DNA from: Psychromonas ossibalaenae ATCC BAA-1528
GTDB taxonomy: Bacteria; Pseudomonadota; Gammaproteobacteria; Enterobacterales; Psychromonadaceae
Length of the DNA stretch: 64,000 nt
NCBI RefSeq assembly: GCF_000381745.1
Contig: NZ_KB906992.1
Span: 1 to 64,000 of the forward strand
Direction of reading: 5' to 3'
Shown here: piece after piece, positions 1 through 64,000 of the stretch
How the letters are laid out: each line of letters opens with the position of its first letter
How positions within the stretch are numbered: position 1 is the stretch's first letter
Made by a program: the position numbers and the translations under genes
Notes under the pieces: generated by a model
Told to the model about the DNA's origin: nothing
What the model saw: only the letters and a program-made list of their open reading frames with translations
Database searches by the model: none

Positions 1-313
1 CCACATAGCAGAAAGTTCGGTATTATGCAGTGATGGTGCTTGGGCATATGTCAGTGTTGCAAAAAACACAAATTGCGATCACAAACGATTGATAAGTGGT
101 AAAAAAAGAGTGATAGATAAAATTTATCATATCCAAACAGTTAATGGAGCAATAGCTCATTTCAAAGGTTGGGTGGATGTAAAAATGCGAGGTGTTGCGA
201 CAAAGTATTTGCCACATTATCTTGCTTGGTTTAGAGAAAGTAACTCAAACTTTGATTATCAGCGAATTTTACAATCCGCATACGGGTAACAACACATAAA
301 TGGAACAGAGCCC
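1..313. mobile_element. IS1595-family (ISXO2-like) insertion sequence, right end only
   Basis: The first ~313 bases are the right part of an insertion sequence that continues beyond the window. It carries the C-terminal part of an ISXO2-like transposase reading toward the boundary, then about 24 bp of non-coding end. The edge is placed at 313 because the tatC reading frame matches the TatC family up to codon ACT (314-316 on the minus strand) and becomes unrelated from GGGCTCTGTTCC onward. GGG at the tip is plausible for an IS1595 terminus. The left end, target duplication and full length are outside the window, so the exact edge is inferred to within a few bases. Confidence 0.72.
2..289 (+). 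CDS. IS1595-family transposase, C-terminal fragment (5' end outside window)
   Basis: The frame is open from base 2 to TAA at 287-289, giving 95 residues of a DDE-type transposase. Family landmarks are a CSDGAWAY segment (catalytic Asp region; the usual form is C-T/S-D-G), then [16 protein letters not shown], and [17 protein letters not shown] close to the end. The HIQ-VN-K-W and GVATKYL-NYL-W-R blocks are typical of ISXO2-like transposases. No stop or frameshift is seen, so the protein may be intact outside the window. The only internal start codons (TTG 89, ATG 184) do not represent the true start. It is convergent with the interrupted tatC. Confidence 0.75.
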
Positions 314-784
314 AGTTGCTATAGTGACACCTTCCGGCGCTGTACTGGTGAAAAAGGAAAAAGCTAAGGGGAAAACCACATAATAAGAAAATGCCATACC
401 TAAATAAAATAGCAGCGCACTAGTGACCACCAAAGGCCAAATTAATTTACGTTCATGTTTGTATAAACCCGGTGCAATAAATGCCCAGACCTGATGTAAA
501 ATAGCCGGAATGGCAATAAAAAAGGACAGGACAATGGTCAGTTTGATCGGAGTGAAAAACGGCGTCGCTACCCCGGTTGCAATCATACTTGAACCTTCAG
601 GAAGCTGGCTGCTAAGCGGGATTGCTAAGTAGTGATAAATATCATTAGCAAAATAAACCAGACTTAAAAAGAGAACCATAACGATAGCAGTAACACGTAA
701 TAAGCGGTCACGAAGCTCTAATAAATGCGTTATTAACGGCAAGCTGTGTTTTGTCTGCGGATCACAGGTTTCACTTGAACTCAT
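314..784 (-). pseudogene. tatC: Sec-independent translocase TatC, truncated by an insertion sequence
   Basis: TatC is the polytopic receptor core of the twin-arginine translocase. The first 157 codons read as a good Tat[16 protein letters not shown], then [44 protein letters not shown] and SAPEG-type loop residues. After ...TIAT the frame enters the insertion sequence and stops after 14 foreign residues, giving a 171-residue hybrid. TatC is normally about 250 residues with six membrane helices, so roughly helices 4-6 are lost. The start ATG at 784 overlaps the tatB stop by 4 bp, as in an intact tatABC operon. The rest of the gene presumably lies left of the element. Function is probably abolished unless a second tatC exists. 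Confidence 0.82.
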
Positions 785-1191
785 TCACTTTTATCCGGTG
801 TAATCGATGCGGCTGACTTGTTAATAATACTGTTTTCATCTGTCTTTACTGTGTTGACACTCTTTTCGGCAACTAATGAGTTTAAGTCTTCATTGCTGGC
901 CTGATATGGACGGGTAATTTTCTGTGCCGTTTTTTTCATATCATCAATTGAGTCTTTAAGCTCAGGATCCAGATCGTTAAGACCCAGCTTACTCGCTTTA
1001 ACCATATTCTCGTTTATTTCATGCAGCTTTAACTCTTGAGATATTTCAGTTTTGACAGAGTTAGCCATACCTTTGGCAGTATTTACCCAGCGCACAACAC
1101 TACGGATAGCAGGAGGCAAGCGCTCGGGACCGAGCACTACTAACCCTATTACGGAGATAAAAACCATCTCCCAAAATCCAATATCAAACAT
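781..1191 (-). CDS. tatB: Sec-independent protein translocase TatB
   Basis: TatB partners TatC in recognising twin-arginine signal peptides. The 136-residue protein has one N-terminal membrane helix ([20 protein letters not shown]), the GPERLP motif that follows it, an amphipathic helix and a long polar charged tail. It starts directly after the tatA stop and its stop overlaps the tatC start by 4 bp. The gene looks intact, so the operon damage is limited to tatC. Confidence 0.93.
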
Positions 1192-1410
1192 TTAAATAGT
1201 TTTTCCGCTGAGAGTCTGTTCATCAGCAGCGCTTTTTTCTGATTTTTCATCAAATGCTGGAGAAGTTGACTCTTCATCTTTCACCGCATTTTTAAAGCCT
1301 TTTATTGCGCCGCCTAAATCACCACCAATGCCGCGTAGCTTTTTCGTGCCAAAAAGTAGAACTACAATCACTGCGACAATGACTAGCTGCCAGATACTGA
1401 TACCACCCAT
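1192..1410 (-). CDS. tatA: Sec-independent protein translocase TatA
   Basis: TatA oligomerises to form the transport passage of the Tat system. The 72-residue protein has the N-terminal helix [20 protein letters not shown], the hinge FGTKKLR, and the amphipathic helix [17 protein letters not shown] followed by an acidic, low-complexity tail. First gene of the tatABC operon; an AGAAGGAAA-type ribosome-binding site lies just upstream (about 1416-1424). Intact. Confidence 0.94.
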
Positions 1411-1596
1411 AATTTGTTTCCTTCTCTTTCTATTATTTAATTAAACGGTTCCATGCAGGTAACCAGAAAAACTGCCGGCACTGCAAAGAATAATGTTTTA
1501 AAAATGTACACCTCGACCGACTCGAAGGTGCTTAACCAAACTCCGCCATAGCGCCTGAAAACTGTTTTTCTATGCTGATAAAAAATAGTTATGGCG

Positions 1597-2406
1597 CTAC
1601 AACAGGTGTTTTTGTATATATTCAGCAACAGCCTGGTCAGCACTGCAGCCTATCACTTCATTATCAGGCAGCCGTTTTATTAAACGCTTCTGGCCCTCTG
1701 CCATAATCAAACCAAAACCGCTCATTTCCAGCATCTCCAGATCGTTCATCGCATCACCAAAAGCCATATAATTCTCAAGCTTATGCTTATGACGCTGTGC
1801 AATGATCTGCAGCGCTTGCCCCTTCGACGTACCGGCTGCGGTTACTTCTAAATTAGTCGGTGTTGACAGGTAAATATTGGCCCGACCGGAAAAAGAACTA
1901 ATAATAGATTTTTCCAGTTTCGCCAGATAATCACCGCAGGGGTGAGATACTGATAATTTAGCCACATTTTCAGCCGGCGCAGCCGCTTTCTCAAAAAGCT
2001 GATAAGTAAAACCGCTGTCGGGATGGTACTTATCTGTATCAGCATAATCTTTGCTTGCTAACCAGGCGTTCTCAGTAAACAGATTAAGGGTAATACTGCT
2101 GTCATCTTTAAGCATGGCGGTAATGTTTTTTACCACATCGACATCAACATCTTTCCTGTAGATCAGCTGATCATTCTTATCATGAATCCGGGCGCCGTTG
2201 GAAGTGATCAGATAAGCGGGTACAGCCGCTGAATCACGAATATATTTAGCATCGAGGTAGTGACGTCCCGTTGCAACAATAAAATGAATATCCTGCTCAT
2301 GCAGCGTCTTTAAGGTTTTCCGGGTATAAGCACCGATTCGATTATCGGCGGTTAACAGGGTACCGTCGAGATCCGAGACGACAGCCTTAATTTTTTTATA
2401 GCTCAT
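1597..2406 (-). CDS. yigL: Cof-type HAD sugar/pyridoxal phosphatase (YigL-like)
   Basis: A 269-residue haloacid-dehalogenase phosphatase of the Cof class, most like E. coli YigL, which acts on pyridoxal phosphate and some sugar phosphates. Motif I is DLDGTLL near residue 13, motif II lies in FIVATGRHYLDA, motif III is the lysine in GTSKGQAL, and motif IV is FGDAMNDLEM. Start: an in-frame GTG at 2415 gives three extra residues, but the ATG at 2406 has CAGAG about 9 bases upstream and is preferred. It is a single gene between the tat operon and a bidirectional terminator. Substrate is inferred from family resemblance only. Confidence 0.82.
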   Translation of the reverse strand: MSYKKIKAVVSDLDGTLLTADNRIGAYTRKTLKTLHEQDIHFIVATGRHYLDAKYIRDSAAVPAYLITSNGARIHDKNDQLIYRKDVDVDVVKNITAMLKDDSSITLNLFTENAWLASKDYADTDKYHPDSGFTYQLFEKAAAPAENVAKLSVSHPCGDYLAKLEKSIISSFSGRANIYLSTPTNLEVTAAGTSKGQALQIIAQRHKHKLENYMAFGDAMNDLEMLEMSGFGLIMAEGQKRLIKRLPDNEVIGCSADQAVAEYIQKHLL

Positions 2407-2446
2407 AAAATACACTCTGAGTTTTCAGAAACGTTCTGCAGAAATG

Positions 2447-2473
2447 AAAAATCCCAGACTAGCTGGGATTTTT
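2447..2473. terminator. Bidirectional Rho-independent terminator
   Basis: Perfect 11-bp stem AAAAATCCCAG / CTGGGATTTTT with a 5-base loop ACTAG. It ends the leftward operon (the GH105 stop is at 2478) with a U-tract, and its A-tract side also permits rightward termination. Confidence 0.88.
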
Positions 2474-2477
2474 ATCT

Positions 2478-3560
2478 TTACTCGGCGAGAATAGCCACTT
2501 CCGTAGCCGCCAGCATAAATGCACCAGCTCCATAATCCATATTGTGTTCAAACTTCACATCACGCGGGTTAAATGCAGGCAGCTGCACCCAGCCCATCAT
2601 GCCGTTATCATGAACAGCAGTCTGCAGTGCACTCCAGGAGGACTCAACAACCGGCAGATAAATCTCACGATCTAAAATGCCGTTATTAACTCCCCATGCC
2701 AGACCGTAACAGAACAAAGATGTGGCACTGCTTTCCGGTGCAGGGAAGTTATCCGGATCTAATAAACTGGTACGCCAGAAACCATCAGCCTGCTGATACT
2801 TGATCACTTCTGCTGCCAATGCCGTAAACAAATCGATATAAGACTGGCGCTGCTCGAACCCCTCTGGCAGACGTGCCAGAATACGCGGGCATGCTGCCAG
2901 CATCCAGCCGATACCGCGCGACCAGAACACCTTCTCACCGTTAGCTTCGCGCAGCTCTGCCCCGCCGTCACCGAACTCATCACGGTACTTCTGACCCAGC
3001 TCAGTCGGCATGTAACGGTAGTCACGATAAAACAGTTTCGTTTCAGGATCATAAAGATGATCAATCGAATCCCAAAACGCCGTATGCATGTAATCAACAT
3101 ACTTGCGCTCGCCGGTCACTTTCGACAAAGCAGCAAAGGCAGCTGGTGCCATAAACAGTGAGTCCACCCACCACCAGTCGCGATGACCTGGTTTCGGCTG
3201 ATCAAGCATAATATCAAACGCTTTAATGGTCGGTTCCAGCGCTTCAGGGATGTTTATTGCTGGGTAGACGTCCAGATAAGCCTGGGCACAAACATGGTCA
3301 TCCGCAAAACGCGGAAATGCACCGGTACGAAAACCGGTGTGTAATGTGTAGTTCATGACACCATTCAGGTATTCCTGATCGTCAGTCGCCAGCCATGCCG
3401 CAGAGGCACAAGACCAGAATACACCACGTTCCCAGTCCGTATCCTTGATAAAGCGAGTCGCGCCGCTGCGACGGATCACGCTGCGAGTCTGGTTTTCAGC
3501 CTGATAGCGGTATACCCGCTTCATTACCTGTAAAACACTTTGTTTAGTACCTAAAGCCAT
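2478..3560 (-). CDS. GH105-type unsaturated glucuronyl/rhamnogalacturonyl hydrolase
   Basis: A cytoplasmic (no signal peptide) 360-residue alpha6/alpha6-barrel hydrolase of the GH88/GH105 group, which hydrates the 4,5-double bond of an unsaturated uronic acid at the non-reducing end and so releases it from the neighbouring sugar. Evidence: the HRDWWWVDSLFMAP block, with Asp133 as the likely catalytic acid, and FWSRGIGWML further on, both typical of GH105 (YteR/YesR type). Start ATG 3560 has TAAGGAG 8 bases upstream; a GTG one codon earlier is less likely. It is the last gene of an operon with KduD, KduI and an N-acetylgalactosamine PTS, so its substrate is more likely an unsaturated chondroitin-type disaccharide than pectin. 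That assignment is inference. Confidence 0.8.
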   Translation of the reverse strand: MALGTKQSVLQVMKRVYRYQAENQTRSVIRRSGATRFIKDTDWERGVFWSCASAAWLATDDQEYLNGVMNYTLHTGFRTGAFPRFADDHVCAQAYLDVYPAINIPEALEPTIKAFDIMLDQPKPGHRDWWWVDSLFMAPAAFAALSKVTGERKYVDYMHTAFWDSIDHLYDPETKLFYRDYRYMPTELGQKYRDEFGDGGAELREANGEKVFWSRGIGWMLAACPRILARLPEGFEQRQSYIDLFTALAAEVIKYQQADGFWRTSLLDPDNFPAPESSATSLFCYGLAWGVNNGILDREIYLPVVESSWSALQTAVHDNGMMGWVQLPAFNPRDVKFEHNMDYGAGAFMLAATEVAILAE

Positions 3561-3572
3561 CACTTTTACTCC

Positions 3573-4328
3573 TTAGCGTGCTAACCAGCCGCCGTCAACG
3601 GCGATGGTGTAACCATTTACATAATCACTTGCCGGTGAAGCAAGGAACACGATAGGACCAGCCAGATCTTCAGGGGTTCCCCAGCGATTGGCAGGAATAC
3701 GCTCAAGAATAGCAGCATTACGCGCTTCATCGGCACGCAGTGCTTCAGTATTATCAGTCGCCATATAACCCGGTGCGATAGCATTAACATTTACTTCGTA
3801 CTGTGCTAATTCATTAGCCAGTGCACGAGTCAGGCCCATTACCGCTGATTTGCTTGCAGTATAAGAAGGAACACGAATACCGCCCTGAAAAGACAGCATA
3901 GAAGCGATATTTATGATTTTACCGCCCTTACCCTGTTTAACGAACTGTTTAGCAACAGCCTGAGACAAGAAAAATACAGTTTTCTGGTTAATATTGATCA
4001 CGTCGTCCCAGTTTGATTCAGAGAAATCGAGGAAATCTTCACGACGGATAATACCAGCATTATTGACCAGTATATCTACACGTCCCATTACCTCAACGGT
4101 TTCAGCGACAATATTTTCAAGCTGATCCTGAACCATCAGATTAGCTGTAATGTAGTGAAATTTACGCCCTAATGCTTCGATTTGAGCCTGAGTTTCCGGG
4201 GCTGGAATGTGCCCAATACCGACGATATCTGCGCCCGCTTTAGCAAGGCCAATTGCAGAACCCTGACCAAGACCTGTATTACAACCTGTTACAATCGCGA
4301 CTTTACCGCTTAGATCAAAATTGTTCAT
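3573..4328 (-). CDS. kduD: 2-dehydro-3-deoxy-D-gluconate 5-dehydrogenase KduD
   Basis: Short-chain dehydrogenase of 251 residues that interconverts 3-deoxy-D-glycero-2,5-hexodiulosonate and 2-keto-3-deoxygluconate with NAD(H). The nucleotide-binding TGCNTGLGQG motif is at 14-23, NNAG at 89-92, and catalytic Ser143, Tyr156 and Lys160 (YTASK) are present; the C-terminal NGYTIAVDGGWLAR is typical of KduD. It lies 12 bp upstream of the GH105 gene and downstream of kduI, so hydrolase, isomerase and dehydrogenase are encoded together for unsaturated uronate catabolism. The KDG kinase and KDPG aldolase needed next are not in the window. Confidence 0.93.
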   Translation of the reverse strand: MNNFDLSGKVAIVTGCNTGLGQGSAIGLAKAGADIVGIGHIPAPETQAQIEALGRKFHYITANLMVQDQLENIVAETVEVMGRVDILVNNAGIIRREDFLDFSESNWDDVININQKTVFFLSQAVAKQFVKQGKGGKIINIASMLSFQGGIRVPSYTASKSAVMGLTRALANELAQYEVNVNAIAPGYMATDNTEALRADEARNAAILERIPANRWGTPEDLAGPIVFLASPASDYVNGYTIAVDGGWLAR

Positions 4329-4394
4329 GTTAATATCCTAATAATGAGTTAACTACGGCGCAGCTGCGGCACCGTAAATTGAAAGTGTTGAGGC

Positions 4395-5225
4395 TTATTT
4401 CAGGTCGCTCATAGCAACATGGTCCATATCGTGGAAAGTCTGATTTTCACCGACCATTCCCCAGATAAATGTATAAGAAGCAGTACCGACGCCAGAGTGA
4501 ATAGACCAGCTTGGGCTGATCACAGCCTGTTCGTTACGCACTACGATATGACGGGTTTCACTTGGCTCACCCATGTAATGAAATGCAATGTTGTCGTCTT
4601 TCATATCAAAGTACAGATACACTTCCATACGACGCTCATGCGTATGGCATGGCATGGTATTCCACAGGCTGCCCGGCGCTAGCTCTGTCATGCCCATTAA
4701 CAGCTGGCATGTTGGTAATACATCTGGGTGTAGATATTTATTAATAGTACGGACGTTACAGTTTTCCTGATTACCGATTGTTTCAGGTGAAGCTTCTGCA
4801 CGCGTAATTTTACGTGTTGGATAAGCATGATGTGCCGGTGCGCAATTCAGATAAAAACGCGCCGGTTGATCGGCATCGACGCTGGCAAAGCTGATCTCTT
4901 TAGCACCCATTCCTACATAAACAGCTTCGCGGGCGGCTACTTCAAATCTTTCACCGTCAACAGTAACAATACCTGCAGCGCCGATATTGATAGCCCCTAA
5001 TTCTCTGCGTTGTAAAAAGAAATCAACCCCAATCTCTTTACCGCCTTCAAAATCTACTGCGCTTGTTGTTGGTACAACACCGCCGACAATAATGCGGTCA
5101 ATATGGCTGTAAGTCAGATTGATCTGACCTTCCTGAAACATATCTTCAATCAGGAACTGCTCGCGTAACCCGGCTGTATCTAACTGTTTAGCGTGATCAC
5201 TATGAATTGGCTGACGAATTTCCAT
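4395..5225 (-). CDS. kduI: 5-dehydro-4-deoxy-D-glucuronate isomerase KduI
   Basis: Cupin-fold zinc isomerase of 276 residues that converts 4-deoxy-L-threo-5-hexosulose uronate, the open form of the released unsaturated uronate, into the KduD substrate. Seen: the N-terminal [11 protein letters not shown] block, GGVVPTT, and the metal-binding [16 protein letters not shown] segment with its two His and Glu, plus the later SIHSGVG histidine. Length matches the family (about 278). It precedes kduD by 66 bp in the same operon. Complete, no oddities. Confidence 0.95.
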
Positions 5226-5271
5226 CTTTACCTCTTAACTTTTATTTAATTTGTGGTCTGACTGCCGGAAT

Positions 5272-6420
5272 TTATTTTTTATATTCCCACTCGCCGTTAA
5301 TAATTGTTCCCTGCACCTGTAGTTCATTATCCATAATGGTAAAACTTGCATCTAAACCCGGGGCTATACTGCCTAGGCGATGTTCAATACCCAGGTATTT
5401 CGCGGGAACTGCCGATGCCATCTGCACCGCTTCCCATTGTGGAACATCACTTTTAAAAACCATGTTACGCAGCGCCTGATCCAGACTGCAGGTACTGCCG
5501 GCTAAAGAGCCGCAGGGACTGCGCGCTTCGCCGTCTGTTACGGTAATAACCTGAGCGCCCAGCTGATAATCACCATCTGCTAACCCGCCGGCACGCATAC
5601 AGTCGGTAATTAATGCGATGCCCTGGTAACCTTTCATGCGGTAGGCCAGCTGCATCATGACTGGATTAACATGAATACCGTCTGCAATCAGCTCGGCTAA
5701 CATGTCGTGATATAAAACCGCACCGCAGCATCCAGGCTGGCGGTGATGTAATCCGCTCATGCCGTTAAATAGATGCACACCGCAGTCAGCACCAAGATGG
5801 AAAGCTTCAGTTACCTGCTCGAAAGTGGCATCGGTATGGGCCACAGAGGTTTTTATACCGTTTTCTGTCAGCCAGCGGACTGCTTCCATTGCGCCAGTGC
5901 CTTCCGGCGCAACCGCAGCTCGGATTAAAGAGCTTCCGGCGGCCTCTTTTAATTCCACCAGCTCAGAAATCGTTGGAGACTTCAAATAAGCAGGCGGATG
6001 TGAACCTCGGTGAGGCTCGGTAAAATAGGGCCCTTCTAAAAAACTGCCCAGCAGCTGTGCCCCCTGAGTCTGTTCTTTTCGGGTAAAACTGCGCACGGCA
6101 GCTAACGAATCTAAAATATCCTGCCAAGGGGCAGTTACCGTGGTACCAACCCAGCCGACAACCCCCGTTTCAGGCAGCGCATCGGCAATATTCTGCAGGG
6201 CCGACTGCGATGCATCCATCACATCCGCACCATCACGGCCGTGGATATGAATATCAATAAATCCTGGTAATAGAGATAAACCTTCAAGCTTGATCAGCTC
6301 GCAGTCAGTAGGAATATTTTCAGTGACAGCGGTGATTTTGCCGTTTTCAACTACCACGGCAGTATTCTTTTCAATTCCAGCAGCACCAAAAACTCGATCA
6401 GCAATTAAGGCATAACGCAT
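5272..6420 (-). CDS. agaA: N-acetylgalactosamine-6-phosphate deacetylase AgaA (NagA family)
   Basis: Amidohydrolase of 382 residues that removes the acetyl group from an N-acetylhexosamine 6-phosphate. Visible features: the HIHGRDG metal-binding strand near residue 58, LEGPYFTEPHRGSH with a metal-binding Glu, VAHTDATF, HLFNGMSGLHHR, and LITDCMRAGG with the catalytic Asp. The GPYFTE-H-G-H form is more like AgaA than NagA, in line with the Aga PTS genes beside it. Its start is 2 bp from the agaF stop, so the two are probably translationally coupled. GlcNAc-6-P specificity cannot be excluded from sequence. Confidence 0.87.
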   Translation of the reverse strand: MRYALIADRVFGAAGIEKNTAVVVENGKITAVTENIPTDCELIKLEGLSLLPGFIDIHIHGRDGADVMDASQSALQNIADALPETGVVGWVGTTVTAPWQDILDSLAAVRSFTRKEQTQGAQLLGSFLEGPYFTEPHRGSHPPAYLKSPTISELVELKEAAGSSLIRAAVAPEGTGAMEAVRWLTENGIKTSVAHTDATFEQVTEAFHLGADCGVHLFNGMSGLHHRQPGCCGAVLYHDMLAELIADGIHVNPVMMQLAYRMKGYQGIALITDCMRAGGLADGDYQLGAQVITVTDGEARSPCGSLAGSTCSLDQALRNMVFKSDVPQWEAVQMASAVPAKYLGIEHRLGSIAPGLDASFTIMDNELQVQGTIINGEWEYKK

Positions 6421-6422
6421 AT

Positions 6423-6872
6423 TTACAGTCCGTCTTCACATTCAAGTTCAAGTTCCGGCTCACTGGCCATTATTTTGTCCAGCTCGGCGCGCATATCCTG
6501 TATACAGGAAGTACCGATATCCAGCAGAACTTCAACAAGCTCTTTCAGTCTGGCACCGTCACGTTCAAAAGCAGCATTGGCGATCATCGGCAGGTTGGCT
6601 CCGGCAATCAGCTCAACGTTCTCTGTATCCATTAAAATGGCTGAAGCACGGTTCGAAGGTGATCCGCCCGGCACATCCGCGAGGAATAAAACACCGTCTC
6701 CAGAATCAACCTGTTTGGCGGCCTGACGTAATTGAGCTTCTAACTGATCTGTTGACATTGATTCAACGAAGTCAACATAAGCCATCTGTTCCTGCTCTCC
6801 GGTAATCGCCTTTACAGCCGACTGCATACCGGACGCAAAGTTAATATGTCCTGATACAACAATACCTATCAT
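6423..6872 (-). CDS. agaF: PTS mannose-family IIA component (AgaF-like)
   Basis: Phosphotransfer domain of 149 residues that takes phosphate from HPr and passes it to the IIB protein. The phospho-histidine is His9 in MIGIVVSGHINFASGM, and the FLADVPGGSPSNRAS segment typical of mannose-type IIA follows mid-protein. A free-standing IIA, as in the E. coli AgaVWEF system. It lies between agaE (upstream, 60-bp gap) and agaA. Confidence 0.92.
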   Translation of the reverse strand: MIGIVVSGHINFASGMQSAVKAITGEQEQMAYVDFVESMSTDQLEAQLRQAAKQVDSGDGVLFLADVPGGSPSNRASAILMDTENVELIAGANLPMIANAAFERDGARLKELVEVLLDIGTSCIQDMRAELDKIMASEPELELECEDGL

Positions 6873-6932
6873 GGGGAAATCCTTAAAAAATGGGGGAAGT
6901 CTCCTTCCCCTTAACTATGTTTGAAATGCGGT

Positions 6933-7841
6933 TTATAAGATGCCTAGGTAATGTCCGATAACACCACCGGCTAAGGTTGCGAAAATCAATACCGGCGGCT
7001 TAGCCCAGAATCCTGTGCCTTTCACCATTTTCAGCATAAAGAACACCAATGCCAGCGGCAGCAGGTTAGGCATAATCTTATCGAACAGTGCAGTCTGCAG
7101 TTCAACAACCGCCCCGCCCAGTTCGACTGATAAGGTTGTCTGCACCCGGATAAAGGTGGCCGATAAGGCCCCGATAACAAAGATACCCATTATGTTGGCG
7201 GCTTTAGCCATTTTCTCCGTCGAGTCAGCCATACTTACCATGGCGTTAGTACCCGCTTTATAACCCATAAACATCAGGGCAAAGTACACCAGAAAATGTA
7301 CTGTCTGGTATAAGATGAAGAAAACAAACGGTCCGGCAATCGACCCTTCAATAGCAATGGACGCCCCGAGAGCCAGGGTTAACGGCATCAACGTCATATG
7401 GTCAATAGCATCACCAATCCCCCCTGTCGGCCCCATTCCGGCAACTTTCATTACGTTAATCGTCGACGGCTGCTCTTTGTTTTCTTCCATTGCTACTGCA
7501 GTACCCAGCAGGAAGGTAAACAGTTTAGGGCTGGCATTAAAGAACTGTAAATGGTTCTTCAGTGCAGTAGCGAAATCACGTTTGTTATTGCCGTGAATAC
7601 GCTTCAGCGCCGGGATAATTGAGTAGGCAAAACCACCCGCCTGCATACGTTCAAAGTTAAAGTTACCTTCCATAAATAAACCGCGGATAGCACACCACCA
7701 CAAGTCTTTTTTGGTAATAACCTGACGTACTTCAGTATCCTGGTAGGCATCAATACCATCAGTTAAAACTTGTTTATCTTCTGTATCGCCTGCCATGTCG
7801 ATGTCGTTCGGTAAAGTACCGGCTGCGCTGTTAGATCCCAT
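6933..7841 (-). CDS. agaE: PTS mannose-family IID component (AgaE-like)
   Basis: Membrane component of 302 residues that, with IIC, forms the sugar channel. Family blocks: FMEGNFNFERMQAGGFAYSIIPALKRI, MGPTGGIGDAIDHMTLMPL and several C-terminal hydrophobic segments. The frame opens at 7880, which would overlap agaW by 50 bp. ATG 7841 is preferred because AGAGGAA lies about 8 bases upstream, leaving an 11-bp overlap with agaW. A hydrophilic N-terminal extension of about 50 residues (NDIDMAGDTEDKQ...) precedes the conserved domain and is longer than usual. Confidence 0.91.
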   Translation of the reverse strand: MGSNSAAGTLPNDIDMAGDTEDKQVLTDGIDAYQDTEVRQVITKKDLWWCAIRGLFMEGNFNFERMQAGGFAYSIIPALKRIHGNNKRDFATALKNHLQFFNASPKLFTFLLGTAVAMEENKEQPSTINVMKVAGMGPTGGIGDAIDHMTLMPLTLALGASIAIEGSIAGPFVFFILYQTVHFLVYFALMFMGYKAGTNAMVSMADSTEKMAKAANIMGIFVIGALSATFIRVQTTLSVELGGAVVELQTALFDKIMPNLLPLALVFFMLKMVKGTGFWAKPPVLIFATLAGGVIGHYLGIL

Positions 7842-8601
7842 CTTCAAATTCCTCTGCTTTTTGATTGTTTGAATTGTCATTTGAGCCGCTAAAGAAGAAA
7901 TACAATGCGGCTAGCGACGCGCCGATAATTGCTACTGCCATAATTGGAAGCTGCAGGTAAGTTGTCATTACAAAACCGATAAAGAACACACCCGCCACTT
8001 CTTTTGACCACATGATTTTAAGCAGCATTGCAAAACCAATTGCCGGTACCATTCTCGCGCCGATACCTAAACCTTCTAACAGTACGGTCGGAGCATTTTC
8101 ATCAATCCAGGCCGCGCCGTGCTCACCAAAGTAAACCGTTAAGAAAGCAACAACGGCATATAACATCGCACGCAGGCTGATAGTGGCATAGAGAAGATTA
8201 TCGATACCTTTCGAGTCCCCCTTATCCGCATAATCATCCGCTTTACCCATAGTAAAGGCAGTCATCGCGAAGAAGCCGATAACCAGCATCTGCATAATAA
8301 CGGCGATAGGCATACCTACACCCATTGCTACTTCAGCCGACTGCCCCGTCATTACTGCAAAAGCAACAGCGGCAATGGTACCCAGAGTAACATCCGGCGG
8401 CTGAGCACCGGCGTTAGGCACAAGACCTAACCAGGCTAACTCAAGTGTTGCACCGGCAATCAAACCGATCTGCATATCACCCATAATCAGGCCGATAACC
8501 GGGCCGGTAATTAACGGGCGGTGAATATTCAGTGCGACATCGTATTTATCGATACCACAGAAGAAGGCCCAGACAGCGACCAGTAAAGCTTCGTATAACA
8601 T
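7831..8601 (-). CDS. agaW: PTS mannose-family IIC component (AgaW-like)
   Basis: Integral membrane permease subunit of 256 residues. It has the conserved PLITGPVIGLIMGDMQIGLIAGATLELAWLG segment and PPDVTLGTIAA, plus multiple hydrophobic helices and a short acidic tail. Together with AgaE it would move the amino sugar or disaccharide across the inner membrane while it is phosphorylated. It sits between agaV and agaE; the stop overlaps the agaE start. Confidence 0.92.
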   Translation of the reverse strand: MLYEALLVAVWAFFCGIDKYDVALNIHRPLITGPVIGLIMGDMQIGLIAGATLELAWLGLVPNAGAQPPDVTLGTIAAVAFAVMTGQSAEVAMGVGMPIAVIMQMLVIGFFAMTAFTMGKADDYADKGDSKGIDNLLYATISLRAMLYAVVAFLTVYFGEHGAAWIDENAPTVLLEGLGIGARMVPAIGFAMLLKIMWSKEVAGVFFIGFVMTTYLQLPIMAVAIIGASLAALYFFFSGSNDNSNNQKAEEFEDGI

Positions 8602-8639
8602 GCTCTATTCCTTTTTATTTAAGTTAAACCCGTGCTGAC

Positions 8640-9140
8640 TTATGCCGAAGCCATTGCCTGTTCTAATACATCAACAGGTTTTTGATCCGGTGTATTCTGA
8701 ATGGTGCAGGTCACGCCCAGTTTGACCATACGCTCAAAGGCATTAAGGTCATTTTCATCTACTGATACCGTTTTAGTGATCTGCTTTTTACCTTCATGGA
8801 AGTGCATATTGCCGACGTTACAATGGGTAATCGGCACGCCGCCTTCCACCAGCTTAGCGACATCTTCCGGGCTGTTACATAAGATGAAAATCTTCTGTTT
8901 AGCAGAGGCTTTGCTGATCACGTCAATGGTTTTCTGTAGTGAGAAAAACCGCACGGCATATTCGCCGCCGGCAGAGGCTTTCATTCCCGCCTGCATAAAT
9001 GCCGCGTTAGGCCCTTCCGCCGCCGCATCATTTGCTACCAGAATAAGATTCGCTTCTGTCTGCTTACCCCAGGTGATACGGATTTGTCCATGTAATAGAC
9101 GCTCATCAATACGAGTCCAAACAATATTAGGTGCTGTCAT
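8640..9140 (-). CDS. agaV: PTS mannose-family IIB component (AgaV-like)
   Basis: Soluble phosphotransfer protein of 166 residues; active-site His17 in RIDERLLHGQIRITWGK. Later blocks NLILVANDAAAEG and GNMHFHEGKKQITKTVSVD fit the IIB Sor family, and the GNMHFHEGKKQI form occurs in GalNAc-type IIB proteins. First PTS gene of the cluster, downstream of agaS. Confidence 0.92.
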   Translation of the reverse strand: MTAPNIVWTRIDERLLHGQIRITWGKQTEANLILVANDAAAEGPNAAFMQAGMKASAGGEYAVRFFSLQKTIDVISKASAKQKIFILCNSPEDVAKLVEGGVPITHCNVGNMHFHEGKKQITKTVSVDENDLNAFERMVKLGVTCTIQNTPDQKPVDVLEQAMASA

Positions 9141-9172
9141 AGTAGTTCTACCTATCGGTTATTATTTAATGA

Positions 9173-10336
9173 TTAACAATTAAAAGGGTGAATAGTCACG
9201 CCTTGTACAACTCGGTTAACTTCGCCGCTCGGACAAGGATTATCGGGTGAATTTTTCAGTGATACTGCGCGATGAAATGCATATATCTGAGCGAAAAACA
9301 TATAAGGAAATAATAACTCAGTATCAGAAACGCTTCTCATGTCGGGAATATATATATGATCTCCGTCCGTTACTGCCTGGTCAGACTGAGCTGTAATGGC
9401 GATAACTTTAGCCGCACTCTGATCCTTGCGCAGTTCTTTTAACAGATCCAGATCGTACTTGCGTGTGTAAGCGTCGTTAGAAATAAATACAACGATTAAT
9501 GTTTTATTATTAACAATGGATTTCGGACCGTGACGGAAACCTAAAGGAGAATCAAAACAGGCAACCACTTCACCTGCGGTTAATTCTAATAGTTTTAACG
9601 CACACTCCTGCGCCAGACCTTGTAAGCCGCCGCTTCCCAGATAGATAACACGCTCATAGTCACTGGCAGCGATATCCGCAATACTGCTGTTAACCTGCTG
9701 AATCAGCGCATCTGAAACACTGCTGAACAGGTTAACTTTTTCTGCACAATCTGTTTGCCCGGATAAAACCGAAATAGCCGCCACCATCATTGAAGAAAAA
9801 CTTGATGTCATTGCAAATGATTTATCATTGGTTTCTTCAGGCATTAATAATGCTAATGCTTTACTGTTATTCACACTGCTTTTATAAAGCTGACCTTCGT
9901 TATTACAGGTTAAAAACAGGTGATAACAATTACTCAGACACTGGTCTGCAAGCTCAACAGCAGCCACACTTTCCGGGCTGTTGCCTGAACGGGCAAAGGA
10001 GACCAGCAGCGTCGGCAGATCTTCAGCAAAATACTGATCCGGATTAGAAACGATATCGGTCGATGCAATCGCTTCAACTCGACGGCCGCTGTCTTTTGCT
10101 AATGACGGTGCCAGCGCCTGTCCGGCAAATGCCGAAGTACCGGCTCCTGTCATTACTATGCGTAGATCTTTATGGGCAAATACCTTGTCCATAAAAGGTC
10201 CAATCTCGGCTTGTCTATTTGCAACAATTGCCTGCGTTTTTTTCCAGCATGACGGCTGCTGTTCAATCTCTTTCGCAGTCCAGAATGCCTTTAAATTGTC
10301 TAACTCTTTTTCTGAATAACCTAAATACTGATTCAT
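9173..10336 (-). CDS. agaS: Galactosamine-6-phosphate deaminase/isomerase AgaS
   Basis: Two-SIS-domain enzyme of 387 residues; in E. coli AgaS converts galactosamine 6-phosphate to tagatose 6-phosphate and ammonia. Strong family blocks: VMTGAGTSAFAGQALAP, SFARSGNSPESVAAVELADQ, CYHLFLTCNNEGQLY, YLGSGGLQGLAQECALKLLELTAGE, DSPLGFRHGPKSIV, and the C-terminal GEVNRVVQGVTIHPF. It lies 9 bp downstream of agaZ. Its presence, rather than NagB, argues that the imported amino sugar is a galactosamine, hence chondroitin/dermatan type. Confidence 0.94.
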   Translation of the reverse strand: MNQYLGYSEKELDNLKAFWTAKEIEQQPSCWKKTQAIVANRQAEIGPFMDKVFAHKDLRIVMTGAGTSAFAGQALAPSLAKDSGRRVEAIASTDIVSNPDQYFAEDLPTLLVSFARSGNSPESVAAVELADQCLSNCYHLFLTCNNEGQLYKSSVNNSKALALLMPEETNDKSFAMTSSFSSMMVAAISVLSGQTDCAEKVNLFSSVSDALIQQVNSSIADIAASDYERVIYLGSGGLQGLAQECALKLLELTAGEVVACFDSPLGFRHGPKSIVNNKTLIVVFISNDAYTRKYDLDLLKELRKDQSAAKVIAITAQSDQAVTDGDHIYIPDMRSVSDTELLFPYMFFAQIYAFHRAVSLKNSPDNPCPSGEVNRVVQGVTIHPFNC

Positions 10337-10345
10337 AATCTTCTT

Positions 10346-11632
10346 TTAACCTTTACTTTGCTGACATGCGCTTGCGTAACTGCGTAATACTTCTTGAATG
10401 CTGTCTAATACCAGAGACTTCGGATCTGCCTGTACATCTCCTTCCCGAACACCTTTAAACTGGATAGGTAAATATTGGTTTAATAACGGCAGAGAGATAC
10501 CGGTACGGGATAAGTTAGTGAACAGCTTGTCCTGTGCATTCTGGATAGACTGCTCAGGCCAGTAATAGCGAATACGATCACTAAAACTGTAGCTGCGTGC
10601 AAAACGCTGTTGAGATTCTGTTCCCTGGTAGTATTTTTCCCAGTAACCAGGCGCGGCGCACATCTGCTCTTCAATGATTTCTTTAAAGTTTGAACAGTGT
10701 GCTTTGGCAATAATCTGCTCTTCTACATCAGCGAGGTTATAAAGTGCTTCACGCATAGCAAACGTTAACGCCGGTCCGACTTTTAAAATGGCAAAATGCC
10801 CTTCAACTAACGCTTTATAAGCACTGTCTGTCTGGTAGTCTGTTGAGTGAGCTTCAAAAATCAGATTATCGTAATCATTAACAACGGCACTGAGTTTTTG
10901 AGCTTTTTCAGGTTTGAAATCAATAATACCGGTATGATCAAATTCCACACCCGGCTGCACAACTAAACCGATAACACGAGGCCAGCAGTCACTGACACCG
11001 GCTTTCTCAAAAGCCTGCTTATGGCAGTTAATGGTTTTGTGAGCAGCTTCAGGAGATGTGACTTCAAGCTCTTCAAGCTCTTCAGCCGCACCGCCTGGAA
11101 CTGGTACTTCAGTACCGATAACATAAACAAGGTCGCTGCTGCCGAATGCTTTAACTGCCGTTTTTTCTGCAATATCAGCTAAACGCGCGGCACGCTGTGC
11201 AACGATTTCGTCTGAAAGAGGAACGGGATCACCAGCACAAGACATACTGCAGTCGAGGTGAATCTTGGTAAATCCAGCTTCAACATAAGCGGCGATAAGA
11301 TCATCGGCATTATTCATCGCTTCTTCAGAAGGCAGGTTCTGCCAGCGGTTTGGACCGAGGTGATCGCCGCCTAAAATAAGATTTTCTGCTGGAAACTGTA
11401 CTGTTGCGGCAAGTTGTAAAACAAACTCTTTAAAGTCCACCGGTTTCATTCCAGTGTAACCGCCAAACTGATCTACCTGATTAGAGGTCGCTTCGATCAG
11501 TAATAGTGACTGGTCATTTAAAGCCTGCTTCAGCGCGGCTTCAATAACAAGGGGGTGGGCTGAGCAGACAGAATAAATACCATTCTTTTCGCCTGCTTTA
11601 TTGCTCTGTACTAATTTTTGAAGGGTGTTCAT
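10346..11632 (-). CDS. agaZ: Tagatose-1,6-bisphosphate aldolase non-catalytic subunit (AgaZ/KbaZ family)
   Basis: TIM-barrel protein of 428 residues of the GatZ/KbaZ family, needed for full activity and stability of the class II tagatose-bisphosphate aldolase KbaY/GatY. Seen: [70 protein letters not shown], and [10 protein letters not shown]. The catalytic partner (KbaY/AgaY) is not encoded in this window. It is the first enzyme gene after agaR. Confidence 0.92.
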
Positions 11633-11681
11633 ATACTAACTCCACAGTAAACATTTACAATGCGGCAGTGGAGTTAGTTAA

Positions 11682-12455
11682 TCAGTCTTCTTCTACAATA
11701 ATAACTTCAACTTTCATCTCACGGAGACTTTGTAAATAGTCTTCCGGAATATTCGCGTCTGTTACTAAGATATCAATATTTCCGAACTCTCTAATCATGT
11801 GGCAGCTGCGTCGACCAAACTTTGTTGAATCGGTCACTGCAATAACCTGTTCAGAAACATCACACATTAACCGGTTAAGACTTGCTTCCTGCTCGTTATG
11901 TGTGGTGATACCTGCTCTCAAATCAAAACCGTCAACACCTAAAAAGACTTTATCAAAACGATAATTCTTCAGGCTGGCTTCAGCTTGTGAGCCGGAAAAA
12001 GAGAGTGCATTCTTACGAAGCACTCCGCCTGACATCAGCACATCTACACCAGGTGCCGATACCAACTCCATTGCTACATCCAGACCACTGGTCATTACCA
12101 CTACGTTTTCTAGTTTTTTCAAGCTAGAAGCGATTTCTCGTGTAGTCGTTCCAGAATCCAGAATAACTGTGTCACCATTGTTAATCAGTTTGGCAGCAGC
12201 CTGAGCAATAAAAGATTTAACACCCGCATTCTGGCGGCGTTTCTCTTGCACTGTCAGTTCTGCAATTACCCCTGAATTTGGAATTGCCGCACCATGAGAG
12301 CGAATCACATAGCCGTTCTTTTCCAGAAAACTCAGGTCACTGCGAATAGTGACACTCGATACATTAAATTTTTCGGCTAGGTCCTCAACACGCGCTTTAC
12401 CATTCTGGTTAACCATGTTGACGATTTCCATACGCCTTTCTATAGCACTTTTCAC
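11682..12455 (-). CDS. agaR: DeoR-family repressor AgaR
   Basis: Transcriptional regulator of 257 residues: an N-terminal DeoR helix-turn-helix (EDLAEKFNVSSVTIRSDLSFLEKNGYVIRSHGAA, about residues 20-56) and a C-terminal sugar-phosphate sensor domain with ILDSGTTTREIASSL and the DSTKFGRRS phosphosugar-binding block. By analogy with AgaR of E. coli it would repress the GalNAc genes and be relieved by an amino sugar phosphate. It is first in the leftward operon and its upstream region is shared with the divergent sulfatase gene, where repeated TTTCG motifs are candidate operators. Confidence 0.9.
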   Translation of the reverse strand: MKSAIERRMEIVNMVNQNGKARVEDLAEKFNVSSVTIRSDLSFLEKNGYVIRSHGAAIPNSGVIAELTVQEKRRQNAGVKSFIAQAAAKLINNGDTVILDSGTTTREIASSLKKLENVVVMTSGLDVAMELVSAPGVDVLMSGGVLRKNALSFSGSQAEASLKNYRFDKVFLGVDGFDLRAGITTHNEQEASLNRLMCDVSEQVIAVTDSTKFGRRSCHMIREFGNIDILVTDANIPEDYLQSLREMKVEVIIVEED

Positions 12456-12484
12456 TTCGTTTCCTTACAAACTCAATGAAACTG

Positions 12485-12500
12485 CTTTCGTTTAATTTCG
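12485..12500. promoter_or_regulatory. agaR: Candidate AgaR operator, TTTCG direct repeat
   Basis: CTTTCG (12485-12490) and ATTTCG (12495-12500) stand exactly 10 bp apart, 30 bp upstream of the agaR start. AgaR-type DeoR repressors bind tandem TTTCRTTT-like repeats, so the phasing and place are suggestive. No binding data; inference. Confidence 0.45.
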
Positions 12501-12549
12501 AATACAGCTTACACTTAAAAAATAAAGTAGCAATACGTAACTTTGAAAC

Positions 12550-12573
12550 TTTGATCGCTTTCACAATCTTTCG
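12550..12573. promoter_or_regulatory. CRP-like site overlapping a second TTTCA/TTTCG repeat
   Basis: TTTGA-TCGCTT-TCACA (12550-12565) matches 9 of 10 core positions of the CRP consensus TGTGA-N6-TCACA. Overlapping it, TTTCA (12559-12563) and TTTCG (12569-12573) repeat with the same 10-bp spacing as the pair near agaR. The arrangement suits catabolite activation with repressor competition. It lies about 95 bp upstream of agaR. Confidence 0.5.
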
Positions 12574-12636
12574 CTAAATCACGCTAAAACTTACGCATAC
12601 TTACACATTAGCTTGCATTATATCTTGATAAAGTCA

Positions 12637-12653
12637 TTTCACCTAATGTGAAA
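12637..12653. promoter_or_regulatory. Inverted repeat in the agaR-sulfatase intergenic region
   Basis: TTTCAC-CTAAT-GTGAAA is a perfect 6-bp inverted repeat with a 5-bp gap, near the middle of the divergent region. It contains the TTTCA word seen in the neighbouring direct repeats, so it may be another repressor site. Function unproven. Confidence 0.4.
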
Positions 12654-12728
12654 CAAAAATTTACACAAAAACTTTCGAAAAGACAAAAACACAAGAAAAC
12701 AACTTTCAATAAGCTTCATTACCTTTTT

Positions 12729-12744
12729 TGTGATCGATTACACA
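12729..12744. promoter_or_regulatory. CRP-like site upstream of the sulfatase gene
   Basis: TGTGA-TCGATT-ACACA (12729-12744) matches 9 of 10 core positions of the CRP consensus. It is centred about 145 bp before the sulfatase start. CTTTCG/CTTTCA words also occur nearby at 12672 and 12703, on its upstream side. Confidence 0.5.
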
Positions 12745-12880
12745 GCTATTTAATCTTCGATAACTTACGATACGCAACAATTCGGAAGCTAGTGAAGATA
12801 TTAAACCGTTGGGGAACGATAGAATTTCAAAACACTAGTCTTTCATTTAGTTTCTAATTTTTTCATTTATGGAGTTGAAC

Positions 12881-14443
12881 ATGTCAATAACCCGTCGCGA
12901 TATGCTGAAAGGAATGGCAGCCACCAGTGCATTTGCAGCTGCCTCTTTAACTGCCGGATGCTCTACATCTACAGCAGCCGGCAAAACCGGTGAAAATAGT
13001 GAAGCACCAGCCAAAAAACCTAACCTGTTAATTATCTTTCCCGATGAGATGCGTACCCAGGCATTAGGCTTTATGAATGAAGATCCATCCCTGACTCCGA
13101 ATATTAATAAATTTGCAGCACAGAGTGTGGTACTGAAACAAGCGGTTTCTAATTTCCCGTTATGCACGCCTTTTCGCGGTATGTTAATGACAGGTCAATA
13201 TCCTTACCGTAACGGTATTCAGGGTAACAGCCATACTGCAGACGCGGGACAATTCGGCGGCAAAGACTTTGGTATTGAACTGAAAAAAAATACCACTACC
13301 TGGTCTGATATCCTTAAAGAGCAGGGCTACAGCATGGGTTATATCGGCAAATGGCATCTTGATACGCCGGAAACACCTTTTGTACCCAGCTACAACAATC
13401 CAATGGAAGGACGTTTCTGGAACGACTGGACAGCACCCGACCGTCGCCATGGTTTTGACTTCTGGCATGCATACGGTACCTACGATCTGCACTTGAAACC
13501 TATCTACTGGACCAATGAAACACCACGAGATAAACCGCTGCAGATTGACCGCTGGAGTCCGGAGCACGAAGCAGATGTTGCGATTGATTATCTGCGTAAT
13601 ACCGACGGAAAATTCAGAGACAGTGACAAGCCGTTCACCTTAGTCGTTTCAATGAATCCGCCGCACTCACCGTATGATCAAGTACCGCAGAAGTACTTAG
13701 ACCGCTTTGAAGGTGAAACATCTGAAAGCCTGAATACACGCCCGAACGTGCAGTGGGACGTTGATTATCAAGAAGGTTACGGACCAAAATACTTTAAAGA
13801 GTATATGGCTATGGTCAACGGTGTTGATGAACAGTTCGGCCGGATTATTGACGAGCTGGACCGTTTAAATTTAAGCGAAGATACGCTGGTTGTTTTCTTC
13901 TCGGATCACGGCTGCAACATGGGCTCAAACGGCATGCCGACTAAGAATATTCACTATGAAGAGTCAATGCGTATTCCGATGATCTTCCGCTGGCCGGGTA
14001 AATTATCTGCTAAGCATGATGATCTTCTTTTCTCGGCACCGGATATATATCCAACCCTGTTTGGTTTAATGGGCATGTCCGACTTGATCCCGGATACCGT
14101 CGAAGGCGCTAATTTCGCACGAACCGTTCAAGGGTTAAGCGGCGATAAAGCACCAACATCACAACTGTATAGTTTCATGCCTTACGGCGCACAGTCATAC
14201 GGCCGCCGTGGTATCCGCACCGATCGCTATACGCTGTCGATTGACCGCAAAATAGGTAAACCACTGACCTACGTTTTACACGACAACCAGGTAGATCCCT
14301 ACCAGATGAAGAATATAGCAGAGCAGAATGAGAGGTTAATAAAGCAGCTCATTGAACAAGAACTGCTGCCGTGGCTTGAACATACCGGCGATCCATGGCG
14401 CCCGACTGAAGTACCTGAGCATGTATTAAATGCTTATACCTGA
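12881..14443 (+). CDS. Tat-exported sulfatase, probable glycosaminoglycan sulfatase
   Basis: Alkaline-phosphatase-superfamily sulfatase of 520 residues. The N-terminus has a twin-arginine motif (TRRDMLKG, residues 4-11), a hydrophobic stretch and Cys27 in LTAGC that could be lipidated. The formylglycine motif is C95-T-P-F-R99 followed by MLMTG, so a Cys-type enzyme needing a maturase. Metal-ligand regions: FPDEMR near 53-58 and FFSDHGCNMGSNG. Start ATG 12881 has GGAG 6 bases upstream; the in-frame ATG 12869 lacks a proper site. It is transcribed with the KdgM-like porin gene and opposite the aga/kdu operon, so the substrate is probably a sulfated uronate-hexosamine oligosaccharide. The sulfate position attacked cannot be told. 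Export should depend on Tat, whose tatC is broken in this window. Confidence 0.85.
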   Translation: MSITRRDMLKGMAATSAFAAASLTAGCSTSTAAGKTGENSEAPAKKPNLLIIFPDEMRTQALGFMNEDPSLTPNINKFAAQSVVLKQAVSNFPLCTPFRGMLMTGQYPYRNGIQGNSHTADAGQFGGKDFGIELKKNTTTWSDILKEQGYSMGYIGKWHLDTPETPFVPSYNNPMEGRFWNDWTAPDRRHGFDFWHAYGTYDLHLKPIYWTNETPRDKPLQIDRWSPEHEADVAIDYLRNTDGKFRDSDKPFTLVVSMNPPHSPYDQVPQKYLDRFEGETSESLNTRPNVQWDVDYQEGYGPKYFKEYMAMVNGVDEQFGRIIDELDRLNLSEDTLVVFFSDHGCNMGSNGMPTKNIHYEESMRIPMIFRWPGKLSAKHDDLLFSAPDIYPTLFGLMGMSDLIPDTVEGANFARTVQGLSGDKAPTSQLYSFMPYGAQSYGRRGIRTDRYTLSIDRKIGKPLTYVLHDNQVDPYQMKNIAEQNERLIKQLIEQELLPWLEHTGDPWRPTEVPEHVLNAYT

Positions 14444-14521
14444 TACACAGTTTGCACCACCACTTTAGCCGCTAGCGTGCGGCTAATTTAAATATAACTA
14501 AATAAAAAACTAAGGATTATT

Positions 14522-15250
14522 ATGAATACCATCACTAAAGTTGTTATCTCTTCAGCACTGCTGGCAGCAACGGGATACGCGGCAGCCAATGACTACAAAA
14601 CCACTATTGAGTACCGCCATGAATACCGTGACGGCGCGAATAAACATTCGGATCGTGTAAAAGCATTTATTGATACCGGCAACAATCTCGGTTTTGAGCT
14701 TGATGCACGTTATAACAATGACGGTGAAGATGAAATGTTTAATTCTATGACTATGAACGGTTCAGAGCTGTCAATTTTTTACTATAACAACCTCAGTGAA
14801 AATATAGTCGGCGTGTTCGGTGGATCTCTCGATTACAACCCTGACGGCCTGGTTTATGTACCTTATGCACGTTTGAACTACTCCTTTGATAACGGTTTCC
14901 GTGTACAGGGCCGTTATAAGTGGAAACTATGGGATTACAGCCAGGAAGGAACAGACGGAGAGTCTTACCATTCAAAAATCCAGCAGGTTGACGGCTGGTT
15001 TGGTTACAAAACAGGAAACTGGGACTTTGAATATGGCTTCGAATACTGGAAAGAGATGGAAGATAATGCCAAGCCTCAGTTTGACAACGGCTCAACAAAC
15101 TATCTGAATAATATTCGTTTCATGTATTCAATCAATACGACAGAGGGAACAACATGGCGTCCGTTTATAGAGATTGGTGATGTAAGTGTTAATAATTACA
15201 CAGATGAACGCCAGATACGCTACCGTGTTGGTATTAAATACACCTGGTAA
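14522..15250 (+). CDS. KdgM-family oligosaccharide-specific outer-membrane porin
   Basis: Outer-membrane beta-barrel of 242 residues with a signal peptide (MNTITKVVISSALLAATGYAAA). The mature start contains the KdgM-like TIEYRHEYRDG, alternating strands with aromatic girdles follow, and RPFIEIGDVSV...RQIRYRVGIKYTW ends in an aromatic residue as barrel proteins do. KdgM porins pass acidic oligosaccharides such as oligogalacturonates; here the neighbours suggest unsaturated glycosaminoglycan fragments. It lies 78 bp behind the sulfatase with an AAGGA ribosome-binding site and is followed by a strong terminator, so the two probably form an operon. Confidence 0.85.
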   Translation: MNTITKVVISSALLAATGYAAANDYKTTIEYRHEYRDGANKHSDRVKAFIDTGNNLGFELDARYNNDGEDEMFNSMTMNGSELSIFYYNNLSENIVGVFGGSLDYNPDGLVYVPYARLNYSFDNGFRVQGRYKWKLWDYSQEGTDGESYHSKIQQVDGWFGYKTGNWDFEYGFEYWKEMEDNAKPQFDNGSTNYLNNIRFMYSINTTEGTTWRPFIEIGDVSVNNYTDERQIRYRVGIKYTW

Positions 15251-15262
15251 GATGTAAAAGAT

Positions 15263-15303
15263 AAAAAAGCCCCGTTATGGTTTAACCATAACGGGGCTTT
15301 TTT
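15263..15303. terminator. Strong Rho-independent terminator after the KdgM-like porin
   Basis: An 18-bp perfect stem AAAAAAGCCCCGTTATGG / CCATAACGGGGCTTTTTT with loop TTTAA. It can work in both directions and separates the rightward porin from the leftward phosphatase gene. Confidence 0.93.
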
Positions 15304-15354
15304 CTGTCTTTAAAACAATACGCCGGCGGTTTGATACAACCGCCGGTTAAAAGG

Positions 15355-15975
15355 TTATGCTCTGCTGACAGCAGATTTACTTTCCCCATAAAAATGCGAT
15401 TTAATTTCGTGAACATCACCTTTTTTACCTAGTTTCACCTGCCAGATCTCACCATTATGAGCAATCTCCCGCGGATATTCAGGCAGCATATTCAGTAAAA
15501 TTGACTTAACCATGCGCAGGGTCACCGCATGGGTAATAATTAATATATGCTCATGTTTCTGCTCAAACATTTTATCGAAGAAAGGCTGCAGGCGATGTGC
15601 AATCATTTCATAAGACTCCCCTTCTCCCTCCGGCACCCACTTCCAGCGTAAACTTCTATCATGGCAGTAGTCAGGTTCGTCATCCAGCTGTGCATAAGTT
15701 TTACCGGCGTATTTTCCAAGATCCTGTTCAATAACCCGGGCATCTGTATCAGCAGTTAAAGCGAACAGTTTTTCAAAAGGTTCCGCTGTCTGCTTAGCAC
15801 GTATAAGAGGCGAACTGATAATATGATCTATCGGGTGAAACTGCTGCACTTCTTCAGCTATTTTGGCGGCATCCTTTCGGCCTTTTTCGGTTAGAGGGAA
15901 ATCTAATTGTGAAGCTAAAATATCAGAGAGGTTTGCTTCACTTTCAGCATGGCGCATAAAATAAAGAGTAGTCAT
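15355..15975 (-). CDS. Histidine phosphatase (phosphoglycerate mutase-like) family protein
   Basis: Protein of 206 residues with the branch-1 histidine phosphatase fold: catalytic RHAESEAN at the N-terminus, a second Arg in SSPLIRAKQTAEP, the acid region EQDLGKYAGKTY, and the second catalytic His in ILIITHAVTLRM. Such proteins dephosphorylate sugar phosphates, nucleotides or proteins; the substrate here is unknown. The frame extends to a TTG at 15978, but ATG 15975 with AAGG 9 bases upstream is preferred. Single gene, convergent with the porin across the terminator. Confidence 0.85.
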   Translation of the reverse strand: MTTLYFMRHAESEANLSDILASQLDFPLTEKGRKDAAKIAEEVQQFHPIDHIISSPLIRAKQTAEPFEKLFALTADTDARVIEQDLGKYAGKTYAQLDDEPDYCHDRSLRWKWVPEGEGESYEMIAHRLQPFFDKMFEQKHEHILIITHAVTLRMVKSILLNMLPEYPREIAHNGEIWQVKLGKKGDVHEIKSHFYGESKSAVSRA

Positions 15976-16187
15976 CAAATAACCTTATAAATCAATATTA
16001 AAACAAACAGAAAATAAAGATTAACAGCAATAAAAACACTGTTTCCTTTAATCAAAATAATGAGCTGAAATTATACAGGATAAGGACTTAAATAGCTTAA
16101 TTTGCGGGCTTGAGAAAGGTAAATTTTTAGAAAAAAATAGATTTAATAAACAGAGTTTTTTCGCAATCGGCTGAGTATATATCAGTT

Positions 16188-16223
16188 AAAAAAAACCTCC
16201 GGCAGAGCAGTTTCTACAGGAGG
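16188..16223 (-). terminator. Rho-independent terminator of glmS
   Basis: On the minus strand CCTCC and GTAGA pair with TCTGC (one G-U pair) and GGAGG around a T/C mismatch and loop AACTGC, followed by eight T. The rest of the 15976-16270 gap is AT-rich and shows no gene; it should hold the promoter of the histidine phosphatase. Confidence 0.8.
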
Positions 16224-16270
16224 CAGATAGGGGAAATAATTAACTTTTATTCAAAGAGTTAATTTAATTT

Positions 16271-18103
16271 TTATTCCACAGTAACGCTTTTCGCCAGATT
16301 ACGCGGCTGATCTACATCGGTACCTTTAATTAAAGCTACATGGTAACTCAGCAGCTGCAGCGGAATGGTGTAGATAATCGGTGCCAGAAGCGGATCACAT
16401 GTTGGTACTTCTAGTACTTTCATGGTGTTATCACTGCTGAATTTGGCATTTTTATCGGCAAATACATACATCAGACCGCCACGGGCACGCACTTCTTCGA
16501 CGTTAGATTTCAGCTTTTCAACCAGATCATTATCCGGAGCAACAACAATGACAGGCATATCGGCATCAACCAGTGCTAACGGGCCATGTTTTAATTCACC
16601 AGCCGCATAAGCTTCGGCGTGGATGTAAGAGATCTCTTTCAGTTTAAGCGCTCCCTCCATTGCTATCGGGTACTGATCACCACGTCCTAAAAACAGGCTG
16701 TGGTGTTTATCAGCAAAGTCTTCAGCAAGCTCTTGAATTGCACCATCCATAGCAAGGGTTTGTTCTATTTTAGCCGGCAGGCTCTGCAGCGCTGTGACAA
16801 TATCCGCTTCCTGCTGACAGCTTAACGCATTATGACGGCCGATTGCAGTAACCAGCATCATTAAACCGGCAAGCTGCACAGTAAAGGCTTTGGTTGATGC
16901 CACGCCGATCTCTGCACCTGCTTTCATCATATAAGCCATATCTGATTCACGCACCAGTGAAGAACCGGGTACGTTACAGATGGTAAGACTAGCCATATAA
17001 CCCAGCTCTTTTGCAAGGCGTAAAGCAGCTAGAGTATCCGCCGTTTCACCAGACTGAGACATAGTAACCAGTAAGCTGTTAGGCATCACTACTGATTTTC
17101 GGTAGCGGAATTCAGAAGCGATTTCAACATTACAAGACACGCCGGCTAGAGATTCGAACCAGTAACGGGCTGTCATCGCTGAGTGGTAGCTGGTACCGCA
17201 GGCAATAATCTGAATATGTTTAACATCTTTCAGCAGCTCTGATGCGCCTTCACCAAAGGCACTGTCCTGCACTTTGCCGCCGCCGATACGACCTTCAATG
17301 GTACGCTGCAGTGCTACAGGCTGTTCATAAATTTCTTTCAGCATGTAATGCTTATATTGACCTTTATCACCCGCATCATGGCTGACTTCTGATTCGTTAA
17401 CCTCACGTTCAACACTATTACCTTCAAGGTCAAAAATACTGACAGTTTTACGGGTAATTTCAGCAACATCGCCCTCTTCTAAAAAGGCAAAACGGCGAGT
17501 AACCGGCAGTAGAGCCAGCTGATCCGAGGCAACAAAGTGCTCTCCAACGCCATAACCTATTACCAGCGGACTACCGGAACGGGCTACGATTAAACGCTCA
17601 GGATCACGTTTATCAATCACTACTGTACCGTATGCACCTTCAAGCTGCTTAACTGTTTTCTGTACCGCTTTTAGTAGTGATGTTTCTGTCTGCAGATGTA
17701 AATGTACTAAATGCGTAATCACCTCGGTATCTGTGTCCGAAGTAAATTGATAACCTTGAGACTGCAGCTGGCTGCGTAACTCTTCATGGTTCTCGATAAT
17801 ACCGTTATGTACAACAGCAATCGTGTCATTGGAAACATGGGGATGAGCATTTGCTTCATTAGGCTCGCCATGTGTTGCCCAGCGCGTATGTGCTATACCG
17901 GTACCACCGGAAACAGGCTGCTCAGCAACGGCATCAGCCAGTGACTTTACTTTACCTACGCGGCGCAGACGCTGCAGTTCGCCGGAACCGGAAATAACCG
18001 CCAGGCCTGCAGAATCATAACCACGATACTCAAGGCGCTTTAAACCCTCGATTAAAATTTCAGATACATCTCTCTGCGCAACGCCGCCAACGATTCCACA
18101 CAT
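16271..18103 (-). CDS. glmS: Glutamine-fructose-6-phosphate aminotransferase GlmS
   Basis: Makes glucosamine 6-phosphate from fructose 6-phosphate and glutamine, the first step toward UDP-GlcNAc. The protein is 610 residues, as in E. coli (609). The N-terminal glutaminase domain begins MCGIVGG: the cysteine after the start Met is the nucleophile, which fixes the start at 18103 although the frame stays open to 18202. Two SIS domains follow ([61 protein letters not shown]), ending [17 protein letters not shown] lies 10 bases before the start. Confidence 0.97.
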
Positions 18104-18187
18104 GAACTTATACTCCAGTAATAAATAATTTACCGCACCAAATGACCATAGAGGTCGAAAAAAAACGCAAATAGACATGCGCCTTTG

Positions 18188-18211
18188 TGCACTTACATGC
18201 ATATTAGTGCA
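18188..18211. promoter_or_regulatory. TGCA-rich inverted repeat upstream of glmS
   Basis: TGCACT (18188-18193) and AGTGCA (18206-18211) form an inverted repeat with a 12-bp gap that itself holds ATGCAT. It stands 85-108 bp before glmS, in the glmS-dld intergenic region (18104-18386), where a repressor could act. No known regulator matched with confidence. Confidence 0.3.
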
Positions 18212-18386
18212 TGTTTATTTTTATTTCATCTTGTTTTTCATATTTGACATTTATTCGCAGAGAAAAATATCTTTCACTGTAAAATCGCCGCAAAAACGCG
18301 AGGAAAGACAATAATATAAAGTATATTTCAGTGTATTCTTAGCCTCTGATTGAGGTGTACCAAGCTGTTGATATCTGGAGAGAAAA

Positions 18387-21197
18387 ATGGAAAAACGTTA
18401 TCTCGAACTGATTAAACGTATAAGCACAAAGATTGATTCCAGTAGAATCATCAGTGATCCTGCCCTGCTCTTCGCTTATGGCGGTGATGCCAGTTTTTAT
18501 CGTTTAACCCCGCAGCTGATTGTGCAGCTGGACAACATCGATGAAGTTATTTTAGTTATCGTCCACTGTGCAGAGTTGTCTATTGCGGTTACCTTTCGGG
18601 CGGCCGGTACAAGTTTATCCGGACAGGCTCTTTCAGATTCCCTGCTAATTACCTTAACCAGCAGCTGGAACAATTTCAGAATCAGTACGGACGGCGCTAA
18701 AATTTCGCTGCAGCCCGGCATTATAGGCACACAGGCAAATCAGTATTTAGCCCCCTACGGCAGAAAAATCGGTCCGGACCCCGCCTCTATTGATACCTGT
18801 AAAATAGGCGGCATTGCAGCTAATAACTCCTCGGGAATGTGCTGCGGCACGGCGCACAACAGCTATAATACATTAGCGGGCATGACTGTAGTTTTATCCG
18901 ACGGCACGGTCTTAAATACCCTGGACGAAGATAGTATCAGTGACTTTAAATACAGCCGTCAAACCTTATTAGATGATTTATCCATGCTCGCAGAAACCTG
19001 TACAGCTAATAAGAAACTGTCAGCTAAAATCCGCCATAAGTACCGTCTGAAAAATACCACAGGTTACGGCATTAATGCGTTAATCGATTTTCAGGATCCG
19101 ATTGATATTCTTCAGCATTTAATGATCGGCTCAGAAGGCACCCTGGGATTTATTGCTGAAATAACCTATCACAGCGTAGCGGATCCCGCTTTTAAAGCCT
19201 GCGGCTTATTTGTATTTAACAATATTGAAAATACCTGTCTAGCGGTCAGTGAATTACAAAAAACCTCAGTCGCAGCCGTGGAATTAATGGATAACCGCTC
19301 TCTGCAGTCAGTCGCAGATAAAGCGGGCATGCCGGATTTTATTAAAAAGCTTGATAATGAATCGGCGGCTTTATTAATTGAAATACAGACACAAGATGCC
19401 TTAGCTCTGCAGCAGCAGCAGAGCAGCATAATGGAATTAATCAACATTTTTGATCCCGTTCATTACACGCCTTTCAGTCAGGATAAAAAAGTCAGTGAGC
19501 AGCTCTGGGCTGTTAGAAAAGGCCTATTTCCCGCTGTTGGTGCTGTGCGGGAAACCGGCACCACGGTGATCATTGAAGATATTGCATTTCCGACGGAACA
19601 GCTGGCGGCTGCGGTGCGGGATCTACACCTGCTGTTTAAACACTATCACTACCATGAAGCAATCATCTTCGGTCACGCTTTAGACGGCAATCTGCATTTT
19701 GTATTTACTCAGGCTTTTGAGACCGAACAGGAAATTCTGTGCTACCGGGATTTTATGCAGGATGTTGCTCTACTGACTGCAGTTCAGTACAAAGGCTCAT
19801 TAAAAGCGGAGCATGGAACCGGTCGCAATATGGCACCTTATGTGGAATTAGAATGGGGAAGTGAAGGTTATGCTTTAATGCGCCGCATTAAACAGATTTT
19901 TGACCCGGAAAATATCTTTAATCCCGGCGTGATTATTAATGAAGATAAACAGGTGCACCTTAAAAACCTGAAAGCGATGCCGGCAGCCGATACGCTGATC
20001 GATAAATGCATTGAATGCGGGTTCTGCGAACCGGTCTGCCCTTCCAGAAATTTAACCTTAACACCTAGACAAAGAAACTCACTGTACCGGGAGATCTGCC
20101 GCCTGCAGCGCAGCGGTGAGAATCCGCGCCGGCTCGCTGAACTGCGCGTCTCATTTAAATATTATGGTATTGATACCTGTGCAGCCACGGGACTTTGTGC
20201 AGACCGCTGCCCTGTTGATATTAACAGCGGTGACTTAATACTTAAATTACGTCAGGAACATTCATCTTTTCAGCGCCGTATTGCGCACTGCAGTGCACAG
20301 CATTTCAGCGCAGTCTGTAAATCAGCTCAGTTAGGCCTGCAGGCAGCCGATACAGCACATACCCTTCTCGGTAGTAAAAGAATGAGCACCGTTAGTAAAG
20401 CTTTACATCAGCGGTCAAAACAGCATTTACCTTTATGGTCTGTCAGTATGCCCCGTCCAGCGGGAAAAATGCCTCTTAAAATCAATGCAGTTAATCGGGA
20501 AAAAGTGGTTTACTTTCCAAGCTGTGCCGCCCGAAATATGGGAGGTGCAAAAAATAGTGCCGATCCGCGTCCGCTTGTGGAGGTCACACTGGCACTGTTA
20601 AATAAGGCCGGTTATCAAGTTATTATTCCTGAAGAGCTAAACACGCAGTGCTGCGGCATGCCCTACAGAAGCAAAGGTTTTACGGATATTTATAAAGATA
20701 AATCCCGGCAGCTTGAACAGGTTCTGCAGAAAGCCTCAAAAAACGGTAAATACCCGGTTCTAATGGATACCAGCCCCTGTGCAGCTCTAAGTAAAAAAAC
20801 ATTCACCTGTCGCGTAACAATTTTTGAACCTTTTCAGTTTATTGACCAATATGTATTACCCAAACTGCGTATTACTACGCAAACGGATCCGGTTATGCTC
20901 CATATCACCTGCTCTTCGTGGCGCTCCGGATTAGCTTCAATCATGCACAAAGTAACAAAAGCCTGTGCACAGACGGTCATTATACCGGATCAGATTGACT
21001 GCTGCGGTTTTGCCGGAGACAAAGGATTCACTTATCCGGAGTTAAATGCCAGTGCGCTTGCACCATTAAAATCGCAGATACCCGATAACTGCAGCGAAGG
21101 CTACTCAAACAGCCGTACCTGTGAGATAGGCCTGTCAGAGCATAGCGGTATTGAGTACCGCTCTATTTTATATTTAGTGGATAAAGTCAGTCGTTAA
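18387..21197 (+). CDS. dld: FAD/iron-sulfur quinone-linked D-lactate dehydrogenase (Dld-II type)
   Basis: Fused respiratory flavoprotein of 936 residues. The N-terminal FAD-binding domain (about 35-220; FRAAGTSLSGQALSD, IGPDPASIDTCKIGGIAANNSSGMCCG) is followed by the FAD-oxidase C-terminal domain to about 510 (FGHALDGNLHFVF, KAEHGTGRNMAPY). Then come two ferredoxin-like clusters (CIECGFCEPVCP; CAATGLCADRCPVD) and two GlpC-type cysteine-rich CCG domains (CCGMPYRSKG; CCGFAGDKGF). Layout and length match the Dld-II of Shewanella, which oxidises D-lactate with electrons to quinone. A 2-hydroxyglutarate dehydrogenase role is possible but less likely. GGAGAG lies upstream of ATG 18387. Single gene, divergent from glmS. 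Confidence 0.85.
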   Translation: MEKRYLELIKRISTKIDSSRIISDPALLFAYGGDASFYRLTPQLIVQLDNIDEVILVIVHCAELSIAVTFRAAGTSLSGQALSDSLLITLTSSWNNFRISTDGAKISLQPGIIGTQANQYLAPYGRKIGPDPASIDTCKIGGIAANNSSGMCCGTAHNSYNTLAGMTVVLSDGTVLNTLDEDSISDFKYSRQTLLDDLSMLAETCTANKKLSAKIRHKYRLKNTTGYGINALIDFQDPIDILQHLMIGSEGTLGFIAEITYHSVADPAFKACGLFVFNNIENTCLAVSELQKTSVAAVELMDNRSLQSVADKAGMPDFIKKLDNESAALLIEIQTQDALALQQQQSSIMELINIFDPVHYTPFSQDKKVSEQLWAVRKGLFPAVGAVRETGTTVIIEDIAFPTEQLAAAVRDLHLLFKHYHYHEAIIFGHALDGNLHFVFTQAFETEQEILCYRDFMQDVALLTAVQYKGSLKAEHGTGRNMAPYVELEWGSEGYALMRRIKQIFDPENIFNPGVIINEDKQVHLKNLKAMPAADTLIDKCIECGFCEPVCPSRNLTLTPRQRNSLYREICRLQRSGENPRRLAELRVSFKYYGIDTCAATGLCADRCPVDINSGDLILKLRQEHSSFQRRIAHCSAQHFSAVCKSAQLGLQAADTAHTLLGSKRMSTVSKALHQRSKQHLPLWSVSMPRPAGKMPLKINAVNREKVVYFPSCAARNMGGAKNSADPRPLVEVTLALLNKAGYQVIIPEELNTQCCGMPYRSKGFTDIYKDKSRQLEQVLQKASKNGKYPVLMDTSPCAALSKKTFTCRVTIFEPFQFIDQYVLPKLRITTQTDPVMLHITCSSWRSGLASIMHKVTKACAQTVIIPDQIDCCGFAGDKGFTYPELNASALAPLKSQIPDNCSEGYSNSRTCEIGLSEHSGIEYRSILYLVDKVSR

Positions 21198-21203
21198 TAA
21201 CCC

Positions 21204-21238
21204 CAAACGACTTGGAGATACATATTCAAACGACTTGG
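21204..21238. repeat. Pair of 12-bp direct repeats behind dld
   Basis: CAAACGACTTGG occurs at 21204-21215 and 21227-21238, 23 bp apart, and each copy contains a small CCAA/TTGG hairpin. It follows the dld stop by 6 bp, where a terminator would be expected, but there is no T-tract. It may be a dispersed extragenic repeat; copy number cannot be judged here. Confidence 0.4.
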
Positions 21239-21324
21239 GTATACAATTGTTATAATTATTTATTTCTTTATTTCATGTAAATGTTTACAGTTAAAACTCT
21301 TCACTAGATTATTTAGGATATTCG

Positions 21325-21579
21325 ATGCTGCTTGTTCATCTGAGTCATTTACTGCTGCTGCTGTGGAAGTTATCCACCGTTTTTGTGATCCCGATTATTA
21401 TCGTTACTTATGTAGCAGTAATGAACACCTATTCCGGTGATTTCACTTTTCAGCAGTTAGACCAGGGGAAGAATCTGCATAAATGGAGTGTATTTGCGGC
21501 TTACTTAGTTTATTTACTGGTTTGGAACCGTTCTAATAAAATGGTTTGTAATTACCTCAACAAGTTAAAATTTTCATGA
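21325..21579 (+). CDS. Small membrane protein of unknown function upstream of rmuC
   Basis: An 84-residue protein with one strong hydrophobic segment (LSHLLLLLWKLSTVFVIPIIIVTYVAV, about 6-32) and a second at about 53-66 (WSVFAAYLVYLLVW), ending in a basic tail. AGGA stands 8 bases before the ATG. Its TGA overlaps the rmuC start in an ATGA junction, which argues that it is translated and coupled to rmuC. I do not recognise the family. Confidence 0.6.
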   Translation: MLLVHLSHLLLLLWKLSTVFVIPIIIVTYVAVMNTYSGDFTFQQLDQGKNLHKWSVFAAYLVYLLVWNRSNKMVCNYLNKLKFS

Positions 21580-22925
21580 CCCAGCTGGCACCACAAGACC
21601 TGTTATTAGCTGCTGTAATACTGACCACCACCCTGTTAATTTTATTGTCCTGGTTTTTACTGCGCTTTAAACAAGAGCGTGACGCTCTTTTTCTAGAACA
21701 GAGATTAAATGAACAGGAACTGCAGCAGCAGTCTGATCTTAATCAGGAAAAATTAGGTTTATTAGAAGAAAAGCAGCTGCTTATCGACAGCCTTCAGGCA
21801 CAGACAAATAAACTCACCGCACGCATACGCGAATCAGAAGTGCGTCTGCAGGCGGGAGAACAGCGTCTGCGCGACCAGCAGTTGAGCGAAGCGAAGTTAA
21901 GCGATCAGTTTGAACTGCTTTCGCAGCGCATATTCAACGACAAATCTGCACAATTCAAGCAGATTAACCAGGACAGTATTAATCAATTATTAGCCCCTCT
22001 TAAAGTACAGCTGGACGGCTTTAAAAAACAGGTAACTGACTGTTATGTAAATGAAAGCAAAGAACGCTATAACCTGCAGAATGAAATATCTAAACTCGCC
22101 AGGCTCAATGAACTAATGCAGCAGGAAACCAGCAATCTTACCAATGCATTAAAAGGTGATAACAAACAGCAGGGTAACTGGGGAGAAGTCATTTTACAGC
22201 GTATTTTAGAGTCTTCCGGACTGCGCGAAGGTCATGAATACCAGACTCAGGTCAGCTTTAAAAATGATAGCGGTCAACGCCTACAGCCCGATGTTATTGT
22301 GCATCTGCCGCAGAATAAAAATATTATTATCGATTCAAAAGTATCGTTAACCGCATATGAACGATTTTTTAATGCCGATGATCTGCAGGAACAGAAAGAA
22401 GCCCTGCATGCCCATGTTTTATCGGTTCGTCAGCATATTAAAGGGTTAGGTAAAAAAGATTATCAGAAATTAATCGGCACTAATTCTCTTGATTATGTAC
22501 TGCTATTTGTTGCCGTTGAACCAGCCTTTATCAGTGCTATTGAGCATGACCCTGAACTGGTAAAATTAGCACTGGATAACAATATATTATTAGCCAGCCC
22601 GACCAACCTGATGATTGCACTGCGCACCATTGAGAATTTATGGCGCTTTGAACAACAGGAACAAAACGGACGTCTGATTGCCGCCCAGGCAGGCAAGTTA
22701 TACGACAAACTACGTCTGTTCAGCGAAAATATGCTTGATGTCGGAAGCCAGCTGAATAAAGCGCAGAACAGCTATGATCACGCCCTGAAACAGTTAAGCC
22801 AGGGGCGCGGCAATATTATTCAGCAGGCGGAGTCATTAAAGGCAATGGGAGTAACGGTCAATAAACCACTGCCCGAGCAGCTGCTTGAAGCTACCCGTTT
22901 AGCGGCCGAGCCGGATAGAAACTAG
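21576..22925 (+). CDS. rmuC: DNA recombination protein RmuC
   Basis: RmuC limits recombination at inverted repeats in E. coli. The 449-residue protein has an N-terminal membrane anchor (LLLAAVILTTTLLILLSWFLL), a long coiled coil to about residue 200 rich in Gln/Glu, and the RmuC domain with its restriction-endonuclease-like core: GNWGEVILQRILESSGLREGHEY, LQPDVIVHLPQNKNIIIDSKVSL, and FVAVEPAFISA, ending at AMGVTVNKPLP. It starts inside the last codons of the small membrane protein and its end overlaps trkH by 4 bp on the opposite strand. Confidence 0.93.
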   Translation: MTQLAPQDLLLAAVILTTTLLILLSWFLLRFKQERDALFLEQRLNEQELQQQSDLNQEKLGLLEEKQLLIDSLQAQTNKLTARIRESEVRLQAGEQRLRDQQLSEAKLSDQFELLSQRIFNDKSAQFKQINQDSINQLLAPLKVQLDGFKKQVTDCYVNESKERYNLQNEISKLARLNELMQQETSNLTNALKGDNKQQGNWGEVILQRILESSGLREGHEYQTQVSFKNDSGQRLQPDVIVHLPQNKNIIIDSKVSLTAYERFFNADDLQEQKEALHAHVLSVRQHIKGLGKKDYQKLIGTNSLDYVLLFVAVEPAFISAIEHDPELVKLALDNNILLASPTNLMIALRTIENLWRFEQQEQNGRLIAAQAGKLYDKLRLFSENMLDVGSQLNKAQNSYDHALKQLSQGRGNIIQQAESLKAMGVTVNKPLPEQLLEATRLAAEPDRN

Positions 22926-24367
22926 CGACGCCAGAAATGGCGCGTGAACATCACTACCACGGTAAGAATTTCTAATCGCCCCATCAACATACCTACGGAT
23001 AAAATCCATTTAGAAATATTAGGTAAATGCGCGAAATTACCCGACGGACCAATCGACGGTGCAAGCCCAGGTCCGACATTAGAAACAGCGGTAATAGAAG
23101 CAGTCAGCGCAACCATATACGAGGAACCGAACAGAGTCAGCAGCAGCGTAGATACGGTAATGGTCGCCATATAAGCCAGAATAAAGGCTATCAGCGAGCG
23201 CAGGATATCATCACTTACAGTGCGGTTATTATACTTTTGAGGGAAAATACCGTGCGGGTGCATCAACAGCATTAACTGACGTTTTAACAAAGTAATAGCA
23301 ATCTGAAAACGGAATATTTTTATACCGCCCGATGTTGACCCTGAACAAGCCCCGGCAAACAGCAGACCAAAAAACACCACAATACTAAAATCACCCCAAG
23401 TCAGGAAGTCATCCAGGCCGAACCCGGTTGTAGTGATAACTGAAATAACATTAAACAGACTTAAACGTACAGCATCCCAGATGGAAAACTGCCCGCTCAG
23501 TACCAAATATACAGCTAAGCTCGAGGCAAAAACCAGTACCAGTTTAAGAAAACCTAAGACCTGCGCATCTTTAACTAAAGGAGCAAAACTATGGCGGTTA
23601 AAAGCACGGATAAATAGTAAAAACGGCAGCCCGCCCAGGAACATAAACACAATTGCATTCCAGTGCGCACCATGACTGAAGTTGCCCATAGAGCTGTCTG
23701 AAGTGGAATAACCGCCGGTCGATATGGTCGTCATTGCATGATTCAGCGCATCAAAATTATGCATACCGGTTAAACGGTAACCGACAAAACAGCAGGCCGT
23801 CAGAAGTAGGTAAACCAGCAGAATATCGATAGCCACACGGCGTGTTTTTGATTCGGCTTTATCTGACCAGTCTGAAGATTCCGTCTGGAAGAGGCGCATA
23901 CCACCGACATTTAAAAACGGCAGAATTGCCACGCCCATTACAATAAACCCGACACCGCCTAACCACTGCAGGATAGAGCGCCATAACAAAATGCTCTGGT
24001 GCATAGTATCTAAGCCATGCAGAACGGTACTGCCGGTAGTGGTTATACCCGACATGGTTTCAAAAAAGGCATCGCTGTAACTGATATGTTCAATCAGAAC
24101 AAAAGGTAAAGCAGCAAACATACTGGCCAATACCCACACCCCGGTGGTTAAGAGAAACATCTCACGCACACCTAAGCGGGAACGATCTTTTTCATCTCCG
24201 AGATAAATAAAAATAAAGGAAGCAAAGTGAGTAATGATGATGGCAGATAAAAATTCAATACCACCAAGACTGTTATTATAAAAAGCCAGAATCATCGGAA
24301 AGTACATAAATACTGCCATTTTTGACAGTACTAGGCCGGTGATAAAAAATAGAGGACGATAAACCAA
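22922..24367 (-). CDS. trkH: Trk potassium uptake system membrane protein TrkH/TrkI
   Basis: Potassium channel subunit of 481 residues with the fourfold pore-loop layout: FFETMSGITTTGSTVL, NHAMTTISTGGYST, NVISVITTTGFGLDDF and SNVGPGLAP supply the selectivity-filter glycines. Transport needs TrkA, encoded 15 bp upstream. The start is a TTG at 24367 with AAGG 9 bases before it; the next ATG would cut the first helix. The gene ends 4 bp inside rmuC on the other strand. TrkH versus TrkI cannot be settled. Confidence 0.92.
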   Translation of the reverse strand: MVYRPLFFITGLVLSKMAVFMYFPMILAFYNNSLGGIEFLSAIIITHFASFIFIYLGDEKDRSRLGVREMFLLTTGVWVLASMFAALPFVLIEHISYSDAFFETMSGITTTGSTVLHGLDTMHQSILLWRSILQWLGGVGFIVMGVAILPFLNVGGMRLFQTESSDWSDKAESKTRRVAIDILLVYLLLTACCFVGYRLTGMHNFDALNHAMTTISTGGYSTSDSSMGNFSHGAHWNAIVFMFLGGLPFLLFIRAFNRHSFAPLVKDAQVLGFLKLVLVFASSLAVYLVLSGQFSIWDAVRLSLFNVISVITTTGFGLDDFLTWGDFSIVVFFGLLFAGACSGSTSGGIKIFRFQIAITLLKRQLMLLMHPHGIFPQKYNNRTVSDDILRSLIAFILAYMATITVSTLLLTLFGSSYMVALTASITAVSNVGPGLAPSIGPSGNFAHLPNISKWILSVGMLMGRLEILTVVVMFTRHFWRR

Positions 24368-24382
24368 AAGACGCTGCCTTAT

Positions 24383-25759
24383 TTACAAAAAGAACGGACT
24401 AGGCTGGAATAGTTTTTCAATATCGCTGATATACTTTTTATTCACCAGAAACAAAATAACATGATCATCGCTTTCCACTATTGTCTTATCGTGGGCAATC
24501 AATACTTCACCGTTCCGCACAATAGCGCCGATACTGGTACCACGCGGCAGTTTAAGCTGACACAACTCCCGCCCGACGACTTTCGAGGTCATATTGTCAC
24601 CACGGGCGACGATTTCAATGGCTTCAGCGACACCTTCACGTAATGAATAAACGTGTTTCAGATCCGCTTTACGTACATGGGTTAACAGTGCAGAAATGGT
24701 CGCCTGCTGTGGTGAAATGGCAATATCTAAAATATTCCCCTGCACTAAATCAACATAAGCATTACGCTGAATCAACACCATCGCTTTACGGGCGCCCATG
24801 CGTTTTGCCAGCATCGCTGACATAATATTAGCTTCATCATCGTTAGTCACAGTAATAAACAGATCAATCTGCTCAATATGCTCTTCGGCAAGCAGTTCCT
24901 GATCCGATGAATCACCGCAAAAAACGATGGTATTCGAGAGGTTTTCAGACAAGTATTCAGCGCGTTTTAAATTCTTTTCAATCAGCTTAACTGAATTTTC
25001 TTTCTCAAGGCGCTTAGCCAGGTTTTCACCAATATAACCGCCGCCGACAATCATAATACGTTTATAAGGATGCTCAAGTTTCTGCATCTCACTCATAACC
25101 GCGCGAATATGCTGGCTTGCAGTAATAAAGAACACTTCATCATCAGCTTCGATAATAGTTGTGCCCTGTGGACGAATCGCTTTCCCACGGCGGAAAATTG
25201 CCGCTACCCGAGCTTCTGTATTAGGCATATGCTCTTTCAGCGTAGAAATTGCATTACCCACCAGCGAACCACCGTAATAGGCTTTAATGGCTACCAGCCC
25301 TACTTTACCATCGGCAAAGTTAGCCACCTGCAGTGCACCGGGATGTTCAATTAACTGAAAAATATAATCACTGACCAGTTTTTCAGGCGCAATAATATGA
25401 TCAATCGGGAAGGCATCACTGTTAAACAGCTCTTTTTCGTGCATAACCACACTTTGCGAGCGGATGCGGGCAATTTTTTTCGGTACGTTAAACAGCGTAA
25501 ATGCAATCTGACAGGCAACCATATTCACTTCATCGGAATTGGTGACCGCAATTAACATGTCGGCATCTTCAGCGCCGGCCTCACCTAAGGTTTTCGGACT
25601 GGAAGCATTACCCTGCACAACACGTAAATCAAAACGATCCTGTAATTCCTGCAGATGTTCAGAGGAGTAGTCAATAACCGTAATATCGTTATTTTCACCA
25701 ACGAGATGCTCTGCCAGTGACGCGCCGACCTGGCCCGCGCCTAGAATAATAATTTTCAT
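24383..25759 (-). CDS. trkA: Trk potassium uptake regulator TrkA
   Basis: Peripheral NAD-binding gating protein of 458 residues, the same length as E. coli TrkA. Two RCK repeats are visible: [19 protein letters not shown] at the start and [18 protein letters not shown] near the middle, each followed by a TrkA-C domain. First gene of a trkA-trkH pair downstream of rsmB, the usual order def-fmt-rsmB-trkA. Confidence 0.96.
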
Positions 25760-25937
25760 AGAATAAACTATCCATCTTTGATTTAACGGTTAACTGAGGC
25801 TTTTTACCTGCGTGGCTAAGAACCCGTCTGCATTCAGGCGCAGCCATTGTACAGAGGGCCCGATAATCTTTTTTGACCTGTCTCGGCTATAGGAGTAATA
25901 AACATAGCCTATAGCCGCAGGTCTTTGCTCAATTTAT

Positions 25938-27236
25938 TTATATCGCTTTGTACAGTTTTGCGTAATAAAAACCATCCATACCGTCTTCATTCGGTAATAA
26001 CTGACGGCCTTTGTCTTTATTATCATACTGCTCAGAAAGCGGGATTAATGATGCATCACTGGTGCTTTGTAAAAATTCTTGAATCTGCAGATCATTTTCA
26101 TCGGGAAGAATTGAACAGGTAGCATAAAGCAGTACACCGCCGGGTTTCAGTTTCTCCCATAATGCATTTAATATTCTCTTCTGCAGGGAAACTAATTCGC
26201 CAATATCACTGTCACGGCGTAACCAGCGGATATCCGGATGACGTCGAATCACTCCCGTTGCACTACAGGGTGCATCACAAAGAATACGATCAAACAGCTC
26301 GCCGCTCCACCAGCTGTCAGGCTTGGAAGCATCACCGTGAATAACAGTAGCTTTTAATTTTAAACGATCTAAGTTCTCCTGCACGCGCACCAAGCGTTTA
26401 TCATCGGCATCAACCGCAACCATCTGTTTAATCTGCGGCTGCAGTTCCAGGGTATGCACTGTTTTACCGCCCGGTGCGGCACAGGCATCTAAAATCAGCT
26501 CATCCGGCTGCGCATCTAAATAATGAGCGGCTAACTGGGCAGCGCCGTCCTGCACGGATACCCAGCCGTCTTCAAAACCAGGCAGTTTATAAACATCACA
26601 GGCTTTTTCTAAACACAGCGCATTATCATTATCCTGCAGAGCAGAACTTGGCAGCTCTGCTTCATTTAACAACACCTGATACTCATCACGACTGTGATGC
26701 AGTGCATTTACGCGCAGCCACATAGGTGCCTGCTGATTATTTTCTTCCATAATCTTAGCGGCAGATTCTTTACCATAAGCAGCCTGCAGACGTTTAACTA
26801 ACCAGCCGGGGTGGCAGTAAAGCAGGGTATCTTCTTTATCCGCCTTTTCTATTAAGCTTTCCTGCTCACGTAAAAAACTACGTAATACACCGTTTACCAT
26901 GCCTTTTAAAGCCGGTTTTTTAAGGGCTTTAGCGCCATTTACCGTTTCACCAACCGCAGCATGGCTTGGGATACGTGTATAAAGAAGCTGATAAAACCCC
27001 ACTAAAATCAAAAAGTGCATAGCTCGCTGCTTGCCTTTAAGCGGTTTACTCATCAACGAGCGACAGAAAAAATCTAAACGCGGCAGGGTGCGTAAAACAC
27101 CGTAGCAAAGCACCTGTAATAAGGCTTTGTCTTTGGGATTAAGATCCTGCTGAGCGGCCGGCAATGCCTGGGATAATGACTGCCCCTGCTCTACAACCTG
27201 GTTTAATACTTTGGCAGCTAGTGCTCTTACATTCAT
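25938..27236 (-). CDS. rsmB: 16S rRNA m5C967 methyltransferase RsmB
   Basis: Methylates C967 of 16S rRNA with S-adenosylmethionine. The 432-residue protein has an N-terminal NusB-like domain and a C-terminal Rossmann methyltransferase: LDACAAPGGKTVHTLEL, DADDKRLVRVQENL, CDAPCSATGVIRRHPDI and LLYATCSILPDEN with both catalytic cysteines. The frame opens at 27284, but MNVRALAAK (ATG 27236) lies 4 bp behind the fmt stop and matches the family start. Confidence 0.96.
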   Translation of the reverse strand: MNVRALAAKVLNQVVEQGQSLSQALPAAQQDLNPKDKALLQVLCYGVLRTLPRLDFFCRSLMSKPLKGKQRAMHFLILVGFYQLLYTRIPSHAAVGETVNGAKALKKPALKGMVNGVLRSFLREQESLIEKADKEDTLLYCHPGWLVKRLQAAYGKESAAKIMEENNQQAPMWLRVNALHHSRDEYQVLLNEAELPSSALQDNDNALCLEKACDVYKLPGFEDGWVSVQDGAAQLAAHYLDAQPDELILDACAAPGGKTVHTLELQPQIKQMVAVDADDKRLVRVQENLDRLKLKATVIHGDASKPDSWWSGELFDRILCDAPCSATGVIRRHPDIRWLRRDSDIGELVSLQKRILNALWEKLKPGGVLLYATCSILPDENDLQIQEFLQSTSDASLIPLSEQYDNKDKGRQLLPNEDGMDGFYYAKLYKAI

Positions 27237-27240
27237 GAAA

Positions 27241-28194
27241 TTAACCTTGTACAGACAAGTTGGTGTCGACTGCGAACAGTTCACGGCGGGAATTAAGGAT
27301 ATCCTGTACCGGCATCGCTTTTTTGCCGGAAAGCTGAATCACTTCGAGGTTTAAAATACCTGCACCTGTATTCACCTGGATGCCGTTTTTATCGGCACTG
27401 ACAATCGTACCGACCGGTTTATCTGAGGAAGCGTTAATAACCCCTGCTTTGTGTACCTTGACAGGCTTACCCTGGAGTTCAAAGTAACTCATCGGCCAGG
27501 GATTAAAAGCACGGATACAGCGTTCAATAAACTCAGCATCATCAGACCAGTTGATTAAAGCTTCGGCTTTACTTAATTTTTTAGCATAGTTAGCCAGGCT
27601 TTCATCCTGTACTTCAGCCGTTAGTTCATCTTTAACCAACAGGTTAATCGTATCAACTAATACCTGCGGCGCCTGCTGAGCCAGTTTCTCATAAAGTGAA
27701 GCACTGGTTTCATCGGGGCTGATCGGACAGCTGACTTTAGAGAGCATATCTCCGGTATCCAAACCTTCATTCATCTGCATAATGGTCACACCGGTTTCGC
27801 TGTCACCCGCCCAGATTGAACGCTGAATCGGAGCGGCCCCTCGCCAGCGCGGCAATAATGAACCGTGCACGTTCAGGCAGCCTAAACGCGGCGTTTCTAA
27901 TACCGCTTTCGGCAGCAGCAGGCCATAAGCAACAACAATCATGATATCGGCATTTAAACCATCAAGCTGCTCTAGACTGCCCTCTTCTTTAAAGTTAACC
28001 GGCTGATAAACAGGGATATTTTTATCAACAGCCAGTTCTTTTACGGCGCTTGCACTTAGTTTTTTACCTCGGCCTGCCGGACGATCCGGCTGGGTATAAA
28101 CTGCAATTACATTATGCTCTGATTCAAGTAACGCGCTGAGGTGTTTGGCGGCAAAATCAGGAGTGCCAGCAAAAATGATATTAAGTTTTTCCAC
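27241..28194 (-). CDS. fmt: Methionyl-tRNA formyltransferase
   Basis: Formylates initiator Met-tRNA. The 317-residue protein shows [27 protein letters not shown], and the catalytic block [24 protein letters not shown] with Asn and His, plus [17 protein letters not shown]. Sits between def and rsmB, with short gaps (23 and 4 bp), as one operon. Confidence 0.97.
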
Positions 28195-28217
28195 GAATAG
28201 CCTTAGGTCTTTAAATG

Positions 28218-28730
28218 TTATGCAAATTTTTCATTATGGTGCTTTAATTTTTCAAGCTTGGTTTTAATACGTTTTTGTTTAAACGGCGATAAATAATCAA
28301 TAAATAACTTACCGGTAAGATGATCCAGCTCATGCTGTATACACACAGCTAATAAACCGTCAGCCTTTAGTACCTGGGTGTTACCGTCAAGATCTAAGTA
28401 TTCTACCGTCACAAATTCAGCGCGTTTAACATTTGCATTGGTTTCAGGCACAGAAAGACACCCTTCTTCCGACTCTTCCTGCCCAGATTGTTCTATAATC
28501 TCAGGGTTGATAAGAACCATCGGCTGATCTCGTTCCTGTGAAACATCGATTACAGCAATACGCTGGTGAATGTTTACTTGAGTAGCCGCCAGGCCCACGC
28601 CGTTCTCTTCATACATGGTTTCAAGCATGTTTGTAGAGATATCAATGATTTCTGGTGTGACCTGAGCAACAGCTTTAGCAACCGTTCTTAGGCGCTGATC
28701 TGGAAATTGTAATACTTCGAGTAAAGCCAT
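28218..28730 (-). CDS. def: Peptide deformylase
   Basis: Removes the N-formyl group from new proteins; iron enzyme of 170 residues. All three signatures are present: [19 protein letters not shown] with the metal-binding Cys, and QHELDHLTG with the HExxH zinc/iron site. First gene of the def-fmt-rsmB operon and divergent from the LysM gene. Confidence 0.97.
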
Positions 28731-28827
28731 GATAATATATTGCTCTATAGTTAATGTTAAAGAACACTAATTCTAGTCATTTCCTTATACAAACAAAAGT
28801 TTTATTAATCACCAGACAAGGATTGTT

Positions 28828-29910
28828 ATGAAATTAAAGCTAATTACCTCTTTCTTATTAGGTGCTGCGCTTTCAATCACAGCTTTTGCCGATGTGCTTA
28901 CCCTGAAGAAAGATCATCCGGAAACCTATACGGTTGTTAAAGGCGATACCCTGTGGGATATTTCCGCACATTTCTTAAATACTCCGTGGTTATGGCCGCG
29001 TTTATGGCAGGCGAACAGCCAGATTGCTAATCCCCATCTTATTTATCCCGGTGATGTACTGACGTTAATCTGGGTTGATGGAGAACCGCAGCTGACACGT
29101 AAGCAGTTAAAGAAAATGTCGCCGACACCGCGTTTAGAAGATAAAGGAACTCCGATACCAACAATTCCGCTGGCTTCTATCTCGGCATTTTTATCTAAAG
29201 ATCATGTTATTGATCCGAAGTTATTAAAAGACGCACCACGCTTATTAGGAGATGCTATCAGTACGCCGCGTTTCTTTGAAGGTGACGTCTTCTATGGGCA
29301 GGGAAAATTCAACAAGCGTAAAATATACGGTGTATACCGTTTAAGTGATAATTACCTGGATCCGGTTACTGAGGAGTTTTTAGGTACAGAACTGACCTTT
29401 ATCGGACACTCACAAGTTTCTAAAAACCCCAATGTAAGCACAACGGAGCAGGTTACACCGCATGACTTCTTAAAAAGCTCCAGAGAAGCGCGTCAGGGGG
29501 ATCTGATTCTGCCGATTCCTGAGCATGAAAGCCTGCCTGCCTATTTCCTTCCACAGCCGGTTCCAGTATCAACCACAGGGCAGATTATAGCTGCACTTAA
29601 TAATGCTGTTGCGATTGGTAAATGGGATATTGTTGTTATCAATAAAGGTAAACGCGAAAACATCCAAATAGGTTCAATGTTCTCTATCCTCCAGTCAGGA
29701 CCAAAAGTCTTTGTTGATAAAGACAAAATTGAATATAAAGAGGATGCTAACCGGTTTGCGCAAATGGCTGAAGCTGATTTAGTTATTCCTGCCGAGCGGG
29801 TTGGTGAGCTAATGGTATTTAAAGTCTATGAAAAAGTCAGTATTGCGATGGTTATGCGCAGCACGGATATCATGGGGGCCAAATACAAAATACAAGGGCT
29901 GGAATTTTAG
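28828..29910 (+). CDS. Periplasmic LysM-domain protein
   Basis: Exported protein of 360 residues with a signal peptide (to about Ala21) and one LysM repeat (YTVVKGDTLWDISAHFLNTPWLWPRLWQANSQIANPHLIYPGDVLTL, about 32-79) that should bind peptidoglycan. The rest is a conserved C-terminal region without an enzymatic motif I recognise. The same LysM gene precedes dprA in many Vibrio- and Shewanella-like genomes. ACAAGGA lies before ATG 28828. Exact role unknown. Confidence 0.85.
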   Translation: MKLKLITSFLLGAALSITAFADVLTLKKDHPETYTVVKGDTLWDISAHFLNTPWLWPRLWQANSQIANPHLIYPGDVLTLIWVDGEPQLTRKQLKKMSPTPRLEDKGTPIPTIPLASISAFLSKDHVIDPKLLKDAPRLLGDAISTPRFFEGDVFYGQGKFNKRKIYGVYRLSDNYLDPVTEEFLGTELTFIGHSQVSKNPNVSTTEQVTPHDFLKSSREARQGDLILPIPEHESLPAYFLPQPVPVSTTGQIIAALNNAVAIGKWDIVVINKGKRENIQIGSMFSILQSGPKVFVDKDKIEYKEDANRFAQMAEADLVIPAERVGELMVFKVYEKVSIAMVMRSTDIMGAKYKIQGLEF

Positions 29911-30001
29911 TCACTTAATCAATTAAGCAGAGCGACTCCTACGGACGCTCTGCTTATCTGTATTCCTGTTTTAATAACATTAAGTTACAAGGAATAAAAC
30001 T

Positions 30002-31114
30002 ATTCAAATAGACCTGCTTCAACAGGAAACTAACCATCAAAGTCAGATCCGCGACTGGATAATTTTAGATGCCGTCCCGGCACTGCGTAAACGCACCATC
30101 TTCAAACTGCTTAGCCGCCATTCACTTCAGCAGTTGTTTCAACTTAGCAAAACACAGCTCCTGGCATACAAACTCACAGAAGAGCAGGTTAATGCCCTGT
30201 TTAACCCGGATCCGATAATAATTAATAACAGCCTGAACTGGCTAGACAGCGGTACGGATAAGCATATTATCTGTTATGACGATGACCGTTATCCCAAGCA
30301 GCTCAAAGAGATCAGCAGCCCGCCGCTGCTGCTTTATCTACAAGGAAATCTGTCTTTATTAAACACTGCGCAGATTGCTCTGGTGGGCAGCCGCAGCTGC
30401 ACCCCGTACGGGCGGGAGAAAGCTTATTTGTTTGCAGGGCAGCTCAGTGAAGCAGGCTTTACCATCACCAGCGGTTTAGCGTTAGGAATCGACGGCTTAG
30501 CTCATCAGGGCGCACTCGACAAACAAGGCGGAACCATTGCGGTTCTGGGCACTGGATTAAATAATATCTACCCCAAACGGCATGCACAACTTGCTCAGCA
30601 GATAATCGAACAAGGTTTGTTAATATCAGAATTCAGACCCGATACAGTGGCCTATCCGGCTAATTTCCCCAGGCGTAACCGTATTATTTCAGGATTAAGC
30701 CTGGGAGTCCTGGTTATCGAAGCGTCACAACGAAGCGGATCGCTGATCACTGCCCGTTATGCGGTAGAGCAGAACCGGGAAGTATTTGCCTTACCCGGCT
30801 CCATAGATAACAGTGAAGCCTGCGGCTGCCATCAGCTGATCCAGCAGGGAGCTAAACTGGTTGTTAACAGTCAGGATATTTGTGAAGAATTTAAACACCT
30901 GTCAATAAATATCGTTACAGCCGTTCAGCCTGAAAATAATAATGAAGAGGCACATCCCCTATTAAAATATATCGACTTTCATCTCACTACACTTGAACAA
31001 TTACTCAACCGCAGTGCCTTAGATATAGTTAGCTTACAAAATCAGTTAATAGAATTGGAGATAACTGGTAGAATCAGCGTTACAGCAGAAGGGTATATAA
31101 AATTAAAGCACTGA
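30002..31114 (+). CDS. dprA: DNA processing protein DprA, apparent ATT start
   Basis: Loads RecA onto incoming single-stranded DNA in transformation. The Rossmann-like core is clear: IALVGSRSCTPYGREKA, TITSGLALGIDGLAHQGAL, AVLGTGLNNIYPKRH, FPRRNRIISGLSLGVLVIEAS, SGSLITARYAVEQNREVFALPG. The first canonical start in frame is TTG 30134, which has no ribosome-binding site and would remove conserved N-terminal sequence. The frame is open back to the TAA at 29981 and coding-like from 30002 on (SQIRDWIILDAVPALRKRTIFKLLS). No ATG, GTG or TTG lies between. AAGGA (29989-29993) is ideally placed 8 bases before ATT 30002, giving 370 residues, the usual DprA length; CTG 30014 is an alternative. Confidence 0.85.
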   Translation: MQIDLLQQETNHQSQIRDWIILDAVPALRKRTIFKLLSRHSLQQLFQLSKTQLLAYKLTEEQVNALFNPDPIIINNSLNWLDSGTDKHIICYDDDRYPKQLKEISSPPLLLYLQGNLSLLNTAQIALVGSRSCTPYGREKAYLFAGQLSEAGFTITSGLALGIDGLAHQGALDKQGGTIAVLGTGLNNIYPKRHAQLAQQIIEQGLLISEFRPDTVAYPANFPRRNRIISGLSLGVLVIEASQRSGSLITARYAVEQNREVFALPGSIDNSEACGCHQLIQQGAKLVVNSQDICEEFKHLSINIVTAVQPENNNEEAHPLLKYIDFHLTTLEQLLNRSALDIVSLQNQLIELEITGRISVTAEGYIKLKH

Positions 31115-31169
31115 AAATGCTTTTAATCCGCACTTCGTCTTCTTTGAAAATCAAGTCAAAAGGCTAAAA

Positions 31170-31643
31170 ATGTTTGAAGTTATAATGTATCTATTTGAAA
31201 GTTATATGCAGGTAGACCAGACCATTGAAATCGACGCGCAGGAGATCACTGATGAACTGCTGGAAGAAGGTTTTCAAAAAAACGATATTTCTAACGCCCT
31301 GGCCTGGCTTGATAACTTATCAAATCTGCATGAGCAGAACCCACAAAGCAAAACACAGTTAGCAAAACATACATCACACCGCGTTTACAGTGCTATTGAA
31401 CAGCATCGTTTAAGCACGGAATGTCAGGGTTATATTTCCTATTTAGAGCACGCACGTATACTCAACACACACACTCGTGAAATCGTGATTGACTGTGCGA
31501 TGTCGTTAGATATTGAAGAACTACACCTGCATGATCTGAAATGGTTAATACTAATGGTGCTGTTTAACGACCCGACCAGCAATGATGCATTTTTGCAGCT
31601 TGAGTCGATGCTCCTTGACTTTGAAGACGGGTTAATTCACTAA
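31170..31643 (+). CDS. smg: Smg family protein (DUF494)
   Basis: Acidic cytoplasmic protein of 157 residues beginning MFEVIMYLFESYMQ and containing the DELLEEGF and YISYLE segments of the Smg/DUF494 family. Function is not established. It always sits behind dprA in gammaproteobacteria, as here (55-bp gap). AAGG stands 7 bases before the ATG; the stop is 1 bp before the next gene. Confidence 0.9.
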   Translation: MFEVIMYLFESYMQVDQTIEIDAQEITDELLEEGFQKNDISNALAWLDNLSNLHEQNPQSKTQLAKHTSHRVYSAIEQHRLSTECQGYISYLEHARILNTHTREIVIDCAMSLDIEELHLHDLKWLILMVLFNDPTSNDAFLQLESMLLDFEDGLIH

Positions 31644-31644
31644 T

Positions 31645-32211
31645 ATGAGCAAAGCATCGCAGGCTTTAGAGACTCACCACGAAAAGAGCAGTGAAACCTG
31701 CCCGCAGTGCGGCTCGCCTTTACATATACGCAATGGTAAACAGGGTCCGTTTCTCGGCTGTTCCAATTACCCTGAATGTGAATATCTGCGTCCGCTTCAT
31801 GAAAAAAGTGAAATAAAAAAAGTGCTCAGCGGCACCAGCTGCCCTCTCTGTAATCAAGAGTTAGTATTGAAACAGGGACGCTACGGATTATTTATCGGCT
31901 GCAGTGCTTATCCGGACTGTTTACATACGGCACAGCTAAGTGAAAAAAAAGAACAACAGGCAGAAAAAGAGAGTGAGATCAGCTGCCCTTCATGTAAAAA
32001 AGGTCACTTAATAAAACGTCAGTCCCGTTACGGAAAAACCTTTTACGCCTGTGATAACTACCCAAGCTGCAAGTATGTGCTTAACGATAAACCGGTCAAT
32101 GAATTCTGCCCGGACTGCCACTGGCCGATTATGGTTGAACGGAAAACAGCCAGCGCCTTTCGCATAATATGTCCAAAAAAAGGGTGTGGTTACCGCAGTA
32201 AGCCTATATAA
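31645..32211 (+). CDS. yrdD: Topoisomerase I-type zinc-finger protein (YrdD-like)
   Basis: Protein of 188 residues made of four topoisomerase-type zinc ribbons and no catalytic domain. CPQCGSPL...GPFLGCSNYPEC, CPLCNQEL...GLFIGCSAYPDC, and CPSCKKGH...FYACDNYPSC each carry four cysteines; the fourth (CPDCHWPIMV...CPKKGCGY) has a changed spacing. Probably binds single-stranded nucleic acid. Between smg and purE, the common location. Confidence 0.88.
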   Translation: MSKASQALETHHEKSSETCPQCGSPLHIRNGKQGPFLGCSNYPECEYLRPLHEKSEIKKVLSGTSCPLCNQELVLKQGRYGLFIGCSAYPDCLHTAQLSEKKEQQAEKESEISCPSCKKGHLIKRQSRYGKTFYACDNYPSCKYVLNDKPVNEFCPDCHWPIMVERKTASAFRIICPKKGCGYRSKPI

Positions 32212-32270
32212 TCACCGCAACTTTTACCTATCTACTATTTTTAGTCGATTAATTCAGTGAGGAAACCACT

Positions 32271-32780
32271 ATGACAAAACCATTTGTTGCCATCCTAATG
32301 GGTTCAGATTCAGACCTGCCGGTAATGCAGAGCACCATTGATGTATTAAAATCATTTGATATTACTTTTGAAGTTAAAGTAACATCTGCACACCGTACGC
32401 CTGCAGCAACTCATTCTTACGTCACTGACGCGGAGCAGCGCGGCTGTAAAGTATTTATCTGTGCGGCAGGTCTTGCAGCCCATTTAGCAGGTGCAGTGGC
32501 AGGTATTACGACGCGACCAATTATCGGAGTTCCAGTTGACTGCGGCCCTTTACAAGGTAAAGATGCCCTGCTTTCTACGGTAATGATGCCGGCGGGTGTA
32601 CCTGTAGCAACAGTTGCAATCGGTACCGCTGGAGCAAAAAATGCAGCTTACCTGGCAGCGCAGATTCTTGCCACTGCAGACGATGCTTTAGCACTGCGTG
32701 TTAAGGAAGATCGCGCCGAAAATGCCAAAGCTGTCATCGCTAAAGATGCGGCATTACAAGCCAAGTTAGCAGCACTTTAA
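32271..32780 (+). CDS. purE: N5-carboxyaminoimidazole ribonucleotide mutase PurE
   Basis: Purine biosynthesis enzyme of 169 residues. GSDSDLPVM near the N-terminus and SAHRTPA are the substrate-binding signatures, followed by AAGLAAHLAGAVAG and MPAGVPVATVAIG. AGGAAA precedes the ATG. purK, the usual partner that makes the N5-carboxy substrate, is not next to it: the following gene is tsaC. purK may be elsewhere. Confidence 0.95.
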   Translation: MTKPFVAILMGSDSDLPVMQSTIDVLKSFDITFEVKVTSAHRTPAATHSYVTDAEQRGCKVFICAAGLAAHLAGAVAGITTRPIIGVPVDCGPLQGKDALLSTVMMPAGVPVATVAIGTAGAKNAAYLAAQILATADDALALRVKEDRAENAKAVIAKDAALQAKLAAL

Positions 32781-32820
32781 TCGAAAAAGAATAGTATGAA
32801 CTCTACAGTGACCAGCAATA

Positions 32821-33384
32821 ATGAGTGATTACGATTTAACAAACGCCCTGCATGCTTTAAATACTCAGGGCGTTATTGCCTATCCGACCGAATCTGTTTT
32901 TGGACTAGGCTGCGATCCTGACTGCGACAGCGCGATTCAAAAAATCCTGGATTTAAAAAAACGTCCTGCTTTTAAAGGTCTGATCTTAATTGCAGCGGAT
33001 ATCGAGCAGTTAAAAAGCTATGCCGATTTTTCTTTATTAACTGAGGCGCAGCTGGCTGCTGTCAGCAAAACCTGGCCAGGTCCTTTTACCTGGGTTCTGC
33101 CTGCTAAAAAATCACTTTCAAAGCTGATCAGCGGCGACTTCGACAGTATTGCCGTCAGGGTAACAGCTCACCCGGTCGTACAGCAGTTATGCAGAGAATT
33201 TGCTAAACCTATCATCTCCACCAGTGCAAACCTGTCCGGATTAGAAGCCTGCACAGACAGTAAACAGGTTGCAGAAATGTTTTTAAATCACCCGCTGCTT
33301 AATTATATTATTGAACAGCCTGTTTCCGGTTTAGAAAACCCCTCCCAGATTCACGATGCTTTAAGCGGCAGACGATTACGTTAA
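32821..33384 (+). CDS. tsaC: Threonylcarbamoyl-AMP synthase TsaC
   Basis: Makes threonylcarbamoyl-adenylate for tRNA t6A37 formation. The 187-residue YrdC/Sua5-fold protein shows GVIAYPTESVFGLGCDPD, LDLKKRPAFKGLILIA, WPGPFTWVLPA, and ISTSANLSG. 40 bp behind purE; no clear ribosome-binding site is seen before ATG 32821, and the N-terminus is fixed by the family start (SDYDLTNAL). Confidence 0.95.
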   Translation: MSDYDLTNALHALNTQGVIAYPTESVFGLGCDPDCDSAIQKILDLKKRPAFKGLILIAADIEQLKSYADFSLLTEAQLAAVSKTWPGPFTWVLPAKKSLSKLISGDFDSIAVRVTAHPVVQQLCREFAKPIISTSANLSGLEACTDSKQVAEMFLNHPLLNYIIEQPVSGLENPSQIHDALSGRRLR

Positions 33385-33519
33385 TTATTTTTTAGGCCAT
33401 AAGAGCCGCATGCACCGGCCGTTTTAATACACAGAAAATTTGATCCAGCGTATATTTCCACTCTTTCTATTAAAGTGATAGATTAGCCACTATGAAATTA
33501 TTCATCATTTGGGAGTTTT

Positions 33520-34338
33520 ATGGATCACTACGCTGTTTTTGGTAACCCGATTAAACAAAGCAAATCACCATTTATTCATACACTGTTTGCCAGCCAGACA
33601 GCACAACAGATGGTTTATAGTGCAATAGAAGCTCCTACTGACGGTTTTGAAAAGACATTAAACGACTTTTTTACCAACCAGGGGAAAGGCTGCAATATTA
33701 CCGTGCCTTTTAAAGAACAGGCCTTTTTATATGCCCAGCAGTTGACTGAACGCGCACAGTTAGCAGGGGCTGTAAACACCTTAAAATTAACCGATGACGG
33801 TTTAGTTATCGGCGATAATACCGATGGTGCCGGGTTAGTTTTAGATATTAAAAACAACCACATCAACATTAAAGATGCACGTATTTTATTACTTGGAGCT
33901 GGCGGTGCCGCCCGTGGTGTATGCGGACCTTTACTTGCTGAATCTCCACGTGAGCTGGTGATAGCTAACCGGACATTTTCAAAAGCACAGACACTGGCAG
34001 ATACCTTTGCTCTGCTCGGCAGTGTTAATGCCTGTGAATTTGAGTCTTTATGCGGTGAGTTTGATCTGATTATCAACTCAACGTCCGCAAGTTTGAACGG
34101 CAGCCTGCCCCCGATCAGCGGCAGTTTAATTCGTCCGGAAACAGCTGTTTACGACATGATGTACAGTGTCCAGGCAACCGTATTTAATGTATGGGCAAAA
34201 GAACAGGGCTCACGACTAGTGTTAGACGGGTTAGGCATGCTGGTTGGACAAGCCGCAGAGAGTTTTGCCATTTGGCGCGGAGTTAAACCCGGTGCCAAAC
34301 AGGTATTAAACGAATTACGCCATAATTTAGCGGGATAA
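33520..34338 (+). CDS. aroE: Shikimate dehydrogenase AroE
   Basis: NADP-linked reduction of 3-dehydroshikimate in chorismate synthesis; 272 residues as in E. coli. [14 protein letters not shown] binds shikimate, [11 protein letters not shown] holds the catalytic Lys, NTDGAG the Asp, [11 protein letters not shown] the nucleotide, and [13 protein letters not shown] lies near the end. GGGAG precedes the ATG. Followed after 4 bp by a DUF1488 gene. Confidence 0.97.
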
Positions 34339-34342
34339 CTTT

Positions 34343-34603
34343 ATGAACCAATCAATTTTATTTCCAGAACTGCAGAGCTACTGTGAATTAACTGAGCATA
34401 TTGAGTTCCCGGCGCAAACAAACGGTCAGCTGATTTACTGTGTTCTCGGCCGGGATAAACTACATCATATCAGTCAGGAGCAGAGTGAAAATGAAGCACA
34501 ACTGTTAGCTCTGTTTGAACAATACCGTTTTGATATTGAAGAATTAGCTGAACAATTAATTGAAAACGAACAATTTGCCGAAGACGGCAAAATTTATATT
34601 TAA
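34343..34603 (+). CDS. yrdB: DUF1488 family protein (YrdB-like)
   Basis: An 86-residue acidic protein with the DUF1488 pattern (INF/ILFPE start, FPAQTNGQLIYCVLGRDKL, FEQYRFDIEELAEQLIE). Function unknown. E. coli yrdB likewise follows aroE. Probably cotranscribed with it. Confidence 0.85.
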   Translation: MNQSILFPELQSYCELTEHIEFPAQTNGQLIYCVLGRDKLHHISQEQSENEAQLLALFEQYRFDIEELAEQLIENEQFAEDGKIYI

Positions 34604-34614
34604 AGGAAAATATT

Positions 34615-34878
34615 ATGCAGTGCCACCGTGTTAATGAAGTGCTTGAACTTTTAAAACCTTACTGGTTAAAAAACAAAGAATTAAGTTTAATGGAAGTATT
34701 AGCGTTACTGTCTAAAGAGTCAGGCTTTGACAAACCACTCGATCAGTTAAGCGATGAAGTTATTATTTACCACTTAAAAATGGATCAGACAGAAGAAGGT
34801 GAAATGATTCCAGGTATCGCGAAAGACTGCGAAGATGACTTTCAAGCGGCTTTATTAAAAGCACGCGGTTTACTTTAA
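34615..34878 (+). CDS. yihD: YihD family protein (DUF1040)
   Basis: An 87-residue protein very close in pattern to E. coli YihD: CHRVNEVLELLKPYWLK, LLSKESGFDKPLDQLSDEVIIYHLKM, IPGIAKDCEDDF-AALLKARG. Function is not known. AAAGGAAA lies before ATG 34615. It ends the aroE cluster. Confidence 0.88.
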   Translation: MQCHRVNEVLELLKPYWLKNKELSLMEVLALLSKESGFDKPLDQLSDEVIIYHLKMDQTEEGEMIPGIAKDCEDDFQAALLKARGLL

Positions 34879-35021
34879 AAAAGATCAGACATAGCATACA
34901 CGCAGTAACAACTGTAGAATTTTTTACAGCCGTTACTGCATTTTACGTTATTCATTTACCTTTATTTAACAAATTTACTTTATAATGCGCCCCTTAAATT
35001 TATGATTTCAGGTAATGAACC

Positions 35022-36425
35022 ATGACTCAGCGCATTAAAATCAAAGAGATAAAAACCACACATAAAGACAGTGCAGATCGTTTTAACCCCGGCAACCGAA
35101 TTTATGTACGCGCAGCTTATGGTTTTTTCCAAAAATTACGCCGTTATACTGGCTGGGGTCTTATTTTATTATTTCTAGCTTTACCTATGATCCGCTGGAA
35201 TGGCCATCAGGCAATATTACTGGATTTTGGCAAACAGCAGTTTCATATTTTTAGTATGACCCTGTTCCCGCAGGATTTAACTCTGCTCGCCTGGTTATTT
35301 ATTATCGCCGCCTTTGCATTGTTCTTTTTTACTACTTACCTGGGACGAATATGGTGCGGTTATACCTGTCCGCAAACCGTCTGGACCTTTATTTTTATCT
35401 GGTTTGAAGAACGCTTCGAAGGATCCGCGAATAAACGTAAGCGCCTGGATCAGATGCCCTGGGACTTTAACAAAATCTGGCGGAAAACAGCTAAGCATAC
35501 GGGTTGGTTAGTCGTTTCATTGTTCACAGGTTTAGCTTTCTGCTCTTATTTTGTACCTGTTGAGCAGCTTTACGGTGATTTTTTTACTCTGCAGAGCAGT
35601 TCACTGATACAACTTAGTATTTTCATCTTTACCATATCAACCTATGCCAATGCGGGCTGGATGCGTTCAATTTTCTGCATCCATATGTGCCCCTACTCGC
35701 GCTTTCAGTCGGCAATGTTTGATAAAAACACCTACATTGTCGGTTACGATACAAAACGCGGAGAAAGCCGCGGAGCAAGACGCCGCAGCGCAGACCCTAA
35801 AGAACTGGGCCTGGGCGACTGTGTTGACTGTGATCTATGTGTTCAGGTATGCCCATCCGGTATAGATATTCGTGAAGGCCTGCAGTATGAATGTATTAAC
35901 TGCGGTGCCTGTGTTGATGCTTGTGATCAGACCATGGATAAAATGGGTTACCCGCGGGGATTAATTGCATACACTTCAGAACAGAAGCTTGAAGGTAAAG
36001 AAACCAAGTTATTACGCCCTAAAATCATTGGTTACGGTCTGATGCTGGGAATCATGGTGGTGATGTTCGCAGTTAATATCTTCAACCTAAGCAGTGCTGA
36101 AATGGAAATTCTGCGTGATAGAACCGCTTTATACCGCGAAAACAGCGAAGGTCTGATCGAAAATACCTATACACTGAAAATTCTTAATAAAACACTTAAC
36201 CCGCAGACTTATGATTTATCAATTTCCGGCCTACCGGATGCGCAGCTGATCGGTCCTAAGCAGATAGTGATTAACTCGGGTGAAATATTAACCCAGCCGA
36301 TTGCGGTCGCCGTTGATGCCTATGGAATAAAAGCGAAAAAAATAATGATCACCATTACTTTAACCAGCAGCAGCGGTGATGTCGAAAAGATTGAACAGCA
36401 GAGCCCGTTCTTTATCGGTTTATAA
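35022..36425 (+). CDS. ccoG: Cytochrome c oxidase accessory protein CcoG
   Basis: Membrane iron-sulfur protein of 467 residues (RdxA/FixG family), implicated in copper handling for cbb3 oxidase assembly. It has membrane segments near 50-110 and 165-215, the cysteine motifs RIWCGYTCPQTVW and CIHMCPYSRFQS, two 4Fe-4S clusters (CVDCDLCVQVCP; CINCGACVDACD) in the cytoplasmic part, one further helix and a C-terminal immunoglobulin-like domain. A TATAAT hexamer lies at 34981-34986. No cco oxidase genes are nearby. Confidence 0.93.
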   Translation: MTQRIKIKEIKTTHKDSADRFNPGNRIYVRAAYGFFQKLRRYTGWGLILLFLALPMIRWNGHQAILLDFGKQQFHIFSMTLFPQDLTLLAWLFIIAAFALFFFTTYLGRIWCGYTCPQTVWTFIFIWFEERFEGSANKRKRLDQMPWDFNKIWRKTAKHTGWLVVSLFTGLAFCSYFVPVEQLYGDFFTLQSSSLIQLSIFIFTISTYANAGWMRSIFCIHMCPYSRFQSAMFDKNTYIVGYDTKRGESRGARRRSADPKELGLGDCVDCDLCVQVCPSGIDIREGLQYECINCGACVDACDQTMDKMGYPRGLIAYTSEQKLEGKETKLLRPKIIGYGLMLGIMVVMFAVNIFNLSSAEMEILRDRTALYRENSEGLIENTYTLKILNKTLNPQTYDLSISGLPDAQLIGPKQIVINSGEILTQPIAVAVDAYGIKAKKIMITITLTSSSGDVEKIEQQSPFFIGL

Positions 36426-36429
36426 TTAT

Positions 36430-36586
36430 ACCAATTCCATTAATTAAATGATCTATTTAGGCGTAGGAAAAATGGATGAAAGCAAGGCGTTGATTGCAGT
36501 AACTAGTTATTCTAATTACAAAATCAAGGGCGAAGCTAGCGTTCATTTTAACAAGCATAAATGAATAGAAAATTAGTGGATTTGGT
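36430..36586. mobile_element. MITE-like element with terminal inverted repeats
   Basis: A non-coding ~157-bp block directly behind ccoG. Its left end reads ACCAATTCCATTAATT and its right end, on the opposite strand, ACCAAATCCACTAATT: 14 of 16 bases agree. The interior carries CAAGGCGTTGATTGCAGTAA and a second half echoing GAAC/GTTC symmetry. Related blocks starting ACCAATTCCAyTAAT are, as far as I recall, common in Shewanella, Vibrio and Psychromonas genomes. No transposase, so it would be moved in trans. Confidence 0.6.
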
Positions 36587-36598
36587 CTTCATCCCAAA

Positions 36599-36614
36599 GG
36601 CGCTGATTAGCGCC
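36599..36614. terminator. Short GC hairpin before srkA, weak terminator candidate
   Basis: GGCGCT-GATT-AGCGCC forms a perfect 6-bp stem followed by AAAATTTTT. It could be the original ccoG terminator pushed away by the MITE-like block, or a regulatory hairpin in the srkA leader 20 bp before the ATG. Confidence 0.4.
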
Positions 36615-36633
36615 AAAATTTTTAAGAGCAGTT

Positions 36634-37626
36634 ATGACAGAAACAAACTTTAGTTACACTTCCCTCACCCCGGAGCTGCAGCTGGATGCTTTAGCCAGTA
36701 TCGGCATTTATCCGGAAAGCGGGTTAAGCGCGCTTAATTCTTATGAGAATCGTGTTTTTTCATTCACTGATGAAAATCAAAGCCGCTGCGTGGTGAAGTT
36801 TTACCGCCCGCAGCGCTGGACTGAAGCACAATTGCATGAAGAGCAGAGGTTCAGTCTCGAACTCAGTGAGCAGGGATGCGATATAGCAGCTCCAGTTATT
36901 ATAAACGGGCAGAGTCTGTTTCACTTTCAGGGATACACTTTTGCCCTGTTTCATAACCTCTCTGCACGCTCTATGGAGCTTGATAATATTGATATACTCT
37001 ATGAAGCAGGACGCGCTTTAGGAAAAATGCATCGTATCGGCGCACAAAGCTCTTTTCAACATAGAGAGCACCTGGATCTGCAGACCATGCTAACAAACCC
37101 GATTAAAGAGCTGCAGAAAAGCCGCTACATTCCGGATTTTATCAAGCCAGAACTGTTTATCACACTACAAAGCATAGAGAAGGAAGTAAGCCCCCTGCTT
37201 TCTAAATATGATTTTGCTGAGATTCGTCTGCATGGAGACTGTCACGCAAGCAACATTTTAATCAGCAATGATCTGCCCTTTTTTGTCGATTTCGATGACT
37301 GCAAAACCGGCCCCGCTATTCAGGATTTATGGATGTTAATAAATGGTGATATGCAGGAAAAGCAGCTGCAGCTTTCTATGCTGCTGGATGGTTATCAAGA
37401 AGAATATCAGTTTAACCAGCAGGAACTGAGCTTAATTGAGCCGCTGCGTTGTATGCGCATGGTTAATTATGTGAACTGGATCAGCAATAGATGGTCAGAT
37501 CCGGCATTTCCATTGAACTTTCCTTGGTTTACAACTGACCAATACTGGAAAGAATTGTTACAATTGCTGCAGCATCAACTAGCTGCACTTAAGGAAGCAC
37601 CTATTTCTCTGCAGCCGGGTTATTAA
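36634..37626 (+). CDS. srkA: Stress response kinase A (SrkA/RdoA)
   Basis: Ser/Thr protein kinase of the aminoglycoside phosphotransferase fold, 330 residues. ENRVFSF and CVVKFYRPQRWT with the ATP-binding Lys, catalytic HGDCHASNIL, and metal-binding FVDFDDCKTGPAIQDLW are all present. In E. coli the gene precedes dsbA and belongs to the Cpx envelope stress regulon; the order is the same here, with a 55-bp gap. Confidence 0.94.
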   Translation: MTETNFSYTSLTPELQLDALASIGIYPESGLSALNSYENRVFSFTDENQSRCVVKFYRPQRWTEAQLHEEQRFSLELSEQGCDIAAPVIINGQSLFHFQGYTFALFHNLSARSMELDNIDILYEAGRALGKMHRIGAQSSFQHREHLDLQTMLTNPIKELQKSRYIPDFIKPELFITLQSIEKEVSPLLSKYDFAEIRLHGDCHASNILISNDLPFFVDFDDCKTGPAIQDLWMLINGDMQEKQLQLSMLLDGYQEEYQFNQQELSLIEPLRCMRMVNYVNWISNRWSDPAFPLNFPWFTTDQYWKELLQLLQHQLAALKEAPISLQPGY

Positions 37627-37681
37627 TTCAGCTGTTGACAACAACATAATAAAAATTATTAATTTAATAAAGGATAATACA

Positions 37682-38290
37682 ATGAAGAAAGTCTTTGCAC
37701 TTTTCCTGGGTTTAATACTGCTTCCACTGACAGCAAATGCTGTTGATTACAAAGAAGGTACTCATTACGAGATTGTTAAACAAACAGCAACAGCGGAGCC
37801 TGAAGTAGTAGAGTTTTTCTCATTTTACTGTGGGCACTGTTTTAAATTCGAACCTTTAATGAGCGCAATGAAAGAGAAGCTGCCTAAAGATGTGACAATC
37901 AAAAAAAATCACGTTAACTTCTTAGGTAAAGAAATGGGCCCTCAGCTTACACAAGCTTTTGCCGCTGCAGAAATGCTTCAGGTTGACGATAAGTTTTCCA
38001 GCCTGGTATTTGATCAAATCCATACTCAGCGTAAAGCAATTAACGGTGAACAGGATATCCTGGCTATTTTCGAAAAAACAGGTATTACTCAATCTGAAGC
38101 CAAAGGTGCATTAGCAAGTTTTCCAGTGAGCGGTTTAGCATCACAAATGAAACGTAATACAGAAACATTCCGTATCAGCGGTGTACCGGCAATCATAGTC
38201 AACGGCAAATACAAGGTAAACACAGGTTCAGTGCGAAGCACTGAAGAGTTTATCGCTTTAGTCGACTTCTTATCGAAGAAAACCAACTAA
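37682..38290 (+). CDS. dsbA: Periplasmic thiol:disulfide oxidoreductase DsbA, CGHC active site
   Basis: Introduces disulfides into exported proteins. The 202-residue precursor has a signal peptide ending at Ala20, a thioredoxin fold with Cys50-Gly-His-Cys53 in FFSFYCGHCFKFEP, the inserted helical domain, and the cis-proline loop SGVPAIIVNGKY. E. coli DsbA has CPHC; CGHC is the dipeptide of protein disulfide isomerases and would be expected to be less oxidising. AAAGGATAA precedes the ATG. A terminator follows. Confidence 0.95.
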   Translation: MKKVFALFLGLILLPLTANAVDYKEGTHYEIVKQTATAEPEVVEFFSFYCGHCFKFEPLMSAMKEKLPKDVTIKKNHVNFLGKEMGPQLTQAFAAAEMLQVDDKFSSLVFDQIHTQRKAINGEQDILAIFEKTGITQSEAKGALASFPVSGLASQMKRNTETFRISGVPAIIVNGKYKVNTGSVRSTEEFIALVDFLSKKTN

Positions 38291-38321
38291 AAACATAAGC
38301 CATTGAAATAAAACAACTAAC

Positions 38322-38343
38322 GGCCGCTATCGCGGCCTTTTTT
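38322..38343 (+). terminator. Rho-independent terminator of dsbA
   Basis: GGCCGC-TATC-GCGGCC followed by TTTTTT, 32 bp behind the dsbA stop. Confidence 0.9.
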
Positions 38344-38398
38344 GTGCACTGTTATTTTTATGGCATAATAGCCCCACATTGATGTAGGAGCATTATCT

Positions 38399-39064
38399 TT
38401 GAAAACCGTATTCAACAATGCAGCGCAAATAAAATCTGTTTTACGAGATCTGCACAATCAGAAAGAATCAACCAAAGCACAAATAGTCGCTATCAGCGGC
38501 ATTGAAGGCGGCGGCAAACGCGCACTAACCGATAAAGTGGCGGCGGCTTTAGCACTAGAAGGTGTTCGAGTTGCAGTTGTCCATTGCGATGACTGGGAAG
38601 CCAGTGAGAGTGTACGCTTTAATGTAATGAGCAGCCCGGAAGAATATTATTTAAATGCTTATCGTTTTGATGAAATGGTTGAACAGCTGATTTTACCGCT
38701 TAAGCTGTTCGGCAGTATCAAAACATCGGTAACACTGGATGATGTCTTAAATCCTCGTACTGTAGACTATGATTTTACTGATATTGATCTGATTCTTATC
38801 GAGGGTGTTTATCTGCTGCAGGAAGCCTATATGGACCTCTATGACTATACCTGCTGGGTCGCAAGTGATTATGACGCCGCTTTTGCCCGCTTAGCCGGTC
38901 AAGCTGATATAGAGCAGTCTCAAGAGGCATTAGTGAATCTGTTTGAGTTATTAATTAAGCCTGCCGGCCAGTACCATATCTACACAGATGATCCACAGGG
39001 TCGTGCCAAGTCTGTCTATATTGAACAAGAAAATATTGAAAATGAAGATAAATCCGCTACTTGA
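38399..39064 (+). CDS. P-loop uridine/panthothenate-kinase-like protein next to coaA
   Basis: A 221-residue protein with the layout of small nucleoside kinases: [19 protein letters not shown] at 30-48, then [12 protein letters not shown] and [12 protein letters not shown] as Walker B-like strand. The phosphate loop reads G-I-E-G-G-G-K-R (34-41), with Arg where Ser/Thr normally binds magnesium, so activity may be altered. Start is TTG 38399 with AGGAG 8 bases upstream. It overlaps coaA by 23 bp and is probably cotranscribed. Substrate unknown. Confidence 0.72.
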
Positions 39065-40004
39065 TCAGCACAATATTCACAGTGCTTATATGCACTTTGA
39101 ACGTAAGCAGTGGGCCGAGCTGCGCGACAATGTACAGTTAACACTTTCTGAAGAAGACCTGCAGCAGCTGCAGGGCATCAACGAATCAATTTCAATTCAA
39201 GAAGTTATTGATATTTATCTGCCGCTTTCCCGTTTGCTTAATTTATATGTTGAAGCACAGCAGTACCGTCACACTGTACGCGATAAATTTCTGAGCAGCA
39301 GCAATGAGCATGTACCCTATGTGATAGGCATAGCAGGCAGTGTAGCTGTAGGTAAAAGTACCACGGCACGTATTTTACAAGCTTTGTTATCACGCTGGCC
39401 GGAACATCCGAAGGTTGCCTTAGTCACTACCGACGGTTTTTTACGCCCCAATCAGGATTTAGTCGCCCGTAACTTAATGCATAAAAAAGGCTTCCCCGAG
39501 AGTTTTGATATTAAAGCTCTAGTTGACTTTGTTGCAGCTATAAAATCGGGTAAAGAGCAGGTTTCTGCCCCGATATACTCGCATCTGACCTACGATATTA
39601 TTCCGGAGAAGTCGATTTCCGTTAAAAAGCCCGATATCGTGATTTTAGAAGGGCTGAATGTACTACAGACCGCTATTAACTATCCCGATCACCCGCATCG
39701 TATTTTCGTTTCGGATTTTGTCGATTTCTCAATCTTTGTTGATGCTGATACCGACTTATTAAAACAGTGGTATATTCAGCGTTTTTTGAAGTTCCGTGAA
39801 GGTGCATTTACCGATCCGAATGCTTATTTCCATGGCTACTCAAAGATGTCTGAACGTGAAGCCATCTCTATTGCAGGAAAAATATGGGATGAAATTAACG
39901 GCATAAACTTAGAAGAGAACATTCGCCCTACACGTGACAGAGCCAACCTGATCCTTAAAAAAGCGACCAATCACCAGGTATCAAGCGTTAAATTACGCAA
40001 ATAA
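39042..40004 (+). CDS. coaA: Type I pantothenate kinase CoaA
   Basis: First step of coenzyme A synthesis, 320 residues. [28 protein letters not shown] is the P-loop region, LVTTDGFL and ILEGLNVLQ the Walker B area, [14 protein letters not shown] and [10 protein letters not shown] follow. ATG 39042 ([11 protein letters not shown]) is preferred over 38988 because the family begins about ten residues before [14 protein letters not shown]; this start lies within the previous gene, so translation is likely coupled. Confidence 0.95.
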
Positions 40005-40050
40005 TAACTCTGAACCTAAGGTCATAGGTCTAAGTATTTTTCAGATATAT

Positions 40051-40073
40051 AAAAGGCGCAAAATGCGCCTTTT
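40051..40073. terminator. Bidirectional terminator between coaA and glpX
   Basis: AAAAGGCGCA-AAA-TGCGCCTTTT, a perfect 10-bp stem between two convergent genes. Confidence 0.88.
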
Positions 40074-40090
40074 AATAGTTATCCTTAAAA

Positions 40091-41104
40091 TTAAAGAATG
40101 ATTTCTTTTAATTTCGGATCTTTACGATCTAAATAATGAATAGAATGAATACGGCGTACTGTACGGGATTTACCACGTACCAATAGTGTTTCTGTTGTTG
40201 CCATACGACCGTCTACACTAACACCTTCAACTAAATCACCTTTAGTAATGCCCGTCGCAGAGAAGATGATGTTGTCATTTTTCACTAAGTCTTCAAGTTT
40301 TAATACTTTATTCACTTCAATACCTTGTTCGGCACAACGTCTGGTCTCTTCTTCACCTATTTTAATATTCTCAGGTGTTGCTTCTTTAACCATAGGACGG
40401 GGAATCAAACGAGCCTGCATATTACCGTCTAATGCACGGACTACTGCAGCCGAGATAACTCCCTCAGGCGCTCCGCCGATACAATAAAGTACATCAACCT
40501 GATTATCCGGCATACAGGCTAATACAGCGATAGCCACATCACCGTCAGGGATAGCAAAGACACGACAACCTAAACCCTGCATATCTTTGATCACACGATC
40601 ATGACGAGGTTTTGCAAGTGTTGCTACGGTTAATTCACTTAAAGGCTTACCTAAAGCAAGCGCAATGGCTTTTAAGTTCTGCTCTAAAGAGAGTTCCAAA
40701 TCAATCGAATCTTTAGCATTTGGACCAACAATTAGTTTTTCCATATACATATCCGGCGCACGTAAGAAACTGCCTTTCTCACCAATCGCTAATACTGCAA
40801 GTGCATTAGACTGCCCCATTGCAGTCATTCGTGTTCCTTCAATAGGATCTACAGCGATATCAACAGCATCACCACCGGCTTCTGTTCCAACATGTTCACC
40901 GATATAAAGCATCGGTGCATCATCGATTTCACCTTCACCGATAACAATCTCACCATCGATATCGATCTGATTGAAAATCAAACGCATAGCTTCAACAGCT
41001 GCACCATCTGCGGTATTTTTATCACCACGGCCTAACCATTTATAAGCAGCTAATGCAGCGGCTTCAGTTACTCGAGAAAATTCTATTGCTAATTCGCGTC
41101 TCAT
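40091..41104 (-). CDS. glpX: Class II fructose-1,6-bisphosphatase GlpX
   Basis: Gluconeogenic phosphatase of 337 residues (E. coli 336). Metal and substrate motifs: GEGEIDDAPMLYIGE, DIAVDPIEGTRMTAMGQSNALAV, GGAPEGVISAAVVRALDG, and IIFSATGITKGDL. Single gene leftward. Fits an organism growing on sugar acids and lactate. Confidence 0.96.
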   Translation of the reverse strand: MRRELAIEFSRVTEAAALAAYKWLGRGDKNTADGAAVEAMRLIFNQIDIDGEIVIGEGEIDDAPMLYIGEHVGTEAGGDAVDIAVDPIEGTRMTAMGQSNALAVLAIGEKGSFLRAPDMYMEKLIVGPNAKDSIDLELSLEQNLKAIALALGKPLSELTVATLAKPRHDRVIKDMQGLGCRVFAIPDGDVAIAVLACMPDNQVDVLYCIGGAPEGVISAAVVRALDGNMQARLIPRPMVKEATPENIKIGEEETRRCAEQGIEVNKVLKLEDLVKNDNIIFSATGITKGDLVEGVSVDGRMATTETLLVRGKSRTVRRIHSIHYLDRKDPKLKEIIL

Positions 41105-41200
41105 TATATGAGCTCCCAGTTTAAAACATTGTTTTTAGATTAAAATTCTGTCCTGACAAGAAAATATTGTCAGCTGTAATTGTTGTTTTTATTACCATTA

Positions 41201-42415
41201 TTACTGTTCTGTTACTAATTTTACTGCTTGTTTAAACTTAACCATCGCCAGGCGTATCTGCTCATGACTAATATTTAATGCCGGGGCAAAACGGATCACA
41301 TTCGCACCTGCTACCAGCACTAACAACCCCTGTTCTGCACTTGCCAGAAAGAACTCTTTAGCGCGATCTTTATACTGCTCATTTAGCACAGCACCTAATA
41401 ATAAACCTGCACCACGCACTTCTTTAAAAACCGCAAATTCGTTATTAATTTCTGCTAATAAATCGCGAAGTAATATCTCTTTATCTTTAACTCCCTGGAG
41501 CATTTGCGGCGTATTGATTAAATCAAAAGCTTTATTTGCCACTGCACAGGCCAGCGGGTTACCGCCAAAAGTTGTGCCATGAGTACCTACTGTCAGACTG
41601 TCTGCAAACTTAGTAAGTGTTAACATAGCCGCAATAGGGAAACCAGCCCCCAGTGATTTAGCCGATGTTACAACATCAGGTGTTATTCCCAGCCCCATAT
41701 AGGCAAACAGTTCACCGGTTCGCCCCATGCCCGTCTGTACTTCATCAAAAATCATTAATGCATGGTGTTTATCACATAATTCACGAACGCCCTGCGCAAA
41801 AGCTTTATCAATAGGTAAAACGCCGCCTTCTCCCTGTAGAGGCTCTAAAATGACGGCACAGGTTTTGTCTGAAATAGTCTTTGCTAAGCTTTCTAAATCA
41901 TTATATTCAATATGCGTGATATCAGCGGGCTTCGGACCAAATCCATCTGAATACGCTGGTTGCCCGCCTGCTGTAACAGTAAAAAAAGTACGACCATGAA
42001 ATCCCTGATAAAACGCAATAATTTCGGTTTTTTCTTTTGAATAATTATCAAAAGCAAAACGACGCGCAAGTTTTAAAGCTGCTTCATTGGCTTCCGCACC
42101 GGAATTTGCAAAAAAAACCTTTTCAGCGAAAGTATTAGCCACCAGTTTCTGCGCTAATGTTAATGCAGGTTCATTGGTGTAAATATTACTGACATGCCAT
42201 AACTTTTTTGCCTGCTGCGTTAATACATCAACCAGTTCAGGATGTGCATGTCCCAGTGCATTAACTGCTATGCCGCCGGTTAAATCTAAGTATTCATTGT
42301 CTTCCTGGTCCCACACACGAGAGCCCTCACCGCGCACGGGTATCATAGCTAAAGGAGCATAATTAGGCACCATAACCTGATCAAATAATGGACGAGTAAT
42401 TTGTGTGTTTGACAT
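41201..42415 (-). CDS. argD: Acetylornithine/succinyldiaminopimelate aminotransferase ArgD
   Basis: PLP enzyme of 404 residues for arginine and possibly lysine synthesis. [67 protein letters not shown] and [15 protein letters not shown], with the PLP-binding Lys, are clear. The catabolic paralogue AstC is similar; proximity to pabA, as in the pabA-argD order of other gammaproteobacteria, and absence of other ast genes favour ArgD. Confidence 0.9.
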
Positions 42416-42559
42416 AAGAAAATCCTTTAATGGTGTAAAACAGATTAATCGACATTAATATACGCACTTATTTTTTGAAACCAATAGCTAATAGCAATAC
42501 AACTGAATTCTTTTCCACACAACCGGCGGAAGACAACTCTATTTTACAGCCGTACTCAT

Positions 42560-43129
42560 TTATCCTTGTTTAATAAAATTATTTAACAGCTGCAGACCTT
42601 GTTCTGAGCAGATACTTTCCGGGTGAAACTGCACACCTTCAACGGCTAATGTTTTATGACGAACCGCCATAATTTCACTACCGTCAAGCACCGTTGCAGA
42701 GACATCTAAACAATCCGGCAGACTTTCCGGTTTAAGTACTAAACTGTGATAACGAGTAATATCTAAAGGGTTATTTAACCCCCTGAAAACACCTTTGCCA
42801 TCATGCTTTATCAATGAATTTTTACCATGCATGACTTTAGCTGCTCGAACAACCTGCGCGCCGAAAACCTGACCAATGCTCTGATGACCCAAACAAACAC
42901 CTAATAGGGGGATCTTCCCGGCAAACCGTTCAATAGCAGCCAGCGAAATACCCGCTTCATTTGGTGTACAGGGACCGGGAGAAATAACTAAATGATCGGG
43001 ATTAAGATCGGCAATTTCTTTAAGGCTGATCTGATCATTTCTTTTTACAATAACCTCTTGTTTTAATTCACTAAAATATTGAACCAGGTTATAGGTAAAA
43101 GAATCATAATTATCGATCATTAACAGCAT
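42560..43129 (-). CDS. pabA: Aminodeoxychorismate synthase component II (PabA)
   Basis: Glutamine amidotransferase of 189 residues supplying ammonia for p-aminobenzoate. [28 protein letters not shown], catalytic [16 protein letters not shown] and [12 protein letters not shown] with the His-Glu pair. The frame is open to 43207, but [11 protein letters not shown] at 43129 matches the family start. It may also serve anthranilate synthase. Confidence 0.94.
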
Positions 43130-43278
43130 GAATGGTCTAACCTGTGTATAAGTAAAATAACAAAGCAGGTATTTTAACATCAGCCAACAACTTAATACCA
43201 ATAACATAAACTAAGTTCACAATAATAAGGCTGATAATAATATTTAAAACAACAGCTGATTTTCATTCGGAGTTCATT

Positions 43279-44175
43279 ATGAACAAAAAAAAAGTACTTA
43301 TTATTGGTTCTTCGGGATTAATCGGCTCTGTTTTAGTGCCTTTTTTACAAAGACACGGTTTTGAAGTGGGGAGGTTATTACGCAGGACACAGGAGGAACA
43401 TCCGTACTGGGACATAGAAAATAAATCACTGTGTTTAAAAAATTTTAACAACCCGAATATAATCATAAACTTAGCAGGAGAAAATATCGCTTCAGGGCGC
43501 TGGACAAAAAAGAAAAAACAGCAGCTTATAGACAGTCGAATTTTATCTACCCAGTTATTGGTTGAACACTTTAAAAACATCCAGCCGGCACCAGAGCTGT
43601 TCATAAACGCATCTGCCATTGGTTTTTATGGTGACAGGGGAGAAAAGCAGATGTATGAAGACTGCAGCCCCGGGATTGATTTTGTTAGTCATTTAAGTAA
43701 GTTATGGGAACAAAGCAGTCAGGATATTAAAACCGTCGGAACCCGCTTAATTAACTTACGTACGGGGCTTGTTCTTAGTAAAGAAGGAGGAGCTTTAGCT
43801 AAAATGTCACCTGCTTTTAAACTAGGCCTAGGCGGCCGGATCGGGTCAGGAAAACAGATCATGAGCTGGATTGATATCAATGATTTTCTGAAAGCCCTTT
43901 TGTTTATCATTAACAACCAGCAGATAAGTGGGCCGGTAAATATGGTCTCGCCGAATCCTGTTTCTAATCAAAACTTTAGCCAGTTACTCGCAAAACAATT
44001 ACAACGTCCGTGTCTGTTTCCTTTACCGGAGTTTGCTGTAAAGTTCTTATTTTCTGAAATGGGTAAAGAATTACTGCTGGCAAGTACCAATGTTTTTCCA
44101 AAAAAATTAATCGATGCGGGTTTTGAATTTGAATATGAAAAACTGCAGAAGAGTTTATTAAAACAGCTGGGCTAG
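43279..44175 (+). CDS. yfcH: TIGR01777-family NAD(P)-dependent epimerase (YfcH-like)
   Basis: Extended short-chain dehydrogenase-like protein of 298 residues with Rossmann motif IIGSSGLIGSVLVPFL, INLAGENIASGRWT, FINASAIGFYGDRG, RTGLVLSKEGGALAKM and a C-terminal DUF1731-type segment. The reaction is unknown; it is similar in length and pattern to E. coli YfcH. Last protein gene before the regulatory RNA region. Confidence 0.87.
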   Translation: MNKKKVLIIGSSGLIGSVLVPFLQRHGFEVGRLLRRTQEEHPYWDIENKSLCLKNFNNPNIIINLAGENIASGRWTKKKKQQLIDSRILSTQLLVEHFKNIQPAPELFINASAIGFYGDRGEKQMYEDCSPGIDFVSHLSKLWEQSSQDIKTVGTRLINLRTGLVLSKEGGALAKMSPAFKLGLGGRIGSGKQIMSWIDINDFLKALLFIINNQQISGPVNMVSPNPVSNQNFSQLLAKQLQRPCLFPLPEFAVKFLFSEMGKELLLASTNVFPKKLIDAGFEFEYEKLQKSLLKQLG

Positions 44176-44272
44176 GTATATATCTAAAAATTAAACGTCG
44201 AAAAAGAAAGGCCAGCCAGGGCACTTAACTTAGCTAAGTTTTTTGAAACTCAGCTAAAAATAAATAAATCGT

Positions 44273-44743
44273 AGAAAAAGGAAAGGGCAGCCGAAGCTGC
44301 CCTAAGTTTAGTCACTCTATCTGATCCGTGATAGTTGATGCTCCCTGCTGTACATCCGTTTGACTATGCCTATCCAAGGCGTCCACTTCCCAATCCTTTG
44401 GGTACATCCTTATAACATCCGTATGAGATAAACATCCTGCTTATCAATCATCTCCCTTTCCTTAGGAGGTGTCCTTCTTTTGTCATCCTGACTTAATAAC
44501 ATCAATCCTAGATATTACTAATCTTCCATCCTGGAAGTGATCCTTAACCGCATCCTGCAGCTTGTTCCGTTTATCATCCTGATATATAAAACAATCCTGT
44601 TTTATAATCTCCTGTCCTAGGAGTGTCCTTTTGTCATCCTGACCTGATAAATAATCCTAATTTATCATTAACAACATCCTGTTGTTATCCATGCATCTTC
44701 CGTTGATTGTTTCACATCCTGTAAAACACTCTCCTTCCTTGCG
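44273..44743 (-). ncRNA. csrB: CsrB-family CsrA-sequestering regulatory RNA, copy 1
   Basis: The minus strand encodes about 470 nt of consecutive short hairpins whose loops read AGGAT or similar, the binding site of the translational regulator CsrA. I count about 33 GGA triplets and 8 exact CAGGATG words. Clear hairpins include CTTCC-AGGAT-GGAAG, CTCCT-AGGAC-AGGAG, AACAAC-AGGAT-GTTGTT and GTTTTAC-AGGAT-GTAAAAC. The 3' end is a textbook terminator, GGGCAGC-TTCG-GCTGCCC (44302-44285) followed by TTTCCTTTTT. A TATTAT -10-like hexamer lies at 44755-44750, placing the start near 44743. Such RNAs titrate CsrA and so switch carbon storage, motility and virulence-type traits. No protein reading frame here is credible. 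The 5' end is estimated. Confidence 0.9.
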
Positions 44744-44902
44744 GTATAAATAATACGTCTGAACAGCCTTAAATATTGTATGCAAAAAAATATATTTTCA
44801 AACAAATGTAAAGAACAAAACAAATAACACATTAAATTCAATGCGTTACAAAAAAACATTCATCGAGCAAGACATAATTCAGCGTTTAACAGGCAGGATC
44901 TC

Positions 44903-44930
44903 TGCTAAGAGCAATGGTCGATCTCTCACA
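44903..44930 (-). promoter_or_regulatory. UvrY/GacA-type activator site upstream of csr copy 1
   Basis: On the minus strand this 28-bp block reads TGTGAGAGATCGACCATT followed by GCTCTTAGCA, an imperfect inverted repeat. It resembles the TGTRAGAGAT...CTTACA sites bound by the BarA/UvrY (GacS/GacA, VarS/VarA) response regulator before csrB genes, and sits about 160-190 bp before the predicted start, at nearly the same distance as in copy 2. Confidence 0.7.
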
Positions 44931-45191
44931 AGACATGTTTTCTATATTAATTTTTTCAGGGTAAATGCAGTAAAATAATTCAACCTGACTGTTTATAATA
45001 AACAAACATAGCCGAATAATTTTTGTTATTAGATTGATAAAAAAGAATTATTACAAAAAATGGCACAAAGTATACGACGGAATAAAACAGTTGAAACGGT
45101 GGTATTAACGGTTGTGAAAAGAAAAAGGCAGCCAGGGCTCTTGATGTTAGCTAAGTTTTATTGAAGATCAACTATAAGTAAATAAGTCGTA

Positions 45192-45745
45192 GAAAAAGGA
45201 AAGGGCAGCCGAAGCTGCCCTAAGTTTAGTCACTCTATCAAGTCCGTGATAGTTGATGCTCCCTGCTGTACATCCATTTGACTATGCCAGTCCTAGGCGT
45301 CCACTTACCAGTCCTTTGGCTGCATCCTTTTTATGTCCCTATCAGATAAACATCCTGCTTATCAGTCATCTCCCTTTCCGTAGGAGGTATCCTTGTTTTG
45401 CCGTCCTGACTTAATAATATCTATCCTGGATATTATTAATCCTTCCATCCTGGAAGTGTCCCTTAACCGCATCCTGCAGTGTATTCCGTTTATCATCCTG
45501 ATATATAAAACATCCCGTTTTATAAGCTTCCGTCCTGGAAGTGTTCCTTAACCGCATCCTGCAGTGTATTCCATTTATCGTCCTGATATATAAAACATCT
45601 TGTTTTATAAACTCCTAATCCAGGAGTGTCCCTTTGTTTTCCAAACCTGATAAATATTCCATCTTTATCATTAACAACATCCTGTTGTTTTCTCTGTATC
45701 TTCCGTTGATTGTTTTACATCCTGTAAAACATCCTGCTTCCTTGT
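45192..45745 (-). ncRNA. csrB: CsrB-family CsrA-sequestering regulatory RNA, copy 2
   Basis: A second, longer paralogue (about 555 nt) in tandem with copy 1 and on the same strand. About 38 GGA triplets, again mostly in hairpin loops, and the same terminator GGGCAGC-TTCG-GCTGCCC at 45220-45203 with T-rich tail. The TATTAT hexamer is at 45758-45753. It differs from copy 1 mainly by an internal 85-bp tandem duplication, which accounts for the whole length difference. Similarity to copy 1 extends about 60 bp past the terminator, showing duplication of the entire unit. The two promoters have diverged outside the -10 and activator regions. Confidence 0.9.
45442..45611. repeat. 85-bp tandem duplication inside csr copy 2
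   Basis: 45442-45526 and 45527-45611 are near-identical; both begin CTTCC-TCCTGGAAGTG and run through CTTAACCGCATCCTGCAGTG to TATATAAAACATC and TTTTATAA. About nine bases differ. Copy 1 has a single version, so the duplication arose after the two RNAs separated. It adds about five GGA sites. Confidence 0.9.
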
Positions 45746-45905
45746 GAAATAAATAATACGTCGCAACACTGATAAATACTGCCTTTAAAAAATAACAGTT
45801 TTCAAGAAGTGTCAAGAGAAAAACGACAACCACCTAAAAATCAACAACTTAGCAAAAACAACAAATTAACACTGCCGTAATTCAGCGCATAATGAGAAGG
45901 ATGTC

Positions 45906-45933
45906 TGCAAAAGCGAATGGTCAATCTCTTACA
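45906..45933 (-). promoter_or_regulatory. UvrY/GacA-type activator site upstream of csr copy 2
   Basis: On the minus strand it reads TGTAAGAGATTGACCATT and then CGCTTTTGCA. TGT-AGAGAT-GACCATT and the closing CT-TT-GCA agree with the site of copy 1, and the position relative to the -10 is conserved, although the surrounding sequence is not. That supports it as a functional element. Confidence 0.7.
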
Positions 45934-46123
45934 GCCCATAATTATCAGCGCGAATTATCCATGAGTGATAGTAAGATATTGTTTTATTGCCCGTTATTAG
46001 GACCAGAAAGATAAGCGGGTTGCTGATGCTTGCCGAATAAACTGATGAAATCACAGTCATTTTAGATAGAAACTACGACTGACACTGCCAGAGGCTGTTA
46101 TTAATAGCAGCAGAAAAAGACTG

Positions 46124-46144
46124 CCGAAGCAGCCTTATGTTTAG
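46124..46144 (-). terminator. Porin terminator homologous to the csr RNA 3' end
   Basis: On the minus strand GGCTGC-TTCG-GCAGTC-TTTTT ends the porin transcript, about 60 bp behind its stop. The preceding bases GTTTAGTCACT-TATC (46140-46162 region) match the 3' part of both csr RNAs, so this is a third, partial copy of the unit kept as a terminator. Confidence 0.82.
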
Positions 46145-46203
46145 TCACTTTATCCAGATACCGACTTCAACACTCAAACTCAAACTCAAAAAGCTTTATA
46201 GGT

Positions 46204-47118
46204 TTAGAAACTGTAACGAAGACCTGCTAATAATTCGTCTTCACCACCGTCTAAATTATCCAATTTATAAGAAACATAAGTGCGGATAGATTTATTAAAG
46301 CGGTATTGTGCTTCTAAAGCGGCAAAGTCCTGTGTATCTGTTTTAGCTCCGGCTTTATCTTGTTCTGCCATACCGTAAATAGCCAATAGACGGAACTCTG
46401 TAGTAAATTTATACTGAGCAGCCAGCTCTAATGAAGTAAAGTCGTCGTTTTCAGCTTCTTCACCAGCAGCATAAGTGGCACCGAGGTAAAGACTGTTTAA
46501 GGTATAGGCAGCCCCTGCAGTTACCTGCTTTTTTTCACCTTCGTCTGTGTAAGAAACACCTAAATCTAAACCAAAATCAAAAGCGTACAATGCAGATAGA
46601 GCCGCTGAGTCTGCATCTTTCTCATCACTGGCAATGTAGTTTGCCTGTACAGATAAAGCATCGTTTAAAAAGCTGCCCGCATATACGAAGTTATTACTTT
46701 GTTTGTCCGATGACGCGTCAATGTGCTGCTGCTGACCTGAATGGTAAGATGCAATATCAGTCATATCTGAAATCTGGACATTTGCAGTATCTTGTTTACC
46801 GTAAGAAAAATCACCTACGACAGTACCAAAACCTGCATATAAGTAACGATTTTTAAGATCACTATCAGGTTTGATTTCATACTCCATAAAACCAAAACCG
46901 GTTAAATTTTCGGAAATTTTAGTTTCACCAGCAAAATTAATACGTGCACGACTTTTATCTTCCATTGTGCCTTCAACCGAATCACTGAACAGCCCGCGCA
47001 CTTCTGCACGTCCGCCGACTGAGAGCTTAGTACCGTCTTTTTCATAAACGTCTGCAGCGTTAGCCGCACTTGAAATAAAGCTTGTTAATACCGCAACTGC
47101 TAATAATGTTTTTTTCAT
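46204..47118 (-). CDS. General outer-membrane porin (OmpU/OmpL-like)
   Basis: Gram-negative 16-strand-type porin of 304 residues. Signal peptide MKKTLLAVAVLTSFISSAANA; the mature part begins DVYEKDGTKLSVGGRAEVRGLF and includes YRYLYAGFG-type strand sequence (KNRYLYAGFGTVVGDFSYGKQDT), alternating amphipathic strands and a C-terminal LLAGLRYSF ending in Phe. GGAAG precedes the ATG. A Pho-box-like direct repeat lies 82 bp upstream and a Fur-box-like site about 150 bp upstream, so expression may respond to phosphate or iron. It is followed by a csr-derived terminator. Confidence 0.9.
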   Translation of the reverse strand: MKKTLLAVAVLTSFISSAANAADVYEKDGTKLSVGGRAEVRGLFSDSVEGTMEDKSRARINFAGETKISENLTGFGFMEYEIKPDSDLKNRYLYAGFGTVVGDFSYGKQDTANVQISDMTDIASYHSGQQQHIDASSDKQSNNFVYAGSFLNDALSVQANYIASDEKDADSAALSALYAFDFGLDLGVSYTDEGEKKQVTAGAAYTLNSLYLGATYAAGEEAENDDFTSLELAAQYKFTTEFRLLAIYGMAEQDKAGAKTDTQDFAALEAQYRFNKSIRTYVSYKLDNLDGGEDELLAGLRYSF

Positions 47119-47199
47119 AATTCTTCCGTGTTATTTAGTTAAAGGTTTAGACTTATCAGCTCTAACGGCTGCTCACGAAATGAAGCTTAACTTTGCGCT

Positions 47200-47217
47200 G
47201 TGACATATTTGTGACAA
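47200..47217 (-). promoter_or_regulatory. Pho-box-like direct repeat upstream of the porin
   Basis: On the minus strand TTGTCAC-AAAT-ATGTCAC fits the PhoB box CTGTCAT-AAAT-CTGTCAT at 14 of 18 positions, with the required 11-bp repeat and the orientation toward the porin. A weak TAAGCT -10-like hexamer follows 10 bp downstream. Confidence 0.5.
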
Positions 47218-47269
47218 ACTGCAGGTGTCATCGAAAATTCATATTCGCTTCATTTCAAACGAACTGGAT

Positions 47270-47288
47270 CTTAATGATAATCACTATC
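47270..47288. promoter_or_regulatory. Fur-box-like site between porin and mnmE
   Basis: CTTAATGATAATCACTATC matches the 19-bp Fur consensus GATAATGATAATCATTATC at 16 positions. It lies about 152 bp before the porin start. The rest of the 47119-47430 gap holds only the Pho-like repeat and the mnmE terminator. Confidence 0.5.
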
Positions 47289-47310
47289 AACATCAACAGG
47301 AAAACAAAAA

Positions 47311-47333
47311 AAACCGCAAATTAGCGGCTTTTT
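47311..47333 (-). terminator. Rho-independent terminator of mnmE
   Basis: On the minus strand CCGC-TAATTT-GCGG followed by eight T. It lies about 100 bp behind the mnmE stop. Confidence 0.75.
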
Positions 47334-47430
47334 TATTAAACAGGAGGGTTCTTATAGTCGTAAAACAGCTATTCGATAAGCTTTATATGCTCAAAAACAA
47401 GCAGATCCTGAACTTAGTAGGAGTGATCAA

Positions 47431-48798
47431 TTATTTTCCAATACAAAAACTTGAGAAAATACGCCCCAGCAGATCATCGGAGGTAAACTCACCGGTAATT
47501 TCACTAAGGTACTGCTGTGTTAAACGCAGCTCTTCAGCTAATAACTCACCAGCCTGAAACTCTTCCAGTTGAATTTTACCTTCAAGCAGGTGTCTCTGAG
47601 CGTTATCAATCGCTTCTAAATGACGACGACGCGCCATAAACCCGCCTTCTGTATTACCCTGGTAACCCATAATATCTTTTAGATGCTCTTTAAGGGCATC
47701 GACACCTAAACCTGTTTTAGCTGAAATACGGTATACCGGATGATCATGATCTTCGGTAACAGATAAAGATTCACCGGTTAAATCAGCCTTATTTCGAACA
47801 ACCGTTAAACCGATATTTTCAGGTAGTTTATCAATAAAATCAGGCCATATTTCATGGGGATCCTGTGCATCCGTGGTGGTTGCATCAAGCATAAATAAAA
47901 CCCGGTCTGCGTTATTGATCTCTGCCCAGGCGCGCTCAATACCAATTTTTTCAACTTCATCGGCCCCTTCACGTAAACCTGCAGTATCGATAATATGCAG
48001 CGGCATACCATCAATATGGATATGTTCACGCATGACATCACGTGTCGTCCCGGCAATATCAGTAACAATGGCACTTTCTTTACCAACAAGGTTATTTAAC
48101 AGACTCGATTTACCGGCATTGGGGCGCCCGGCAATCACAACTTTCATACCTTCTCGTAAAATGGCACCTTGCTTGGCCTGTTTCTGCACCGCATTTAAGT
48201 TGTCAATAATCTGGTATAAATCATTAGCGATTTTTCCGTCACTTAAAAAATCGACCTCTTCTTCAGGAAAATCAATCGATGCTTCCACATAGATACGCAG
48301 ATGAATCAAACTTTCAACCAGATGATATATTTTCTCAGAGAACTCGCCCTGTAGAGAGTGTAAAGCGCTTTTGGCTGCCTGTTCAGATGTTGCTTCAATA
48401 AGGTCGGAAATCGCTTCAGCCTGCGCTAAATCGAGTTTATCATTCATAAAAGCGCGTTCAGAAAACTCACCGGGATTAGCACTGCGAATATTTTTGATGG
48501 TTAAGATAGCTTTAATCAGCATATCCATTACCACAGGACCACCATGCCCCTGAAGCTCTAATACATCTTCTCCGGTAAACGAATTCGGCGCTTTAAACAG
48601 CAGAGCAATACCTTGATCTAATACATCCTGGTTCTGGTCACTAAAAGGCAGATATTCGGCATAACGCACTCTTGGTACTTTACCTAGAATGATTTTTGCC
48701 ACAGCTTCAGCATCGGGGCCTGAAACACGGACAATGCCTACACCACCACGACCAGGTGCGGTCGCTTGAGCAACAATTGTATCGGTAGCTTTGATCAT
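47431..48798 (-). CDS. mnmE: tRNA uridine-5-carboxymethylaminomethyl modification GTPase MnmE
   Basis: Works with MnmG to modify the wobble uridine of certain tRNAs. The 455-residue protein has the formyl-tetrahydrofolate-binding N-domain ([21 protein letters not shown]), a helical domain, the inserted G domain ([32 protein letters not shown]) and the C-terminal CIGK cysteine motif. Downstream of yidC, separated by a terminator. Confidence 0.97.
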
Positions 48799-48828
48799 GG
48801 TTTATTCCTAAAAAAAATGAACAAATAA

Positions 48829-48856
48829 AAAAGGCGGCTTTAATAAGCCGCCTTTT
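48829..48856. terminator. Rho-independent terminator between yidC and mnmE
   Basis: AAAAGGCGGCTT-TAAT-AAGCCGCCTTTT, a perfect 12-bp stem, ending the rpmH-rnpA-yidD-yidC transcript. Confidence 0.9.
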
Positions 48857-48882
48857 ATTTTAACTCTGCGTTATCAACAAAG

Positions 48883-50547
48883 CTATTTCTTATCGCTTAG
48901 ACCTTGTTTTTCAAACTGCTTGTAGATGTAAGTCTGTTGTATCAATGTAACAATATTACTCACAAGCCAGTATAGTACCAGGCCAGCCGGGAACCATAAG
49001 AAGAAGAAAGTGAAGATCACAGGCATGAACTTCATGATTTTCTGCTGCATCGGATCCTGTACTGTGTTTGGAGACATCTTCTGAATAAAGAACATGCTCA
49101 CACCCATCAGGATAGGCATGATGTAGTACGGGTCTTGTACTGACAGATCTTGAATCCATAACATAAACGGCGCATGACGCAGTTCAACCGACTCCATTAG
49201 TGACCAGTACAATGCAATGAAAATAGGCATCTGCAGCAGGATAGGGAAACAGCCGCCAAGCGGGTTAACTTTCTCTTTCTTGTACAGTTCCATCATCGCT
49301 TTAGATACTTTCTGACGGTCTTCTCCGTAACGATCACGTAATGCCTGAATCTTAGGCTGTAATAAGCGCATCTTCGCCATCGACGTGTACTGTGCTTTGG
49401 TCAGCGGGTAAAGAGCACCTTTCACAGTAAATGTAATCAGGATAATCGCAACACCCCAGTTACCAACAATTCCCTGAAAGAAAATAAGCAGTTTGAACAT
49501 CGGTTGAGCAATAAACCATAACCAGCCGTAATCTACAGTTAAGTCAAGGTGCTCTGCCGTTTCAGCCATCTTGTTTTGCAGTTTAGGACCAACCCACAGC
49601 TTAGTACTAATTTCAGCAGCACTGTTTGCGTCGATAGTTTTAAGCGGTGCTTTGAAACCAATAGCAGCATCTTTGTTTTGAATGATATTACTGTACAGGT
49701 GATTCTGCTCTGTAGGAGATGGAATCCATGCTGATACAAAGTAGTGCTGCAGCATTGCAACCCAGCCGCCTTCAGTGGTTTTGTTTAACGCACCGTCTTT
49801 CATGTCATCAAAGCTATATTTACTGTAACGCGTATCACTAGTGGAGAAAGCACCACCACGGTATACAGGCATCATCATATTCGTTGATGTTTCTTTTAAA
49901 GACTCTTTTAGCTGTGCATATAACTGCACATTTAACGGCTCTGCTGTATTGTTTTCAATGTTATAAGAAACATTAACAACGTATTCACCACGTTTCAGAG
50001 TAAAGGTTTTAGTAAATACATTACCTTTATCATCAACAAAACGAAGGGCAGTTGATACTTCAGTCTGACCGTCTGCTAATACTGACTCTGTCTTATCTAC
50101 ACTGTAAAAAGGACGGCCTTTTTTATTTGCATCCGGACCTTGTCCAATCAGACCGCTTTGTGCGATATAAGTGAAACCATTACCGCTGTCTAACAGGCGG
50201 AAAGGCGTTTCAGAATCGAATTCAATATCATGTTCTAATAAATCAGCAGAGATAACATCACCGCCGACTAATGAGATTGCTAAGCGTAACTGGTCATTTT
50301 CTAAAACAACTGACTTGCCGGCAGGCTGTTCAGCAGGAACTTCGCTGGCCGCAGCTGTTTGTGAAGAGGCAGGAACATCAGCACTAAAGTTAGTACTTGA
50401 CGGGACCGATGAATTAACTTGTTCAGTCGCTACTGCAGCTTGTGCCTGTGGATCCTGTTGAGGATTTTTTTCCACTACCCATGCTTGATAAAGCAAAAAG
50501 CTGACAAACAGCAGTGCGAGTAAAAGTAAATTGCGTTGTGATTCCAT
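48883..50547 (-). CDS. yidC: Membrane protein insertase YidC
   Basis: Inserts and folds inner-membrane proteins with or without SecYEG. The 554-residue protein has an N-terminal anchor ([17 protein letters not shown]), a Gln/Ala/Ser-rich linker, the large periplasmic domain and the conserved C-terminal five-helix region: [31 protein letters not shown], then [21 protein letters not shown] and [20 protein letters not shown]. Ends KQGLSDKK. Confidence 0.97.
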
Positions 50548-50555
50548 AACGTTTT

Positions 50556-50825
50556 TTAATCTCTTTTATTAGGTTTATTTTTATTAGCGCAACAAGCAGG
50601 TACAGGATCGTAACCGCCTTCACTTAAAGGCTGACATTTTATAAGACGGGCGCCCGCTAGCCAACATCCTTTTATAATACCATGCATTTTTATCGCTTCG
50701 ATCGCATAATGAGAGCAAGTTGGCGTAAAACGACAACGAGGACCTATCATTGGGCTAATGAATATCTGATAAACCCGAATTATTTTAATAACTACCCATT
50801 GCAGCGCTGCACTAATTTTCGCCAT
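50556..50825 (-). CDS. yidD: Membrane protein insertion efficiency factor YidD
   Basis: Small 89-residue protein with [30 protein letters not shown], the cysteine-rich YidD signature, and GGYDPVP near the end. It supports YidC-dependent insertion. It overlaps rnpA by 34 bp, the conserved arrangement, and ends 9 bp before yidC. Confidence 0.95.
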
Positions 50826-51148
50826 AATTTATCTAATATCTTATTAATTTCTTGATTTGATAAATCAGCAATACCCGCCTTAGCAATGACAACAATATCA
50901 ATTGCTGGAAGTTGGTGTTGTTGATGACGGAATTGCTCTCTTACGATACGACGAATACGATTACGCCCGACAGCATGTTTAATATGCTTTTTAGGAATAG
51001 CCATTCCTATACGCGGGTGATCTAGGGTATTTTTACGAGCGAGAAGAGTCAGGTGTGGAGAAACTGCTGGAACAGCATTTTTAAAAACGGGTTGAAAATC
51101 TTCGGGAGTTAACAGACGTAACTCCCGAGAAAACGAATAATTCACCAC
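50792..51148 (-). CDS. rnpA: Ribonuclease P protein component RnpA
   Basis: Protein subunit for tRNA 5' maturation, 118 residues. [17 protein letters not shown] at the start and [21 protein letters not shown], the RNA-binding RNR motif, are clear. Start is GTG at 51148 or the adjacent GTG at 51145; 10 bp downstream of rpmH with no strong ribosome-binding site. Confidence 0.95.
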
Positions 51149-51158
51149 GTCTGGTAAA

Positions 51159-51293
51159 TTATGCGCTTAAGCTTGCGCGGCCTTTAGCACGACGACGAGC
51201 TAGTACTGCACGACCATTTTTGGTCGCCATACGAGTTCGGAAACCGTGTGAACGCTTACGCTTGATGTTGCTAGGTTGAAAAGTACGTTTCAT
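51159..51293 (-). CDS. rpmH: 50S ribosomal protein L34
   Basis: A 44-residue gene: [20 protein letters not shown] at the N-terminus and [13 protein letters not shown] at the C-terminus, strongly basic, exactly the L34 pattern. ATG at 51293, TAA at 51159-51161. First gene of the leftward rpmH-rnpA-yidD-yidC operon diverging from dnaA. Confidence 0.98.
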
Positions 51294-51823
51294 GCTCTTT
51301 TCCACTTATTGTTAAGTACTGTACAGTAGCTAATATTTTTAGCTTATTATTGGTAAATCACTCAGAGAGTAAATCACAAATAATAAAGAAAAAGGTTTAG
51401 CCGATTAAAAAGAGAGCGAATTCTATGTATTGATCGACCAAAAGTCAATCAGAGATGCTTCTTTCAAGCACATTAAATAATTACCTCAAAAAGAATTAAC
51501 TTAATAAGGATAATTTAAACTGTGAGCCAGACTCGAAAGTTTGGGTGGGGGGATTATATAGAAGCGTAATTAATAAGCAAGGATCTTGCTGTGATCTTTA
51601 CATGTTTCGTTTTAATAAAGAACAGCCGGCAGACGATCTTTATACGTACAATAGATCCCGGGCACCTGTTAAGCCCTACTTATTTAGTATAGATCTAATC
51701 AGACCCGCACCTAATTCAAGTAAACACAAGGATCTTTTTTATATATTTATTCACAGATCTTCTAGCGAAAAACAGATCTTATCGGTAGAATTATCCGCCC
51801 GAAATTAATAACTGGAGTTAGTG
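51294..51823. promoter_or_regulatory. rpmH-dnaA divergent control region, GATC-rich, candidate origin or SeqA/DnaA-regulated promoter
   Basis: No gene in 530 bp. Nine GATC sites occur (51432, 51582, 51593, 51635, 51654, 51692, 51731, 51756, 51775), eight of them within 197 bp where under one is expected; six read GATCTT. AGATCT, the hexamer bound by ATP-DnaA, is present at 51691, 51755 and 51774. The AT-rich stretch 51731-51750 (GATCTTTTTTATATATTTAT) resembles an unwinding 13-mer and abuts a perfect DnaA box. Only one consensus DnaA box is found, so a dnaA autoregulatory promoter is as likely as oriC. The reading frame at 51545-51808 is not credible. Confidence 0.6.
51747..51755 (+). promoter_or_regulatory. 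DnaA box
   Basis: TTATTCACA fits the consensus TTATNCACA perfectly. It adjoins an AGATCT hexamer and the AT-rich stretch, 69 bp before dnaA. Confidence 0.7.
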
Positions 51824-53197
51824 ATGTCCCTCGCAATTTGGCAAGAGTGCTTAGCACAATTAAAAGATGAACTGTCAACGGGAGACTTCAGTACTTGGTT
51901 ACGTCCTTTACAGGCGGAATTCAACAATTCCACGCTTTCTCTTTACTCGCCGAATAAATATACCAGCGAGTGGGTACGTAACAAATATATGGATATTATT
52001 GAAAGTAAAATCCAGCAGATTGGTGCTCTGGAAAATGTGCAGCAGCCGATCCAGATCCGTTTATTAGTAGGCACCGCTAACTCAACAGAAACAAAACCAG
52101 TAAAAGCAGCGGCTCCTGCCGCCGCCTCTTCTCAGCCATGGGAAGGTGAAAGCAAAGCAAACAGTGTTGCCCATAAAAGTAACTTAATTAAAAAATATAC
52201 CTTTGAAAATTTTGTTGAAGGTAAATCAAACAACTTTGCCATTGCAACAACTCAGCAGATCGCTGAAAATCCGGGCGATGTTTACAACCCGTTATTTTTA
52301 TATGCGCACCCTGGGTTAGGTAAAACACATTTATTACATGCGGTAGGTAATGCAATTGTTGCAGAAAATCCGGACAGCAAAGTGGTCTACATTCGTTCTG
52401 AACGTTTTGTGCAGGATATGATTAATGCTATCCGTAATAATACAATCGAACAATTCAAAGAATATTATGCATCACTTGATGCATTGCTGATTGATGATAT
52501 TCATTTCTTTGCCGGCAAAGATCGTTCTCAAGAAGTGCTTTTCCAGACATTTAATTCAATGTTAGATGCGCATCAGCAGGTTATATTAACCAGTGACCGT
52601 TTCCCGAAAGAGATTGAAGGTATTGATGAACGTCTGCGTACACGTTTCGGCTGGGGATTATCAATTCCGATTGATCCGCCGGAACTAGAAACACGTGTTG
52701 CGATTCTAATTACTAAAGCAGAAGAACGCGGCTTGAAACTGCCCGATGATGTTGCCTTCTTTATTGCAAAACGTCTAACCATTACCGATGTACGTGTTTT
52801 AGAAGGAGCGATTGCTAATATCTCCGCTAAAGCACAGTTTACCGGACAGGATATCACTATCTCACTGGTACAGGATGCGCTGCGCGATATGCTGGCAGTT
52901 CATACTAAACAAACAACCATTGATAATATTCAAAAAGTGGTTGCTGAACATTACCGTATTAAGACTTCGGACATGTCATCAAAACGCCGCACCCGCACAG
53001 TCGCTCGTCCTCGCCAGATTGCCATGGCGTTAGCTAAAGAACTAACTCAGCACAGCCTGCCGGAAATCGGGGAAGCATTCGGCGGACGCGATCACACCAC
53101 AGTGCTGCATGCCTGCCGTAAAGTAAGTGAATTACGTCGTGAAAATAACGATATCCAGGAAGATTATAAAATTCTAATTCGCACACTGTCGATGTAA
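51824..53197 (+). CDS. dnaA: Chromosomal replication initiator DnaA
   Basis: AAA+ initiator of 457 residues. Domain I ([16 protein letters not shown]), a linker rich in Ala/Pro/Ser, domain III with Walker [15 protein letters not shown] and Walker [14 protein letters not shown], and domain IV with the DNA-binding [15 protein letters not shown] signature. ATG 51824 has GGAG 6 bases upstream; the GTG one codon before lies too close to it. First gene of dnaA-dnaN-recF-gyrB. Confidence 0.98.
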
Positions 53198-53210
53198 GGT
53201 AAGTCTGATT

Positions 53211-54314
53211 ATGCAGTTTTCAATATCCAGAGAAGCATTTCTTCGTCCGTTACAACTTGTAGTCGGTTCAGTTGCCGGCGGACGTCCGGCACTGCCTATT
53301 ATGGGTAATATATTAATTGAAGTTAAAGATAACTTATTAAGCCTGACCGGAACAGATCTTGAAGTAGAACTGATTGCACAAGTGACACTTGAGCAGCCGT
53401 CACAGGATGGTGTTATTACCGTTCCGGCACGAAAGTTATTAGATATCTGCCGTGGTTTAGCCGATCCCTGTGAAATTACCTTTCAAGTAAAAGATGAGCG
53501 GGTAACAGTGCGTTCAGGTCGAAGCCGCTACTTACTTTCTTCATTACCAGCCGCTGATTTTCCGAATATTGAATCTTGGCAGAGCATTATTGAACTGACC
53601 GTTGCCCAGGTCGAATTCAAAAAACTGATCGAATTTACCCAGTTTGCCATGGCCAGTCAGGATGTTCGTTATTACCTGAACGGTATGTACTTTGAAGCAT
53701 CAGAGCAGACACTGCGCAGCGTAGCAACAGACGGCCATCGTCTTGCTTCCTGTGCCATTGCTTTAAATCAGAGCATTGAACAGCAGTCAGTTATTGTACC
53801 GAGAAAGGGCGTAATAGAACTGGTTAAGCTGCTTGATAATGACCAGGCGGATGTCACCATTCAGATCGGGCAGAATAATCTGCGCGCTATTATTAATGGT
53901 TTTGTGTTTACGACAAAACTGGTAGATGGAAGGTTTCCAGACTACCGCCGCGTTATTCCGCGTAACGGCGATAAAGAGCTGATTTCCGGTCGTGAAACAC
54001 TTAAACAAGCCTTTTCCCGGGCAGCCATTTTGTCTAATGAAAAATTTCGAGGCGTACGTTTAACCCTCTCAGAAAACCTGCTGCAGATCACCGCCAACAA
54101 CCCGGAACGAGAAGAAGCTGAAGAGTATATTGATGTTAACTATCAATCTGCAGATCTGGAAATTGGTTTTAATGTCAGCTACGTACTAGATGTTCTTAAT
54201 ACACTTAAAAGTGACCAGGTGAAAATAACATTCAGCAGTTCAGATCACAGCGCATTAATAGAGTCCATTGATAGCGATGACTCACTTTATGTTTTAATGC
54301 CGATGCGTTTATAA
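53211..54314 (+). CDS. dnaN: DNA polymerase III beta sliding clamp
   Basis: Processivity clamp of 367 residues (E. coli 366). MQFSISREAFLRPLQLV start, LPIMGNILIEV, ATDGHRLA, and the C-terminal ALIESIDSDDSLYVLMPMRL are family hallmarks. 13 bp behind dnaA. Confidence 0.98.
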   Translation: MQFSISREAFLRPLQLVVGSVAGGRPALPIMGNILIEVKDNLLSLTGTDLEVELIAQVTLEQPSQDGVITVPARKLLDICRGLADPCEITFQVKDERVTVRSGRSRYLLSSLPAADFPNIESWQSIIELTVAQVEFKKLIEFTQFAMASQDVRYYLNGMYFEASEQTLRSVATDGHRLASCAIALNQSIEQQSVIVPRKGVIELVKLLDNDQADVTIQIGQNNLRAIINGFVFTTKLVDGRFPDYRRVIPRNGDKELISGRETLKQAFSRAAILSNEKFRGVRLTLSENLLQITANNPEREEAEEYIDVNYQSADLEIGFNVSYVLDVLNTLKSDQVKITFSSSDHSALIESIDSDDSLYVLMPMRL

Positions 54315-54366
54315 TAAAACTGAAGCTCTTAAAGCCCGCCTATGAAAGTTTACGGAGTTTCAGTTT

Positions 54367-57887
<3,521 letters not shown>

Positions 57888-57910
57888 TCCGATTTAAAAA
57901 CAGCGAAGAT

Positions 57911-57939
57911 AAAAGCCAGCTTATTAAGCTGGCTTTTTT
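57911..57939. terminator. Rho-independent terminator of gyrB
   Basis: AAAAGCCAGCTT-ATT-AAGCTGGCTTTT plus two T, 23 bp behind the gyrB stop. Confidence 0.9.
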
Positions 57940-58096
57940 ATATCTCTTTTAAGGTAAAAAAACACGAAATAAAGCACATTTCTCTGCTTATTATTTATAC
58001 AACAATCGCAAATATATGTATAATTACTGCGCAAAACAGCACTCCAACAGCACGCTTTAAAATTCATTTAAAACAACATATAAGGTTAATAATACA

Positions 58097-58498
58097 ATGG
58101 CACATTCTCTCTATGAACTAGCAATAAGAAGTCACGCTTTAAAGCTGCTTCTAGGGCAGCTGCTGCTCGTTGTGCTCATGGTGTTGATGACAGAGTTTAC
58201 ATCAGATCACCGCTCGGCACGATCGGCACTGTTAGGCGGGCTTATTTTTCTAGTTCCGCAGTTTATATTCACTAAATTATCTTTTCTATTTATGGGAGCA
58301 GGAAAGCAGCTGTTAACTAATTCTCTCATGATGTTTGGATATTTTTGTAAGTTTACTTTAATGATCCTGCTATTTTTAGTTGTTCTTAATCACCCGCAAG
58401 TTGATCATTTCAACCTATTTATTACCTTTACCATTGTTATGTTTTCACAAGTTTTCAGTTTATTACGACCACTTCCACCAAAGGCTGTTAACTGCTAA
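58097..58498 (+). CDS. atpI: ATP synthase subunit I-like membrane protein (AtpI)
   Basis: A 133-residue protein with four hydrophobic segments (about 17-34, 44-62, 76-97, 104-121), matching the AtpI family that heads F-type ATP synthase operons and helps c-ring assembly or magnesium supply. Here no atpB follows; the next genes are ravA-viaA. A TATAAT hexamer at 58019-58024 may serve as -10. Assignment rests on topology and sequence pattern. Confidence 0.7.
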   Translation: MAHSLYELAIRSHALKLLLGQLLLVVLMVLMTEFTSDHRSARSALLGGLIFLVPQFIFTKLSFLFMGAGKQLLTNSLMMFGYFCKFTLMILLFLVVLNHPQVDHFNLFITFTIVMFSQVFSLLRPLPPKAVNC

Positions 58499-58671
58499 CT
58501 TTTTGTAGTGTCTGTAACGACTGAAGGACCAGTCATTACACTTCTTTCATAATCCCCCCAAGTGCTCCCCCTGTTAATTGATATGTATAGTTAAAATCAC
58601 AGATAAATTTTCATACCTGCTGTATCTCATGTAATGTGACACTCAGATATTTATATTTCCAGGAAAGTTAA

Positions 58672-60300
58672 ATGACGGTTTTACAGAACACCATTGCAGA
58701 TCGGATCGAAGCACTAATTGACCAGCTGTCTTATGGTATTTACGAGCGTAGAGACGCAATTAGATTATGTTTATTAGCAGCACTTAGTGGTGAAAGCGTT
58801 TTTTTATTAGGCCCTCCTGGAATTGCCAAAAGCTTAATCGCCAAGCGTATGATTAAAATATTTGAAGACGAAAGTTATTTTGAATATCTAATGACACGAT
58901 TCTCCACACCAGAAGAAATATTCGGTCCTTTATCGATCAAAGCCTTAAAAGATGAAGGAAAATATATTCGCTTAACCGAAGGTTATCTGCCTAAAGCAAA
59001 AGTAGTCTTTCTAGATGAAATATGGAAAGCCGGGCCGGCAATTCTAAATACTCTTCTCACGGTTATTAACGAAAGAACTTTCCATAACGGCGTAGAGCAC
59101 GAAAATGTGCCTATGCGGGTGATTGTTTCTGCCTCGAATGAGCTTCCTGGAGCTGACGCAGGTTTAGAAGCCTTATATGACCGCATGCTGCTTCGTTTAT
59201 ATCTGCACCCCATTCAGGACAAAAAAAACTTTAAAGCCATGCTGGTGCAGAAACCGCTCAGCAGAAGTGCGGGTAATGTAAAAAAAGTCAGCAATGATGA
59301 ATTTGATTTATGGCAGAAAGAGATTGCGGAAGTAAATTTAAGCGAGCACTGTTTTGAGCTTATCTATGAACTAAAGCTATTTTTAGAACAAAAAAACAGC
59401 AGCGGCAGTCAAATTAAAGAGCCGGTTTATGTATCAGACCGACGCTGGAAAAAGTCTATGAAACTACTGCAGGCCTGTGCCTATTTTAACGGCCGCAGTG
59501 AAGTTTTAGAAACAGACCTCTTTATATTAAAAGACTGTATCTGGCATGACCTTGCCTCAAGAGACGCCATTCTTGAAGTTATTCATGATTTTGCAAAACG
59601 ACGTTTTTGTGACCAGGACGAAGTACAAAGCACGATAGTGCAGCTGAACGAAAAAATCTCATTACTGGATAATGAATTTGCTAATCGCTTTGCAACCCGA
59701 TTAGCTTCCGATATGAGACTCACCAAAATACGTTATAAATTAAATGATCAGCAGGTTACAACTCAAGTTCATAACGGCCTGCCTAATATGTGTAAAATTG
59801 CTTTAATTGGTGAATACGACATTTTAGAAGAGGGCTCACAGGAAAAAGCGCAATGGTTATACCTAGGCTTAGATGATTTCCAAAAGCAGATAAAAAGCGG
59901 TTCATGTGTGGTAAAAGGTTATGTTAATGATCGCATTAACGGCACCTGGTTAAATTTTACAGTTGATGAAAACCGCCATCTGCATGTGCAGAACTTTTCT
60001 AATCAGGCAATTCCGGTTGCTGTTTTAAGCAGCGAAGCTTTACTCGATATTAATGAAAACTGGTTATTACCCTTACAGGCCCTTGATCAAGAGATACAAA
60101 ATATAGAAAGTAACATTTTAAAAAACCAGCTGGAATTCAGCACAATGAACAAGAACATTTTTGTTGGCAACGATTTCATTGAAGATGTAGCTAAAAGTTT
60201 AGGGGCGTTAACTTTAGAGCTAAATAATATTAAAGAGCGCAAAGAGGCATTAAAAACACGTCTATCTGCCACCGCCAAACTTTTCGGACAAGGCAGCTAA
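58672..60300 (+). CDS. ravA: MoxR-type AAA+ ATPase RavA
   Basis: Hexameric ATPase of 542 residues (E. coli RavA 498). Walker A LLGPPGIAKSLIAKR at 46-60, VVFLDEIWKAGPAILNTLL as Walker B, ASNELPGADAGLEALYDRMLLR as sensor and arginine-finger region, then the RavA-specific LARA-type C-terminal part. In E. coli RavA binds the lysine decarboxylase LdcI and acts with ViaA on respiratory complexes. AGGAAAG precedes the ATG; viaA begins directly behind the stop. Confidence 0.93.
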   Translation: MTVLQNTIADRIEALIDQLSYGIYERRDAIRLCLLAALSGESVFLLGPPGIAKSLIAKRMIKIFEDESYFEYLMTRFSTPEEIFGPLSIKALKDEGKYIRLTEGYLPKAKVVFLDEIWKAGPAILNTLLTVINERTFHNGVEHENVPMRVIVSASNELPGADAGLEALYDRMLLRLYLHPIQDKKNFKAMLVQKPLSRSAGNVKKVSNDEFDLWQKEIAEVNLSEHCFELIYELKLFLEQKNSSGSQIKEPVYVSDRRWKKSMKLLQACAYFNGRSEVLETDLFILKDCIWHDLASRDAILEVIHDFAKRRFCDQDEVQSTIVQLNEKISLLDNEFANRFATRLASDMRLTKIRYKLNDQQVTTQVHNGLPNMCKIALIGEYDILEEGSQEKAQWLYLGLDDFQKQIKSGSCVVKGYVNDRINGTWLNFTVDENRHLHVQNFSNQAIPVAVLSSEALLDINENWLLPLQALDQEIQNIESNILKNQLEFSTMNKNIFVGNDFIEDVAKSLGALTLELNNIKERKEALKTRLSATAKLFGQGS

Positions 60301-61692
60301 GTGTCTTCTATATTCTCTTCACTAATAGATGAGACTCTGCTGGAAATTACTACTCAAAGTCGTAATGCAGATGATGCACAGATAAGTTTCATAGAGAACT
60401 GGAAAAACGATTTAATTTCATTATTAGCAGAAGCGCCAATGCCTGCTTCTTTAAATAATGAAATAACCCTGTGTGAGATGTCACGCCTTTTATCTCCCAT
60501 AAAATTACGCAGTAAAGTCCCTTCAATTCTACAAAAAATACAAGCAGATTCTAATTTCTACCAGTCGGGAATTTCTCTGCTCCAGCAGAATCAGACCATG
60601 CCTGACACGGTGTTTTTTGCTGTTTTTATTGATCAATGGCAGCAGTCTATCGAACAGGCTGTTCACCAGCACCAGACAGAATTAATAGAAGAAAAAAGAA
60701 AAGAGTTATTAAAAGAACTACAATTGAGAAATGAGAATTTAGAGGACTTAACTGCTGTTGTAGACAAGGAGTTGTTAAGCAATGGAGAGCGCCTCTGGGA
60801 TCTGTCTAAAGGCAGACTTACCCATATTGATATCAGTTTACTGCAGCGCTTTACCAGGCACCTGACTAATACTCCCGAGTTAAAAGAAATTGCAGCGCAG
60901 TTAGGAAGAATGGCCATTGCGCATGTCGATAATAAAGAAACACCAAACAGCTACGAGACGTGGGTTTTAGATAACAGTTATCAGGATGATATTCCAGATG
61001 ATATGCAGGGCGTCAGTTACAGTAATGAGATATCACGAATGCTCCAGACCGAAGCGGTTAATTTAACTTTTCCTGAGCTGGAAATTATTTTTTACAAGCG
61101 TTATATCGAACGACATCTATTGTCTTATCAGTATCAAGGTGCCGTTGATCAGTATAAAAAAATAACTCAGTTCAGAGATATTACAGATGATAATGAAGAA
61201 AACGGCGGCCCGTTTATTATCTGCGTAGACAGCTCAACATCGATGAAAGGCTTTCCTGAGCTAACGGCAAAATCAATCTGTTACGCATTATTTCAGATAG
61301 CCTTTGAACAGAAGCGCCAGTGTTTTCTTATGATGTTTTCTAATGAAGTTATTACTTTTCCAATAACCAAAACAACCAGTCTGGCAACTATACTGACCTT
61401 TTTATCTTCAAGTTTTCGTGGAGGAACGGATTTAAAACCGGTCATCGCGAAATCAATTGAGTTAATGAAAGGGCAGCTGTATAAGAATGCCGACACCCTG
61501 ATAATTTCAGATTTTATCGCTCAGAAACTACCTAGCGATCTGGCTAATGAGATACGGGCTTTAAAAATCAACAAAAATAGATTTCATGCCGTTTGTTTAT
61601 CATCGGACGGTAACCCGGAACTGATGGAAGTATTTGATCATATCTGGAAGTACTCATCAATTTTAAGCAAACGCTTTACTCAGATTCGTTGA
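60301..61692 (+). CDS. viaA: VWA-domain protein ViaA, partner of RavA
   Basis: 463-residue protein with a C-terminal von Willebrand A domain: ICVDSSTSMKGFPE carries the DxSxS metal site, SSFRGGTDLKPVI the Thr, and LIISDF the Asp. The N-terminal helical half is that of ViaA. GTG start immediately after the ravA TAA implies coupled translation. Confidence 0.93.
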   Translation: MSSIFSSLIDETLLEITTQSRNADDAQISFIENWKNDLISLLAEAPMPASLNNEITLCEMSRLLSPIKLRSKVPSILQKIQADSNFYQSGISLLQQNQTMPDTVFFAVFIDQWQQSIEQAVHQHQTELIEEKRKELLKELQLRNENLEDLTAVVDKELLSNGERLWDLSKGRLTHIDISLLQRFTRHLTNTPELKEIAAQLGRMAIAHVDNKETPNSYETWVLDNSYQDDIPDDMQGVSYSNEISRMLQTEAVNLTFPELEIIFYKRYIERHLLSYQYQGAVDQYKKITQFRDITDDNEENGGPFIICVDSSTSMKGFPELTAKSICYALFQIAFEQKRQCFLMMFSNEVITFPITKTTSLATILTFLSSSFRGGTDLKPVIAKSIELMKGQLYKNADTLIISDFIAQKLPSDLANEIRALKINKNRFHAVCLSSDGNPELMEVFDHIWKYSSILSKRFTQIR

Positions 61693-61744
61693 TAGAGTTA
61701 CTGGAATGCAATCAACAAAAAGCTGTTCCACGTTTAAAATTATT

Positions 61745-61760
61745 TGTTTCACGTGGAACA
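61745..61760. promoter_or_regulatory. parS centromere site between viaA and avtA
   Basis: TGTTTCACGTGGAACA, identical to the site in recF. A half-match, TGTTCCACGT, lies 21 bp before at 61724-61733 in the other orientation, making an inverted pair. Confidence 0.85.
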
Positions 61761-61782
61761 GATTCTGTTTTATTTTCACTGT

Positions 61783-63033
61783 TTAGTTTTCGTATAACTC
61801 ATTAATCATATCAGCTAAAATCGTAATACCGCGCTCAACTACATCATCTTCCTGGGCATAGTTCAAACGAATACACTCCTGAGTATGTTTCCATTCTTGA
61901 TCTAACCCCGGAAAAAAGTAATGTCCAGAGACGATCAGCAGACCTTTAGCTTTAAGGTTTTTATATAATTCATTTGAAGAAATAGGTAGGTCTTTAAACC
62001 ATAACCATAAAAACAAAGCGCCTTCTGCTTTATGAATTTTGAAGTTTGGTGTGGTGATTTTTGACTGTAGAAGTGTTACCGCCTTTTCTGCTTTATTTTG
62101 ATAATAGGGCTTAATCACCTCATCACTAAGCTTAATAATCTCTTTTGTTTTAACTAATGGAAGCGCAATTTCCGGGCCTATACCTCCCGGTGACAATGCC
62201 ATGATTCCGGATAAATTAGACATCGCTTTAACAATAGCCGGGTTGGCAATAACAATGCCGCAGCGTGCACCCGGTAAACCAAATTTTGATAAGCTTAAGC
62301 ATAAAATGGTATTCGCATTCCAGAAGGGTGTTGCTTCAGCAAAGATAATATTTGGGAAGGGTGTCCCGTAAGCATTATCAATAATTAAAGGAATATTGTT
62401 GTCCTGCGCCAGCTGATCCAGATGAGTAATCTCATCATCGGTTAAGACATTACCCGTCGGATTAGTCGGACGAGAAACACAGATAGCCCCGATATCTTTG
62501 CTTATTTCTAATGCATCAAAGTCAACATGATACTTAAATAAGCCGTTTTCTAATTCAGTTATTTTTGGACGAACAGCAACAAATGCATCTTCAGAAACAC
62601 TGGCATCAGCATAACCGATATACTCAGGAGCTAATGGAAATAGGATTTTTTTCTTTTTACCGGCACTAAAATTTCCGCCTAATAGATTAAACAGATAAAA
62701 GAAAGCATTCTGACTGCCGTTAGTAAGCATGATATTTTCCGAGCTTAAATCCCAGCCATAGAGATCATTAAACAATTCAGCAAGTGCATTGATAAAACTG
62801 TTTTTACCCTGTGGTCCGTCATAGTTTGCCAGTGTATTAATCAACTTTCCCTGGGTTAACAATTCCTGCATCAACTCCGCCAGTCGAGTTTGGATCTCCG
62901 GTATTGATGCCGGATTACCGCCACCCAGCATTAAAATATCATCCCCGCCTTGAACTCCCTCATTGAGGTCATCCATTAGTTCAGTAATTCCTGAATGCTG
63001 GGTAAATTTATTTCCGAAGATTGAGTAAGGCAT
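61783..63033 (-). CDS. avtA: Valine-pyruvate aminotransferase AvtA
   Basis: PLP transaminase of 416 residues (E. coli 417) linking alanine and valine pools. FGNKFTQHSGITELMDDLN, MLGGGNPASIPE, NYDGPQGK, VSRPTNPTGNVLTDDE, and the PLP-lysine block LSLSKFGLPGARCGI. Leftward single gene; a parS-like site lies 33 bp upstream. Confidence 0.95.
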   Translation of the reverse strand: MPYSIFGNKFTQHSGITELMDDLNEGVQGGDDILMLGGGNPASIPEIQTRLAELMQELLTQGKLINTLANYDGPQGKNSFINALAELFNDLYGWDLSSENIMLTNGSQNAFFYLFNLLGGNFSAGKKKKILFPLAPEYIGYADASVSEDAFVAVRPKITELENGLFKYHVDFDALEISKDIGAICVSRPTNPTGNVLTDDEITHLDQLAQDNNIPLIIDNAYGTPFPNIIFAEATPFWNANTILCLSLSKFGLPGARCGIVIANPAIVKAMSNLSGIMALSPGGIGPEIALPLVKTKEIIKLSDEVIKPYYQNKAEKAVTLLQSKITTPNFKIHKAEGALFLWLWFKDLPISSNELYKNLKAKGLLIVSGHYFFPGLDQEWKHTQECIRLNYAQEDDVVERGITILADMINELYEN

Positions 63034-63065
63034 TTATTTTCCTATATTGTTGTACTTTAGAAATG

Positions 63066-63081
63066 TGTTTCACATGAAACA
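63066..63081. promoter_or_regulatory. parS-like site upstream of avtA
   Basis: TGTTTCACATGAAACA differs by one base from the consensus TGTTTCACGTGAAACA. Third member of the local group. Confidence 0.65.
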
Positions 63082-63163
63082 GGTAAAAAATTATAGTTTG
63101 TTTATAAACAAGCTTTACCATAGCAGGCAAAGCGAAAAAAATATAATGTTTCAGCAGATACAA

Positions 63164-63189
63164 AAAAGCTCAGTAAAAACTGAGCTTTT
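63164..63189 (-). terminator. Rho-independent terminator of glyS
   Basis: AAAAGCTCAGT-AAAA-ACTGAGCTTTT, perfect 11-bp stem, 44 bp behind the glyS stop. Confidence 0.88.
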
Positions 63190-63232
63190 AAAAACAATTC
63201 AGACTTAAACAGAAAGCCGATAAATTTTCACA

Positions 63233-64000
63233 TTATAAAACCGATACATCAGCAACCTGCAGGAACAGATTACGTAAACGGTTTAATATTGCTAAACGAT
63301 TCTGTTTTACTGCTTCATTTTCAGCCATAACCATTACGTTATCGAAGAAAACGTCCACAGGAGCTTGTAGAGAAGCAAGTTCGAACAAGGCTGCCTCGTA
63401 GTCTCCGACTGCAAATAAAGGGCTTAGCTTGCTTTCTAGAGAGCCTAAAATTTCAGCTAATGCCTTTTCTGCATCTTCTTCAAGCAGAGAAGCATCCACA
63501 TCTGTATTAATATCACCTTTAACTTTCGCTAATATATTACTAATACGCTTGTTGGCTGCTGCAATCGGTGCAGCTTCAGGCAGTTCCTGGAACTTAGCAA
63601 CAGCTTGAATACGTTTTTCAAAATCAACGGGTTTAGTCGGACGACGATCCAGCACAGACTGAATCAGTTCAACTGAAAAACCATTGGCCTGATAAGTTGC
63701 ACGGAAACGGGCAAATAAGAAATCAACAACATCATTAACAACATTAGTATTAGTTAATTTACCACCGTACTGTGCTTTAGCAATTTCAGCTAATTCAACA
63801 ATATCTAAGTCTAGGTTTTTATCTGTAATGATACGCAGTAAACCAATCGCAGCGCGGCGAAGGGCAAACGGGTCTTTATCACCTTTAGGTGCCTGGCCGA
63901 TACCAAAGATACCTACTAATGTATCCAGTTTGTCAGCTAAAGAAACCGCACACGCCACTAATGACGTAGGCAGTTTATCACCAGCAAAACGCGGCAGATA
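63233..64000 (-). CDS. glyS: Glycyl-tRNA synthetase beta subunit, C-terminal part (5' end outside window)
   Basis: 256 codons of the tRNA-binding beta subunit, open to the window edge: [85 protein letters not shown] and the C-terminal [14 protein letters not shown]. The full protein is near 690 residues. glyQ is expected upstream, beyond the window. Confidence 0.97.

Follow-up and report, generated by a model that had tools for sequence, protein, structure and literature searches.

CsrB belongs to a well-known class of bacterial RNAs that act as decoys by titrating the regulatory protein CsrA. In Escherichia coli it is a multi-hairpin GGA sponge (RF00018) with 22 GGA in 369 nt, and one csrB is annotated in the 12-kb region examined. 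The sections of PMC4682653 on its promoter describe a UvrY site (TGTGAGAGATCTCTTACA) centred at −183/−182, an IHF-like site between this box and the promoter, and a requirement for IHF in optimal UvrY binding; for csrC of Salmonella, the same sections give TGTGAGACATTGACCATT as the UvrY site and report no apparent IHF site (PMC4682653). In Shewanella oneidensis, csrB1 and csrB2 (420 and 421 bp) are neighbouring, separately transcribed genes, each with a putative UvrY box and with a transposase gene between them, as stated in the available part of PMC3171408. New csrB copies that arose by duplication are described for A. salmonicida (csrB2 and csrB3, the latter adjoining the former) and Vibrio tasmaniensis (csrB4) in the relevant passages of PMC6262261, in which the sentence on A. 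salmonicida prints “Aeromonas”, the context being Aliivibrio. Several Csr sRNAs are known from a cold marine bacterium, Pseudoalteromonas fuliginea, whose Pf1, Pf2, and Pf3 have 25, 21, and 9 GGA according to the text available of PMC11882849. For CsrB in Psychromonas, no paper on the subject was found in the open-licence literature searched; one paper names both, in sentences that have no connection.

Here we describe a tandem pair of probable csrB genes, A and B, on the minus strand of the window (the whole 64-kb stretch of Psychromonas ossibalaenae DNA that was analysed), A lying downstream of B with a gap of 445 bp. The features of the locus are as follows.

43279-44175, plus strand: epimerase/DUF1731 gene, flanking the csrB pair on one side.
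44273-44745, minus strand: csrB unit A, predicted Csr sponge RNA of about 473 nt with 33 GGA (Rfam CsrB, GGA shuffles, fold z, covarying hairpins).
44284-44303, minus strand: putative intrinsic terminator stem-loop of A (sequence pattern).
44746-44757, minus strand: putative −10 region of A, CGTATTATTTAT (pattern search).
44836-44848, minus strand: IHF-like site of A, one mismatch, coordinates derived by hand from offsets.
44913-44930, minus strand: UvrY-type activator site of A, TGTGAGAGATCGACCATT (genome-wide pattern search).
about 45191-45745, minus strand: csrB unit B, predicted Csr sponge RNA of about 555 nt with 38 GGA (Rfam CsrB, GGA shuffles, fold z), its 5′ end placed from the position of the −10 region.
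45202-45221, minus strand: putative intrinsic terminator stem-loop of B (sequence pattern).
45442-45611, minus strand: an 85-nt cassette present twice in tandem within B (repeat search, family D3; TRF period 85; folds and GGA counts).
45749-45760, minus strand: putative −10 region of B, CGTATTATTTAT (pattern search).
45839-45851, minus strand: IHF-like site of B, a perfect match on the opposite strand to the consensus WATCAANNNNTTR, which is a weak motif.
45916-45933, minus strand: UvrY-type activator site of B, TGTAAGAGATTGACCATT (genome-wide pattern search; compare the published Salmonella csrC site).
46112-46157, minus strand: what is probably left of the 3′ end of a third csrB, immediately following the porin gene; 46 nt align to the csrB 3′ end at 80% identity (E 5.5e-4), and the string GTGACTAAAC is shared.
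46204-47118, minus strand: Porin_1 gene, flanking the csrB pair on the other side, upstream of B.

Like E. coli csrB, A and B appear to encode multi-hairpin GGA sponges behind a UvrY-type box and an IHF-like site, but both RNAs are longer and richer in GGA, they stand in tandem, and their box is of the csrC-like GACCATT type, whereas that of E. coli csrB is palindromic. The likeness to Salmonella csrC concerns the promoter only: its UvrY site is one base off the box TGTGAGAGATTGACCATT of a further copy in the host genome (C47, see below), while the IHF-like sites of A and B set them apart from csrC. The S. oneidensis pair shares with A and B the adjacent position and a box before each gene, and differs in its length and in the intervening transposase gene. 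The A. salmonicida and V. tasmaniensis copies are comparable as products of duplication; internal growth by cassettes, as in B, is not mentioned for them in the passages cited. The P. fuliginea RNAs have fewer GGA each, and the available text does not describe them as a tandem array.

At the gathering score, the window contained two Rfam matches (release 15), both to RF00018 on the minus strand, with 76.5 bits for A (44273-44642) and 76.9 bits for B (45191-45558), exceeding the gathering score of 71 by a mere 5–6 bits. The number of GGA was clearly higher than in dinucleotide shuffles (n = 1000 each), with 33 in A compared to 17.3 ± 2.6 (maximum 24) and 38 in B compared to 20.4 ± 2.8 (maximum 29). 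A two-state density scan of both strands, with rates set by hand and segments kept at 8 GGA or more, returned A and B as the sole GGA-dense segments of the window. No open reading frame of at least 80 aa was found from 44225 to 46203, and the 1.5-kb array gave no match against a plasmid collection. The initial annotation had proposed two leftward CsrB-family RNAs, one of about 470 nt with roughly 33 GGA and one of about 555 nt with roughly 38, each with its own terminator, −10 hexamer and activator site. The exact counts and the covariance-model scores bear this out, as do the exact CGTATTATTTAT, the terminator-like stem and the activator box present at each unit.

The predicted folds of both RNAs were more stable than those of dinucleotide shuffles (z −4.65 for A and −5.85 for B, with 0 of 100 shuffles as good in either case). 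GGA triplets were more often unpaired than other triplets, at 0.72 vs. 0.39 in A and 0.65 vs. 0.41 in B, levels equalled by none of 477 and 559 circular shifts, respectively; in a local-hairpin model of A, 30 of the 33 GGA were wholly unpaired. To assess covariation, 20 of the 51 scored Psychromonas units were picked by hand, all of them free of the internal repeats that 11 units contain. The structure used was the RNAalifold result minus long-range and a few short pairs, plus two local three-pair stems. Its 74 local pairs were kept in 99.1% of cells, a value biased upward because this alignment also supplied the structure; the two-sided changes are therefore the stronger point. These were seen at 21 pairs compared to a shuffled mean of 9.0 (0 of 500 shuffles as high) and to 1–6 in slid versions. 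Hairpin loops other than that of the terminator held AGGA or GGA in most rows of the alignment.

Exact CGTATTATTTAT occurs twice in the window, while 0.01 occurrences are expected. A two-hexamer scan for the sigma-70 consensus listed neither −10 region, so that a −35 element was not recognised at A or B. The 18-base box TGTRAGAGATYGACCATT has its centre some 178 nt ahead of the start deduced from the −10 region. It differs at a single base from the UvrY site published for Salmonella csrC, and that 18-mer is itself present without mismatch before csrB units of two Psychromonas loci (L059 and L082). In the 5.2-Mb genome the box has four sites with no more than one mismatch, those of A, B, C47, and C52, and all four precede Csr-type RNAs. 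Sites with two mismatches comprised a decayed csrB copy (C78) and two further places (C1 and C5), behind which no GGA-dense stretch was found (5 and 3 GGA in 400 nt); at up to three mismatches the genome held 16 sites, compared to 13 for the reversed pattern. Throughout the genus, the 14-base core of the box was present with at most two mismatches in 47 of 52 promoters (50 of the 51 scored units, the other lying at a contig end, together with C52 and C78) and in 1 of 1040 shuffled controls, which preserve base composition only. A good box was missing in the remaining five, L066 (second unit), L071, L086, L088, and L091 (first unit).

For IHF we searched with WATCAANNNNTTR, which we take to be the consensus. 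The motif was found nine times in the window against 5.25 expected, and a consensus scan alone was dropped as evidence since the motif is too weak. Among the 52 promoters, 88% had an IHF-like site with at most one mismatch (33% when shuffled) and 15 (29%) an exact one (2% when shuffled), the distance to the box being equal in most of them. Since the scored loci themselves were the source of both the activator and the IHF motif, independent support lies solely in the scarcity of these motifs elsewhere and in the match to the Salmonella site.

The host genome contains one csrA gene (Pfam PF02599), an intact UvrY homologue (71% identity) and a nearly full-length BarA homologue (45% identity). The open frame of the uvrY homologue runs for 218 codons and is followed in frame by uvrC-like sequence (named by eye), an order also found in E. 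coli; a TAG reported inside the UvrY match was rejected as an internal stop, being the end of this frame. The features by which the CsrB/RsmB family can be recognised from sequence are thus present together: a score above the covariance-model threshold, GGA in hairpin loops, a terminator pattern, a distal UvrY/GacA-type box, and csrA in the genome.

Four intact Csr RNAs were identified in this genome, A, B, C47, and C52, with a sum of 142 GGA, in addition to the decayed copy C78. C47 is an RNA of 696 nt with 44 GGA; its Rfam matches at 20798-21166 and 21241-21453 were rejected as two genes, as they belong to one RNA with an internal 133-nt duplication. C52 (L187:1595-2063, minus strand) is divergent, with 27 GGA in 469 nt and no Rfam match at the gathering score. 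It shares the activator box with A and B and differs from them in its hairpins and 3′ end. Together with its relatives in L057 and L073, it perhaps represents a CsrC-like class of the genus. The decayed copy (L007:3580-3850) has 11 GGA in 251 nt and has kept its promoter, with two mismatches in the box; no terminator was seen by eye in the stretch read. C47 and C78 each adjoin a PepSY-domain gene, the two genes being 88.5% alike, and in a related genome, G002, a homologue of this gene sits between the csrB array and the porin, so that the duplication of a block comprising PepSY and csrB is the probable origin of C47 and C78.

Within the family, 23 of 24 genomes had an RF00018 match at E ≤ 0.001, which lay above the cut-off in 12, and the sole genome without a match (G005) has a 20-GGA RNA by density scan. 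Two to three units with at least one gap below 1 kb were observed in nine of the 24 genomes (G000, G002, G006, G008, G010, G014, G016, G022, and G023). In a tree of 48 units built from their 3′ domains, A and B each grouped with a different G002 unit, A weakly (87/46) and B at 100/89, and the C47 copy was placed next to B (99/92). The tandem pairs of G014, G023, and G008 were near-identical within their own genome.

A position next to a porin, which the initial annotation had included among the peculiarities of the locus, is correct for the upstream side of B and does not distinguish it, because the synteny is common to much of the genus. Among 20 loci in which mnmE was seen, all chosen for holding csrB, a tblastn search at 1e-8 detected the porin in 14 (one at just 26% identity) and not in six. 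csrB can therefore occupy this place without a porin detectable by tblastn, and the porin as a functional partner of the pair was set aside. What look by eye like csrB 3′ fragments follow the porin gene in relatives too (genomes G005 and G012; loci L063 and L074). Such fragments may serve as the porin terminator or provide GGA hairpins in the 3′ UTR of the porin mRNA.

The main difference between A and B is one extra copy of the 85-nt cassette, which forms four hairpins with 6–7 GGA per copy and is present once in A (44523-44607). The two units are 76% alike over 267 nt on the 5′/promoter side and 88% over 284 nt on the 3′ side. Internal tandem repeats, with shortest periods of 54–159 nt, were found in 11 of the 51 scored Psychromonas units, whose RNAs range from 17 to 64 GGA. 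At an orthologous second locus of G023, G008, and G016, the 3′ domains are almost the same and the RNAs have 2.5, 5.5, and 6.7 repeat copies with 35, 58, and 64 GGA, respectively, copy numbers that come from draft assemblies and may be miscounted. The G016 RNA (L081:4576-5447) is 872 nt long with an 81-nt repeat, and the 1.4 kb scanned contained a single promoter box and a single terminator-like site; that of G008 (L067) is a single RNA of 792 nt, also with an 81-nt repeat. These two largest Csr RNAs of the genus had no Rfam match at the gathering score. A CsrB-like RNA of another family (L130 of genome G135, family f2) has 46 GGA and a 50-nt tandem repeat, and cassette growth is thus not confined to Psychromonas. 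No repeat-expanded CsrB was described in the titles or abstract openings of the open-licence literature searched. We regard internal cassette expansion as the less familiar and noteworthy part of this system, B being a mild example.

A survey of the order returned a match in 157 of 295 genomes, an undercount, as few candidates were scored under strict filters and five Psychromonas genomes with Csr RNAs by density scan were missed. From eight other families 71 loci were read (30 returned by the survey, 40 chosen by hand, and L094; L112 and L142 overlap), and the occurrences are therefore examples rather than frequencies. Tandem csrB units were seen in all eight (f2, f10 with up to five, f11, f12, f18, f20, f21, and f25), including two tandem RNAs of 33 GGA each in f11 (L142). 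The 11 loci of f25 (L114-L124) have single RNAs with 35–44 GGA in one segment each, and in 10 of them the segment contains no terminator-like site but is followed by one; the exception is L114, whose count of 40 is slightly high because its segment runs about 40 nt beyond its terminator. In f18, 18 dense segments in 17 loci have 19–28 GGA. The segments of L113, L145, and L159 (893–1459 nt) are possibly two RNAs merged by the two-state model and were not used as maxima. The 33 and 38 GGA of A and B thus exceed E. coli CsrB and f18 and lie on the large side without being exceptional, given the single RNAs of f25 and the range within Psychromonas. The notion of unusually many GGA is mostly unsupported, and that of exceptional numbers was dropped after the survey. 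Also dropped was the tandem layout as special to this organism, since it recurs in every other family read and adjacent csrB genes are published for S. oneidensis and A. salmonicida. A and B are real and apparently functional members of a known RNA family; the original family call was right and the argument for novelty mostly wrong.

We consider it very likely that A and B are two csrB genes with their own UvrY/IHF-dependent promoters and terminators, whose RNAs would sequester CsrA; from the sequence we predict their transcription, the binding of UvrY and IHF, the sequestration of CsrA, and whatever functional difference may exist between the two genes. In the proposed mechanism, UvrY phosphorylated within the BarA-UvrY pair would bind the box upstream of each start, and the DNA between box and promoter would be bent by IHF. 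Each gene would then give its own RNA of 470–560 nt ending at its own terminator, and the AGGA/GGA hairpin loops would bind CsrA dimers, lifting CsrA control of target mRNAs. The two genes would have arisen by gene duplication, with the doubling of the four-hairpin cassette in B as their main difference.

The alternative that no RNA gene lies in the GGA-rich stretch, which would be a product of chance composition or a dead relic, is hardly credible in view of GGA numbers far above shuffles, the covariation, the conserved synteny, and the intact promoter boxes and terminators. That a leaky terminator of B lets polymerase continue into A, giving in part a joint transcript of about 1.5 kb, is very improbable: the two units do lie close together on the same strand, but B has a terminator-like site, A has its own box and −10 region, and the adjacent csrB genes of S. 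oneidensis are transcribed separately (PMC3171408).

A different question is whether A and B are equivalent. They could be siblings responding to different signals or at different times, as reported for Vibrio csrB copies, with the number of GGA mattering little. The lower likeness on the promoter side, the G002 partner of each unit in the tree, and the differential regulation of csrB copies described for V. tasmaniensis in a published abstract are consistent with this, but both promoters keep a common box, spacing, −10 region, and equally placed IHF-like site, and we consider it rather unlikely. Somewhat doubtful, too, is the idea that recombination between repeats produced the duplications, of cassettes and genes alike, as neutral side effects that leave CsrA control unchanged. 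The decayed copy C78, the csrB 3′ remnant after the porin, and the differing cassette numbers among close relatives speak for it; against it stand the near-complete retention of stem pairs in the 20 aligned RNAs and the presence of partners of both A and B in G002, weakly supported for A. Returning to A and B as working sponges, it is conceivable, and we put it forward tentatively, that the CsrB sponges of Psychromonas evolve in the manner of variable-number tandem repeats, so that the repeat number could quickly tune the capacity to hold CsrA.

The analysis describes four Csr RNAs and the anatomy of csrB promoters for a cold marine genus. Within one genome and among close relatives, it also provides a natural series of sponge sizes, in which the dependence of free CsrA on the count of CsrA sites per RNA could be measured.
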